From assembly GCA_964017145.1 (NCBI GenBank), contig OZ024840.1, positions 4,526,001 to 4,590,000 of the forward strand: 64,000 bases of DNA. Direction: 5' to 3'. The notes below the pieces were generated by a model. It made no database searches and was not told the DNA's origin. It saw nothing but the letters and a program-made list of their open reading frames with translations. Below are positions 1 to 64,000 of the stretch, piece by piece (position 1 is the stretch's first letter; each line of letters starts with the position of its first letter). This stretch comes from Agrocybe praecox. Its lineage: Eukaryota > Basidiomycota > Agaricomycetes > Agaricales > Agrocybaceae. The translations under genes were made by a program, and so were the position numbers.

Positions 1-269
1 ACATCCTCTAACATATCCCTTCTTGACCTGTTTCAAACATATTCACCTAAAAACTACCCTGTCACGACCTGGTCACACCAAAGAATGTTAACGAGGACCC
101 CATCATCACGAAGTTCGTCGCATCAGCCTCAGTTTGATAAATAACTTAGACCTGACCCCAGTCGCCAACGGTAAGGCCGACAGAATTCTGAGAAGAATTA
201 ATCGATCAGTCGTGACATCTTCCAATCAGACTCCGATGAAAATTCTCTGATTGCCGACATGTTTGCGAC

Positions 270-1015
270 CATTTTTTCAGGATACTCTCAGGTCCTTGCC
301 GTCAAATAGAAGTCCGGATTGCAACTTACCGAAATCAACAACTTCAAGATGCACATGGACGAAGCCGAATGGAAAGAGACTATGACCTATGTACTCAATC
401 CGAGTACAGCATGCGTGACCAGCCTGCTGGTTTGACATCTTGCAATTAATCCGATCCCAAGTTTTGGACGAGAATTGCCATATCATTTGACAACAACTGC
501 TCGCCACGCCAAACTTGGTCTTCACAGTACGACAATGGATATCCAGATCAAAATCCCGTCCCTTATCTGTGCACCCGTATACAACATTACAGCGGGACGA
601 TTTCAACCCCAACCCGTCCACTGCGAAAATCTCCGCCAGCTTGAGAATTATGCGAATCACAGAGAGCATCAATTGATATGCCTGCATTTCTAGTACGCTT
701 TCTTTTTGCTGCATCTTACAATGACTCATGATTTGATACCAGCGGTCTTTGCTATATTCGACTCAACGTGCTCGAGAACAAGATGACCACAAACCATTAT
801 CGCCTTACCCACCTGCCGCATAGGCAATACATATATCATTGGGACCACATATCTTCCAGAGGGTGTGGTTTATTACCTTACTATTTCTGGGATTTAAATT
901 GAGTCCCCCACCCCTACGCATTGTAATTTCAGGAGGTCCACCTACCACGGAGGAAATTGCGAACCTTGCCCCCGTTCGAAGGGCCCGCGCTAATTTTGGC
1001 ACAAAGGAAAAGCCG
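270..1015 (+). pseudogene. Relic of an F-box/LRR-like gene
   Basis: Short, frame-shifted pieces match the F-box family members of this window in order. Around 330-420 the translation contains DEAEWKETMTYVL, which aligns with DEVDWKRALVDVL of the intact gene at 5058-6806. It is followed by remains of the C-x-T-W-F-x-I-L segment and then PKFWTRIAISF (about 458-490), matching PQFWTNLAIRI. At about 915-1005 the segment PTTEEIANLAPVRRARANFG matches the family C-terminus (PTEEVRKLVPVRNAGADFG). The middle (leucine-rich part) is almost entirely missing, so only about 750 bp remain of an expected 1.7 kb, with at least two frame changes. The alignment was made by eye. It is seen in sequence and is not a functional gene. 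Confidence 0.7.
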
Positions 1016-1427
1016 CCGTCTATTCACGAGCGGAAAACACTCGAAAGAGAAACCTAATCAGTGAGGACGACTCACACAAGAGAGAACGGGACCAAAACGC
1101 GTGGATTTTGTACAAGAAGAAAGCCAGAGAAAACAAGTCTAAAGAAGAGAAGAAGCAAGATGTGACGACACATCCATAGATATACATATGGATGTCATCA
1201 AAGATGCACAAACAAGCTGTGAGGCGCCAGCCTTACAACAAAGTTTAATAAGAGGATAGAAGACTTCATTGGAAGGACGACGGCACCCCCGTGACGCATG
1301 AAGCTTAAGCTTGAGCGTGAAGCTTGATTCGGATCAAAATGGCCGCGGCCTGTCAATATTTCAAGGTGAATGTGTGATTCTCTCTCTGCAAAATTCTAAT
1401 ATTTCGATATCTATGAAGGCTCCCGAA

Positions 1428-1848
1428 ACATACTGTACTAAATCGGTCAATTCGTCGGTCACAGGTCACAGGCCCCTCTGACATGACGAAATTTTGGCCT
1501 TGGTCACTGGTCACAACATGGCCTGACGAAATGACTTTTGGTATGTAGACCTTCAAAATTGGTCACGCTTCTGCCAAATTAGGCTATTGTTTTGGTCTAA
1601 TTTTGTCGCAAACTCTGATTTTTCAGCCTATTTTCAGCTATTCTCACATAAATCAAAGGTTCCGAAGTTTTAAACACTCTCAAAATGTCTTCAACTGAGG
1701 TATGAGCACATGTTTCTCTGAAGGTTAGGACAAAATTTTCGAACGGTCACAGGTCCCGGATGAATATGACGAAACCACAATTTCGTCGTCGAGGTCACAG
1801 GTCACAGGCCCCGACAAATTGACCGATTTAGTTACTAGTACAGTATGT
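1428..1848. repeat. MITE-like element with terminal inverted repeats
   Basis: The left end begins ACATACTGTACTAAATCGG and the right end, read on the other strand, begins ACATACTGTACTAGTAACT and then AAATCGGTCAATT. The inverted similarity runs for about 45 bp with a 6-bp insertion. Both arms continue into GGTCACAGGTCACAGG blocks, so the interior is itself partly palindromic. The element is about 420 bp and has no coding capacity. No convincing target-site duplication is visible. It lies about 170 bp upstream of the P450 start codon and could influence its promoter; that is inference. Confidence 0.6.
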
Positions 1849-2021
1849 CTCAAGATCACACTCGGCTATAATATCAGGTGCTCACGTGGGAAGACTTGCT
1901 ACTCCAGAAGCCAGACAGATGCTCCATCTTTTTTTGATCTAATTTTATTATCTTCTACTACATATATATGCCAGTTGTGAGTGTTTCTCATGGTGATCCT
2001 TTCCTATTCTCTTAAGCTGTC

Positions 2022-4481
2022 ATGGCGTCTCCACTCAAGGCAGTGGGATATAGTTCCTTCAGCTCACTTCAATGGGCCACAGCGATCCTGACAATTTTCA
2101 TCCTTCATCGTTTGAGAAAATTCTACAAGCGGTTGCGTTTGATGCCCCCGGGTCCCCGTGGATTGCCGCTCTTGGGGAACGTGCTTCAGGCTCCTCTGTC
2201 GTCGATGCCGTGGTTCAAGTTTACAGAATGGAGCAAGGAATACGGTAACGATCTTACTATGACTCAGAAATTCACGAACTAAAAATGTTATTTAGGTTCC
2301 ATATTTTCGCTGAATATGGCCGGACAACCGGTAATCGTCCTGAACACCTACAAGGCCGCAAATGATCTATTAGGTGTGGCCCCCTTGCCCTTGTTGTTTG
2401 TGATAAGTTAATTATGCAACACCTTTCAACCGAATAGAGCGCAGATCAAACATCTACAGCGACCGTCCACAGCTGATTGTTCTCAACGAATTACTCACTG
2501 GTGGGATGTCGATAGCTTTTTCTCCCTATGGTGAAGTGTACGTGTATACTCTTACATGATCCCTACATGATTCAAAGCTAAGTGATATCCTTTAGAACGA
2601 AGAAGCTTCGGCGTGCCGCGCATTCAGGGTTTAATCAGCACGCTGTGGTCAAATATGCACCACGCCAAATGCGAGAAGCGCTCTACACAACAATTGCATT
2701 ATTAAATTCTTCGGACAACTGGGACAGTCACTTCAAGCGGTTATTTCATTCTTTCCATTGATAGCAGCAATTTTTATGCTCACTTTCTCTATTAGGTCGA
2801 CAGCGTCAGCTATACTGGGCAATATATATGACTGGGACATCATTACCGACGAAAATGAACCCTTGGTTAAAAGCATATCTGCCGCGGGAAGCCGTCTAAC
2901 CGAGGCGGGCGTTCCGGGCGCGTACCTGGTCGAGTATATTCCGGTGCTTAAATATCTACCGACATGGATGGCAAAGTTCAAACGGGAAGCTCTTGAGTGG
3001 CATTTCAAGCATACAGAAATGTTTGATGGCTTCAACAAAGATGCGAAGAAACGGAAGGTACGCAAATATAAAGACCCTAAAGGTGGGTAGCCATAGGATT
3101 ATCAAACGGACTTACTTGATCAGGTGTCCGGCAATCTTAACCAATGCTTTGCGGGCGATATAGTCGACAAAGAAGATCAACACAATATTTCTCTTACAGA
3201 GGCAGCATGGGTAACTGGGTTTCTCTTGTGAGGACTTTATTCATCGATGTCATTCAGCTTCATCTGACATGGTCGCAGCATTGCGGGCGCACAGACTGTG
3301 AGTCTTTTCTAATTGCATACCATTGAAAACTGGTCGCTAAATTATATACAATGCTGCAAATAGACGATGGAGACGTTGACATACTTTGTTCTGGCAATGG
3401 TGTTAAATCCCGAGTCGATGCGTAGAGCGCACAAAGAGCTGGACGAAGTAATCGGACGCCAGCACCCACCGAGTTCAAGCGACGTCAATAAACTGCCATA
3501 CATTCAAGCTTTGGTGAAAGAGGTCATGCGGTGGAGGCCGATTGCCCCTATGGGTTCGTAGTTCTTCACTTCGTAATGCCTATTTCACGACTGACATTAG
3601 ATGCAGGAGTTGCACACAGAACATCCCAGGTAGAAATTCTGAGACCTGCACTTCTATTTCATATCTGATAGAAGCTTGATTAGGATGACTGGTACGAAGA
3701 TCATTTTATTCCGAAGGGTAAGAGTCAATTAATACCTTTCACTACTCTTTCTGAGAGAACAAAATATAGGAACTATTGTTATTCCCAATATTTGGTGCGC
3801 ACCGTCATTTACAAATTAAAGTGCTTATTAATTTACGTATTGACGTCGTGTTACTAAGGGCAATTAATAGGCCAGTTCACTCGTCGAGAGCAATGAACTC
3901 AATCTCACATTCTATACACAACAGAGATCCAAACGTATATTCGGACTTTGCAGATTTCCGCCCAGAACGTCATTTAGAGCCTGTCCCAGAAGGTGCCAAC
4001 CCGCTTGGACACTCGACATTCGGCTTCGGTAGAAGGTACGTCCAGAACGTCAAACGTAAGGAAACAGTGCCAAACATAGACTTGCACTCCAGGATTTGCG
4101 TCGGGATGTATCATGCGAACCAGAATCTATGCATCACAGTTGCAGCTGTCTTGTGGGCCACTATAATACAGCCGGAGTCAGACGCCAATGGGAACCCTAT
4201 CATCCCGGCGGATGACCAATTTGTGGACTCAGGATTAACGGTGTAAGATATGAGTTCATCAATTAGCTGATATAGGTCATTAACGAAAGTTACTCGGGTT
4301 TTTTTTTTTTTTTTCGAAGTGGACCAAAACCATTTAAGTGCAAGATGTTGCCACGATTCCCGGAAGCATTGGATCTATTAAAAACGGAGGTAAGCATGTG
4401 GTAAATCGTGATAAGGTTTGATTCATCTCACTATAGAATGCAGCTCGCGCAAGATATTTAGCTACATGGGTGGATATTTAG
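2022..4481 (+). CDS. Cytochrome P450 monooxygenase, 15 exons
   Basis: A membrane-anchored haem monooxygenase. Predicted exons are 2022-2244, 2296-2373, 2438-2537, 2596-2739, 2796-3057, 3124-3227, 3279-3297 (19-nt microexon), 3364-3553, 3607-3629, 3684-3717, 3770-3794, 3871-4035, 4093-4242, 4320-4389 and 4437-4481; phases are consistent and give about 543 residues. The N-terminus has a hydrophobic anchor followed by the proline-rich hinge MPPGPRGLPLLGN. The I-helix reads AGAQTT (family usual A-G-x-D/E-T-T). The haem-binding loop is FGFGRRICVG, with the cysteine ligand present. The end FKCKMLPRFPEALDLL is typical of fungal P450s. The segment between NIW and NRDPNVY (around 3871-3930) is a few residues longer than usual, so that acceptor is uncertain. 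Substrate unknown. No biosynthetic cluster partners lie nearby. Confidence 0.9.
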
Positions 4482-5057
4482 TTCATCGTAATCAGTGCTG
4501 CGTGGTGTATCGATTTATGTCAACGTCCAAATTCAAACCCATTTATCCGAGTGATACTAATTTAACATAAATTGTGGTGATATTTGTCAAGGCGCGTTAT
4601 TGCTTGAAATCTTACTTTTAGGACGAAGCGCCTGCGACTCTGCCCAACAGATACTTTTTCGCAAAGGAACTGGAAAGTTGAAACTCAGGATACACAGTTT
4701 TTAATCTCCGATTCTCGGCGTCAACATTCGGAATCACGAATCAGGAAGTTTGTTTCGCATCTTCTTGTCTGTTGTTTATATCTTCAGAGAATTAAATAAG
4801 GTCTCAGTGGAATTACATACATTCCCTTGAGGCCATTATTTCTATGTTTCCGTGCTCGCTGTATCCTGACCGCTTTGGCACTTTAAGGAATTTGAGGCCG
4901 ACAGTGGTCTCGGATCATTAACTCAATTGGGAATTTCATGAAAAAAAACCCATCAACTCGATGGATCAAGCGCTCAAGCTCAGTCTTAATTGGCGCATAT
5001 CTTTTGCTTCAACATAAATCCTGCCCAAAAAACGCCAACGAGGAACCTGAAGGCCCG
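4482..5057. other. Intergenic, nothing recognised
   Basis: AT-rich sequence between the P450 3' end and the F-box start. An in-frame upstream ATG at 4938 could extend the F-box protein by 40 residues, but that extension has no counterpart in the paralogues. Confidence 0.5.
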
Positions 5058-6806
5058 ATGAAAGACAAGCGTTGTCGCGAGGCCCTAAACTTCACGCCGC
5101 CATGCTCCACGTCGGACTTGATCAAGAACTGTGGCCACTGCGAAACTATGGAATACATGAAACTTGATATTCAAGACGTCCGGAGAGAACTCGCGAGCCT
5201 TGTGCGGAGATTCGAGGAAGAGACGAAGAAGATTAACACGGCTCACTCTGTTGTGATCCAAAAGATGCCTCTCGAATTGATGTCCATCATATTCAAGATG
5301 GGTCTTGACGAGGTTGACTGGAAAAGAGCTTTGGTTGATGTACTAAAGTTGGGTTTGGTGTGCAAGACTTGGTTCGAGATCCTACGATGCGATCCTCAGT
5401 TTTGGACGAACCTTGCCATTCGTATCGACAAAGGATACCCTCAAACTATGCTACGCACAGTCACAAAATGGATGACTAGATCCAAAGGCTTTCCACTGTC
5501 GGTTTACTTATATACGCCGGGTCACAGGTATGCATTCATCTTTCTTGGACCCAAAGTCCCTTCTTCGTCTGTGGATTTACATACAACTCGCAGGTTGCTA
5601 TATAAACATAATCCACTGCCATACAAGGATATTTTCCAATTTTCACAAGCCTTACGCTTGTCTTCCCCAAGATGGCGAGCTATGTCCATCAAAGGATCTA
5701 TTTCTATGATACGGCAAATCTTTTCTAAAGTACATAGTAACGGACAACCACTTGATACCAGCGGCGTACGAGTTTTCGAACTCGATCTTTTCGGAATGGC
5801 ATACGAACAGGAACACGTTGTAGAGCCATATAACGAGGAACACGAAGATGAAAGCATGCTGAGGGTTTCTCACCTCGCCCCTCACACGATGAAGCTATTG
5901 GTCACTGATAGGTTGCCGGACTATCGTTCAACCGCTATGGGTTATGCACGAATCTCAAATGGGAGTGCTCTAACGTCCCTTGAGACAGAAAAACTCATGG
6001 CCGCAGAATGTCTAGAACTCCTGCGAGGTTCTCCGCAGCTCAAGCGTCTGGAGATAAAATACGCCCTCGAGACCCGTTCCCGCAATGTCTTACCAGCTGT
6101 TCAATATTTCGATCATAATTTCGAACACCTTTCATTCTCGAATTGGGAGGGATACTGTGTCTTCATTATTGATCGAGTTTACTTGCCTAAACTCAAGAGT
6201 TTCTCAACTGACAACCTGCATGCAGAGGTTGACGAAGCGAGTGTGGTGACAAGAATGCTGGAACGATGCGATTCGCCATTAGAATATTTGAAAACCCCTA
6301 TCAATGAATTTCAGGAGCAAAGTCATTTGTTCCAGGACCTCATATGGGTAGCCGGCCAAATTCCGACGCTGAAGCACCTTGTCTTACGCGCATCCATATT
6401 GGAATTTAATGACGAGGAGGAAGATATAGAGGAAGCGGAACGGGATGTTGATTTTAATTCCCTTGTTATCCGGCATCTACTTCAGCAACTGGGAGAAACG
6501 GCTGAAACACCTATTGGTTTAGGAGAAGAAGAGGTACCATTTCGAGCCTTGGAAGTGCTGGAATACTCTCAAGACCGGCGGATATCGCGTACCTCGTGGG
6601 ATTTAGTTCCTGCAGCGTTCGGGACGCTCTCGGAAGTAGTTGGATCCTCAGGCTGTCGGCCAATACGAGCGATGACTTTGGACGAACAACCTACAGAAGA
6701 AGTACGGAAGTTAGTGCCTGTTCGAAATGCTGGAGCAGACTTTGGCCCCGACACAAATGCCGACGTTGAGCATTTCATTCAGAATGGGTGTATCGTACGT
6801 CGGTGA
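5058..6806 (+). CDS. F-box/LRR-like protein, intact single exon
   Basis: Probable substrate-recognition subunit of an SCF ubiquitin ligase. I chose the ATG at 5058 because it gives the family N-terminus, ending in EALNFTPPCS; the paralogue at 23167-24922 starts the same way. A Cys-rich segment (CxxC near residue 27) and a short predicted coiled coil precede the F-box-like region. That region runs from IQKMPLELMSIIF to LGLVCKTWFEIL, about residues 67-112, followed by the family signature PQFWTNLAI. The remaining 450 residues are an irregular leucine-rich region with acidic stretches (DEEEDIEEAE). No introns are needed; length about 582 residues. Closest in the window to the broken gene at 18848-20387 and the relic at 270-1015, judging by the shared end segment around EQPTEEV. 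The substrate is unknown. Confidence 0.85.
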   Translation: MKDKRCREALNFTPPCSTSDLIKNCGHCETMEYMKLDIQDVRRELASLVRRFEEETKKINTAHSVVIQKMPLELMSIIFKMGLDEVDWKRALVDVLKLGLVCKTWFEILRCDPQFWTNLAIRIDKGYPQTMLRTVTKWMTRSKGFPLSVYLYTPGHRYAFIFLGPKVPSSSVDLHTTRRLLYKHNPLPYKDIFQFSQALRLSSPRWRAMSIKGSISMIRQIFSKVHSNGQPLDTSGVRVFELDLFGMAYEQEHVVEPYNEEHEDESMLRVSHLAPHTMKLLVTDRLPDYRSTAMGYARISNGSALTSLETEKLMAAECLELLRGSPQLKRLEIKYALETRSRNVLPAVQYFDHNFEHLSFSNWEGYCVFIIDRVYLPKLKSFSTDNLHAEVDEASVVTRMLERCDSPLEYLKTPINEFQEQSHLFQDLIWVAGQIPTLKHLVLRASILEFNDEEEDIEEAERDVDFNSLVIRHLLQQLGETAETPIGLGEEEVPFRALEVLEYSQDRRISRTSWDLVPAAFGTLSEVVGSSGCRPIRAMTLDEQPTEEVRKLVPVRNAGADFGPDTNADVEHFIQNGCIVRR

Positions 6807-8104
6807 GCATCATGACACTTATTATTGTTAATATAATTGTACACTCATCGTTACGTTACTGTAGTAGCGATAGTGATTAAAGGTACTTTTATATTTTCAA
6901 GAACCATTTCGATGTTTATTTTCTATTATCTTGAACGCCGCCGTGCTCACACTTTTGTGATCCGCTAAATTCGATCTTTTGACATGCTTTGCCGCTTTGT
7001 TTTGTTTTGAAACGCGTGCAAAAAAAAATGTTGCAAGTCCCTAGGTCGTAGGTCGCTAGTACTTGAGTAGGATGGTAACGACCAACATGCACGGGAGAGA
7101 ATTACCGCTAGCGCTAGTAGTCCTCATAATGCGCCGATATTCTACTCAAAGTAGTATGGGAATGGTTCGTATCAGAGCTGTACCTAGCCGTATATATGGC
7201 ATTGCAGACCAATGTACGAGGAGAGTTGAAACCACAACCACAGTTCACAATTCAGACTCGGCGAACTGAAGGCCGGAAAAGTCGGCCGTCGCGCGTCCGC
7301 GTTAGGCCTGGAAGTATGACACCAACTATGCCATAAGAACAGATTTTTTGCATCCAGAATCCAGATACGAGTACTCGAGTAATTGACATTATATAGAATT
7401 ATTTTAGCGCCGTTGCACGCCTCTGTCATCCCAGAATAGTAGTACTTGTCTAAAAATATACGCCTTCATTTTCAGGTTGATTGGACGGCACGGATTAGCG
7501 GTAGCCGGTTAATGATATGACTGCAGCGCCAATAATACACCAATGACTGCGGTTGACAGTACTTGACTAGAATTTATATTAGTTCCATCATGTATCCACG
7601 TCGTCGTCACAATTCTCCAGCTACCAGAATTCGAGCTCCAGATGACGCAAAAGGAAATAGACCATGTGAGCCGTTTTCGGATAAAGAGTCGAGGATGGAG
7701 AAAAATAGATTCTTTCTCAGTACCGAATAAGCCCTTCGCCAGCCCAGCAGACCCCTTCGGAGACCGAAATAGAACTGACAGAGCCAATGACAGAGCAAGG
7801 AAACCCGGAATGGAGAAAAAAGAAAGAGCGGGAACAAAGGCCTTTCTAGTGTGAAACCTGTGCAAAATGATATAATAAAAATTTGAAGAAGAACTGCTAC
7901 AATGATGATTTGCTCATGCGGACGAGGAAAAGAGAGTGAACGGAGTCAGCGCGCGGAGGGACGGATGACTGATACGGGTTTGTTTGTCCTTGTGGTGCGG
8001 GATATTGTTGCACCTCGGCAAACTCCGAAAGTAGCCACAAAGAGGACCCATCAGCCAGACCTTCCAGCGTTTTCTCCTTTGACGAGTTCGTACCCTTTTA
8101 CTGT
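6807..8104. other. Intergenic, only short spurious ORFs
   Basis: About 1.3 kb with many stops in all frames. Several short copies of AGTACTTG (for example near 7058 and 7557) are present without a clear repeat structure. I looked for a divergent histone H4 partner of the H3 gene here and did not find one. Confidence 0.5.
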
Positions 8105-8206
8105 TCCAATTTTCTCCAATCAAAATTCTACGTGTTCGCATTGAAAAATAGCGCTCATTGGCTTTTGAACGAAGGAGAACGGAGCAGAGGAAGAGGAGAT
8201 ATAAAA
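8105..8206 (+). promoter_or_regulatory. Candidate histone H3 promoter elements
   Basis: Two CCAAT pentamers (TTCCAAT and CTCCAATCA, about 8105-8121) and an inverted one (ATTGG, about 8157) lie upstream of a TATA-like ATATAAAA at about 8199-8206, some 205 bp before the H3 start codon. CCAAT plus TATA is a common arrangement in histone promoters. The assignment rests only on motif and position. Confidence 0.4.
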
Positions 8207-8410
8207 TGAATGAATATTTAGCCAATCTTCCGAGCTGAAAATCGCTCAGAATCCGGTGGCTCGTGCGCTTTCAATCAGGCGTGAGAACATGAAACGTTTT
8301 GTTTGGGAGGTCAAAGGGGTTCGAACTTTCCTTTCCTTTCCTCCCCTCCGCCCCACTCCTCAAGCACACACCACCACCACAACTTCAGCAACTTCAACAA
8401 TCCTCATCAA

Positions 8411-9329
<919 letters not shown>

Positions 9330-9733
9330 ATGAGTTAAAACCAAATATGATCACCCAAGACATTGTGTTCGTTCGTCTGTCAGTTAGCACTACCGCTGGC
9401 TGGCTGGTGCGGTACACGATGCATATCGTATTCGGTTACTCGCTTTCGTTGTCTGATAATCTCGATTTCTCTTGTTGAACGTTCACTTCCCCGGCCTCCC
9501 TCGTTTCTCACCTCACTCCGACCCTCGTTACTCTCACCGACACCACCGCCATTCTCATAACTGTGTTCTCGTCGTCGTCGTCGTCCACACCGTCGACTAC
9601 AACTTCATTTCATCACGACCCCCACCAACACCCAACATAGACACCACCACCCACCCATTCAACCAACCAACCAACATGTTTTGAAACGATGACAATGATG
9701 ATGGTGATGACGGTCTGACCAGCGATGAACGTA

Positions 9734-9765
<32 letters not shown>

Positions 9766-10859
9766 TCTTTCCGACTCCTCCGGATCCAGCAGCTCAGTTT
9801 GAACAAATCTATAATTCGATATATATAATCACATCTCGCGAGCGGGGCGGACTGTTCTTCTCCATCGGCGAAGCATGGAATTTTAGAGCCGTGGGGTGGT
9901 TTTTGTTGTGTGCCTTGGACCTGCTAGCCATCGTCATTTCCCGCCACCAGGACCGGTAGCACCGACTCCGTCGTTCAAAGCGTTGTTGCTACCGTCGTTG
10001 TTGCCAACCCTGACGCTGCCGGCAACGGACATGGAAAGCAGGTTTTCATCCATGCTATCCCACCAACCATCTATCGAACATTCGTGCTACATATGTTCCT
10101 TGCTTCATTGCTTCTGCTTGACTACTTTTGCTACTGCTTGCCTGCGTTCCATGTGCGGCATACTATGTATATATTGATTTTATCCATTTATTCATTCATT
10201 CGGATTTGGACATTTTTGTACGATATATGATATGATACGATATGATATGATAAACATATTCTAACCTTTTCGTCACATTCTGTTCTGTTCTGTTCATTTG
10301 TCTTCTGTTTCTTGTGTTCCTGTCCTTCCCTCCATCCACTTTTTCCCGCCCTCGATTTCGCGTTCTTACTAACTAACTACCTCGATCGGTGTATAAGTAT
10401 GGCATGCATGTAAATATTGTATGTAGTATCTGGAATGATTGATCCTGTTATTTATTGATGCTTTCTCTTTCCCTTTTCTTCTCCTCTTACTTCGCGTACA
10501 TGGTGTTATATCCTTAAGGTTAACTGACGGCGGGTTATCGGATATTCGGACGTACTTATGTGATGCGTGCAGCTTATCATTGATGATGATGATGAATGAT
10601 TTGTGGACTGCGGACTCCGGTAGGTGTGCGTATAAATAGTAGGTTTGAACTTATTTATAGACATAGATAACTAACCCTGATACAACTATCATGGGCTTAG
10701 TGCAGAGTAAGTAACTTATGGTTTAATCATTGGCAGTAGATCCAAGGCAAGCGAAAAGTAAATAGGAGGCTAGAAAATGGTGCATAGACGATCCCTTTGA
10801 ATACTTCATTTGGCAACATTCGGGTCAAACTTATTTACTGGCAGTTATCGCAAGATGTT
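9330..10859. other. H3 3' flank and intergenic, low complexity
   Basis: Pyrimidine-rich and simple-sequence DNA with no convincing coding region. It includes tetranucleotide tracts at 9733-9769 and an ATATG/ATACG-type tract near 10221-10252, and probably contains the H3 3' UTR. Confidence 0.5.
9733..9769. repeat. Tetranucleotide microsatellite (TCTG)n(TCTA)n
   Basis: A run of TCTG units changes into about five TCTA units, 400 bp downstream of the H3 stop codon. A simple repeat with no other signal. Confidence 0.85.
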
Positions 10860-12512
10860 TTATTGGTATTGTATGTCAATTCCAGCCCTCTTGAGCTCCT
10901 GTAATCGGATGAGATATTTCTGCGGTATGCTGCTTGAGTAAGGCCCCGTTGACTTTACGACTTTCAACGATCTCAAAGGACGGTGGTTTGGACTATTGAA
11001 GCCAAGCGCATTCGGAGCCGGGCCAAATATGTCGAGCGCGACTTCCCATGGAAACCTTTGACTCCAGCTGCAATCGTATTCTAATGACTTGAGATTTGGA
11101 AGAATCAATCTTCGATTCTTACGTCCGTGCATGACCATGCCGTTAGTGCGAGTCGCTGCTGTCTGAGCTAAATGCAGGAGGAACTCCTTCGTCGCTGTAT
11201 TTTCCATCTTGGAGTTCCCATACCTCGTCGGTCGCACTCGTAAGTGGATTATCGAAGATGTCTCGGCGAATATATCATAAATGGACGCGAGTGGAAGATC
11301 TGCAATGGGTAAATCCGCACTTTCGAGTGTCCCGGGTACTTGGTTGAGGAGATTGATCAGTGCGGCTACTCCATTGACTGGCTCGCCTAATGTATCGACT
11401 TTGAGATGACGAAGGTTTGGAAAGGTGATAAAGCTGAACGCGTGCCTGTCGCCGATGAAGTATACTGATAATTCCGTTATACGTGATTTGAGAGGAGGGC
11501 TCGACGAGGTAGGAGAGACTTGATGAAGACTCGGCGAGAAATGCCTGATGGAGTCCACCGAAAATGATTTAAGCGCTGAGGACAATCGAAAGAGTTCCTT
11601 GCATTGTGAGACGGTCAATTCTCTCCCCTTTACATGGCGGACGTTGAGCCAATTGATATTGCAATATTTCGGGGGCATCTTGTTGAGAAGCTCGACGTGG
11701 CGAGGAGATGGTATGAAGTTTTTGAAAAGTTTGGGGGTATCATTACCCTCTTCATCGTCATAGTCTGTTAGTCGTAACCGCAGTGTATCGAGAACGGGCA
11801 GCTCTCCCGCACTTTTGAACATATCTACCGCAAAAGATAAGGGAATGTCGACTCGAAGAGACTTTGTTCGGCTAGAAATTTGGCCTAGCACTCGTAGTAA
11901 GCCAAAACAGGAGGGGAATCTGGACTCCTGATTCTTTCGTGCTCTCTCGAGGCCTGCTGTGTGCTCCAGGTTGGTGTCAGTTGTGTACACGTACACTTCA
12001 ACCTGGAGGCCACCAGATCGTTGAATCCATTTCAAAAGCTCCTCGATGTCAACCAAGCTTTCCCTTCTATCGAGCGACATAAGGATTGTTGTCCACAATT
12101 GCGGAGTAGACCATGCGATCCGTCTCCAGAATCGGCATATTGTACCGAGTGTAAACATCCACATTATAGACCTTTTATTGACGACGTGCGGTATGTTCTG
12201 ACCCGTCCCAAACTCGTCTTTATTTTTTGCGAACACGAATATTTTGGATATGATTTCTACGGGGAGTGTCCTGTTAATGATCCCATGATCCTGGTTCATA
12301 TCTGATTTTAAGGATTGGTGTTCCATTATCATTTCTTTGAGCTTTTCTATTGTCCGTTTCATCCTCTTCTCCAAGTCTGCGACCTTTTTGCATGCCATGC
12401 ATGGGCTTTCTGGTGTTGGGCATCTGATCGTCTGCGCCGTTGAATGATGAGCGTGATTGAGATGAGGTAAACGTAGTACGATTTCTTCTTCGTTACACTC
12501 TGTACAAGGCAT
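10860..12512 (-). CDS. F-box/LRR-like protein, intact
   Basis: A single exon of 550 residues starting MPCTECNEEE. The N-terminus has CxxC pairs (CTEC, CMAC), then a lysine-rich coiled-coil-like segment. The F-box-like region runs from NRTLPVEIISKIFVFA to LGTICRFWRRIAW, about residues 78-133, followed by STPQLWTTI. The rest is an irregular leucine-rich region ending with the family-type tail LQELKRAGIDIQYQ. That tail resembles LRASGVDIQYT of the gene at 20853-22578, so these two belong to one subfamily. Presumed SCF adaptor; target unknown. The reading frame is uninterrupted and the ATG is good. Confidence 0.85.
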   Translation of the reverse strand: MPCTECNEEEIVLRLPHLNHAHHSTAQTIRCPTPESPCMACKKVADLEKRMKRTIEKLKEMIMEHQSLKSDMNQDHGIINRTLPVEIISKIFVFAKNKDEFGTGQNIPHVVNKRSIMWMFTLGTICRFWRRIAWSTPQLWTTILMSLDRRESLVDIEELLKWIQRSGGLQVEVYVYTTDTNLEHTAGLERARKNQESRFPSCFGLLRVLGQISSRTKSLRVDIPLSFAVDMFKSAGELPVLDTLRLRLTDYDDEEGNDTPKLFKNFIPSPRHVELLNKMPPKYCNINWLNVRHVKGRELTVSQCKELFRLSSALKSFSVDSIRHFSPSLHQVSPTSSSPPLKSRITELSVYFIGDRHAFSFITFPNLRHLKVDTLGEPVNGVAALINLLNQVPGTLESADLPIADLPLASIYDIFAETSSIIHLRVRPTRYGNSKMENTATKEFLLHLAQTAATRTNGMVMHGRKNRRLILPNLKSLEYDCSWSQRFPWEVALDIFGPAPNALGFNSPNHRPLRSLKVVKSTGPYSSSIPQKYLIRLQELKRAGIDIQYQ

Positions 12513-12847
12513 TTTTTTTCTGCGACGGAGGATTCGTAGGAGGTTGCGTACACACTAGACGAAGAAGGAAGTGGGGGCCTGTTGCCTCGTGGGCCCTTAA
12601 GGCCTTAGGTGTGATCAAATTCTATAAACATAATTAATTCTATACTTATAGGGCTTTGTTTATTTTTCGTTCAAGTTATAAATCATGCTGGTCTATAGGC
12701 AGGCAATACATAAGTAGCATGTAAAGACATCCGTGAAGAATATTATCAAAGAACGTAAAACTATTCAGTAAAGAAGTGTCATACGGTCTCTGTCTCGTTT
12801 CCTCAACTCCGACAAGAATCCTCCTACAGTACACGTACACGGATCAA

Positions 12848-15126
12848 TCAATCGATCCAAGTAGGAGAAACATCGTTTCTTAAGCCTGCCCTGGGTTTAT
12901 ACAGCTTTCCATGACTCTCTTTATGCCCATTATCTATCCTCAACTGAACCGTTCGGTGTATCTTCACACCTTGGGCCTTTTGCTGCGGAATGAGTCGACC
13001 ACGCTTGCGGTTGATCCTGAAATGCACGCAGTAAATCAGATTATATAAATCCCTGAATGTCAAGGAAAATTCGGACGTACGAGAATTTTCGGGTCCATGA
13101 GTCTTCGTCATCCTTCGCAGGACATCGTATCCTGTGAGGTATGAGCTCAAGTAACCACCACCACAGCGAGTTTTTCAAGCAAAGCATGTCGTTCTTTGGG
13201 GAAAGCGCATCGGCCAAGTCTTCTTCTTCCTCACTGATAAAGTCGGTATTGTCCTCTAACGCACCGTTAATGATTCTCCGCTTGTCTTTGGGTTTTCCAA
13301 CGGAGAATTGGGATATTGGCTCAGGTCGGTCCTTCACATCTGGATATAGTGTGGTATGATCCAATCCGACGTTCCTGAACGAGTCCTTGCGGAAGAGGAT
13401 CCCGGTCTTGGCTATGAAACATTGTCTGATCATCCACCGAAGGGATATCCTTGCAAGACTGTTGCGCGTATCGTTGGTCACCGAGCCTCCGCCGACGTCT
13501 GTTGAAACATTAGTGAGTTGGCATCATGCAAATGGTAAAATGTCAGGCAGAGAGAACCCACCGGAGTGACATCCAGCAAACCAGACTTCTTCAAGATCAA
13601 CTAATGCACGATTATACGTGAATTCGTCATCTTGAGGCTCCTCTATCTCGACATCTTTTTCGTTATCCTCTTTAACGACCACTTGATGTTCTGGTTTTTG
13701 TACCACCCTCTCACCCCAACTTAGGCCCTCTCGGATTTCTTCCGACGTTGGCATGGTGAAGAACGTAGGCTCAAAACGAACGCGTCGTTCGTCCAAAGCC
13801 AGAGCATGACGAACAAAGTTGACGTGAGTACTCAAAGCTTGGAAATATTTTGGGATAAAACCAATGGATCCTACTGTGTCCCTGATCTGTTTTCAGCTCC
13901 TTGAAGCCGAGGATGGAGTATAAATGGCATACCAAAGTCCAATGAAATCAATATGCACGTCGATCGAAAAGGCCTTCTTGAATTCTTGACTTTGTAGCCA
14001 GCCTTCATCGTCTTCTCGAGAGAACATTCGATAGGCGAATGGGATTTGCTCGTGATTATCTCTCGGTAGTAGGCCAATCTGGTAAATATTGAATTGGGCC
14101 CCGACATACTTTCAGCGAGATTCAATACTGACCTTTGACAACCTGATTCGAGTACATTAGAGAAGAAATGGATCACAGGTATGAGAAGGAAAGCTTACAT
14201 AGCGGCAAGTACTCTGACTGTGTCTAAAAACAAAATTCAGTACGAAAGTGGGTTATATCATGAACATTCTTACAAGCACCGCGAGAAAATCCTGAAGAAG
14301 GACGTGCCAGGGTCAGCCGTTGAATTCGAAAATTGTGGGCAAACAAAGAGCTCACCAAAAAGTGCGATCTTATCGCCAATTCGGTCTAACGAATATGTTA
14401 GTTTCTATCAAGAACGCCAGAGATATGCTAAGGTTTTCGCACAATTTTGCATCAAGAATGTGTATCCTCCTACGCGAATTTGTTTATCGATAAATTGAAC
14501 GCCATACATAACGCGCACGCCAGGTGGCTGGGCAGAATCGCTTACCCATGACATGGTTGTCCAGATGTACGCCCAGCATAGCATCTTGAACCTTGTACCA
14601 CTTCTCCTTCAGAGGCCCACGGACGTGTGCCATAGTGTAAGTCCCAATCCCGGCCTAGAATAATATGATAATCAAGTTGTAGTCCTCCTAGAAATATATC
14701 TGAGCGCGTACCTGGTAATATACCATCTGTTGCTCAGGATCATCCTTTCGCAACATCCTAAAGAAGTTGACAACATTCGAGTTCTGTGAATGCCCCGTTA
14801 AATAAGCTAATATTTATCAGAGAACAACCGTGGACCTACATCTTCGTCAAATTCGTCACCTGCCAAAAATGTTTGACTGTAAGAGAAAGGGACTGAAAAG
14901 TTGTAGGTAATTATACAACTCACGAGTTCCATCAAAGCATAACACAAGCGTGCGTCGCTTGTGTGAAGGTGGAATAGTCTCTTCAATAAATACTGAACGC
15001 GATGACGCTTTCGAATCGGCGAGTTTTGGATGATTGGCAGCGTCATTGTGTCGAGTGTTGCTCGCCGTGGACGGAGTCATAGGCAGAGAATCATTGGTAC
15101 CTAGAGTTTTAATGTCGAGAGACATT
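12848..15126 (-). CDS. DUF2235 alpha/beta-hydrolase protein
   Basis: Predicted serine hydrolase of the DUF2235 family; bacterial relatives include type VI secretion phospholipases, while the fungal role is unknown. Read on the reverse strand with about eight short introns: LVLCFDGT near the N-terminus (about 14940), NSNVVNFFRMLRKDDPEQQ (about 14730-14785), GDKIALFG joined across an intron to FSRGAYT (14220-14385; GFSRG nucleophile elbow), then IPFAYRMFSREDDEGW and IDFIGLWYAIY (13920-14050), ALALDERR (about 13800) and EVWFAGCHS (about 13580). The C-terminal exon contains IPQQKAQGVKIHRTVQL and ends SPTWID at 12848. All family blocks are present in order, so the gene looks complete. I chose the ATG at 15126; no upstream ATG exists in that frame. 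Confidence 0.88.
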
Positions 15127-16202
15127 TCGAGATAGGTGTTGGAGAAAGACAGAAAATTCCTGTCCAACGACGCATCCTATGATCTTTAAATTATGCGCAA
15201 TTGAGGAACGAGCGAACAGCCGATGAGCATGAGTTAGCCTCAAGGTTAACGTTCGCGTGCGGAACGACCTTCATATCCACGGAAGAAAGACACGATATTC
15301 ACAAGAAGCAGGGTGGAAAGAATTAGTGTGATTTGGCTGCATCTTTTCCATGCACACCCAGGCGATGGCAGGGTCCATTACCAGCGCAGCGAGCAATACA
15401 ATGAGTTCCCGGCATCGTGAAAATAGGACCGGAGATGAAAGGACACGGGCTCGTGAATTCGCTTATAGACTAAGATATCGTGACTAAACGTTCAAATTTC
15501 AAAGTTTGTCGGCTCACTAACTCTGACGGGAGTAAGCACTGTATATAAAAATATCAGACGGCTGGGATGTACATACGTGTGCACTAAAGTACTTCAAACT
15601 GATCGTTGCGTACATTGCTGCAAACCATGTGGTCGTATTTATGTAGTATATCGCCTTGAAACGCAACGGGTAAGGTAAAGTTGAAGTCAAGTTGAAGTTG
15701 ACGCGTTGACGGTTGGTTGGCGGACCGCGGTTCAACTTGAAGGAGTCACACTCAGTTCACGTGGGAGTATCCGTTTAGGTATAATCTTATCTTATCTTGT
15801 AGGCTTCGGTCCGTCGGCCCATTGAGAAGGTCACGTGTAGCCTCGCTGTCACTAATTGTTGGACAGAAATTGATTTCAAGGAAAAACGTTCGTTGATTGC
15901 TTTCCCCCCGCACAACAACGTCGCGCTCGTTGACGTGGCTGCTTTCCTCAACACTGCGGACGACCTGCTCATAATAACTCCCGCTGCTGCTGCCGGTGTT
16001 GACGCCTTGTAACGATATAAAATCGAAGACCCTTCAGGAATTTTGGAAAGCTGAAATTCCGGGGATAATAATTGGAGTCGATATAGATTAGGTGCGTCAT
16101 GGAGCTACTGAATATTATGAGGAGTTCACCAATAACGTTTTGGTTTTCTGTGATAGATTTAGTGTTTTACTTACATTACTATCATTGCTCAACGACGACG
16201 AG
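15127..16202. other. Divergent intergenic region
   Basis: Shared upstream region of the reverse-strand DUF2235 gene and the forward phosphotransferase gene. Only short ORFs; nothing recognised. Confidence 0.5.
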
Positions 16203-18206
16203 ATGGGATACCTTCCACAACACTCGTTAGAAAATCTGAAAAAGTACTCGTACAAAGGGGTAGACAAGTACGTTTTGTTCATAATTTGAAACGAAACCAG
16301 ATGATATTGAAAACCTGACCATTTCGTAGATCCCTGCTGTCGCGATATGTTTTGAACCCGTTCTGGACGTGGTTTGTCACTCTGTGGCCTGTATCGGTCG
16401 CGCCTAACACTGTGAGTTTCACCCTTTTCTGCATACCTTGCATTTGGGCTCATTGAGGAGGTTTTAATTCTGGATAGATCACTTTGACGGGCTTGAGCAT
16501 CGTCTTCTTTAATTTCTTCACCCTCATCTATTACGACCCCTTGTATCTAACGGAACGAGACGGAGTGGATGTGGGTCCACCGCAATGGGTATACTATACG
16601 TGGGGTATTGGGCTGTTTGCCTACCAGAGTCTGGATGCTATCGATGGGTATGTTTCGCTTCCTCGGGCTTCTGGCGCGAAACGAGGTGCTGACTGTATAT
16701 TTCATGCAGCAAACAAGCGAGAAGAACGGGTATGGCAGGGCCTTTAGGCGAGATGTTCGATCATGGTATGTTTGACGTGCTTCTTCCTCACCTTTTCTCG
16801 TGTTAATAGTCCTGCTTCCTTTGCGACAGGATGTGATGCTCTCAATACTACTGTGCGCCTATGACCCTTCATCTAGATCAAAGATACAACCTTGCTGATC
16901 ATGTCTCATCACAGCTTGAAGTAGTTCTTGCATCTCGCGCCCTTGGTTTGGGACGATCATGGTGGACAGTCGCTTCACAGATTGCAACGTTGGCAAATTT
17001 CTATTTGACTACGTGGGAGGAATATCATACCGGTTCGTTCACGTTTTGAAATATTATCCTTGTGTTTGCATTTTCTTCGGAATTTGGCTGCTCTGCATAT
17101 CCCCAAGGATGCTGGAGGCCTTAAAAGCACTTTTGTTTTTTTCGTCATTCTTTCGCTTTGATAAGAGCTCGGTCTTCCTGCTAGCGTGCTATTGTTGTTT
17201 TATTTTATTGTTATTCCCGCGTTTTCTCCCCTCACAAATCTACGATTCATAGTACTAATATTTTTCCCCTGCAGGCCAACTCTACCTAGGTTATTTCTCA
17301 GGCCCCGTTGAGGGAATTATCATGATTGTTTGCATTTACCTTATCACTGGCTACTTCGGTTCGTTCCTCTTGGTATCTAGTGCAATAGCCAGCCCTAATG
17401 CTTTATTACGTTTACAGGTACTGGCTTCTGGGAACAGCGCATCTGGACATTTACTGGCCTGTCTCGCGTCCCTCTCATCAGCAAGCTTCCCAATCTCCCT
17501 CTTAACGAGACTTTCATGGTATTCGGTGCATTCGGATTAGCGTTCAACATCATCACCAGCTACACGAACGTCCGCCGAGCCGCTAAAGCCCTGAAAAAGT
17601 CCTCTGGTGGACGCGAGAAATTCCATACTCCACCGCTCCTCCTCCTTCTCCCATTTTTGTTTACTGCTGTCCTGCAAATCGCATGGCTCTCGCACCCGAA
17701 GTACAACAACTCGTACATCATCGATTCGGCTGTGTTTGTGCCCTTCTTGTGCGCTTGGGGTCTCCAGTTCGCACATATGGTTGGAAGGATGATTTTGGCC
17801 CACGTTACGGGCGGTCGTGAGGAGGGCAGGTTCCCACTCTGGGATTGGGTTTGGATTTGGAGTTTAGTTGGAGCCGCTGATGCGAACTTACCACTTATTG
17901 GAATGTATGTCATATTCCTCGTTTTTCATTCTTTCCTTTCCTTTTTATTTTATTTTAATTTTTAACGAATGATCCTTATGTTTACCTTTTCGTGCTGTTA
18001 GGTCCCCTCTTATCCAACGCTCTCAAAAGCATACGTCGTACTTCGTGTGGCTTACACTGCTCGTGTCGTTCCTTGCATATGCGAGGTTCGTGACACTTGT
18101 CATTCGGGACATCACGAATTACCTTGGGATTGCCTGCTTTACGGTCCGGAAAAAGGACGAGAAGGGTATATGGCAGGATGCTAGACCTACCCAGAAGACC
18201 AAGTAA
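16203..18206 (+). CDS. EPT1: Ethanolamine/choline phosphotransferase
   Basis: Transfers phosphoethanolamine or phosphocholine from the CDP-alcohol to diacylglycerol, the last step of the Kennedy pathway, in ER/Golgi membranes. Predicted exons: 16203-16267, 16330-16411, 16478-16647, 16710-16765, 16830-16852, 16915-17032, 17275-17358, 17418-17904, 18002-18206; 429 residues. The CDP-alcohol phosphotransferase signature D-G-x2-A-R-x8-G-x3-D-x3-D is complete across three exons (DGKQARR ... GPLGEMFDHGCD). It is preceded by YVLNPFW and followed by multiple hydrophobic helices (LLLLLPFLFTAVL, YFVWLTLLVSFLAYA). The start MGYLPQHSLENLKKY matches the usual fungal N-terminus; an earlier in-frame ATG at 16092 only adds a non-conserved leader. 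Whether it prefers ethanolamine or choline cannot be told from sequence. Confidence 0.92.
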
Positions 18207-18847
18207 GCAGTAAGCAGCTGCGTTGGCGACGAAGTGTCTCTTGGTATGGAGTGGGATATGTAGCTGGTGCTCGAGGGGAAGAGGATGCTTTCGGAGCGGG
18301 AGTGGAATCGTGATGGGCAGTGGTGGTGGTAATGGGACGCATGTGTTGTGAAGGAAGAAAAGCGGACTGTTTTGCCAGTTGGTTTTTTAAAGATGCTCTA
18401 ACCATGGTTCGCGGTTTGGGCGACGACCATTAGTGGTTGGTTGACCATGCCCGAGGTACAGACGACGAACCACAGTCCTGGTCCTGGTCCATCTGTCCTC
18501 TGCATGATCCGAAAAACTCGCTGAGGCTGGTGGGTCTTTGGCCTTGCTTGACCTCCTGGATTTTTTGGGCGGGGTGTATGCTGTGGTGTGTTTTTGGGAG
18601 GCGATGAGCGCCTGGTTATGTGATCCTATGCCCGCAGAACGAAGGTTCTGTCGGCTAGGAACGACCCATGTACGATGGATGTTTCTTCTGATACAAATAC
18701 TTACGAGTTTACTTGCTCATGAATGAATTATATACTCATGAATTAATGTCGAATGTTTTTGATGACAATCATTTCCGTATCTGATTTTTTAGCAAATCTA
18801 TTTTCTTTTTGACATCGCAAATTACTTTTAAGTAACATATTGAGCAG
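18207..18847. other. Convergent intergenic region
   Basis: 3' flanks of the phosphotransferase gene and of the reverse-strand F-box pseudogene. No supported feature. Confidence 0.5.
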
Positions 18848-20387
18848 TCATTGATTTGCGTATTTTTCTTCGTCCTTCAAAGAACGACGGCTTGGGTTAT
18901 AAATTGTACAAATATCCTCGTCTGTAGGCTGTTCCTCCAATATTATCGTTCGTAATGGACGAAGTGCTAAGGTACCAATTTCTGCCAGTGTGCCGAATGC
19001 TTTGGGAACCAAACTCCATAATGAGGTAGAAGTGAAAGGCCATTTTGGATCATATTGCAGTGTTTCTAAACAGGGTAGCAACTGTGAATTTGGGTCTTGG
19101 GTAGGAGATAGGTCTGTTGTTTCGGATAAGCGTCGAAGGAGTTTGCGTATGAAGAGGGTATCAATGCCTTCGTTCTTTGAGTATACATCCTCCGAATCCC
19201 ATATAAAGGCAGCGATACGAAGATGCTTCAGTGTACGAAGTTGATCCAGATGCGGGATGAGGTTTTCAAAAGTGCTTTCTTGGTCGGCAAAGTCGTTAAT
19301 GGGGATTTCCAAATATTCCAATGGCGGAGACGATCGTTGAAGGAATTGTGTCAATGCTTCTTCTTCCGACTCATACATTGCACAATTTTTATCGACGGAG
19401 AGACTCTTGAGTTTGGGAAGAGAGAGGAATTTGAGACATTCGACGCTATTGGCTGGGCATTCCTCGAAAGATAGATGTTCCAAATCGTGAATAAAATATG
19501 TTGGTGTCGAAACAACTTCGTCAATCTCGCAACAAGATATGATTCTAAAGTTTCTCAGCTGAGGGGATCCTTGTATAATTTGCAAACAGTTTTCAGTGCT
19601 GGTGTTTGTTACCTTGACAGATGTCAAAGTTTCCCATAGGAAATTGTAACTTTCTAGGCTGAACGGCGCTCCTCCAAAGACATTGATCCTCCATTCTATA
19701 TCAATCGACTGGGCGGCGGGCGGAGAGAGCCACAATCGACTACCATCATCATCTTCTTGATTGTTGTCTTCTAGCAAGTTGAGTTTGAAAACGTGGACAC
19801 CGCTGGAATTAAACCATTGACCACTATAGGATTTAGCGAAGAGAGAGTGCACGAAGTTGATATCCATGGAAATCGATATATTACGCCATCTGTGTGATGA
19901 TTGATGGATAATTTCTGAAAGTTGATAAACTGCCTTGAGCGTATGTGGTTCAAAGCTCCCCAAATCCCTCTGCAGGCTGGACTTTAAATGCACCGACAGG
20001 GATGAAAAGGTCGGCCCAAAATTGAGGATCGGATTTGAATATATTAGACCAGGTCCGGCATACTGAGCTCAAGTGGAGCGCAGAGACTACGGCCCTTCGC
20101 CAATAGACTTCGTCAATGTACGCCATGAAAATGATGGACCTCACCGGCACCTCTGGAGGCATCTTTCGTATCACACTGGTATGTGATATACTGACTTTAC
20201 TTTTCTCCCCATCGAATCGTTTGATGAGAGTCTCGAGTTTGGTCCTGGTGTCCTGAAACTTGATTTCCAAGGATGATATCGCCCTGCAAAGGCTGGAGGG
20301 AAGTTCGTCCAGTTGTGACGTGACGGGGAGCATGGCACTGTAAAGTTAAGGACACCGCGGTAGTGGGTTTTCTCCATCAGGTTTTCC
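18848..20387 (-). pseudogene. Frame-broken F-box/LRR-like gene
   Basis: Three reverse-strand pieces in different frames make up one family member. Near 20350-20387 LNFTVPCS matches LNFTPPCS of the intact gene. A second piece (20333 down to about 19985) carries a coiled coil, then MPPEVPVRSIIFMAYIDEVYW, SSVCRTWSNIF and DPQFWADLFI. A third (about 19990 to 18848) carries the leucine-rich region and the tail LRTIILEEQPTDEDI. Between the second and third pieces the segment with the W-x-x-R-S-G-x-x-P-L motif of the paralogues is missing (about 50 residues) along with a frame change; no intron of workable size explains it. The downstream 381-residue frame is open, so a truncated product is possible but would lack the F-box. 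Confidence 0.75.
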
Positions 20388-20852
20388 CCCGATCGTCCGA
20401 AAAGTGGCAAATATGCGTCTCAAGAGCTCTAGAGACGGTGCAAACCATAAATTCCACCTGGGGGTTGGAAACAATTGTCGGAAATTTAAAGTATTCTATT
20501 TATGGTAAAGAAGAATGCCGGCCAAACAGCTTTGTAAATTCGTCATTTTTGGGACTATTTGCAATCGCCTTGAAGAAAGATTGAAGACATGTGCTCTTGC
20601 CGATGAAATATTTATCTAGTTAAGAAGATCCTTACTCAATGACACGAATATTTATTTTTTATACCAAATTGTGCGCTCTAATAAGCTATGTGATTAATTT
20701 GGAGTCTTCAAACCAACTCCAAACCATAACTTCGAGAACGAACAGGGAATGACATTGGGCTCAGTAGTAGACTAGAGAAACGATTAGCCAAGCAACTACA
20801 TTATACCAAGCCAAATAATTTTATAGCACGTACAAAATATATCGAACATCGG

Positions 20853-22578
20853 TCAACCGGTCACAACTGTATCAACATTGTTGGTCCTTTTGATCCGTGG
20901 GGATGCGAGACGCTCCGGCCTATGACTAGCGCTGGTCAAAGAATCAGTCATCGTGATCCCGTACAATTCCATGAATATTTTGTTCATGTCTTCTCTATTG
21001 TCAGTATACTGTATATCAACACCGGATGCGCGAAGATCGATGATTTGAGAAAGAACATCGCGTGGGATCGGTTTACAATGAAGCAGCATAGGCGCATGAT
21101 TGACTATTATGGTCTTTAATGGGCGTCGGTTGGCTCTATTGGCGAGGGCGTTTCCACATACCACGGAAAAAATGTCCCAAGGAAACGGTGTATTAGTGGT
21201 ATACTCGAAAAGTTCGAGCGCAGGAAGGCTTGAATTTCCTTCGGATCGCGTTTCTAGGGCCCAAATCACTGTATCCTCCGTCTCTCGGCGAAGAACCTCG
21301 CACCCACGGGAAGTTTGCGTCAGATGTAAGTTTTTTAGCTCTGAAAGACCAGCGAGTAAGTGGAGAAGGCTCTCAAAGATAAAGTCCACGTTGACAAGTT
21401 TTAGCGTTACTAAAGTCGCTGCGCAGTGATTGAGAATGAAGCCCACGAAAAGGACACGATCAGTGGTCTCCGTCTGACAATCATAAATGAGACTCTTCAG
21501 CGCAGGAAATGCCATGCTTGACAGGAAGTGGCCCTGACGGAGTGAAATCGTATTTGCGGTATATTCCAAATGTTGTAGGTGATGGTGAATATACACTGGG
21601 GTGTTCATTGCGGATAAATAACGCCAATGAGGAGCGCTCGGGTGGGGTCGAATGCCGTCTAACTTGCATGACTCGAGACGAGTGGCGAATTTTACGAGTT
21701 CAAGACAGTCACACTCGTCAAGATGGGCAGCATCGATATGAGTGACTTTTGACCAGATTATATTGAGTTGTTTGGGAAGAATTTTGGATACGTGGATGTG
21801 CGTTGGAATTGGCAAAGGACAGTCACGGTGGAACAGTTCGAACGGCGCCTTCGCAGCCTTGCGATCCGTCGCTTCAAGTCGAAATGAACGGATGTTTGAT
21901 ATATCCTTTACTTGTGTGAACAAGTATCGCATGGGCGAAATGGGGCATTCGAAGATCAATATGAGACCATCGGGACGACGTGACTGCGGCCACATCCAGC
22001 ATAGCGGCAAGATGAGAGTTTGGTTTGGGTCCTTGACGTTCCTTATCTATCCAGGAGGATATTTGGGCGTCAGGATATGAGTATGAAGTGAAGATTTTTA
22101 TGCGAAGAGGTAGTGCTTTAGATTGCACAATCCACTCCTGGATAAGCTGGAGATGATGATGAAGCTGGGATCTGTGAACCGGAATGAATATGGTGCTCCA
22201 GAGCTCTGATGATGACCATGCAATGTGGCGCCAAGTTTGGCATATCGATCCGAGAATCAATGGGACGGAGAAAACTTGAACAGAGGTGGTCTCCTCTTTT
22301 TCGATTAGAATTGCAAAGGAGAATATTGAGGAAACGACTTCAGGGGGCAGCTTCACAATAATTGGCGAATGTGAAGAGTTTAGTTGCGCCCTTAGTTTCT
22401 GCTGGCATTCAAGTAACCCATCCATCGAGTCTTGATCGGCCAGTATAATTTCCAGCTCCATTTCCATAAGTTTCCTGCACCCGGGACATCTTGAGCTAAT
22501 CGGATTAGATCTACCAGGATTTGAATTTGAAACCAAAGGACATGACGGGGGTATGGCCAACTCTCCGATGAGTCCCAT
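20853..22578 (-). pseudogene. F-box/LRR-like gene with one frameshift
   Basis: An intact 5' frame starts at the ATG at 22578: CxxC motif (CPGC), coiled coil, F-box-like VKLPPEVVSSIFSFAI, then CQTWRHIAWSSSELWSTIFI. It runs to about 21925. The downstream leucine-rich part, ending at 20853 with LRASGVDIQYTDNRED, is open in another frame. The two frames overlap at 21874-22010, and homology to the paralogues switches frame around 21915-21930, near a CACACAAGTAAAGG string. No GT-AG intron of credible length fits, so this is a 1-2 nt indel: either a young pseudogene or an assembly error. Everything else about the gene, including length (about 575 codons), looks intact. Confidence 0.75.
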
Positions 22579-23166
22579 ATATCAAATATGTGTACTAAAA
22601 TGGACCTGTATAAAAGCTTGAGCGTCGCGTATTGGAGGAGAAGAGAATCAAACTCAAAATATGTCGCCAACGCGTGGTGGTTGAATGTATATATGAAAAT
22701 ACCATGGCCAACGGCAACAAATTGATGGGTTGCCGTCATAAATTCTCGTGGCACGTTCGTCCATATTTTTAGTGTTCTTCGGGGTTCGGACACGTTCGTC
22801 CAACCAGTTCGTCCGTAAGGACTCGGAGAGAATTGAATTGAGACTGAAAGCGAGGACTGCTTATTTAAATAAATTTTGGTCATATGGTATGGCAGAAGTT
22901 GGAATACCTCCTGTTGCTAATTTGGCGTTTCGATTTTTTCAAGATTCAAACAATGTATCGCGAAGTATACGACATGAAGTTAGAATATAAGAATATGAGG
23001 GGTAATAAATATCTGGATGCCTGAATTTTGTCTGAATTCTGACCTTTTTCACGACTGCATATTCAAAAACCTTTCTTCATAAATTATAATGAATTTTATA
23101 CGGTAAGGTTGAGTATAGCATTAGATGCGAGAAGCATACCTGTGTTTTAACTTTTCGACAATGTCA
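22579..23166. other. Intergenic between two F-box genes
   Basis: AT-rich, with short direct repeats of ACGTTCGTCCA near 22752-22805. The only long ORF overlaps the start of the neighbouring F-box gene in another frame and has no family resemblance. Confidence 0.45.
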
Positions 23167-24922
23167 TCATTGTTGTGTACGCTGCTCTTGAGACTGTGTC
23201 TGTGCTGCGAAACTCGATATGTCCTTGTTACGCATGGAGCCAAAGTCGATCCCAAGGTTTCGCAAGCGAATTAAAACAGAGAGGATAGGTGCAGGCGGAG
23301 CGGCAACCTCTGTGGAAATAAAAGCCTTGAGTGGGCGCCTATGCATCGGGCCATCGTTACGGGAAAGTGTGGCTAAGAATAGCCTTATGATTGAATTCCA
23401 CGAGATCCAGGGTGTATTCATGGCGTCACCCTCTCTGGTGTATGTGAGTGTTTCCAGCTTCGGAAGGATTTGAGACCACGACGTGTTATTTGAGGTAGAG
23501 TCAATTAAGCGCTCCAGGACGTGTTTACTTAGGCATGGACCTACATCGCCTGGGTTGAGCCGGAAATGAAGGACCAGCTTTGTGACAGACGGCATTAGGT
23601 TTAAAACAAATTTGAGGTTTTCTGCCTTGACGGTGTGGCAGTGCAACCGGTCTGATTAGATTAGATCGTGTACAGACTCTATGTGACCCCGACGCGTACA
23701 TAGTGGAATCCATTCCATCCTTTGCCATTACTGCCATCGTGCGAGGCTGCTCGACGCGCTTCCGAGCCCAGCTACGCCATACAGCTGCATACTGGACTGC
23801 TCCAACGGCAATGTCACGATTATTTGCTTCACCACACAAAAGGTTGAGTGATTTCAAAGGTGCCGAGGATCTGGTAATAAACGCTTGTAACGTGTCCTTA
23901 TCAAAATCGTGCGATATGTCGAGGACCAGAGTTTTCAAGCGTGGGAGAGAAAGAGAGGATAAAACAATATCTATCAAGTGCGGAGCGCGACTTTTTGTGA
24001 GTTGAAGATGCTCCAAGTTATGATGAACAGTTGGTGGGAGATAGAGAATAGCTTCATCTTCGTTTGGATCAGCTATGCGGAAAAAGGCAGCCACATTGAA
24101 GTACCGAAGCATGGGCATTGATCGAATCATCTTGATGCATTGAGCTGGAGTAACAACGGCAAAGACTTTGGTGAGAGTGTCACATCGAATGTTGAATAGG
24201 CGGAGTATATCATTGCTGAGCACAAAGGTTCTAACCTGTAGTGAGAGAGGGGAAGGTTGTTCTTTCCATAGTGAGGGACCTGAGAGAGAATTTCCCGCAT
24301 ATGTTATGGCCTGAATATTTGAGACGCCTTGTGTAGCTGTGCAAAGACGTCGAGCTAGCCACACGGGGACATAGAAAGATACACTACGCCATCTACCAGA
24401 AGTTTTCCCAATTATGTCTATAAAACGACAATTTTCGTCAATAACACCGTATCCTTCCATCCAACTCCCAACAAAATTCAAGTCGAGAGGAAGGGTCCCA
24501 GATCTAGATATCCAATCTTTGATCACTGGGTGAGAGGTTGGCGAGGCAATGAAGCGAGCAGAAATGGAGAGAGTAGTCCAAATTCGTGGAGTATTGCGTA
24601 TAATATCGCGCCAAGTCGAGCATACAGCGCTGAGACGAGCAGCAGCGGCTATCGAGGCAGCTGGCTTCTCCACTGTGACGTACAGCTGGAATATGTTGCC
24701 CATGATCTCTGGGGGCACCTTTTGGATGATATGATTTGTATGACGGAAGTAGATATTTTTCTTCGCCTGTTCAAACTCGTAAATAGTCGCCATTAGCTTC
24801 TGTACAATATCGTCAATCTGTGATTGTAACGACTTTATCGTCTGACATGGGTCGCAAGGTCCTCCGTCGAGGCATGTTATCGAACAAGGTGGAGTGAAGT
24901 GCAAGGCACTTTCGTAATGCAT
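23167..24922 (-). CDS. F-box/LRR-like gene carrying a repeat, probably spliced out
   Basis: Starts MHYESALHFTPPCS, with CxxC motifs and a coiled coil. The F-box-like part is HIIQKVPPEIMGNIFQLYV to LSAVCSTWRDIIRNTPRIWTT. The leucine-rich region continues to LKSLNLLC at about 23833. From there the reading frame runs into a dispersed repeat (23634-23807) and ends in unrelated sequence. The true C-terminal part, HTVKAENLKFVLNLM to 23167, is open in another frame. Splicing GTGAAG (donor at 23832) to ATCAG (acceptor at 23652), a 181-nt intron, joins LNLLC to DRLHCHTVKAENL in frame and restores a family-length protein. If that intron is not used, the gene is disrupted. The proposed intron has branch-point-like CTAAT just before the AG. 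Confidence 0.65.
23634..23807 (-). repeat. Short dispersed repeat, copy 1
   Basis: About 174 bp, nearly the same as 34768-34947 in opposite orientation, and matched over about 50 bp at 26626-26690. Shared core strings include GGAGCAGTCCAGTATGCAGC, GCTCGGAAGCGCGTCGAGCA and GATCTAATCTAATC. The ends read TTGGAGCAGTC and, inverted, TGTGGCAGTGC, so a weak terminal inverted repeat (TGG..CAGT) may exist. It is non-coding and inserted within the F-box gene. Confidence 0.85.
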
Positions 24923-25409
24923 GATGTAGGGCTTCTTCCTGTCACAATTGGCGAGAAAAATTACTGGCAGGAAGTTGGGGAGAACTTACTAGGATAATTA
25001 CAGCTGGTGGCTGGTTCACTTGGGTTCACCTGGGTCCGGCTGGAAAAAGCATCGAGCGAACGCGTTAGATTCTATCCAAATTGCTCATCAAAAGGACAAA
25101 ATTGAGCCGTTTTTTCCTCTCCATCCTCGTCTGTGAGAGCTGTGACGTTGGTCATAGATATGTGCTGAGTGACTCCGATGAATTCGTGTAGAATATATAC
25201 ATATAACGAGGACTTGTTTCATGACTCGTCATAGTATATGACGCGGCATGTCCCCATCAGTGTCGCGTGAATAGAACAAATTATTGGAATGGTGATCTCT
25301 CGTGGATTTGCAGGATCAAGGAAGGTATATATTTCGTTTATGGCCTAGGTCAGTAATCGAACATGAAGTTATGAGCGAAATTGATCTATGAATCTATTTA
25401 TGTCGATTC
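24923..25409. other. Intergenic, nothing recognised
   Basis: 5' flank of the reverse-strand F-box gene at 23167-24922. No coding or repeat signal. Confidence 0.45.
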
Positions 25410-26200
25410 TTGACCTTTTGCGTATCCTGCAGGATATTCAAAGCATCGTATAGAATCCACACTGCCCCGCCAATAGGATCCTTGCGCTTCTGGGTATGGA
25501 CAGACCTATCGAAGTCGTGTATCAAGAGTGCGTTGAAGGTCTGTTGGTTGAGGTTTAATTCGCATATTTGGCCGCCTTATGTTGTCTTGTTCAACTCACC
25601 TTTGGATAGGATTAAAAGACACATCCAATATAATTGGTGTTCAAATAGTACATATTCAAGTACCATCTCGATTCTCTCCGGATTATTTGACTCAATGTCA
25701 TGTCGAAGAGAGCTAAATGAATCAGCGTCCTCCTCTGACAGTTTGCATTCAGGTTCAGGAAAGGCATCGTCCGTGACTCTGGAAGTCCTTCTCTTTCCAG
25801 ACGAGGGAATCGCAGAGGAGCTATTGTAGAGGGATACCAACATTGGGCATTATTGTCTGAGTCAGCCACTGTGAATAACCACAAAGAATATACATACTAG
25901 CTCCGCCGTCTTCTTCAGAGATAACAGGCGCGTCTATTATATCCACTGACCGAGTGATATATCTTCTAATCTTTCATTCAACTTGATAGTATGGACTATT
26001 TTCTCAACATTCTCCTTATTAGATGCCAATAACACGACATACCTCTTCATATAAATAAAGTGGCTAGTAAACTCATACGCCGTCTTCGGAAGAAAGTAGG
26101 AACGCGGTGCATCTCAAAAAGTCTCTCGCTTGATGTATCGCCGATATATTTCAGCGCGGCTAGCATCTGATAAGCTTTGGAGAAGCTGAATCAGTATAGG
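25410..26200 (-). pseudogene. Degraded unknown gene
   Basis: Reverse-strand segments have coding character but no continuous model. They are, in order: YFLPKTAYEFTSHFIYMKRY and ENVEKIVHTIKLNERLEDIS (about 26110-25930); PVISEEDGGAS (about 25915); a piece with ECKLSEEDADSFSSLRHDIE (about 25750-25690); and a piece with FNALLIHDFDRSV and GGAVWILYDALNIL (about 25530-25430). Some joins look like short introns, but an in-frame stop precedes the DAPRSYFLPK piece (about 26120). I do not recognise the family. It may be a multi-exon gene with an uncertain model rather than a pseudogene. Confidence 0.4.
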
Positions 26201-28769
26201 CGGCCGCCGTTAGTCGCCGCATCAATAAAGCTAAAATAACCACCACATCTGTACACGCGTACATCTACTGAGGCTTGTAAAAGACACGGACGATTAGTGT
26301 TTGAGAATATGAGAGGGGCCAAGTCGGAGGTCATAGTATGTAGTAAGACAAACTTCGTTGCCCAACGCCGAGTCGCCGACCAATGCGAAATTCAAATGAC
26401 TGGTATAACACGTGACTGTGTGCCACCGGGCCTCTAGTCATCCCACAGTCAACCCACTGTGGGCTCTTTGCCAGTGCTCGAGTGACGGGCATCGAAGTTA
26501 AAGTTTTGGATAGGCCGGCAGATACGTAGTATTTGTCTGGTCTGGTGATCTGCTAAATTTCTTCTTCCGTAATTTTCTTGCTCTTGAACCTCACCAAAAG
26601 ACAGAATGTTCCTGCGGTCCTAGTACCACCATCGTGCGAGCCAGTTGGACGTGTTTCGGAGCCCAGCTAGTACCTCAGTTATCTGATTGCGGATAAGTTC
26701 TTGACTCAAGACTGCTACAACATATAGGATTAACGGCGCTTGATTGCCACACACACCCTTGTCTCAACCATGCACACATTAAATCATTGAAGAAGCCATC
26801 TACCGTTTACCGAGGCTTTGCCGACAAGAATGTCATGTTATCGTCCTTATTACTTACTACTTGTGGTTGATGCTATCATCGACTCTCGCCGGTACCGGTT
26901 ACCGTTAACATTAAACCCGATTTTTAATAAAATCCATGCATCGTGGTATTTGTGATCTCCTCGGTGATGGTCTGTCGAGGGAAAATGATTGACGCCATTA
27001 CGGCACCGAAGAACGGCGGAATTATATTTAGCACATCGATCCGCTTTGTATCTCCTTCGTATAGGGGTACTTAACTCATATACGCTTACCATCCACTTTT
27101 CTCCCCATTCTTTGATAGCTATGAAAGCCACGCTAGGCCTTCCTCGTTCGAATATAGTTGATATATATATAATTCAAAACGGTATCGTCCATTGTCCGTG
27201 TCAAATAACACCAAAGATAGTAATCTGTTTACAGAAAGGAGACCTGACGGTTGAAAGCGGCTGGTAGTTGGTTTCCAGATTCAGTAAACCTTTCCCCCTA
27301 ATCATTTTTTAGTCTACCACACGTCAAATAATCAGGTTTATATCATCAGACTGATGATTGTCACGTCGTATTTAGCGCCGCCTTTTGTTCTTTCTTCCTT
27401 CTGCCATGCATTCGCCCTGCCAGACGAGCTGAAGTATGGGCATACATATGTCTGCTTCTGGAGTAGTTTGTGCTTACAACGTAGTGACATACCCGTACTG
27501 GGTGAAGAAGTGTTTGTATTCCTGTGTTCTCATTTTCTCTCTCGTTTAATCATAAATATAGGGAGAATTGACGTTGATGAATAAAGCAGGCATTCGGCAG
27601 TGCAAATTACAACGTTGCGTACTAGTACACTCCGCGCACCTACCGTGAGTGAACTCGTCGGACTGTCCGGTCGAGCTCGTAATGAATGGTAAAAGTCGAC
27701 CAATTAACCATTTGATTGGGCTCCTACGTTACATGTTACACAGATATTATATCGCGAATCATAATGGATATGGCATGATACATGGTGGCATATAGTTCAA
27801 TCGCAAGTGAAGAGCTTCTGCGACGTGATGATGTAGTATCACGAACGTAAGTACAACGACCAGACGTTCAATAGCGGCGCTTAAGGGAAGTGACTCAAAA
27901 CTTCTATGTGAAAGAGAAGGATTTCCGGCCACAAGTCTTCGATCGGAACGCCTTCAGACTGTTCTCCCAGCAAGAAAAGACTCGAGATACGCTATATTGA
28001 CCGTCGGTCAATAATGCAGAGAGTGTATATAGCTGTTGTCCGAGTCCTTCGAAAGAAACTCAAATATAAACTTGGTAAAGATGGAAGATCACAATCACCT
28101 TGTATGAACTGAGGGGTTACGCTAGTCCAGAAGTCAACTGATTGATAGCATACGCCAAAGAAGTTCTCTTTATGATTATGATAGAACCCTGCTCTTACTG
28201 TATGCTCGATTCGTATGGTCATCCGATAGGTTGAACAAGGACTAGAGGTATCGGTGAGGCCTTGAGGTTCAATTGTCAAACAGCTATCACATATTTAGCA
28301 GCTTCAAATTTACAATCTAAAGTACATTAGAAGATAAACGGTATTCTAGCTGATACTACGAGCCGTGTGGCGTGTTTAGGCGCTATAACAAATGAAGAGT
28401 ATCGTGGGAATCTGCATCACAGCTTTTAGACACATGTACAGCCTGGAAGCAACCAGGTTGGATTGCAGATACGAAGTCCCATTTATTGTAGCCCGCAAAA
28501 ATTTTCTAGTTATTCCATTATCGCGATATGGTCTATACACCCTCCTGTAATATAGATCTATCTGAAGATAGGAGTCTCGCGACGTACGACTCTATTATCA
28601 TCACTGCTAGATCAAGTCATAAATACTGATATGAAACCTTATCTCAAGGTCCGAACAGCAGTCGATAGAGATCATACCCGTGCCCATGCGTCTCGATCCA
28701 AATATGCTGACCGGCGCATTCGGGATTTGCGTTCAGTAGCAATCGTAGTAGATTTCATCTATAATTTAG
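26201..28769. other. Long gene-poor stretch
   Basis: About 2.6 kb rich in stops on both strands. The only identifiable piece is a decayed copy of the dispersed repeat at 26626-26690. ORFs such as 26850-27131 and 27992-28279 have no recognisable motif and no splice-consistent neighbours. Confidence 0.45.
26626..26690 (-). repeat. Short dispersed repeat, decayed copy 3
   Basis: CCATCGTGCGAG followed by a diverged GACGTGTTTCGGAGCCCAGCTA matches the middle of copy 1 (CCATCGTGCGAG, then TCCGAGCCCAGCTA) with several substitutions. Only about 50-60 bp remain. Confidence 0.6.
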
Positions 28770-28779
28770 TATAAAAGGG
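28770..28779 (+). promoter_or_regulatory. TATA box of the astacin-like gene
   Basis: TATAAAAGGG, a near-consensus TATA element, lies about 220 bp upstream of the ATG at 28998, with no other gene between. This leaves room for a 5' UTR of about 190 nt. Confidence 0.5.
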
Positions 28780-28997
28780 AGAGCATCGAGTAGGTGAAGA
28801 AAACAGGCTCACTATACACTCAAGTCCTCTAAGTAAGCTATGTCAGGCTTATCCACCTGTACTATCGAATCTCACAGCGTTTCTGTTCTTGTGAACAGCT
28901 GCTATCTCCCAACCGGCCTTTTTTAATCAAGGTATATCACAGATATAATCGCCAATTTTGTTGTAATTTCTAATGCGTTATCGTTTAGTGCTCGACG

Positions 28998-30063
28998 ATG
29001 TTTATCCAGCAAGCGCGTTTATATTTGGCGCTCGCCATCAGCGCTGCAGCTTGTGTTTCTGCCATACCCGCAGATACTTCCAATACCGCCTCCGCGATGT
29101 ACGCAAATGTGGCCACGCACACTCTCCAGATTAAGGACGAGCAATACGGCATTCGAAATGTCAGCTACTTCGTCACCGATGATGGCAATGTCGTGTTCGA
29201 CGGCGATAACGTCTACCCAGGAGGGATCGATAACCTCCTCGCGCACGCATACACCGGCGAAGAGGATGAGTCTGTCATCGACCCTCGAGCTTTTTCTGAA
29301 TTTCGTGGCACCAACTCATGGCCAAACGCTACTGTCACTTACAAGTTCTACAGCGACGCTACGCAAACTCAGATCGGGACTCTCGTCACCAACGCTTTGA
29401 ACGCATGGAAAAATCAGGCTCCCTATCTCAACTTCGTTCGCCTTGCAAACTCAGCTACACCGATGGCAGGTGTTCTCACGATTACTGCAAACCCTTGTAA
29501 TGGGTGTAACGCAAATGTGGGGTACTACGGCGGCCGGTATTCGCTTCAAATGAATCTACAACAAGGCTGCCCCGGTACTGGCGGTGTTTGTGGTCTTGCC
29601 GAGGCAACACACGAATTTGGTCACGTTTTGGGTTAGTTTTTCCGGCTTTCTTAATCATTCTCGGTGCAAAGCTAACATAATTTTACTTCTTTTCCCGTTC
29701 ATTTCAGGCCTTCATCACGAGCACAAGAGACCCGACAGGGAGAACACTATTCACTACAACTGTCAGAACCTCGATCCACAGTGCAATAATATGCCTGCAG
29801 GCGCGACTTGCTGCGGGTCCTATCCTGCTGGGTGTTGCGGGCAGCAGCACAACTTCGATATCCAAGCCGGATTGGATGCCTCTGGACCATACGACATAAA
29901 CTCCATAATGCAATACCGCGCCGACGCATTCGCTAAACCAGGAACACTTACGTTGACTTCAGCGGCTGCCGGCGTCGTTGTTCCAACAAGGAATATTCAG
30001 ACGGTATCAGCCTTGGACGTCGGTCGCATCTGCAAGATCTACAACACCGTAAGCAACTGCTAG
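28998..30063 (+). CDS. Secreted astacin-like (M12A) zinc metallopeptidase
   Basis: Exons 28998-29631 and 29708-30063, 329 residues. A signal peptide is evident (LYLALAISAAACVSA), followed by a propeptide-like region of about 80 residues. The catalytic domain contains the full astacin zinc motif across the exon junction, HEFGHVLGLHHEHKRPDR (H-E-x2-H-x2-G-x2-H-E-x2-R-x-D-R), and the Met-turn SIMQY. Several cysteine pairs (NPCNGC, ATCCGSYPAGCC) suggest disulphide bonding in the secreted enzyme. It is expected to cleave extracellular proteins. The stop codon directly follows a terminal NC. Neighbours give no pathway clue. Confidence 0.93.
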
Positions 30064-30443
30064 GTACTACGCGTTCAACATCAACTCGAATCATCTCATC
30101 CTCGGTGTCGCTTATCCAACTTCTTTCTCAACTTTACCCGAAGCTCAGAGCTCCAGTTTCAACTCTGCTTATAAATGTACGAAATACCAATCGCAAAAAA
30201 TTCCGAGAAATAGATAAAAAAAGATTGTAGTTATATTGTCAATTTGAAATACCCAATGAAAATACTGTTGTACATATCTTTGACTGTCTGATCATGATCA
30301 AGTGTAGATAAGATAATTGAGGCCACGAGATATGTAAGCTTCGTGTGACATTACCGAATCGGTGTGTGCCAGCGTGGTTGGACTAGCACGTTTCTCTTGC
30401 CCTTCTCGTTCTGATACCCACCACTTCACTCTCGCCACTCATC
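30064..30443. other. Intergenic, nothing recognised
   Basis: AT-rich 3' flank of the metallopeptidase gene and 5' flank of the next F-box gene. Confidence 0.5.
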
Positions 30444-32102
30444 ATGGAGTGCAAAGATTGCGGAAGCTTCTTTCCAATATCCCCGTCATCGTTGGACTTC
30501 AGTTCGTCTTGCTCATCTCGGCATGGATCGTGCGAGGCCTGTGCCTCAGTGAACGCTATCAAATCCGAAATCGAGGAAACATTAGTGAGGCTGAATACGC
30601 TTATAGTTAGCTTGCAGAACGCCAAGATGAAGATGAATGATTGTCACAGCTCAATCATTCAAAAGCTACCCGCGGAAATTACGTCGACCATTTTCGAAAT
30701 CTTTACGTCCAATTGCATCGACATGTCCGGTACCTCGGACCTACCCCAAAGCCTGGTTCTTCCGGTTCCGTTGAGGCTCAGTCAGGTCTGTAAAACATGG
30801 GGTCAGATAGCGAAATCAACCAGTCGTATTTGGTGCAATCTCTCAATCGATCTTGAGCTTGTATACGATACATTGGAGCTGGAATTCATTCGGGAGTGGA
30901 TATATCGCAGCGGAAACTTTCCTCTCAACGTCTACTTCTATATCAAAGAGAAATTCTTCAATAGAAGCCCAGATACCTTCTCCTCCATCATCGATGTACT
31001 CGCGACAGCCTCGGCACGGTGGAAGAACCTGTCATTACGAATGCCTTACGCCTCACTATGCCATCTTTTTAGGAGAGCCGGCAAGCTCCCTTTCCTCGAC
31101 GCTCTCGCAATGCATGATACATCCCCCTATATCTTCGACGAAGATGTGGTCCCGAGTAACCCCTTGTGGGAACAGGATAAACCCTCTCCCAGATCATTAG
31201 TCGTATCCTGCATCCACACGCAGGTCGTTAATCTCGAATGGAACAGAGTCACGAGCTTAACGGCCCAGGGAATTACCACATATCAATGTGTCCTTCTTAT
31301 ACGCTTTGCACGGTCGTTAGTCACATGCAAGTTCGAAAACATTCAGATAGACAGCGAAAATAATCCATTTAACTGGAACAATCCACCACTGGTTACACAT
31401 CCGAATATCACGCATATATCATACAGCTCTGATATATGCAGCGACCTCTTCAACTCTGTTACTCTGCCAAGCTTGAAATCTTTTATTTATGAGGATTTGC
31501 AGGGCATCGATGACTGGGTCTCGTCACTCGGTGAATTCTTGATAAGATCAACGATATCATTGGAGAAGTTGGAGATGCGTAACATCTCGTTACATTTTTA
31601 TGAAACTCTCCGTACAGTCTTTCGAGCCATCCCAACACTGCAACATCTTCGCCTGACATCGGATGTGGTTTATGATCATGACGATGTTGCACCAACACCG
31701 TTTTTTCAACATCTCGCGGAAGCTTTTACAGTCAACGCCGAGAACATCGAAGATGTCATTTTGCCCCACCTCACTACACTGGAACTCGAAGTTCAGCATC
31801 GAAACTTTCCTTGGATCCATATTCCCATGATTTTCGGGATTTCTGATAATTCTATAGACAATTCATCCTCGTATCGCCGACCATTATCAAAATTCAAGAT
31901 AGTAGATGCGAGGGACCCAGAGAAAATGACCTCAGATGAGAAGCGCAACAGACTTATTCCTACGAGAACTCTCGCACAATTATTTCGAATTGGACGCACG
32001 CCGGGACCAAAAATTCTTTTCGAGGGCAAGGACGGAAAAAACCTATTGCTTGAATCAATTTTCGCTGCCGCAGCTAATGGTGGTTTTTCTTGGATCCCGT
32101 GA
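30444..32102 (+). CDS. F-box/LRR-like protein, intact
   Basis: A single exon of 552 residues. The N-terminus has paired cysteines (MECKDCGSF, CEAC), then a coiled-coil-like segment, the F-box-like region (IIQKLPAEITSTIFEIFTS to LSQVCKTWGQIAKST, about residues 70-125), the family R-I-W-C-N-L-S-I block and the W-I-Y-R-S-G-N-F-P-L block. An irregular leucine-rich region follows to about residue 480. The C-terminus departs from the other members, ending AAAANGGFSWIP. The frame is uninterrupted with a good ATG; presumed SCF adaptor. Confidence 0.85.
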   Translation: MECKDCGSFFPISPSSLDFSSSCSSRHGSCEACASVNAIKSEIEETLVRLNTLIVSLQNAKMKMNDCHSSIIQKLPAEITSTIFEIFTSNCIDMSGTSDLPQSLVLPVPLRLSQVCKTWGQIAKSTSRIWCNLSIDLELVYDTLELEFIREWIYRSGNFPLNVYFYIKEKFFNRSPDTFSSIIDVLATASARWKNLSLRMPYASLCHLFRRAGKLPFLDALAMHDTSPYIFDEDVVPSNPLWEQDKPSPRSLVVSCIHTQVVNLEWNRVTSLTAQGITTYQCVLLIRFARSLVTCKFENIQIDSENNPFNWNNPPLVTHPNITHISYSSDICSDLFNSVTLPSLKSFIYEDLQGIDDWVSSLGEFLIRSTISLEKLEMRNISLHFYETLRTVFRAIPTLQHLRLTSDVVYDHDDVAPTPFFQHLAEAFTVNAENIEDVILPHLTTLELEVQHRNFPWIHIPMIFGISDNSIDNSSSYRRPLSKFKIVDARDPEKMTSDEKRNRLIPTRTLAQLFRIGRTPGPKILFEGKDGKNLLLESIFAAAANGGFSWIP

Positions 32103-33380
32103 TTAATTCTTTCGCGATTTCCGCCTGCTTAGGTAGCTACATGCATCATGTTTCCGCTACAAGACGCTATCAGTTATACTAGACTGACATGTGTATGGCC
32201 CTGATCTGCTTGCATAAATGAATAATACCCCGGACAAACCATCGTATACGACATTGATTATAGATCCAATTTATATATAATAAGCCACAACGAACACTAC
32301 CTATCATCTTCCTTTCATAAATTAACCAAGACGTATCATACGATATCTTTGGTCGAGTAATCGGCGCCAGCAGTGCATGGCAGGTGCACTATTCGGCAAA
32401 TCGGTGGTGGATGACGACGTCGTCAACAATGCCGACTCCGAATGCCACTGTCACGCACCAAGATCAACTGTTCGGGGGACAGTCCCGCGGATTTAAATCC
32501 CAGAAAGGAGGTGCCCTCAATAAACCACCTAATAAAGTCCAACTAATAGTAATATCGAATAGTGGCCGGCGCCAGCGATGGTGGTGAGTGGAGTGGGCCT
32601 GAGAATGAGACGGCTGAACGGAGCGGCATTAAGCGATGGCTGTGCCATGACATCATGTTCAAATGCCCGATATGGAAAATTAATGGGGCGTCGAACCATT
32701 CTGCCCGTCCTGTGTTTTCCGCAGTTCTTTACTCTTCTCTTCCAACTACGCCAGCAATCACCGTACTCACGACTGCGCACACGTTAAATACGATATTACG
32801 ACTACACTAAAACGCTACGACGACCACGACTTTGATTGGAATTTACAGGTATGTGGCACTCGAGCTGGAATGATGACGCACTGAATCAAATCCGGATTGC
32901 TTATTACTTCGGTAATTTTATTTATCTTAGACCTATCCTCCTCCTCCGCACTTTCTCCTTTCACAAGACGTCTCAAATATCCTCCTAACTTCATTCTTGA
33001 CGATCTTTTGAGCTCAACACAAACTACATACCGAACTTGGAGCATAGTTGGACGCTCACCTTGATCCGGATCCACGATATCGATCCAGCCAACTGTCGAA
33101 GGAAAGCACACGACATAAAACATTAGGTTATTTCGGAACGTTGAACATTGAACCCCGAAGCGGAAAGGATAAAACGGAGACAGGGCACAATTGTAAGACA
33201 ATAATTTTATTACAAGAGCAGTGTTTGATCAGACTTTTTCCGTTTTTCTCTTTCTCTTTCCCCCTTCTTCCTCAACTTTACCCATACTCAACGACTTTGA
33301 CTTGTCGTATTTTCAACAGACGAACCGAGCCTTCGACTAACAGCGATTTACTTAATTCATTCTCACCTACTCGACCAACC
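32103..33380. other. Intergenic and 5' flank of the MARVEL gene
   Basis: No supported coding region. The last 150 bp before the MARVEL start are pyrimidine-rich (CTTTTTCCGTTTTTCTC-type), as often seen at fungal transcription starts. ORFs on both strands at 32384-33201 overlap one another and carry no motif. Confidence 0.45.
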
Positions 33381-34125
33381 ATGTCTTTCGCTACATTAGT
33401 TCGCCGGGGTCACCCCAGTACGTCTTTCAAGTTCACCGGTTTGAGTCGCTCGGATTCTGACTTATATCGATTCAGTCCTCTTTTCTCTACTTATCCTCTT
33501 TTCGATTATCGAGGTTCGTTTATCATTCGACTTTTTATCTTTACGGCCTGTGATTAACGTGTTTCCTTACGCACTCTAGATGTGTATAGCGGCGTGGCTA
33601 ACGGCAAAATACAACTCTAGACACAACAACTTTAACTCTGCAGAGCGCACCCGCGTGCGCTACATCCTTTTCGCGTCCATATGGACCATCTTATTCGGGT
33701 TCTTCTACCTCTTCATGTTTTTGGTCGCGGCAGGAAGCGCAGTGAGCAGTATCGCGAGTCACTTTGTGTTGTACGTCCTTCGTTCAACTCTTTCGTTTGC
33801 CTTTCGTTCATCATTCATTTTCTAGCCTTGCGATTACTTGGATCATCTGGCTCGCAGCCGCAGCTGCTATCACTCAAACTCTCGGTGGATCGCTTAACTG
33901 CGCCACGAATAACGTATTCGTATACTGTGGTCAGCTGAATGCGTTGGAGGGCTTCGCTTGGTTAATCTGGTGCGTTTTCGACCTCTACACGTTCTATTCC
34001 TTATTCTCTTTTGCTGACTTGAATTCAGGGTATGGGTAACGATTCTCCTCGTGGTGATCCTTGTTCGTGGAATTTCATCTGCGAAGCAAGGAGATGGATA
34101 CCGCGGGTCTTTGGTGGATGAGTAA
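33381..34125 (+). CDS. MARVEL-type four-helix membrane protein
   Basis: Exons 33381-33417, 33476-33513 (38 nt), 33580-33770, 33826-33969 and 34029-34125; 507 nt, 168 residues, all phases consistent. It starts MSFATLVRRGHP. Helix 1 (LFSLLILFSIIEMCIAAW) is created by joining the small second exon to the third. Helices 2-4 follow: ILFASIWTILFGFFYLFMFL, FLAITWIIWLAAAAAIT and WLIWVWVTILLVVILV. A charged SAERTRVRY loop lies between helices 1 and 2, and paired cysteines (NCATNN...YC) lie in the loop before helix 4. This is the layout of fungal MARVEL-domain proteins, which act in membrane apposition and vesicle traffic; the specific role is unknown. The call rests on topology and the RGHP start. Confidence 0.75.
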
Positions 34126-35480
34126 ACGTGTCTAGGACATCTTATGAGTCGTCTCACTCTGCAACTTCCTTCGTCATTTTATTCCAAAACCCCGATTCTC
34201 AAATCTCAAACTCGCCAAAGCACCAAAACCCCTTTCGAACCGTGTTGCTTGTTTGTACGCCATAATATCCTCCTCCCCTTCTCGCCTCCTTACTCGACAA
34301 GACACGAACGACTACGACTTACTTTTTGCTGAAATTTTTCGCGCTTCGAATCCCTTTTCGCCCTGCCCTCCGAGGCTTTGTTGTTCCTTTTTACTGTATC
34401 AATATTGGCACGTTGTTCGATGTTTCCTTACTCTTCGGACAATCCTTTTTCCTTGCTTGTATACACGCTTACGCTTCCTCTTCTTCTCACGCATTTACTT
34501 ACTTGTTTCCGCTGTTGTTTTTTTCTGGAATGATTTACTCCCTACTTCGATTTTGTATGATTTACTACTACTAATTACATTTTCGTGCTTCACTTTTTCT
34601 GTCGTGTGTGTTCAAATAAGTAACTTGCTTTGCGTTTGATGTTAATCTGTTTGTTATTTCCCTCTCTTATTCTGGCCATAGTGAGTAAGAGTGCTCCTGT
34701 TCGAAGGGTGATAGTTTTTTGAGGTGTTTGAATTGAATCTTTGAAATATCCTACCTTGCGGTTTTGGCGTTGGAGCAGTCCAGTATGCAGCTGTGCGGCG
34801 TAGCTGGGCTCGGAAGCGCGTCGAGCAGCCTCGCACGATGGTGGTAGTAGGTAAAGGATTGAATGGATTCGGCTATGTACGCGTCAGGGTCACACAGAGT
34901 CTGTACACGATCTAATCTAATCGGCCTGGGGCAGATTGCACTGCCACAGCGTATTTACAGACGCGCAAGCGATCTATTTATAGACACGGTATTTGCACAG
35001 CCTTTGACTGATTCAACCCTTACTCAGGGCCCATGACCTTCGCCCAACACTGCCTAAAACACCCTACTTCCTTTCGCATTGAGCGCTTGAGCTCATCTGT
35101 TCGGTTTCAAAAACATTGATAACGTCATGGCGCATGATAGGAGTTCTCCTCCAGTATGCTCACTGGTGCTCAACGGCTACCTTATGCTCACATTACGCAC
35201 AGGTTGCCCCTGCAAAAAGACGCAGAAGCCTTTCACCAGCAAGCGACGTACGAGTTCTCAGAGTAGGTTGATTTTTAAAGAAAGACGTTGATTTTAAGCG
35301 ATCTTACGGGGGTTTTCAAAATCAAGAATCGCCGTTTGGACTTCGCTGAATCGAGTGCTTATCGTTTTGAAGGCCATCACTCTTCCGTGGCGGCAAGTCT
35401 TATAGCAAGGTGAGGAGAATTATTATTTGCACTTCTCAGCTTATGTTTCTGATAATTATGCTGGAAGTTCTGGAAGGAGC
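34126..35480. other. Intergenic with a dispersed repeat copy
   Basis: 3' flank of the MARVEL gene, then repeat copy 2 (34768-34947), then about 500 bp that may hold an unresolved 5' exon of the next gene (a short ATG-led frame at about 35128). No convincing gene. Confidence 0.4.
34768..34947 (+). repeat. Short dispersed repeat, copy 2
   Basis: About 180 bp matching copy 1 (23634-23807) inverted, roughly 85-90% identical by eye, including the end GCACTGCCACA. Here the CTAATCTAATCAG of copy 1 reads CTAATCTAATCGG, so the potential splice acceptor is absent. It lies outside any recognised gene. Confidence 0.85.
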
Positions 35481-37943
35481 TTGTTTGGGGCTTCCCGGGA
35501 CTTTGATATATATGGTGGAAGCATAATGTCAGCCGGTGGAAACATTACAATTTTTAACGGTACACCCAAGATGCGTAATATTGATACCATATCCTCACTA
35601 TTTTATAGGTCCTCCACCACAATCAGAAGCAGAAACGTCTAGTAGCAGCCCAATGGTGCGTGGCACATTATTAAAATATACCGACAAGCCTGATACTATG
35701 GCATTTCACGTGAAGGCGGACGAGAGCAGCCCCCAACCGGCAAGCGTCTCTTCTGCTCCGGCCCAACGCTCTGATCAGAGAAGTTCAGAGATATATCATC
35801 GAAATCTTGTCACCAAGAGGCGTGGTTCTCCTCTATGGATTCCGGAGCCACCATATAATCTGTCTATTGCGTATCAGAGAAAGGGAGTTTCTATCGGCGA
35901 CGTTGGTGTCCTATCTGCTTCAGGGAGCTTCGATTTCTTCTTCAACATCTGTTACTCCGCAGATCATCTCATTAACTCTGGAGGCGTCCCGGAAGGATTC
36001 AAACCTCTCCACCCGCCCTTGGATAGTTTGAACATAAGGAAGGTACAAGAGTATGATGCTGGTAGCTATGTTGCAAGCGAGTCGATTGAGATTTCGAGAA
36101 GGCAGTACAGCGATTCACCGTAAGTCTCGATTTCTTGAAACTTGTAAGCTGTGGCGCAATCTCATCTTCTAATAGAGCCGTTGACCTCGTATTTGAATCG
36201 TCCGCTGCCGAAGGAGCCATACTCACTATGCCCCACGGTGCTCTCTCGGAAGACGTGATAGGCACACGTCGTCTGAGGGGATATATCGCAGAGAATATCG
36301 AGAGCTGGTATCGATATATCATCCAAGGCCGCGACTGCGACGCCGAAAACGGGGATGTCCTCCTTGTGACCGGATGCGACAAGACTGACTCGTGGGGAAT
36401 TGCAACTTTTGTTAAATCTACCGAGGCTGTACGACTGAGATTCCAGCCTGTTCAATCGAGCCATTCTTACAAGTGGGAGTATTCTGGGTCGTTTGACGCC
36501 AGGACAGGACCTAATGTTAGGAGTATTGAAGCTTTACGCTCGGCTGGCGATGACTCGAATACGGAAGGGGACAATGTACAGAACCAGTGCCTGTTTGTAC
36601 GCACACTAACAGGCACTCTTCGCGACGATGTGTGGCAGAAGATGAAGAGAAGCTTAGATCTCGAAGTTGGACTCGATCGGGACGATATACTTGCCAAACA
36701 ATTGCAAGATCTCATAAAATCTCGTATGCGAGATAGTACTTCATCGCAAAACTCTGGGCTAATCGATACAAATACTGCATCTCGTCAGACGGAGGGATAT
36801 CAACGTGATCTTACCATTTCTTCTAATGTGTCTACCCAAATGGTACGCATTCCTATTTCAATGTCCCTCCTCGACATGATTATCTGACGCCGAAAATTCT
36901 TAGATCGGTAACCCGTCAAAACTGCTTAACCAATTCTTGTGGAAGAACGTAAGCACCGACCTTTAATGACTTTTTCTCCAGCCCTCTGAGTAGTTTGTGC
37001 AGTTTGAGTCACAATACCCGAGCTCCAGGATTGTTATAACTGAAGATAATGATTGGATATCGGTTCTACTAGATGTACGTTATTCTTATTTGATTCGAGA
37101 TTCTTTCTCAGCAGAATCATGTTCTGTCAGGACGACCGTGAGACTCCTGGGTCAGAGGAACTTTATCAGAGAATAATGGACCGAGAAGCTGCAATGGTCG
37201 AGTACCCAAGCGACGGTATGACTCCTTTTCTTATGATTGACTAGTACCAATGGTTCACGTTTCAGGATTCTTGACATGGAGCTTCTCTGAGGGGGATGAC
37301 TCGTTATATCCTTCCGAGCCTCCTTTTATCGATGAAGACGGCACGGGCTACCAGGACTACGATGATTTGATGGTAAACAACTCTTTTGATTGAAATATTC
37401 TTTCTTGAATTAATTATCGCTCCAAAGCTTGGCCCCGAGAATAGTGTTACTGATGATGAGGGTGATTCGCTTGGGAAGGATGGTAAGATCGTGATTTCCA
37501 GCAAAACTCTATATTAGCTCACATCTTAATCCCTGGCAGATGAGCTTACTCTGGAAGACCTTGCAAATATCAATGCGAGAAACGATCTTGTTCCCATACC
37601 ATATCCAACGCCACTGTATAGGAGTATGATTCCAGGTTTAAGTGGCAGAAAAAAGAAGGCGGGGATGTTGGAATTTATAAAAGATAGGACCGAGGAAGTA
37701 AACCCTGGCAGCGTTGCGGGGGTCTCCAGAGATGGATATAGCACCCCTCCTCGAAGGGGGTCTTACTCAAAAGAAGGGAGAGCGTTCTCTGGGAAGACGG
37801 ATAACTGGACTCGTACCCGAGCACCAAAACCAAAGATATCGACAAAAGGCATCGAAAATAATACGGCTGCCTCGTCTGTTCTGCCACTCACCCCAACTAG
37901 TCCTGAGCCCAGCCCAGCAAAGACGCATTTACACGAGGGATGA
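35481..37943 (+). CDS. Unrecognised fungal protein, paralogue of 61529-63591
   Basis: Multi-exon gene whose product I cannot name. Shared blocks with the reverse-strand gene at 61529-63591, in order: FDIYGGSIMSAGG / NVNIGGGSFVSAH; KGVSIGDVG with FDFFFNIC; LVFESSAAEGAILTMP; W-Y-R-Y/F with NGD-x-x-LVTG-x-DKT; NQCLFVRTL; RDDVW; and ITEDNDWISVL. The tail is acidic, then basic and Pro/Ser-rich, ending HLHEG. Introns are visible at 35561-35610, at about 36121-36175 and repeatedly after 36880. The paralogue starts with ATG where this copy has TTG (35481). The first in-frame ATG here is at 35526, inside the first conserved block, so the start is uncertain and may lie in an unseen upstream exon. No catalytic motif is recognised. 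Confidence 0.65.
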
Positions 37944-38504
37944 CATCCTACTTATCGCCGTTCTATGTTTGAAGCTATCGATGTACTTGCCCGCTATTTA
38001 TGATTATCCGTCTAATTTCATCCTCTGACTGGAAGTGCAAGTTAGCTCTTCTCACGGTATAGGTGAGTCCATAGTCCAAAATGAGTCATTTGAAGAAACC
38101 GTGTGCCTATTTGGGTAGTAAATATAGACTACTCGCACTATGACCCGCAGGGTCATTGAGAAGCACGGAGGCTGCTCTCTATGATCCCTGTCATTGCGTA
38201 TGCTTTTCCTGATGTGGGTGTATTTATGATTTTAGGCTTCTAGACCTGCGAATATGTGCGTCGACAGAGACTCGGAACAATTACATGCAAATGCTTCGGA
38301 CGTGTTATCATCATCATGGCGATCCTTTGACTGATCTTCTTGTCATATGAATGGTTTCTCGGAACGTAGGCAGAAATTTACAGCTCAGCAGTTAGTGATT
38401 AGCGGGTATAAGATCTGTGCTTGATGAACCAATTTTGAAATCCCTTTATCCCCCACTTCTCTAATTCGCCTACCAACGGAACCCTTCGTCTTATAGAATT
38501 ATAG
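37944..38504. other. Intergenic
   Basis: No supported feature. Probable promoter region of the small host gene interrupted by the transposon. Confidence 0.45.
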
Positions 38505-38683
38505 ATGATTGAAGAATATACCGATCAAGATATAAATACGAGCATAAATTTCCTCGATATTATACGTACTGGGATCTCGCCAGAAGCTATCGGGCCCAGG
38601 GATGCGAATACTTCAACTTATCATGCCTCTTTGTTGGAACTTGATCGATTACAGATTGCTCTCCAGGACGCTACGACAATCGC
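38505..38683 (+). pseudogene. 5' part of host gene split by the transposon
   Basis: The ATG at 38505 opens a frame (MIEEYTDQDINTS...) that reads to DATTIA exactly at the target-site duplication and then enters the transposon, where it stops after one more residue. The same frame resumes at 54280-54286 with TTIARESPQLG if the element and one 7-bp copy are ignored. The family is not recognised. The gene is interrupted in this haplotype, so it is non-functional unless the element excises. Confidence 0.75.
38677..38683. repeat. Left target-site duplication CAATCGC
   Basis: CAATCGC directly abuts the left end CAGGTAGG of the element. The same heptamer follows the right end at 54280-54286, and the host reading frame continues across a single copy. 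Confidence 0.85.
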
Positions 38684-39754
38684 CAGGTAGGGCAGCTACA
38701 CTGTACTGTATGGTACTGTTGAATGGGTACATACAGTGTACTGTATGATACTAGCTGAGTGGGCCCATTGGGCTCCTCCAGCAATGTATTACCATATTGA
38801 GCAGGTGCCTACGGGAGGCGGGGGTAGGTAGCGGGGGGATATCGTGCTGGGGTAGGGTGCCCGGGTGGGGTATCGGGTAGGGTAATAGGTTGGCGGGTCT
38901 GCAATATGCGCTTGGGTGGGGTATCAGGTAGGGTACTGGGTTGGGGGTCCACAGGATGCGCTCGGGGATACTGGGCGGGGATCAGCAGGATGCGCTCGGG
39001 GGTACTGGTTTGGGATCCGGAGGATGCGCTCGGTTGGGTATGGGTGAGCAGTGGATATTCATGTATGCAGTTCGGGTGGGCTATTTGGTAGGGTATTCGG
39101 ATGGGGTCTGCAGGGTACGATCGGGTGCCATATTGGAATAGCGGGTCTACAGGATCCGCTAGGGTTTGGGATCGCAGATCCCGCTCATGCGGCAGTTGAG
39201 ATTGATGGGGCTGCAGAATACGCCTGGGTTGGGTATTGGATTGGTAGGTCTGCTGGGTAGTGAATTGGCGAGTCTGCAGCTCCAGTGGGGTATTGGATTG
39301 GGATCTGCAGGATGCACCCAGGTGCCAAATTATTGGATTGGCAAATCGGCAGGATGTTCCCTGGCGGGTATTGGATGGGCATTGGTGTAGCGGGTGTGCG
39401 AGGGATTGGGAGGTCTAGAATGGGTCTCGGTGTGATAATGCAGTTGTCTATATAGTACCTGTCAGTAGACGGAAAGGATCGAGTGAAAGCACCCACATTA
39501 CAATCCAATAATCGGATATGAACTCCCGCTCGGATGCCAGCTGGCCATTAAGGACCTGCTCAAATCACTTGCATTAAAGTCCGATGATTGAATGAACACC
39601 CGCTTGGATGCCAATAGAGATCTGCTAAATTCACACATTGAATTCCTAATTAGATGAATGCCCGCTCGGATGCCAGCTAGCTATTAAGGATCCGCTTAAA
39701 TCATCCACATTGAATTTCAGTGATTGCATACCGATTCCCACTGTGATTCCCGCT
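38684..39754 (+). repeat. Left terminal inverted repeat, 1,071 bp
   Basis: Matches 53209-54279 in inverse orientation without a length change. Only the outermost 8 bp (CAGGTAGG versus CACATAGC) and a few bases at the inner end differ by eye. The outer part (38830-39420) is G-rich with repeats of units around GGATGCGCTCGGG and GGGTA(C/T)TGGGTTGGG. The inner part (39480-39754) is built of about four diverged 70-80-bp units around CGGATGCCAGCTGGC-ATTAAGGA. Confidence 0.92.
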
Positions 39755-39962
39755 GGCTATTAAGGATCGCTAATAAAATGATACCAACTCTTGTAACTTC
39801 ACTCTTTTTACCTATACACACAACAGGGAACAATGACACCAGGAATATATATATATTAAAATAAAACAAATTATGCGACGATTGTATATGACATGACGAA
39901 ATAAAAAAAGTGACGACCGTATATTACTTGACAAAAAAACAAAAAAAGCAACCTCCCGAAAT

Positions 39963-42130
39963 CTAGATAAAAAAATCGTCAGACTGTGGTTCCTCTCTGT
40001 CAAGATTATCAAACATTTCAACATCGACAATAGCTGCAAAGTAATCCGCGTCCCGCACACGTAGGTTGTCGGGTGGCATTGGGATAGTGACTCGGCGAAT
40101 GGGAGTTTCAGTGGATGAGGAGGAGGCGATATCGCTGGAATTGTCTGATAGGGTCTCATCCCCGTCTGCCGGGATCTCATCACTGACAATTTTGCGGATT
40201 GAGGATGGTGGGCTTGTTGCGGGAACAGGAGCAGGTGATGAGGAGGTTGCATGACTATCAGCAGTCCACCAAGCCTCAGGATTGCGAATGGTTGGCGGGG
40301 AGATGGGAGCGGATGATGGTGATAGAACTCGTGTATGTAGTACCATGTGCCTTGCCAACCATTTACTGTCTGGATCTGCATGTGTTAAGGGAGCGGCACT
40401 AGGAGAGCCTTGAATGTCAGCCAGCCCTCTGGACTCCTGTTCAGGGGCAGAGGACTTGCGATGTCGAGATGCCCATTTGTCACCAGGATCCGCTGCGGCA
40501 TTAAAAGCAGGTTGAGACGTGGGAGCGGATACTTGTCCTATAGCCAGCGTGAGGACTTTGCTCCCTCCAGCTGCGGGGGCTGTTTGCTTTCGCCTCTTCA
40601 AAGAAATCCACTTCTCATCGAGGTCGGCACTTGTGCCCAGTGGAGCGTTGGAATCTGCTGCAGCTGGATATGTGGTTTGAGCCACAGGGGATGGTTCTCG
40701 AGTGGGCGCTGACGATGTCAACTTGCGCTTTCTACCAAACCATGTGCTATCAAGGGCGGTATTGGCAGGCTGCGAGCTTGCGCCGTCCAATGGTCCTTGT
40801 GTTGTGGTTCCCAATGATCCTAATTGCTTTCCTTGACGTTTTTCAAGCCATTTGCTATCTGGGTCATTGACTGAAGATGGGGCAGCGCGAGTTGCGATTG
40901 GCGGGACCTTAATTTCTCGACGTCTTTCAAGCCATTTGCTGTCTGGGTCGGAGACTGAAGATGGGGCAGCGGGAGTTGTGGTTAGCGGGATCTTAATTTC
41001 TTCCAGCTGCCCGGGCCCCGCTCGGCCAGGTAATCCAGACGATCCTCCTCTCTTTCCTCTGCATTTCTCAAGCCACTTGTTGTCCAGGTCGGAGACTGTG
41101 GACCGGGGAGCGAGAGGTGAAGCTAGCGCCTCTACTAGCGGGTCTGTTTCTGCTCGGATAGATGACTCCCGGCTGGCAACGGCATCCTCGCAAAATTTTC
41201 GCCATTCTGCATCAGGAACCACAGGATCTGTCATTAGGTTATCTTGCAGAGTATGAAGTGCACGCATGCGCTGCTGAGCCAGTGACCCATGGGCGGTCAA
41301 TGTTGTCATAGAGTCTGACGCAAAGGTTGATACCCGCCGTAATTCCTCAATGCAATCCCGCGCCAGTGATTGATTTGCATCGCACGATGCACAAGACGGA
41401 TCAATTGGTCTTGGCACAGCGCGCAAGATGTTGGGTCGGGGGGAAAGCAAGCCGGGAAGAAATTTCGTCAGAACGGGAGCGGAAGATGGAGAGGAAGCGG
41501 CAGAAGGGGGGGCGGGACCTGAAGCACTTGCGGCAGAGGATGAAGTGGGAGTTGGAGTTGGAATGCTGTGGGACATGAATGTGAACTCGTGAGTGTCCAT
41601 ACAAATATCCCGGTTTTCCCTGTTCATAGCGGCGATGTACGGGTTGGCAGGACATGTGTCGCTTTCCCACCATGCGTTATGATATTTGTCCGCAAGTGAA
41701 GCGGGATGACTCAGCGGCAAATCCTTGGTCACGTACTCGGCCATGTCGTCGTCAATATCCAACGAGAGCTGGGAAGGTTTTGCGAGCCCTATTGTTGAAT
41801 ACAACGCAAGTAGAATCGTGGGAAGGTGCAGCTTGTAACCGAGTGCTGCTGCGATTCCAACACTAGAAAGAGAATATTCCTATAAATACATCAGCCACAT
41901 GGGCCAAAAAAAAAGATTTGATATTGGCCACTCACAATTTCCTTTTGCAGAAGCCGTTGTTTCCAACCAGAAATTTTCCGGTCTTTCTCAGGCAGAATAT
42001 AGCGGAGGGCCATCGTAAAGCGGGAGGCGTCATAATAGAGGCGATGTTGTATAACAGTGGACAAGGGATTTCCATTGCGACCTTTGCCAAATGCCAAGTC
42101 GTAGTCAGAGGGTATGGGTTTTCCGGGCAT
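39963..42130 (-). CDS. KDZ accessory protein with D-x-K-W repeats
   Basis: Two exons (41936-42130 and 39963-41879), about 703 residues; function unknown. The N-terminus, MPGKPIPSDYDLAFGKGRNG, leads into a folded-looking region of about 180 residues (LYYDASRFTMALRYIL, ADKYHNAWWESD). A Pro/Ser/Ala-rich linker follows, then CASCDANQSLARDC. After that come seven diverged units centred on D-x-D-x-K-W-L-x-x-R/K-R: DLDNKWLEKCRGK, DPDSKWLERRRE, DPDSKWLEKRQGK, LDSTWFGRKRK, DLDEKWISLKRRK, DPGDKWASRHRK, DPDSKWLARH. They are spaced 30-50 residues apart in low-complexity sequence. The tail is acidic. The gene lies directly downstream of the transposase on the same strand. A multivalent DNA- or protein-binding role is inference only. 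Confidence 0.75.
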
Positions 42131-42246
42131 AGTGACAATGTGGGGGGGAAGAAAAAGTTGATGTGCGATCAATAAGTTCAGCTATTTTTGTTAGAAGGCC
42201 AAACAAGAATATATTATTACATAAGAACATATTTATATCAACATTG

Positions 42247-45200
42247 TCACATGGGGACTCTAATATAATTATCATTTTGATTCAAAAATAATGTGTCCGC
42301 GCGAACTGCAAGATCCCGCCACTGAGCGCACTGGCGAGAAGCAAATGCAGCGGGTCCCGCTGAAATATGCGGTAACATTTGTACCTCCCTCCATTGATTC
42401 CTTTTATGTAGAAAGAATGCAACTGTCCATTGCATTTCATTGTCCACGAGCAATTCTTCCTCCCTCCATCTCTGATATATTGCGCGACCTCTCAACCAGT
42501 GAACGCGTTTGACTGAAAAATAAGAGCATTATAATGAGACGATAGTTAATGACTTACATTCAAGCATTACAGTTGGGTCAGCGGGTGGGACAAAATTGGG
42601 ATTATCGAGATCCGGAGCAATTCGTGTACGAACAGTATGCCAGATCCACGAGAGCTGGATCCTGGAAGACCCTGGTTTATTATAATCAAGTATAGCGGTA
42701 CTAGACTTCGTGTGTTCCCGCAGCAGAAGCTGGTACCTAGCCATGAGGTTAGGTCCCGCACCCAAGCGGATCATCCGACTCCGCACACGGTTGTACACAC
42801 GCCCATGGAATACAATCTGCTTGTTCATAGCTTCAATCGCAGCGCGGGAGCGGGTCTTGATATCTTTGCTGGTTGCGGGTCTTATGAGATCGGAGAAGTG
42901 GAATGACTTGTCTGCAATAAGGTCCCGTATATGTGTCAGATGCTTTTCCGCTTGTGCCACGCGGAACTCCAATTCATCTTGAATGTACAAACCTCCAGTA
43001 TTTCCGTTGGAAGGTAAACAGAGTCGCACTTTCTCCAGCGGCGGCGGGCCTTCTGCATTATACACGTCGGGTGCGGGGTACTGGGTGTCTGGATTAGGGC
43101 CCGAGTTTTGCACGGCAGTGGTTGAAACATCTCCAGGATATATTAAAGCCTCCCAATCAATGTCATCCCCTTCAAAAGCAATATCAGCATTGCTATCAGG
43201 CGTAACTGCAACTCCCGCTTCATTCACAAGGCGTGAGAGCTGATCCAGCAAAGGTCGCAAAGAGTCCCGCTTTTCGTCTATTTTCTTTGCTTCCGCAGGG
43301 TCATGGTGACGACCTAGCCTGCCAAGGCGATCAATGACCTCCAGTCTGAATATGGGATATTCAATTTTAAACGCCGGCAAAGCGGAGAGTTGACATACTG
43401 AATTTCCTCCACAAAAAATGCAAATTCCAACCATGCTTTGACCGGGGTACACCCGTCGTCTGGTTCCAAACCAGCGGAGGATTGAGAGTTCCCGCCACGA
43501 CCCGATCTATTGCGCGTCGCTATCTTGGGAATGTAAATATCCATAGCGGCAATGCTATCCATTCGTTCCTGTTCTGCGCGCTCAATTGCACTGGTCCAGG
43601 CAGCAACCAATTCATTTCCAAATGTACTGCAGAGATTTAAGAAATATTCTTTGTAATGAGCATGTTTCAACTGAGCATTTTGTTTGCGGGAACACAAGTA
43701 GCGGGCCATGCTGAGCGCCTTTTTGTGATTAGAGTCGCACGCATGATCGTCGAGGACTTCCGCTCGATGGGCTAGTGTTGCGGTCCGCACGGATGGTGAT
43801 ATCATATTATGAATGAACCAAAGGGATTCTAAAATTTCCCCACTTGTGATCGCTGCGCCAGGGATGAATGAAGGCGCAAATCGGAAGAAACACTCGTCCT
43901 TGTGGCCGTGCACATGAAACATTCCAATGGCCTTGTCGACAACTAAGCCCGGCGGGAGCTTGCTACCTATTCGTTCCTTTAAATGAACCCAGTACTGACA
44001 TGCAATGTCATAGAGGATGATTAACCCTTGGTCAGGGTGTAAGCCAATACCCTCAATAGACTTCAGCAGCGCAAAGTCTATGTTTTTCTGTTGTTCACCC
44101 TTGAAAAGATCCACAGACCCGCCTGGTGCAAAGCATCCATGGCGGGAGCATGCGACTCCCACTCGCCCAGTCACATCACAGTCTTTGGAAGGTTGTTGCG
44201 CCATCTTGATGACGTGAAAAAGATTTTCGCAAGGGGCTTTCTGCAGGAAAATCAGTAAAATTTTGATATGCCATCAATGACCTACCGTTGGGCGTTCTGC
44301 GGCAGTTTTGAGAAAATTTGTGTAATCTGCACCGTTGGGACTGATTCCCCCGCCATCAATGAGCCATACATCATCTCCCGCTTTCTTTGCTCGAACATGA
44401 TCTGCTTTGAAGTTGCCGTCAGCGGCTAATTGGATGCGATATAGGAAGCGGTCTGTGCGATCACGCCAGTCTGCAGGAATGTTTTTTCCTTCTTGCGGGC
44501 ATGCAACACAAAAATTGGCAAATTCTGAATTGCGGGCCTTCAATGGGTCCTTGCCATTATGGCCATATCCCGCCCATTTCAATTTCTTCATCCACCTCCA
44601 CAAGCGGGTCATTCGACGGAATTCGTGAACTACGTTGACAACGCCAGCGGGATCTAAGGAACAGGTAATTCGGCGCAAATAGTGATAAAATTGATGAGCG
44701 GAGGCTTTGAGTTCCAGGTTACAAAGCCGGTATTGGTCCAAGATATCAGCAGTGAACAAGGTACGAATTCTCTTGAAACTGGATGGCAACAAGTTGGCCG
44801 CGACCAGTTCTATCGGGAGAAGGTCAATTCCCTCACACGTGCAGGACACCAGGCCAATATGGTGAATGCCTGTTGTGTGTAAAATTCGAACATAATCACT
44901 TTCCGGCAGCGCTGAAGGCGAGTCGACAGGAAACTGCATGCGTGAAAATGGTACTCGGTCCCCGATCATGCCAGGCTCTGCGCTACCTCTGCTCTCTGGT
45001 CGGGTCTCTGGTCTGTTGGGCGTCCTGTACTGCTGCGGGTGGTTCAAGTAAGGAGGCATGTGAGGAAGTTCGCCTGCCTCATAGGCGGCAGTTTTGTCTC
45101 CTGCCGCCTCTACGTCGCAGGAGCCACCATACAGTTCCTCGATATATCTGTCAATCCTAGCATCCTCCTCTAGTTCTTCAGCGGCAGTCACCTGCGGCAT

Positions 45201-46118
45201 ATCTTCATTGGCGACATCTGTGAAATCAAATGCCCATGGTGCGGGACCGGCAGGCTGGCGGGAGTCAGCGAATGAGTTATTATCGGCGGATCTGCTATTC
45301 TGCTGTTCCAGGAATCGAGTTTCCATGTCATCTATCCGCATTTCTGCCTGTTCAAGATCTTGAATCTTGTTCTCCAGATGAGAGCAAACCTTGTTTCCCA
45401 TATGCGGTATCAAAACATAGCAGCCAACTTCCCACAAGTGACTTTCGTCATAATGGGATCCGATCCATTTTTCCACACGGTGCAGAGGGTTCTCCTTATG
45501 CGCATGCCGCATGCATTTGCGGCAGAGAGCGGGACCCGCTAAACAGTCCCGACATCGCCAAATAGCAGTACCCGCAGACTGACAATGTTTACAGTCTAAG
45601 TCGATGGGACATGCTTCCCGGCTAAGGTGCGCGAGCAATATTGGATTAATCTTTTCGACAAATTGTCGGATGTATTCGCTCTGAGTTCTCTGAAAGAAAG
45701 ATTAAGCTGGCGTTATAAATACACTAGCCAAGTATCATACGCGTTTGGCTTTTGTCCTGCACGGCTGGACTTGGGGTGATGGCTTGCCGGGGAAGTCCGC
45801 GACGGGCGCTTCATTTTGTTCTGGGTGTCGTAAAAAGTAATCTTCATCGTAGATGAGTGTGTCGGCCGCCTGATCGCTTGAGGTTGTCTGTGTGCGATGT
45901 TCCAATTGATCAACACCTTCAAGTACCACCTTGCGACGTTTAAATGAGATGCCGCCGGAGTCCCCATGAACAACATCTGTGTTATATGTTACAACATCGT
46001 CCAACCGATCAACAGCGAGGGATGTTTTTTTGCTGCGTCCCATGAGTGAAAGAGAGTAAGAAACGATATCATTTGTCTGTTGTTCAGTAAATAAGGTTTT
46101 TGCGCGTGGTAGACTCAT
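42247..46118 (-). CDS. KDZ transposase with CxC2-like cysteine cluster
   Basis: A multi-exon gene of roughly 1,000-1,080 residues. Exon 1 (46118-45741) begins MSLPRAKTLF; a second Met (MGRSKK, 46043) is also possible. Exon 2 holds the zinc-binding cluster CKHCQSAG...CRDC...CRKCMRHAH...HRVEKW, a linker, and the block DGGGISPNGADYTNFL. Exon 3 has the KDZ blocks C-S-R-H-G (VGVACSRHGCFAPG), LIILYDIACQYW, FHVHGHKDECFFRF and GEILESLWFIHN. These supply the aspartates and glutamate of an RNase H-like DDE core. Further exons hold helical regions and end near 42247 after VHWLRGRAIYQRWREEELLV. One splice (around 44240-44285) is ambiguous by a few bases. No in-frame lesion was seen, so the enzyme is probably intact. 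Confidence 0.88.
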
Positions 46119-46172
46119 GTTATACACATGTTATACACATGCTATACACATGCTATGCACATGGTATACCCA
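46114..46172. repeat. Five 11-bp tandem units in the divergent promoter
   Basis: CATGTTATACA, repeated with small changes (CATGCTATACA, CATGCTATGCA, CATGGTATACC), lies between the transposase and the forward accessory gene. The first CAT is the complement of the transposase ATG. It could bind the transposase or a regulator; that is inferred from position only. Confidence 0.8.
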
Positions 46173-46382
46173 GTGGCTTCGCCATTGACATACAATCGTA
46201 TAGCTGCTATATATAAAATACCAATATAGTAGCATTACATTGATCAAATTACAAAACATGTTTCTGTATATATGCGGCACGATTTACACATGTCAGACGC
46301 ATTAAATACAATATGATTATATCAGGTGTGCTAAATATTGTGCATAAACTATTTACCCCCACTGAAACTTGTGTTTGTTCTC

Positions 46383-48953
46383 ATGGCCAGGCATACAGAC
46401 CGCCGTTCAAAAAACTACAATTCAAAAGAACGGGCCTTGTTGAGGCAGTTTAAATCCGGTTACCTGAAGTGTCAGAGTCCACCAGAGCGAAAGGAATACG
46501 TTTCCAATATCATCTGGACATCTTTGTGCGAGTATTGGCGGCAGAAGACGGGCGACCCAGTGATAGAGAATGCGGCTGCCAAAGCAATGGTTTGCGCTGT
46601 CACTCTTAAAGTTGCCATTGACGTCCATCCTTTTTTTCCAGAAACTTGCTTTCTTCATTCGCAACAATTGGCGCCTACCAAAATCTATATACGGTCCAGG
46701 TCTTCGAATTGTTGTCAAGAAATCGAGCATTGTCTGGGAAATCCACAGGCTCAGAGTGGAAGAAGAGATTGCGCGTTTAATTGAAGAGTCCATTGCCTCA
46801 GGCGGGTCTTCTAGATGGCTTCCCAAGTATGCCACAGCGGTGCGAACTGTTTGGAAGTCCCTTTCCACCGAGGAGCGGGGCCATATCGAGCGGGAGGTTC
46901 AACGGCGGGAGCAGGAGGGTTTATCAACAGAGGCAAAAACGAAGTCAGTTTGGCAAATTCCTGTCATAGCGGGAACTAATCCCATGGCACAGAAATCGAA
47001 ATCGCCATATGAAGGCGCGACTTGAAGAGGGAAGTTCCCGCAACTTTCTTGAGATGGACATCCTCTCTATAACTTTTGTTATATTCCGCAACCCTCTCGG
47101 AGAATTGGAAGTTGATATGTAAGTGTTCAATGGACGCTCTTCGAATGTGCTGAAAACTAAATATTTTCCCTCTAAGACATGATCGTATTGGGGATTTACT
47201 TCATCTGGGGCCATCATTTTCACTAAGTGCCCAATACCCGCAACAGGTCAAAGATTTCAAGCAAGTATTAGCGTCATATGTCAAGAAGCTCCGGGACCAA
47301 GTGAGTAATTTGGCACCAAGGGACGCAACAGTAGTACCCCAAGGGATGGAAAGCAACCTGTTGATGACGAGCGGGACAATCTTACCACCAGTTCTCCCTA
47401 GCGGGACCAAAGCAGTACCCGCCGATATGTTTGAAATTAGCGACAATCAATACCCAAAATTGTTGCCAAAATTTAAGGACCAAAATATGACCAAGGATCA
47501 ACTGGAAATGCTTATGCGGCTTTATTTGGGGCAACATTATTGTATTCCTTTCCCCCTAACTGTTTTTCTTTTTTCTGACTGTTTGGTAGACATAGCGACA
47601 GGGATGAATAAACGGTATCATGTCCCGTGGTCGGTCATGTATGAAAACGATCGGGAGTTTGTCGATCGGGAGTATGTCCCGCATGGGTTTCGGTTCAACC
47701 ACCCGCGTCTCCTTCAAAAAGAGGAAATTCTGACATTTTTAAATCATGTCTACAACCGTCAACAAACTTATGATTCACTAGAAAATGTGTTCAGATTCAG
47801 AAGGGTTTTGGATGGAAGAGCAAAGGAGAGCCGAGTCATTAATGCTAGTTATCCTACAGAACATGGGACATCAAACCCCGCCACCCAGGCAACCCCCCAA
47901 GCTGCTGCAAGCAAAAAGAAAAAACCTCCACCATATCAAACAGTGATCGACTTGAGGGCGACTGCAGCTGCAGCTCCAGTCCTTCCAAATCAGCAAACAC
48001 CCGCATCGATCAGCATAACATCCGCACCAAATGAACCAATACCCACAACAATCAGCATAACATCTGCAACAAATGAACCAATACCCGCATCAATCAGCAT
48101 AACATCCGCACCAAATGAACCAATACCCGCATCAATCAGCATAACATCCGCACCAAATGAACCAATACCCGCATCAATCAGCATAACATCCGCACCAAAT
48201 GAACCAATACCCGCATCAATCAGCATAACATCCGCACCAAATGAACCAATACCCACATCAATCAGCATAACATCCGCACCAAATGAACAAATACCCGCAT
48301 CGAGCAGCACAACATCCGCACCAAATGACCAAACACCCGCACCAGTTATCATAACACCCACACCAAATGACCAAACACCCGCACCAATTACCATAACACC
48401 TGCACCAAATAAGCAAACTCCCACATCCATTAGCACAACCCCCGCTTCAAATGAAGGAATGCCCGCAGCTGTTGGCTTAACCCTCTGTCCACTTGATACA
48501 CCGACAGTATTGAATTCGATATGCGGAGGTCAAGAGCCCGCAGGACCTGCTCAGAGGAAAAGACCACAGCCCCGCAAACGGGGAGCGGCAAAGACAGCAA
48601 CAAGCTTATACCATCAGACAATATATGGGGATGATGCGTCTGATCCACTGCCAAATTTGGGCAACATGGAAAGGCAAGGGATTGGCATTTCAGCCGCTGC
48701 AACAGCGTCTGTCAATCCACCCGGTGAAGCGGGCCTCGAAAACTTGGATTCACCATCTCATGGACACCCGCTCACCTTGCCAACTTCCACCGTTCGTCGT
48801 ACACGCTCAATGACTTCTGCCGCAACTCAAGAGCAAAGCAGCACAATGACAACACGTGCAAGATCTGCCTCATCTAAAAGACCCGCTGACAAACATGCAA
48901 TCCAAGGAGCCACACAACGTGTGACAGGCAGGGGCAGGGGCAAGAAAAGGTAG
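46383..48953 (+). CDS. KDZ accessory protein with a 14-residue minisatellite
   Basis: Starts MARHTDRRSKNYNSKERALL at 46383, divergent from the transposase with about 265 bp between. Introns are apparent near 46612-46650 (acceptor in the TTTTTTTCCAG tract), 46972-47030, 47118-47177 and 47541-47589, all short GT-AG. The first 380 or so residues look folded: WRLPKSIYGPGLRIV, LEMDILSITFVIFR, VPWSVMYENDREFVDREYVP. The next 155 residues are eleven 14-residue repeats of the type ISITSAPNEPIPAS. The tail is basic (KRPQPRKRGAAK; ending GRGRGKKR), suggesting nuclear or nucleic-acid association. The family is not recognised. Its divergent pairing with the transposase suggests co-expression. Confidence 0.72.
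47999..48460 (+). repeat. Coding minisatellite, 11 units of 42 bp
   Basis: Eleven tandem 42-bp units in frame. Four consecutive central copies are identical at the protein level and the outer ones diverge progressively. Most units contain CCCGCA, so the element-wide CCCGC motif is regularly phased here. Confidence 0.92.
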
Positions 48954-49142
48954 AAAAAAAGAAGTTTTAGTGGAACCTTAAATCTTGTAGCTTTAACACT
49001 CATTGCTTTCCAAATTGTTCCCAAAATATTTGTATTATATATTTTTTAAAGTAAAATTTTAAAAGTCCGAGCGGCAGCTGGACAGCAGGAGACAACAAGA
49101 TTCAAGATATATGTACAAAAAAAAAAAGACCCGCCAACGCAT

Positions 49143-52100
49143 TCAGGGTGAAGGTTCGAAGTCAAGTTCTTCCTCAGGCGAAGAGTGCGCAGGAGCGGGA
49201 GGAGCAGGTGAAGCACGGGCGGGGACATTGGAACCACCAGAGGCCAAACAATGTGAGCGCTGAGGCGGGTCATTGGAGATCGACCGACTACGTGAACGGC
49301 GGTGTACAACGGGAACATCAAGGGTGAGTGGAGGTGGGATGGTGTTATCCACGCCCTCGGTGGCTATGGCAGCCTGACTGGGGGATGGAGGTGGAGGCGG
49401 AGGTGGTGTTTGCTGAGTGACGGGGGGCGTGTGCTGAGTAATGGGGGGCGTGTGAGGGCGGGCTTCTGCTGGCAGGACAGGCGGGGTCAGTGTAGGTGGT
49501 ATGATATTCACCTTTGGGTCACAATTGTCGAACGAAACTGTCGCCATATCGACGTCTTCTTCACTAGAATATGGGGAGCCATTGTAAAATGCTTCCGCAT
49601 CGGCACCCCCGTCCAGCAATTCCGCATGCGAGGTGACAGTAGATGGGGGGACCCGCTGAGGGGAACTAGGGTCCCGCAGCGTGATGTCGTCGAAAGCGGG
49701 GGTGGCAGTAGTGGTAATGGGAGCTGGCGTATCAATGGCAGCGACAGATGGAGTCTCCGCAGAGTTGATGACGCTGGTGATGTTGGCGTTGCTGGCGGGA
49801 GGTGTGGAGGTTGTGCTGGTGCTGGGGGAATGAGTGGCGATGGAGGGGTCGTCAGTAGACAGATTGTTCTGCTGGCGGGGGGTTGGAGTGCTCTCCAGGT
49901 TGACTGCCCGCTCTTCGACGTCCATCGCTGAGGGGTTGTCCAGGTCGTTGGTGACCACCGCATCAGCGTCAGTATCCATGTCGCAATCAAACAGCGGGCA
50001 GTCCCCCCGTGCATAGTCCTCCAGCGTGCGGACTCTTTCTGAGAGATTTTCGATCCGCGAGAACTCCTCCAGAACATAGACCCGGCCTGGAATATCCTCC
50101 ACCCGTGCTTGTTCCTCCATAACGCGGACTCTCTCCGAGAGAGACTCGCACAATGCCTCCAGTCGGGTAATCACCCGCGACTGATCCTTGACAGTGATTT
50201 CCAACGTGCGCATCTTCTGCTGATATATCTTCGCTTTGCCCTCGTATTTCTCCGCGAGTTCCTGGGCTTTGGCCACCTCTTGTTCATGGTTGAGTTGCCG
50301 ACGCTCCAGCACGTTGTACTTGACCGAATGGGCTGCTGATTCCCCATCCACCGTTGCAAAGTTCGCCTTGAGGACGCCATGATTCTTCTCTAACCTCGCG
50401 CACCAGCTGTCGTACCGTTCGCGGATGTCCTTGTTCGTGACACCCCATTGGCGGAAGTCCGCTTCCCGCTCACGCTGGATTGCCTCTGTGAAATCCTCAA
50501 CGTCCATCAAGCGGGTATCGATGGTGTCGATTTGGCTTTCCAGCCCCGCGATTTGCTCACACATCTCCTCTGGGTCGGTCGAATCGAAGGAGGTGGGAGA
50601 CGCCCGATTCAAATTGGAGCGAGTTGGGTGGGGGATATTGAGCGGGAGTCGCTTCCCTAATATGACATGAGTAATAGGGATGTAAAAAATCGGATCCTAC
50701 TTACTTGGCTCAATTGAAAAATTGAAACCCCCCGCTGACGGGGGTTGGGTAATGTCCGCCTCGACGGAGTTATGCTTGCCTGGGACAAAATGAACTAAAG
50801 CAAAGTTAGATGAGAGGTATGTTGAATGTTAGATGACTTACCCTTGCGTGATGTCGTCGCTTGTTGAGGGCGGGGATCTGCAGGGGGAGGTCCTGCTGGG
50901 ACAGCAGGGGGTCCAGCATTCTTTGCGGGCCCCGCAATGATCCGTGGTGGGCCTTTTTGAACGGGGGCAGCTGTCTCGTTTGACAGAGACAAGGGACCAG
51001 CGAGGGCCTTTGGAACTTCCGTCGATCCCTTGATTGGCCGACGGACAATCACCGGGACCATCCCAAGGCGACGGTTCTTCGGAGGACCCACCTTGAATAA
51101 ATCGAGTTTTCGTGGATCCCCGTCTTTTTCCACAAACTCTGCGCTTTTGGGGGCGGGGACTTTGGCTTTTTTGCGCGGGGGTTTGTCGATGTTGGCACCT
51201 GCATCGCTCTCGGCGGGTGGCTGATATTCGCCATCGGGATCGTCTTCCACAAACTCTGAGCTTTTGGGTGGGGGGCGGACCTTGGCTTTTTTGCGCGGGG
51301 GTTTGTCGATATTGCCACCTTCATCGCTCTCGGCAGGTGGCTGGTATTCGCCATCGGGATCGTCTTCAGCGTCGACTTCCTCTTTTCCTTTTCCCGATGG
51401 TTCGTTCACGTCGGGATTTGGGTCTGGTTCTGTACTGGGTTCGTCGCGGAATTCACATTTGCGGTTCAGGTTCGAGCACGCTAGACATGATGGCGTCTTC
51501 CCTTTGAGCCTCAAGCCAACCGTGCGCTCCTGACATTTGAAGCCCTTCTCCGTACACTTCACACATTTTGGGATGTAGAGAAACCCGGTGGGATGGTGCT
51601 TTCGCCTGGGAGGGGGAGCGGGTTTGGAAGGACCCGCCTTGGAATCGGCAGATTGGTCTTTGCCTCCCTCATCCTTCTCCCGCTTGCGCTTGGATGATTC
51701 TGACGGAGGAGCGGGTCTCTGGATGGGAGCGGATGGTTTAGTGGAATTGGTTGGTTTAACGGGAGCGGGAGGTATATCGCGAGCAGGGGGTTCCGGTGAC
51801 TCGGAGACTCTAAGCCCCCCCAAAGCTTGAGTGAGGGGCCCACTGGTTGAATTTTGGCGTTTACGTGCGGCAGTTGTACTCCCACTGGCGGGTCCTTGGC
51901 TGCTTGAGGTGGATGCCGCTCGATTCAAGCTGTCTTCGGGATGCACCTGATGAAATTCGTTCATTCGGAGGAGCATCGATGAACGGTAGGTGTCGTCAAT
52001 GGCGATATCAGCATCGCAGGCGTCGAGGTAATTTTGGAGGAAGGGGAATAAAAAAACATTGGGGCGGAGGACGGCTGGATCCATAGTGCCGGCTTGGCGG

Positions 52101-52298
52101 GTCTCCATAATGCTACACTAATTGAATATAAATACCTTTTTTTTTTTTTCAACATAAACAAAACGGACTTACAACCATTGAGTCCATGTTGTCGACGACG
52201 GCATTGATATCACCACCATCGCGCAATACTTTGGTGACGTGGCCATTGCATTCCTTGACTGCAGCCAGGAACGTTTGCGGGTTTGTGTAAGGTGACAT
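49143..52298 (-). CDS. KDZ accessory protein: Zn2Cys6 cluster plus coiled coil
   Basis: Four exons join into one frame of roughly 1,000 residues. The first starts MSPYTNPQTFLAAVKECNGH at 52298. The second (to about 50838) has a folded N-terminal region, a Pro/Ser-rich part and a fungal-type binuclear zinc cluster, CVKCTEKGFKC...CLACSNLNRKC (C-x2-C-x6-C-x15-C-x2-C-x6-C, about 51450-51565). Two near-identical acidic/basic units DPDGEYQPPAESD...NIDKPPRKKAKV follow. A small exon (about 50705-50785) links to the last one (to 49143), which is a long coiled coil (about 180 residues, with E-R-V-R-x-[LM]-E heptads) and a Pro/Thr-rich acidic tail. The Zn2Cys6 cluster is central rather than N-terminal, and no fungal transcription-factor middle domain is seen. 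Possibly the element's DNA-binding co-factor; inference. Confidence 0.72.
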
Positions 52299-52629
52299 TG
52301 AAAGTGAGGCGGGAGCGGGAGCAAAAAGCTTTAAAAAGACGAGATCGGGAGGGGGTTATTTGTGTGCTGTTGCAGAGGGAGGAAAGAATGCAAGAACGGG
52401 GCTTGTTGAACTTGGACAAAACATCTATAAATAAGATGAAACACGACCAACCTCGTGCTACGGCTCCAAATATAGACATACACGTGCGCGCTAACACTGC
52501 CTCCGTTTACTCCCGCAAAATTTGTTCAGCGGGTCATGTTTTCCTTCGCATTCTAATAACTCCCAATAACGTCCCTCAAGGAAAGCCATTACAACCTCCT
52601 ATACGTGAACACTTGTCGATCAAACGAGT

Positions 52630-52998
52630 ATGCCCGGTGGCTCTTCCACATTGAACGGACCTATATCGGACCCAACAAAAGATGCTGCGTCAATGACAAC
52701 CCCGTGTATGGGATATATATTAACGGACGAGGAATTTACACCGAACCCGCAAGATGCAGTGTCAGAATGCCGCCCGATCTTGCGACTGGCGCTTCCGCAC
52801 GAGTCCGATGGGTGTACTAATTTAAGACGAACTGAGCCTGAGGTGACGTATAATTCCATTGTGTGGATGTGTCAACCAAAGCTCAATCTATTTAGAACAC
52901 CTCCGCCCCGCTTGAAGTTCAACTTGTGTCGAAAATCAAATTTATTCAATCATGCCTGGGAATCTCTTATGGGGAAGCATTGTACAGACTATATTTGA
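52630..52998 (+). CDS. Possible small ORF, 122 residues
   Basis: The ATG at 52630 opens MPGGSSTLNGPISDPTKD... ending GKHCTDYI. It lies between the zinc-cluster gene (opposite strand) and the right inverted repeat. No motif and no splice context. It may be noise, but it is the only candidate gene in this 900-bp stretch, which otherwise holds only GCGGG-rich DNA. Confidence 0.3.
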   Translation: MPGGSSTLNGPISDPTKDAASMTTPCMGYILTDEEFTPNPQDAVSECRPILRLALPHESDGCTNLRRTEPEVTYNSIVWMCQPKLNLFRTPPPRLKFNLCRKSNLFNHAWESLMGKHCTDYI

Positions 52999-53208
52999 TG
53001 GAGAGACAAAAAATAAAACATGGAGCAGATGCAGTTAGAGTTTTTCAAAATATTGCCCTTCGTTGCCAGGCTGCCGTCGTCGATTTGGAGAGCAGGATAT
53101 GAAGGCTGTATTGTATATTTAATAGTTCCAAATTTCAGTTGCAAAGGAATTTAAGTGGCGGAACCTGAATGGCGGGACATTTAAAAATAGTTGCGGCAGT
53201 TCATGCGC

Positions 53209-54279
53209 AGCGGGTATCACAGCGGGAATCGGTATGCAATCACTGAAATTCAATGTGGATGATTTAAGCGGATCCTTAATAGCTAGCTGGCATCCGAGCG
53301 GGCATTCATCTAATTAGGAATTCAATGTGTGAATTTAGCAGATCTCTATTGGCATCCAAGCGGGTGTTCATTCAATCATCGGACTTTAATGCAAGTGATT
53401 TGAGCAGGTCCTTAATGGCCAGCTGGCATCCGAGCGGGAGTTCATATCCGATTATTGGATTGTAATGTGGGTGCTTTCACTCGATCCTTTCCGTCTACTG
53501 ACAGGTACTATATAGACAACTGCATTATCACACCGAGACCCATTCTAGACCTCCCAATCCCTCGCACACCCGCTACACCAATGCCCATCCAATACCCGCC
53601 AGGGAACATCCTGCCGATTTGCCAATCCAATAATTTGGCACCTGGGTGCATCCTGCAGATCCCAATCCAATACCCCACTGGAGCTGCAGACTCGCCAATT
53701 CACTACCCAGCAGACCTACCAATCCAATACCCAACCCAGGCGTATTCTGCAGCCCCATCAATCTCAACTGCCGCATGAGCGGGATCTGCGATCCCAAACC
53801 CTAGCGGATCCTGTAGACCCGCTATTCCAATATGGCACCCGATCGTACCCTGCAGACCCCATCCGAATACCCTACCAAATAGCCCACCCGAACTGCATAC
53901 ATGAATATCCACTGCTCACCCATACCCAACCGAGCGCATCCTCCGGATCCCAAACCAGTACCCCCGAGCGCATCCTGCTGATCCCCGCCCAGTATCCCCG
54001 AGCGCATCCTGTGGACCCCCAACCCAGTACCCTACCTGATACCCCACCCAAGCGCATATTGCAGACCCGCCAACCTATTACCCTACCCGATACCCCACCC
54101 GGGCACCCTACCCCAGCACGATATCCCCCCGCTACCTACCCCCGCCTCCCGTAGGCACCTGCTCAATATGGTAATACATTGCTGGAGGAGCCCAATGGGC
54201 CCACTCAGCTAGTATCATACAGTACACTGTATGTACCCATTCAACAGTACCATACAGTACAGTGTAGCTGCGCTATGTG
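53209..54279 (-). repeat. Right terminal inverted repeat, 1,071 bp
   Basis: Inverse copy of 38684-39754. Every ORF over 60 residues found in one arm is present unchanged in the other at the mirror position, so at least the 39-39.5 kb interval is identical in both. Ends ...GTAGCTGCGCTATGTG. Confidence 0.92.
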
Positions 54280-54286
54280 CAATCGC
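54280..54286. repeat. Right target-site duplication CAATCGC
   Basis: Second copy of the 7-bp sequence at 38677-38683, directly following the right end of the element. Confidence 0.85.
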
Positions 54287-54778
54287 ACGAGAAAGTCCTC
54301 AACTAGGAATTAGTGCAAGGCTTCGTGTCCCTGTAGTAGTAGGAGGTACAGAACATGAAAGACTTTGGAAAATTATTTCAACTCGGACAAAGGATACACC
54401 ATATAAGAATATGATCCAGGAAATTCTAGGCGAGAGTAAAGCAACAGTAAGCTTTCTTGTTCGTATGATGACGATTATTAATTCTTTGCGCCTCTAGGTA
54501 TTATTTTTCCGCGATGTCACCTTCGAACCGGATTTTCCTATTGAGAGGAATAAATACAATATCATTGACTCGTGTTAGTAGTCTTTTCTATCTACTCGTA
54601 TATTCCGAATGCTGGACTAATGATCGTCTTTTCAATCAGTTTACAAACAAGCCCAAAACTTTCACGAGTTATGCGCAAAGGCGTGTCTTTCGATTTGCGG
54701 GTTTCCTTACGACGACAGAAGTATGATTTTTTTCCGTTCAGTGCAAGAAGTTCTCCCAAACTTGGGGATCGAAAATGA
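54280..54778 (+). pseudogene. 3' part of host gene split by the transposon
   Basis: Continues the frame of 38505-38683 from the duplication: IARESPQLGISARLRVPVVV, EHERLWKIISTRTKDTPYKN, then a short intron (54447-54497) and VLFFRDVTFEPDFPIERN. The frame stops at 54578, or, if GTGTTAG...CAG (about 54571-54640) is an intron, continues to 54778. The product is about 130-200 residues and of unknown family. Without its 5' half this segment has no start codon of its own; the apparent ATG at 54231 belongs to the transposon arm. Confidence 0.65.
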
Positions 54779-55417
54779 TCCTTCTTGGACGCTCAGCAAC
54801 GTGCTGGTGATTCTTAAGCGTAAATCTTAACTATTCTTAAGGTAGGGAAGCAATAACGGATAATTTTACGGATGTAGTAGCTTTCCAGGTTGACTTTACT
54901 TGCATATCTGCCATAGAGTTGTGGAGAAATTTATGGACTTGTAGGCTGAGAGCCCGGTTGGTGCGTGAGCAACCCAACCCATGGTTAAAATTAGTATAGG
55001 AGATGACGTCAATGTCTCACATTCGAACTTGCAAGTTGCTCTATAGGAACACGCGGCCGCGTAAAGTCTTCAGCTAGATTATATGGACACCACGGCTAGC
55101 TTAAGTACTCAGTTTTCAGCGCTTATGCTCGAGGCGGGCGGGCGTCGGTTAAGTTTGAATTTGATGAACGACGCGTCAGTGCCAGTCAACTAGTCACATC
55201 AGACATGACGTGACTTTCGTGTTTTTGGCCAGATGTGACAGACGTCGCGGCTTGTTTTCGTCGCGGCCGACATTTTCTTTTCATTCTATCCGCCTTTCCA
55301 CTACATCTCTTTGGTGACTTTTGTTCAAGTACCAACACAATTCATTCAGCCTTTAACCATAAAGAATACAGTCTTGGAAAGGCTTTACACGTCTGGGTCA
55401 ACGTCTCATGAAAAAAA
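54779..55417. other. Intergenic, nothing recognised
   Basis: Presumed promoter region of the next gene. No repeat or ORF of note. Confidence 0.5.
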
Positions 55418-58400
55418 ATGGCGCGTGGGACTATCGTGGACTACTTCGCTCGCCTACCGCGTCATTCTCAAAACCAGGGACCTGTCAGCTCTTCTTCAAC
55501 ATCCAATGCTGTTAATAACTCCCACATGTCTCCCTCGCCCATACTATCTTCATCTTCCCCGACCAAGCATTCTCAAAACCTAACCTTAACAGAAAACGGG
55601 GACGAAACCGAGCCACCGAAGAAAAAATTGAAGATCACTGCCAGTAACGCATGCAAAGTAGGGTCGTCTTCGATAAAGCTGAATAGAGAAACAACAGAAG
55701 TAAACGTCATCGACGCACCTAGAAAACAAGCTTCGTTCGTGCGTAGTGCCCACTCGCGTTCGAAGCTCAGAATATTTCCTTCATTTCCCGTGGATATCAT
55801 TCTAGAGGTATGTTCCTGTTTATCTATTTTATTTATCCATCGTAATTTTTAATCATGATTTCATCATCGTCTTCCATGCGCCTCGTTATTCTCAACTATC
55901 CACTTAATACTAATGATGCATTTGCAGATCTTTAGCCATCTTCTTCCCAACGATCTTATTCATCTAATGCGCACTACGAAAGATTTGCGCAATCTTATCC
56001 TCCATCGTTCTGCCACTTTTGTTTGGAAGTCCGCGTTCGCCAATGTCAACGCTGAAGCGGCATGCGAAGACGATGATGAAGAAGGTTACGACGAATACGG
56101 AGAAGTTATTGACCTTCCACCTTGCCCGAAAAATATGGTCCTGCCACAATGGGCGAGTTTGATTTGGGATACGTTTTGTCAGGCACGTTTGACCTCTCTC
56201 AATCCTTCCCATCGTTTTGTGCTGTATTCAATATTTATACTTATAGAATTGCCTGGCGTATAATGTACGAAACGTAAATTTCTATTTGAGAGTGAGGTAT
56301 TGCAATAAATGCGCGAAAATCGAGTAGGTTTCTTTTTTTCGCATCTATGCTCGTCTTTCCAATTTTATACATTATTTTCCCTCATCTTCTCGTTTCTCTG
56401 CACAGATTATTCCCCGCATCCAAGCTTAAACCGAATGATGACAAGGATCACGACCTCGTTATGAAGTGTGTACCATTCAGCATATGGACGGATCGTAAGT
56501 AGTCTCCTTGCTCCTTTTCTTCTTCGCCTGTCTCTTTGACCGTCGGATCTCCGCGCATAAAGGAACAACACAAGACTAAATATTTTATATCTTCTATCAG
56601 AGCGATGCTGTACAGTCGCAGACAAAGACGCCTTTTTGCAGCAACTGCAAGATATAAGACTGGACGGACAAATGGCGCCACCAAAGAACCAGGAACAGCA
56701 GAACAGGTCTGAACTACAGACGTCCAAGGTAGAAAGCTTTATCAAAGAGAAAGAAAGGGAATGCAGTCTGAGGTCTGAGGCATGCTCGTTCCTTTATTTT
56801 CGTCGTCGAGGCAAATTATAACTATGTTTACTTGTAGCATGCCAGAAAATGTGACGTATGGCTGAACAGGATCTTTGAGAAACGTGAGGATGAGCTGGAT
56901 AGCGCTATGACTCGTAGGGTGAATGAGTGGGTACATTTTCATCCTGGACTCGAAGGTCAGATTTCACTTACCACCATTCTCAAAAAAGGATCCGGAAGCG
57001 ATTACGGGAGAAAGGATATCAGTCTGAGGTTGACTTTCTGGATAATCTTGATAGAGGTATTTGTGCGGTAATGCCGTTGCCCCAAATCCACACGTTTGGA
57101 TTTGGACATAACAAACACCCCCAGTTGAAGGTGCGGAAAGAGCTCACGGAAAAGGGTGTGTTATTCTCTATTATCGCATTTTATAAGCCAGCATGCGCTT
57201 ATTTACTCGGTTTTACTTCAATTCTGTATAGGTTGGTCTCGTCTCGAGCCGTTACTTGTTGCATGGATGCTTGAAGCCCGCGCTCTCTCCGTGAAGAACG
57301 AAAGGGCGATCCAAGTCCAAAAACGAGAGGCGCTGTTCCACCGTGCGTACCTCAACTGGCGAAACGACACAAAGAACCTGGAGAAATACCCTTCTTGGAT
57401 GTTAATGCCCCGTTTTGCTGACATTCTCGGAGTGGGACTAGGTGGCGTGGGTGATGAAGATGAGTCTGGATGGGATCCAAATGATAGCTTCGCCGATGAC
57501 CCCACATTGCTCGCAAAAGGGTTGCGAACCATCAGGGAGATTGTTGAGTTTGGTTATGATAGAAAAGCAGAGTGGGAGAAGGAAGAAGAAGAAAAACACG
57601 GCGCTACATGGCTGTTATTCCACGTGGAACAGGCAGCGAGGGAGAGGATGCAGAAGAAGAGCGAACTGAAGAAGAGGGAAGAGGAGGAAGAGAGGACCGG
57701 GGTGATGAAGTCCACTCATCCTGAAGTTACGTTGGACGCTGCGACAGAGATCATTACTAAACAGGTACCAAAGTTCGTGGATATGTGGAGAAGGGAGAAG
57801 ATCAAGAGTCTTTGGGAACGAGCGTATACTAGACGCGATCTTTCCAAGTTCGAATTCGACGTTTCTTACGGACGCCGGTCATCTGACAAACCTGATTCTC
57901 GAATTCGATTTCCTTGGTGGGACGATGAAGCGGCTACCAGGAGACCTTTTAAGGAAAAGAACTCATACAAGAGTCATCGAGCAGACGAAAGGGAGGAACT
58001 ACGGTTGAAGGATCTCCAGCTCGCGGTAGTCGTCTTCCGCTGCGAGGAAGATAACGGTGGTCTACGCTGCCATTGGACTTACGACAAGAAGAGGTGCACT
58101 GACGATGACGTATGTGACCCCGATGCACCCACGGGCGATCCCTGGGGCTGGCTAACCCAAATGGACAACAAAGAACCGTGCCTGTGGTACCCTCATTTCT
58201 TGTTTCACCCATGCACGTCAATGAAAGCGTATTCTCATTACGAAGAACGCTCTGGCACACATGCATCCTTGCCAATGTCCCGTGAATATGAAAAGACGCG
58301 GAGTGCTGCATGGGAAGGTATCGAAGAGGACGAGAAGGCGCGTATGGAGAGGCGTAAAGAGTACGTGGCGCAATCTACCAGCAAAGTTCTCGGATACAGT

Positions 58401-59769
58401 TGTACGGAACCTCGGAGGCTCAAGTTCGACGAAAAGGCGTCGAAGGCTGTGAGGAACTTGATTGAAGCAGCGGGGTTGGATGAGCAGGAGATCACGACTG
58501 TGCAGATGGACGAGTTCAAACTCCAGTTTGTGTGCCTGAAGTGTACGTATGGGAGGAATTGCGATGGGGAGAGAAGAGTCCGAGTTTGGGCATGGCGCGA
58601 AGCGGTGCGTATATTTTTTGTGCCCAAATTGATCATTTTTCGCTGATATACTTGTTTATTCAGGTCCAACACGCGCTTAAATTCCATTTTGGCGACGCTC
58701 ATCTCGCATGGGAATGTCTTTCACCGAGTGAGACGGCCAAAGCGCTCGTTCTGCAAGAGACTCAGGCTTTGAAGAAGCAATATCTCCTTGAGGACGAGCA
58801 AAAGACATGGAAATGTCTCAAGTGTCGTGATTCGACCAACGATAAAGGCAGGATGACGTTGCTGCAAATGTACAAACATTGGAGGAAGTTTCCGTGAGTT
58901 GATGTTTCATTTCATTTCATTTTATTTTCTTTGTGTTCGGTTCGTTGTTCTCAAGTGACAGGAACCGAGTTTATGGATCGATCAACTTGGGGAATAATTC
59001 GGTTCTGCTATCTAAACTGGTCGCTGGCGTTCCCTTTTAATTGACTGAAAGTGATGGCTGCCTATTCAGTACTAGCTTGTCTTCAAGCTATTGCCCATCC
59101 TGCTGGCACCTTCTCATCGCAAATGTTCGATATTGCTTGTATTCGGTGTGTCCAAGTAATGATTTTAGACGCTCTGTTACCGCAGTCATTCCGAATGTTC
59201 CGGCCCAACATGCCCGAATAGGCGCCCATCAAAATCAAAATTTCTGGTGGAGAGCGGCTTGGTAATATTTTGTTCATCTAGGACTCTTGATTCGACTGGA
59301 AGCTCTCAAAATCACGACATCTTATGAGTGGCTGGCCTGATACCCTGCTGTGACTCTCGTTTCATATTCATATCCTCATTTTTCTTTCTTTCGTTATGTT
59401 TCAATAATGTCCGCATCGATTACTGATTTGTCGTATTTCGTTCATTTTAGGGAACACGGCGATCGTGATGCTATATCCGATACCGAGCTCAGGTCAAACC
59501 GTCCCGACCGTCCGCAAGCGCCTGAACATATTCTAGGCTACTATCGTGCGTTGGACTATTCGCCTCGGGAGTTGCCTGCTGTGAATATGGTTGTGTTACC
59601 GCTGACGAAGGAAGAATTAAAGGCACGTGAGATGGTAAAGAAAGAGATGCAAGAACGGAAAATGAGAAAGGCGAGGGCGAAGGAAAGGGCAGGGTTTCCT
59701 TTACTTCGGAGGGATATGTTGATGGATAGCGAGGATGACGAAGAGGAGGAGACGAAAACAAGGGAGTGA
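55418..59769 (+). CDS. Large F-box protein with Cys-pair motif
   Basis: Many-exon gene of about 1,000 residues. It starts MARGTIVDYFARLPRHSQ; a Ser-rich, basic region precedes the F-box (FPSFPVDIILE joined to IFSHLLPNDLIHLMRTTKDL, exons 55418-55807 and 55928 on). Next come WASLIWDTFCQ|NCLAYNV and LRVRYCNKCAK, a CxxC...CxxC pair that probably binds zinc. Then follow charged coiled-coil regions (EKEEEEKHG, KKREEEEERT), a long exon (about 57230-58605), CLKCTYGRNC and WKCLKCRDST. The final exon starts at about 59450 and ends DEEEETKTRE. This is the domain order of a common Agaricomycete F-box family distinct from the leucine-rich cluster. One intron (56179-56246) seems to use a GC donor. The last intron (about 555 nt) is long for this genome and might hide an exon. 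Confidence 0.82.
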
Positions 59770-60105
59770 ATCACGCGATTTTCTTTGTATATATGTGATG
59801 GCTATAGGGTGCATGTCTGAGACAGTGCTAAATAATTCCTAAATTCTTTCGCGTACTATCTCAATATGTATGCTAATACTAACAACATCTGCTTCTAATA
59901 AAGGGCTTGTTCTCGAAATGTAGGAAGGCTGACTCTTGGGATAAGGACTGGAACTCCCAAATCTGATTTAATGATCAAGAGGACCCAAATGCCTAGTATA
60001 TTCGTAACAGTATCACATAGTCATAGATACGCGAGCACGAGCATTCAAAGATATTGGTTAAATGATATCTTTATTTCTATGGAGATTCTGTTGAGCGACG
60101 ACGAG
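59770..60105. other. Convergent intergenic region
   Basis: 3' flanks of the F-box gene and of the reverse-strand gene; AT-rich, nothing recognised. Confidence 0.5.
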
Positions 60106-61508
60106 CTAACCCAAAAATGTGAGCCACATTATTCGCAAAGCTGATAGTAAGAAACGCTTACTCTTCGTAGGTACAATGTCATTTGTGACGTTGAAAGAGT
60201 CTTTAATGGTGATTGTGGACCCTGGTTGTTGATGACCACTCAGGAAAGGCCAGATATGAACCCCGCCGGGATGGAACTGACCCATATCAGGGGGTGCAGA
60301 CACCACTCTTGCTGCGTTGGGCTGGAAATTGTCAGCGGTGTAAGGGTACATTGGGGCGGGAGCTGCTGATATGACCCCTGCGCCGTGTCCTGGCGTATGT
60401 GGACCGAACCAAGGACTACTATACCGACCCCCAGAAGCCGGATCGGGAGCGTAAGCTGGTCCATCGGTTCGTTGCGGTGGGCTGTAAGGAGGGGGAGGGT
60501 GGCTGACAGGAGGCGTAGTTGCATGTTGGGAGGTTGATATAGGTCGTTCCTCCTCCTCCTCCGCTGTTTCTGTCTCGGCCGCCAGCGTAGTTTTGTAACG
60601 TCCGGGCTTGAATTTTGACTCAACAAGAGTCTGGATTCTGCGTGGCACCCAACTCTTCGAGGTGGTCTTGCCACCAGCTTTCTGTTGAGAGCTAGGACCC
60701 ATTTTGTGATTGGAGGGAGACGGTTGTGTATCCTCACTGAACTCGGAGCTGCTATCGCTGATTTCTATTGGCTCTTCTACCAGCGGGGCTTTCTTTGTCT
60801 TCAAAGACTGTCCAGAGTTTGGAGCATTTCTGAAGCTATAATTGTCGCTTTTACTCTTGACCGGGTTACGGCTCATCGCTTTCCCCTTCTCCTTGGCTGG
60901 GATCACTTTCTCCTGTTCAATTTGAAATGCCTCATAGATTGAACAGTTCTTCGGAATCTAATAAAGTGACCATAAGTCCGATTTCAATTGAGAAGATAGA
61001 TAGGCCCATGCGTACGTTTTCCCAATGGAGTTCCTTTAGAAATGTCTGAAGCGTCTCACGGTATTCCAATGTTTTCGTCAAGTCCACGTTCTTTCGAGAC
61101 GCAAATTCTTCCAAGCTCGCAACAATTTGTCTGATTTGTCTGATTGACCGTGGTCCGTCACTTTCAGTTGAATGTCCCAGAACTCTAACATTGCATGACG
61201 CACCCCGTCAGTCGCTTAGCGACATCTTTCCGCTCGGTAGAGCTCCCTTGTCTCTTCCCTATCATCTTGACATGACTGTCATAACAGAGATGTAAGATCT
61301 TGTACGTATCGTCCACAAGTCCTACACAATCTTCATCTAGGGATAAAGTTGCACTTTTCTGTATGTTTTTTAGTCCCGGTATGCTCTGAATAACCAATCT
61401 AGAAGCTACCTCGTAAATTGCATCAACTTTCCTAACCGCTGCCACTGCTTCTGAGAAGTACGTCGTCCGAAAGGGGTCCGAAAATCTTTCGTGAGTATCC
61501 ACGATCAT
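60106..61508 (-). CDS. Unrecognised helical/Pro-rich protein, or continuation of the upstream gene
   Basis: Coding exons on the reverse strand: an all-helical segment (VLEMIVDTHERFSDPFRT, AVAAVRKVDAIYEVASRLV, 61185-61508), a second helical piece (EEFASRKNVDLTKTLEYRET, about 61114-61010), then an exon from IPKNCSIYEAFQIEQEKV (about 60955) into a long tail. The tail contains EEPIEISDSSSEFSEDTQ, a basic part, a Pro/Tyr-rich part (SHPPPPYSPP) and GSTITIKDSFNVTND near the end. The acidic motif duplicates one at the end of the upstream gene. The first exon begins directly after an AG with no ATG before VLEM, so this may be spliced to the 61529-63591 gene as one longer gene. No known domain could be named. 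Confidence 0.5.
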
Positions 61509-61528
61509 TTCAAGGACCGAAGCTGTAC

Positions 61529-63591
61529 CTAAATAGTGTGATAAGTGGCATATACTGTGTTGTAATTGGAGGCAAATAGTTGTGTATCCTCACGGAACTC
61601 GGAGTTGCTATCGCTAATTCCTACAGGTTCTTCTGCAAGAGTGGTTTTTCTTTTCTTCGAGGACCGTTCAGGGATTCTAAGGGTATTCCCATAGTTTCTA
61701 CTCTCGGCCGTGGTGTGTGCCGAGCTGAAGAAGGGTCTGTGTGGCTTTGAGGCAGATGGCTCGGTATTCTCACGAGACCTGATTGCTGCCAGCCTGTCTA
61801 CCCAAGAGGTCTTCTTCATGTTGTTGGGAATTAAAGATCCCTCCAATATTGGACTATGGTGCTGCATTGGGTCCCCCAAATAATTCAAGAAGAATACACC
61901 TGATTATAAAGCAAGTTCAGGTACTATCGAGATGAGTGGTCATCATACTTATAGAATACACAGACATACACACCATCTTGATCGATCACTTGTGCTTTAA
62001 ACAACTTTATAAGGCGAAAGAGCTCGTGCCGCTCTGGAAGGCCATGGTCTCCCTGAATAAACCCGAGGTAGGAGAAAACCAACAAAACGGAATCATGGCT
62101 TTCAAATTCACCTTCTGAAGTACCGAGATCCAGTCAATATCATGCGATATCATAACTGTTGCTGTTGACTTGGTTTCTGATGGCACCTTCATAAAAATCA
62201 TAATGCATAAACCGTGCATATATATATTTTTTTTTAAAAAGTACCAATTGCCACAGCAGATCATTCAGCTCCCTCGATGGATGCGGCATCTATGAAAGGA
62301 TTCCATCATGTTTGCATAACGGCTAAGCACCTATCAATTACACAACGGCTTACCATGGTTCTTGACGTATCTCTGGACTTCTGATGTGAATGTCCACGAA
62401 AACTCCCATATTCGCATTGGTAATTGTCAGTATTTTGAGTGTTAACGACTGACTCGGGAGGCCGAGACTGGTCATCGAGAAATTCAAGGTGGTCCGAGCC
62501 AGGCCCAACTTTGAGAGATAGATCTTCATTCAGGGCAGTCCAGACATCCTCCCGAAAGCTTGGATTTAGAGTGCGTACAAATACGCACTGGTTCTTCAAC
62601 TGGGGTACGCCAGGTGATTCTGGATCTTCAGAGGGGCCAGTTCTGCTATCCAAGGAGCCTGAGTGCTGCCACCGATATGAACGCGCCAATCCATCTTGGG
62701 GATGAAACGTCAAGCGGACGGAGTTCAAAGAGCTGCAGAATGCGGCTACTCCCCAACGGCTTGTCTTGTCCCATCCAGTGACGAGGCGTATGTCTCCATT
62801 TTCAACCTCATATTCTTGCTCGGCAACAAATCGGTACCATTGTCGAATATGGTCCCCAATATATATTCTGACGTTACGCATGGCGATTAAGTCCTCGGAA
62901 TGAGACCCGCGCGGTAGTGTGAGGATGGCTCCTTCTTCTGCGGAAGATTCAAAGACCAGTTCACCGTTGGCCCTGAGAAAGAATCAGCAGGACGTCATTA
63001 TATACCAAGCATTGCGCACGTACTCTTCTCGGGAAGCTATAACATTTTGACTGGCATACCAGCTATTTTCCCCTTTCACATTTTGTTTCTCAACACGGAG
63101 AGGATTGATGGGGGGATATAGCGGTACAAAACCTTCAGGAACGCCTCCAGCATTTATCGGATGATCGCTGCGGTGGCAGATGTTGAAAAGAAAATCAAAG
63201 CTCCCAGAGGGACGTAGTAAACCGACGTCGCCAATAGAGACCCCTTGGTTTTTATATTCTTCTGGATAGTTATTCGGCTCGGGATGCCACAAAGGTGATC
63301 CACGTTCCTTGACAATCAAGTTTCTCCAATAAACATGACAGCTCTTCTGGCTCAGATTACGCAGAGTCCTAGTGAGTACCGGCTGACTGGGTTGAGCTTC
63401 CGAATAAGCTTCTCCCTGTGCCAGAGGGGGAGGACTTCGGGGAGATGGCCCTTTACCCATACAAGATCGATGAAAGGTATTGCAAAATCATAACTATTTT
63501 ATGACCACATACCTTGGTAAATCATGGTTACAGTATGTGCGCTGACAAACGAACCTCCCCCTATGTTCACATTATCTGATCCTCTGAACAT
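61529..63591 (-). CDS. Unrecognised fungal protein, paralogue of 35481-37943
   Basis: Exon 1 (63513-63591) starts MFRGSDNVNIGGGSFVSAH. Exon 2 contains SPRSPPPLAQGEAYSEAQP, WRNLIVKERGSPLWHPEP, KGVSIGDVG and FDFLFNIC. Exon 3 has LVFESSAEEGAILTLP, W-Y-R-F, NGDIRLVTGWDKTSRWG, NQCVFVRTL and REDVWTAL. A further exon has ISHDIDWISVL (about 62120). The last large exon (61529-61890) holds a basic linker and EEPVGISDSNSEFREDTQ. About half of the aligned residues in the conserved blocks match the 35.5-kb gene. The function is unknown; the repeated Gly-rich start followed by a globular core suggests a conserved lineage-specific family. The 3' end is uncertain because splicing into the next exons (61508 and below) is possible. 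Confidence 0.65.
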
Positions 63592-64000
63592 TTCGTTTCG
63601 GGGACTGCGGAGATGTCGATTGAAGTCAATTTACATAGTAATAGGAAGTGCTGAAATGTCGTACACATCCACAGCTTCTTCCCGATTTCTAGGAGTAATC
63701 GCTTGCGTTGCCTAATAGTTCGCCGCGTGAGACTGAAGGAATGAATGACACTCGGAAATGCTTTTAGTGAGCGTACTGGTGTTCTATCTGCATCTAGTCC
63801 TTCAACCCCCCTGCCGCTAGGGTATAGCTGTCCAGGCAATCATCTAAACCCCAGAATGAAATGGTGCTCAATCATGAGCCTACCTCTGGCATCGAGTCTG
63901 ACTGCTTTTGGGTTCCTGTTCCCAACAATTCCAGTGCCTGGTCATGATTTGGTGAGAATATGAAACGTGTTGGTTTGTAATCTAAACGTTACCTGAGATG
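63592..64000. other. 5' flank of the reverse-strand gene, window end
   Basis: No supported gene. A 72-codon forward ORF (63745-63963) reaches near the window end without any motif. Confidence 0.4.

Follow-up and report, generated by a model that had tools for sequence, protein, structure and literature searches.

KDZ transposons are known largely through the TET/JBP genes that they carry. An element of Agrocybe praecox with three other large genes beside its transposase raises the question of what this cargo is and whether it belongs to the element. We analyzed a 64,000-nt window of contig OZ024840.1 (GCA_964017145.1; forward strand, 4,526,001-4,590,000); all coordinates are positions in this window. 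The element, copy A, is a two-ended KDZ transposon of 15.6 kb (38684-54279), and related copies in the same genome are labeled B, C, E, F, G, and K. The equal-length inverted arms and the 7-bp direct duplication described by the first-pass annotation were both borne out. The arms (38688-39755 and 53208-54275) are 1068 nt each; with the CA..TG ends that bound the element they occupy 38684-39755 (plus strand) and 53208-54279 (minus strand), with mismatches at 5 of 1072 positions (3, 4, 8, 1057, and 1065), and the ~1.07-kb arms are 99.7% alike. A perfect 7-bp target-site duplication (TSD), CAATCGC, lies at 38677-38683 and 54280-54286. The left arm, on the P1 side, has end type CAGGTAGGG, and the right arm, on the P3 side, has end type CACATAGCG; this difference between the ends at positions 3 and 4 is retained even though the arms are otherwise nearly identical. 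The arms are repeat arrays. Among relatives, the outer ~115 bp are retained across the family, the inner arms turn over, and the arrays are unlike. The anatomy of A is not a product of chance, because other copies have the same anatomy.

The transposase gene (42247-46118, minus strand) has five exons (46118-45741, 45689-44286, 44240-43399, 43345-42558, and 42512-42247, the final end being set by hand) and is intact once its four GT-AG introns of 45 to 53 bp are removed. Its 1225-residue product was positively identified by Pfam, both as a KDZ transposase (PF18758; 217 of 217 positions, E 1e-39) and by its CxC2 cysteine cluster (PF18803; E 2.6e-15), as the first-pass annotation had proposed. 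A search of its own genome gave 28 matches at ≥45% identity and one fragment at 40%, with all others at ≤36%; the clade as used here comprises these 29 matches, including two fragments, C10:809622 (40%, 111 aa) and C182:4-81 (77%, 26 aa). The contrast drawn earlier with TET/JBP carriers is correct for A, in which PF12851 has no Pfam match, yet the one TET/JBP match above the Pfam cut-off in the whole genome, outside A, has a transposase of the same clade 2.9 kb away.

Kyakuja elements are reported to have CA..TG termini and 7-bp TSDs (Kojima 2025, PMC12730594), and the TSDs of Zisupton and Dileera are reported as 8 bp. A, B, E, and G each have a perfect 7-bp TSD, the TSD of F matches at 6 of 7 positions, and C has none. 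Both ends of A, B, C, E, and F are 5'-CA..TG-3', and one end of G is CG... Copy A thus shares its transposase family, its termini, and its TSD length with the Laccaria elements Kyakuja-1_LB and Kyakuja-2_LB, but these are without TIRs and carry TET/JBP, whereas A has ~1-kb arms and the cargo P1, P2, and P3 (PMC12730594). Absence of TIRs may not define Kyakuja; since A has 1068-nt arms, we call it Kyakuja-type rather than a member of the Kyakuja-1_LB and Kyakuja-2_LB families. The main text of the same report makes no mention of "HMG," "other protein," or "additional gene" (PMC12730594).

All three accessory genes noticed in the first pass are present, and each gene model needed revision. P1 (39963-42130, minus strand), noted earlier as a D-x-K-W repeat protein, has an additional 5' exon that had been missed (exons 42130-41936 and 41879-39963); the spliced product of 704 aa has a conserved N-terminal region, eight D-x-D-x-x-W-type motifs, and an acidic C terminus, and the DPDxxWL-type motif is retained, with eight occurrences in A and seven in K. 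P2 (46383-48953, plus strand), the minisatellite-bearing protein whose tail is basic, had been described as too small: it is a four-exon gene (46383-46589, 46642-46943, 46993-47118, and 47177-48953, with a possible further small intron in the last exon) encoding ~804 aa, with an HMG-like exon 2, a GTF2I-like core in exon 4, an 84-bp minisatellite, and the basic tail. P3 (49143-52298, minus strand), a Zn2Cys6-like coiled-coil protein of ~1000 aa, requires the splicing of three or more exons (~52298-52172, placed by hand; ~52117-50842; ~50779-50705; and 50656-49143) and combines an NLS-like KK.KV motif with a coiled coil. Its six cysteines, C-x2-C-x6-C ... C-x2-C-x6-C, are all invariant in A, E, and K, even at 30% identity; the matches to PF00172 (A, E 0.14; K, E 1.3) fall below the gathering cut-off.

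Gene content, order, and orientation are identical in A, B, E, and K, although K is a distant copy (72% identity in the catalytic exon, 34% in P1, and 30 to 37% in P3, with P1/P3 protein identity overall about 30 to 39%). Between A and E, dN/dS was 0.22 (0.18-0.27) for the transposase, 0.34 (0.25-0.44) for P1, 0.17 (0.12-0.24) for P2 without its minisatellite (0.32 for whole P2), and 0.44, a point value, for P3; out-of-frame controls for the transposase, P1, and P2 exons gave 0.84 to 1.59. All four genes are under constraint, and they are held together, in order, across copies. The first-pass proposal of a conserved module working with the transposase therefore stands in part: order and constraint agree with it, and within this genome the accessory proteins are not found mainly in non-KDZ contexts, but P2 is shared by the transposase clade as a whole, whereas P1 and P3 were seen only in the long-armed subfamily. 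Neither P1 nor P3 has a clear counterpart elsewhere in this genome outside the family; one weak P1 match lies on contig C2 (E 8.8e-4).

The association of P2 with the clade was examined locus by locus. The 27 P2 loci derive from 31 matches, merged into 26, plus one added from a further search. Twenty-three lie <5 kb from a clade transposase (22 if the 40%-identity fragment is left out of the clade), and 26 of the 27 are head-to-head with one. For comparison, 150 of 176 KDZ matches were taken, of which 124 fell outside the clade and were merged into 111 places; none of the 111 had P2 within 5 kb, edge to edge. The nearest of them, C12:1573896, is 5.9 kb from a P2 locus (edge to edge; 1 of the 111), and 5 kb was therefore used as the distance limit. 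P2 is thus a core partner of the whole transposase clade, not just of the long-armed subfamily. Its predicted role is most likely that of a DNA-binding cofactor of transposition; P2, rather than TET/JBP, is the steady companion of the clade. This recommends it as a candidate essential cofactor, and transposase plus P2 form a testable two-component system.

What kind of protein is P2? The GTF2I repeat is a DNA-binding domain known mainly from vertebrates (TFII-I proteins), and the core of P2 resembles it in tests that are weak but converge. An hhalign comparison of P2 exon 4 with the GTF2I repeat, chosen post hoc, scored 26.2 over 37 columns (probability 48 to 63%), against ≤17.7 for 200 column shuffles. 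PF02946 matched 8 of 17 trimmed exon 4 members (best E 0.024), A's own exon being outside those 8; P2 exon 4 did not reach the gathering score, none of 7 full-length P2-family exons matched, and a genome scan with PF02946 gave no match. Exon 2 scored 18.4 against the HMG box (197 column shuffles, ≤16.1), a weak alignment of only 25 columns with a probability of 3.7%, and no Pfam HMG family was among the matches listed. Iyer et al. (2014) reportedly described a divergent HMG-domain protein in KDZ elements, which is probably P2; their abstract is said to mention neither a GTF2I-like core nor P1 or P3. One tentative extension is that P2 bears a genuine GTF2I (TFII-I) repeat beside its HMG-like region, a transposon-encoded DNA-binding module in fungi perhaps passed from KDZ elements to animals, and that with P1 and P3 it makes up a multiprotein transposition machine for long repeat arms. 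If the resemblance is true, KDZ elements would be a possible source of a vertebrate transcription factor domain.

We consider it probable that A is a Kyakuja-type KDZ DNA transposon that moves by cut and paste with a 7-bp target duplication and encodes nuclear helper proteins of its own. The transposase and P2 would be made together from a putative shared divergent promoter in the 264 bp between their start codons (46119-46382). P2 may then bind and bend the element ends through its HMG-like and GTF2I-like regions, letting the transposase pair them. P3, with its Zn2Cys6-like motif and coiled coil, and P1, whose DPDxxWL array perhaps provides docking sites, would act as extra subfamily factors on the long, repeat-rich arms, either to promote synapsis or to maintain expression of the element.

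P1 and P3 are most likely subfamily-specific cofactors. A possible but less likely alternative is that they are anti-silencing factors, comparable to VANC of plant VANDAL elements, which would sustain expression of the element by binding its repeat-rich arms and so play the part proposed for TET/JBP in other Kyakuja elements. The lack of TET/JBP in A, with the sole above-cut-off match beside a same-clade transposase, is consistent with this, as are the Zn2Cys6-like and nuclear-signal-like motifs of P3; the variable arm arrays would fit coevolution with the fast-evolving P1 and P3. However, no enzymatic domain was seen, and the same facts suit a role in synapsis.

The cargo might instead consist of captured host genes that hitchhike, to the benefit of the host or of no one, as happens in certain giant mobile elements; algae are known to have giant KDZ elements bearing additional genes (PMC12477816). 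This is highly unlikely, as the cargo accompanies this transposase, with only the weak P1 match elsewhere in the genome, in a fixed gene order and under constraint near that of the transposase. Low-complexity stretches in P1 and P3, a stop in P1 of copy B, and, in copy C, one stop per P3 part might suggest decaying passenger frames without function. Both frames, however, are open in A and E, and in K over the part read, and with the dN/dS values of P1 and P3 this makes decay extremely improbable.

KDZ1, KDZ2, and KDZ3 of Cryptococcus resemble A in combining a KDZ transposase and cysteine cluster with TIRs and mobility; they are ~9 to 11 kb long and differ in their short TIRs (139 to 241 bp), in their TSDs of 4 to 8 bp, and in having CxC1 rather than CxC2, and the available text mentions no P1/P2/P3-like cargo (PMC12810828). 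In Ectocarpus and Chlamydomonas, giant KDZ elements likewise carry accessory genes, and also nested insertions, but these elements are algal, and their accessory genes are left undescribed in the available part of that report (PMC12477816). P1 and P3 mark a subfamily with two additional proteins and ~1-kb repeat arms. Galileo-type fold-back elements, which have a transposase of another family, share with A long, repeat-bearing arms that are near-identical within each element and variable in length, and they have gene-free derivatives. In A. praecox no arms were found to enclose only a transposase; the cargo-less arm pairs F and G gave no match in gene searches, nor to A's genes in the portions of their middles that were read, and therefore look like non-autonomous derivatives.

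Element A, the KDZ element of the window, is real and looks recently active; it is a Kyakuja-type KDZ transposon in a new variant form, not a new class. It occupies positions 38684-54279 (15,596 bp), with CA..TG ends, a bordering 7-bp duplication (CAATCGC), and two 1072-bp arms mismatched at 5 positions. From the left end its gene order is P1(-), transposase(-), P2(+), P3(-), where P1 is a DPDxxWL-repeat protein, P2 a protein with a minisatellite and a basic tail, and P3 a Zn2Cys6-like coiled-coil protein. With four GT-AG introns spliced out, the transposase has 1225 aa and complete KDZ and CxC2 matches; P1 and P2 have spliced lengths of 704 and 804 aa, and P3, the first exon of which was read by hand, has ~1000 aa. 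When the flanks (38084-38683 and 54287-54886) are joined, one 129-aa open frame spans the insertion point, so A may have split a gene there; the frame gave no match in Pfam. Six large reading frames at window positions 4938-32102 seem, by eye, to form a single family, presumably of F-box/leucine-rich proteins.

Copies B to G, as well as single ends, were located by searching the genome with the arm of A: B at C6:854118-884914 (C numbers denote contigs), C at C9, about 1284056-1301599, D at C159:4021 (left end only), E at C7:530707-545494, F at C7:3534735-3539327, and G at C1:204759-208121. Perfect 7-bp target site duplications (TSDs) also border B (TGCTCAT), E (AGGGTTC), and G (TTGCCTT), and 6 of 7 positions agree in F. 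No TSD was found at the ends of C, its interior is inverted relative to those ends, and its arms (1986 nt) extend into P1, as if the arms had recombined. D follows A from the left end over the 4.6 kb that make up all of D read, and includes a partial transposase exon; searches for P2 and P3 in D gave no match. In B, ~15 kb, including another KDZ match, lies between the transposase and P1. F and G gave no matches in four cargo searches and a transposase search, and the parts of their middles examined gave no match to A. The divergent relative K, on C12, carries all four genes in the order and orientation of A; its right arm terminates near C12:226669, and its left arm is only 33 bp. A 98% piece at C12:1275477-1277629 contains the tail of the transposase along with a portion of P1. 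The genome is rich in KDZ sequences, with at least 176 matches across 59 Mb when separate pieces of a gene each count as one.

A genome search with transposase exon 3 gave 28 matches at 45-100% identity and one 40% fragment, together called the clade here; the remainder were at ≤36%. An independent P2 search gave 26 merged loci, and a second P2 query added one. A clade transposase lies ≤5 kb away at 23 of these 27 loci (22 if the 40% fragment is excluded), against a chance expectation of ~0.1-0.2 of 27 (29 clade matches, ~11-kb windows, 59 Mb). The arrangement is head-to-head at 26 of the 27, three of them at 18-42 kb, and the remaining locus (C339) is near the start of a contig that has no transposase. 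Among the matches listed, P2 lies within 5 kb of none of the 111 KDZ places outside the clade, and the nearest of them (1/111) is 5.9 kb from a P2 locus. Six of the 29 clade matches have no P2 within 6 kb: D is truncated, one on C182 is at the contig edge, a head-to-head P2 lies more than 6 kb from each of C12:3216511 and C12:1586212, and no P2 was found for C6:2972172 or the TET/JBP-linked C12:2717359. Two similar P2 copies, at C12:3173893-3217317 and on C182, are head-to-head with a clade transposase 42 and 29 kb off, distances perhaps due to a large nested insertion. The genome's single TET/JBP match over the Pfam cutoff (C12:2720989-2721459) is 2.9 kb from a 45%-identity clade transposase (C12:2717359-2718081). 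Among distant P2 loci examined, 18/20 have the exon-2 region and the other 2 just the exon-3 region. P1 and P3 turned up only in A to E (P3 without D) and K, barring the C12 P1 piece and a weak P1-like match at C2:105227-105472 (33% over 83 aa; E, 8.8e-4), which has no KDZ neighbor among the matches listed. The first-pass annotation had proposed that the accessory genes form a conserved module with the transposase; the idea stands in refined form, with P2 as the clade-wide partner and P1 and P3 belonging to the long-armed subfamily.

Alignment of E with A is stop-free over transposase exons 1 to 4 and over the long exons of P1 (a single one) and P3; P2 of E has one stop in exon 3 and a second in a probable intron. 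Stops also occur in B, once in P1 and once in exon 3 of P2, and in C, where each part of P3 contains one, so A, plus K as far as read, are the sole copies seen with all genes open. For A versus E, dN/dS was 0.22 over 1112 transposase codons, 0.34 over 674 P1 codons, and, for P2, 0.17 over 462 codons without the minisatellite or 0.32 over 699 codons for the whole; an out-of-frame control, which covers these three genes, gave 0.84-1.59, and P3, outside that control, gave 0.44 (867 codons). Comparisons among A, B, and C hold few changes and decide little (dN/dS about 0.2-0.9, wide intervals), and silent sites are saturated or nearly so for A versus K. The six P3 cysteines and the DPDxxWL-type repeat of P1 are kept in K. 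These observations show A to be a single mobile unit in which all four genes are conserved.

P2 exon 4 resembles the GTF2I repeat at low scores. Among 17 trimmed members, 8 match the Pfam GTF2I repeat (best E, 0.024, below the cutoff; the P2 of A is outside these 8), and every other family matches just one; two GTF2I domains head a PDB profile search (E, 0.028 and 0.092), and GTF2I domains take ranks 1 to 3 of 24 with Foldseek, not significantly and from a poor model. The hhalign score against GTF2I is 26.2, whereas 200 column shuffles reach ≤17.7, and P2 exon 4 and the GTF2I repeat have the pattern VPY/W...LP.G..F+.P in common. Other results speak against the resemblance: Pfam gave no matches among seven full-length P2-family exons, a PF02946 scan of the genome found nothing, and VIA-align gave no match. 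In the open literature searched, which most subscription papers lie outside, no paper brings GTF2I and KDZ together. The exon-2 model has three long helices (122-138, 145-159, and 162-178; pLDDT about 71-92 in blocks), which, with a weak HMG-like profile score, would fit the divergent protein with an HMG domain that Iyer et al. reportedly described in 2014. The reading we favor, and consider probable, is that the accessory proteins are transposition cofactors: the 264 bp separating the transposase and P2 starts in A would hold a divergent promoter, P2 would be a DNA-binding cofactor, and P1 and P3 would be nuclear factors particular to the long-armed subfamily. In the main rival, which we consider less likely, P1 and P3 would act against silencing instead of in synapsis.

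The two sides end differently: A, B, D, and E bear CAGGTAGGG on the P1 side, whereas the P3 side has CACATAG in A, B, and E. This difference persists although the rest of the two arms of an element agrees at 94-100% of positions (identity for A, 99.7%; B, 99.6%; C, 99.9%; E, 94.4%; F, 97.7%; G, 100%). Arm identity is 97-99.4% among close copies, 89-90% for A versus E, and, between subfamilies, 82-84% over the outer 119-309 bp. Arms are closer to their partner than to the same arm of other copies, which suggests that they may be homogenized within each element. A has only the outer ~115 bp in common with G, K, and the further relatives H, I, and J (79-86%), and the internal repeats of the inner arms differ; we read the outer ~115 bp as a putative transposase site and the inner arm as a fast-changing array.
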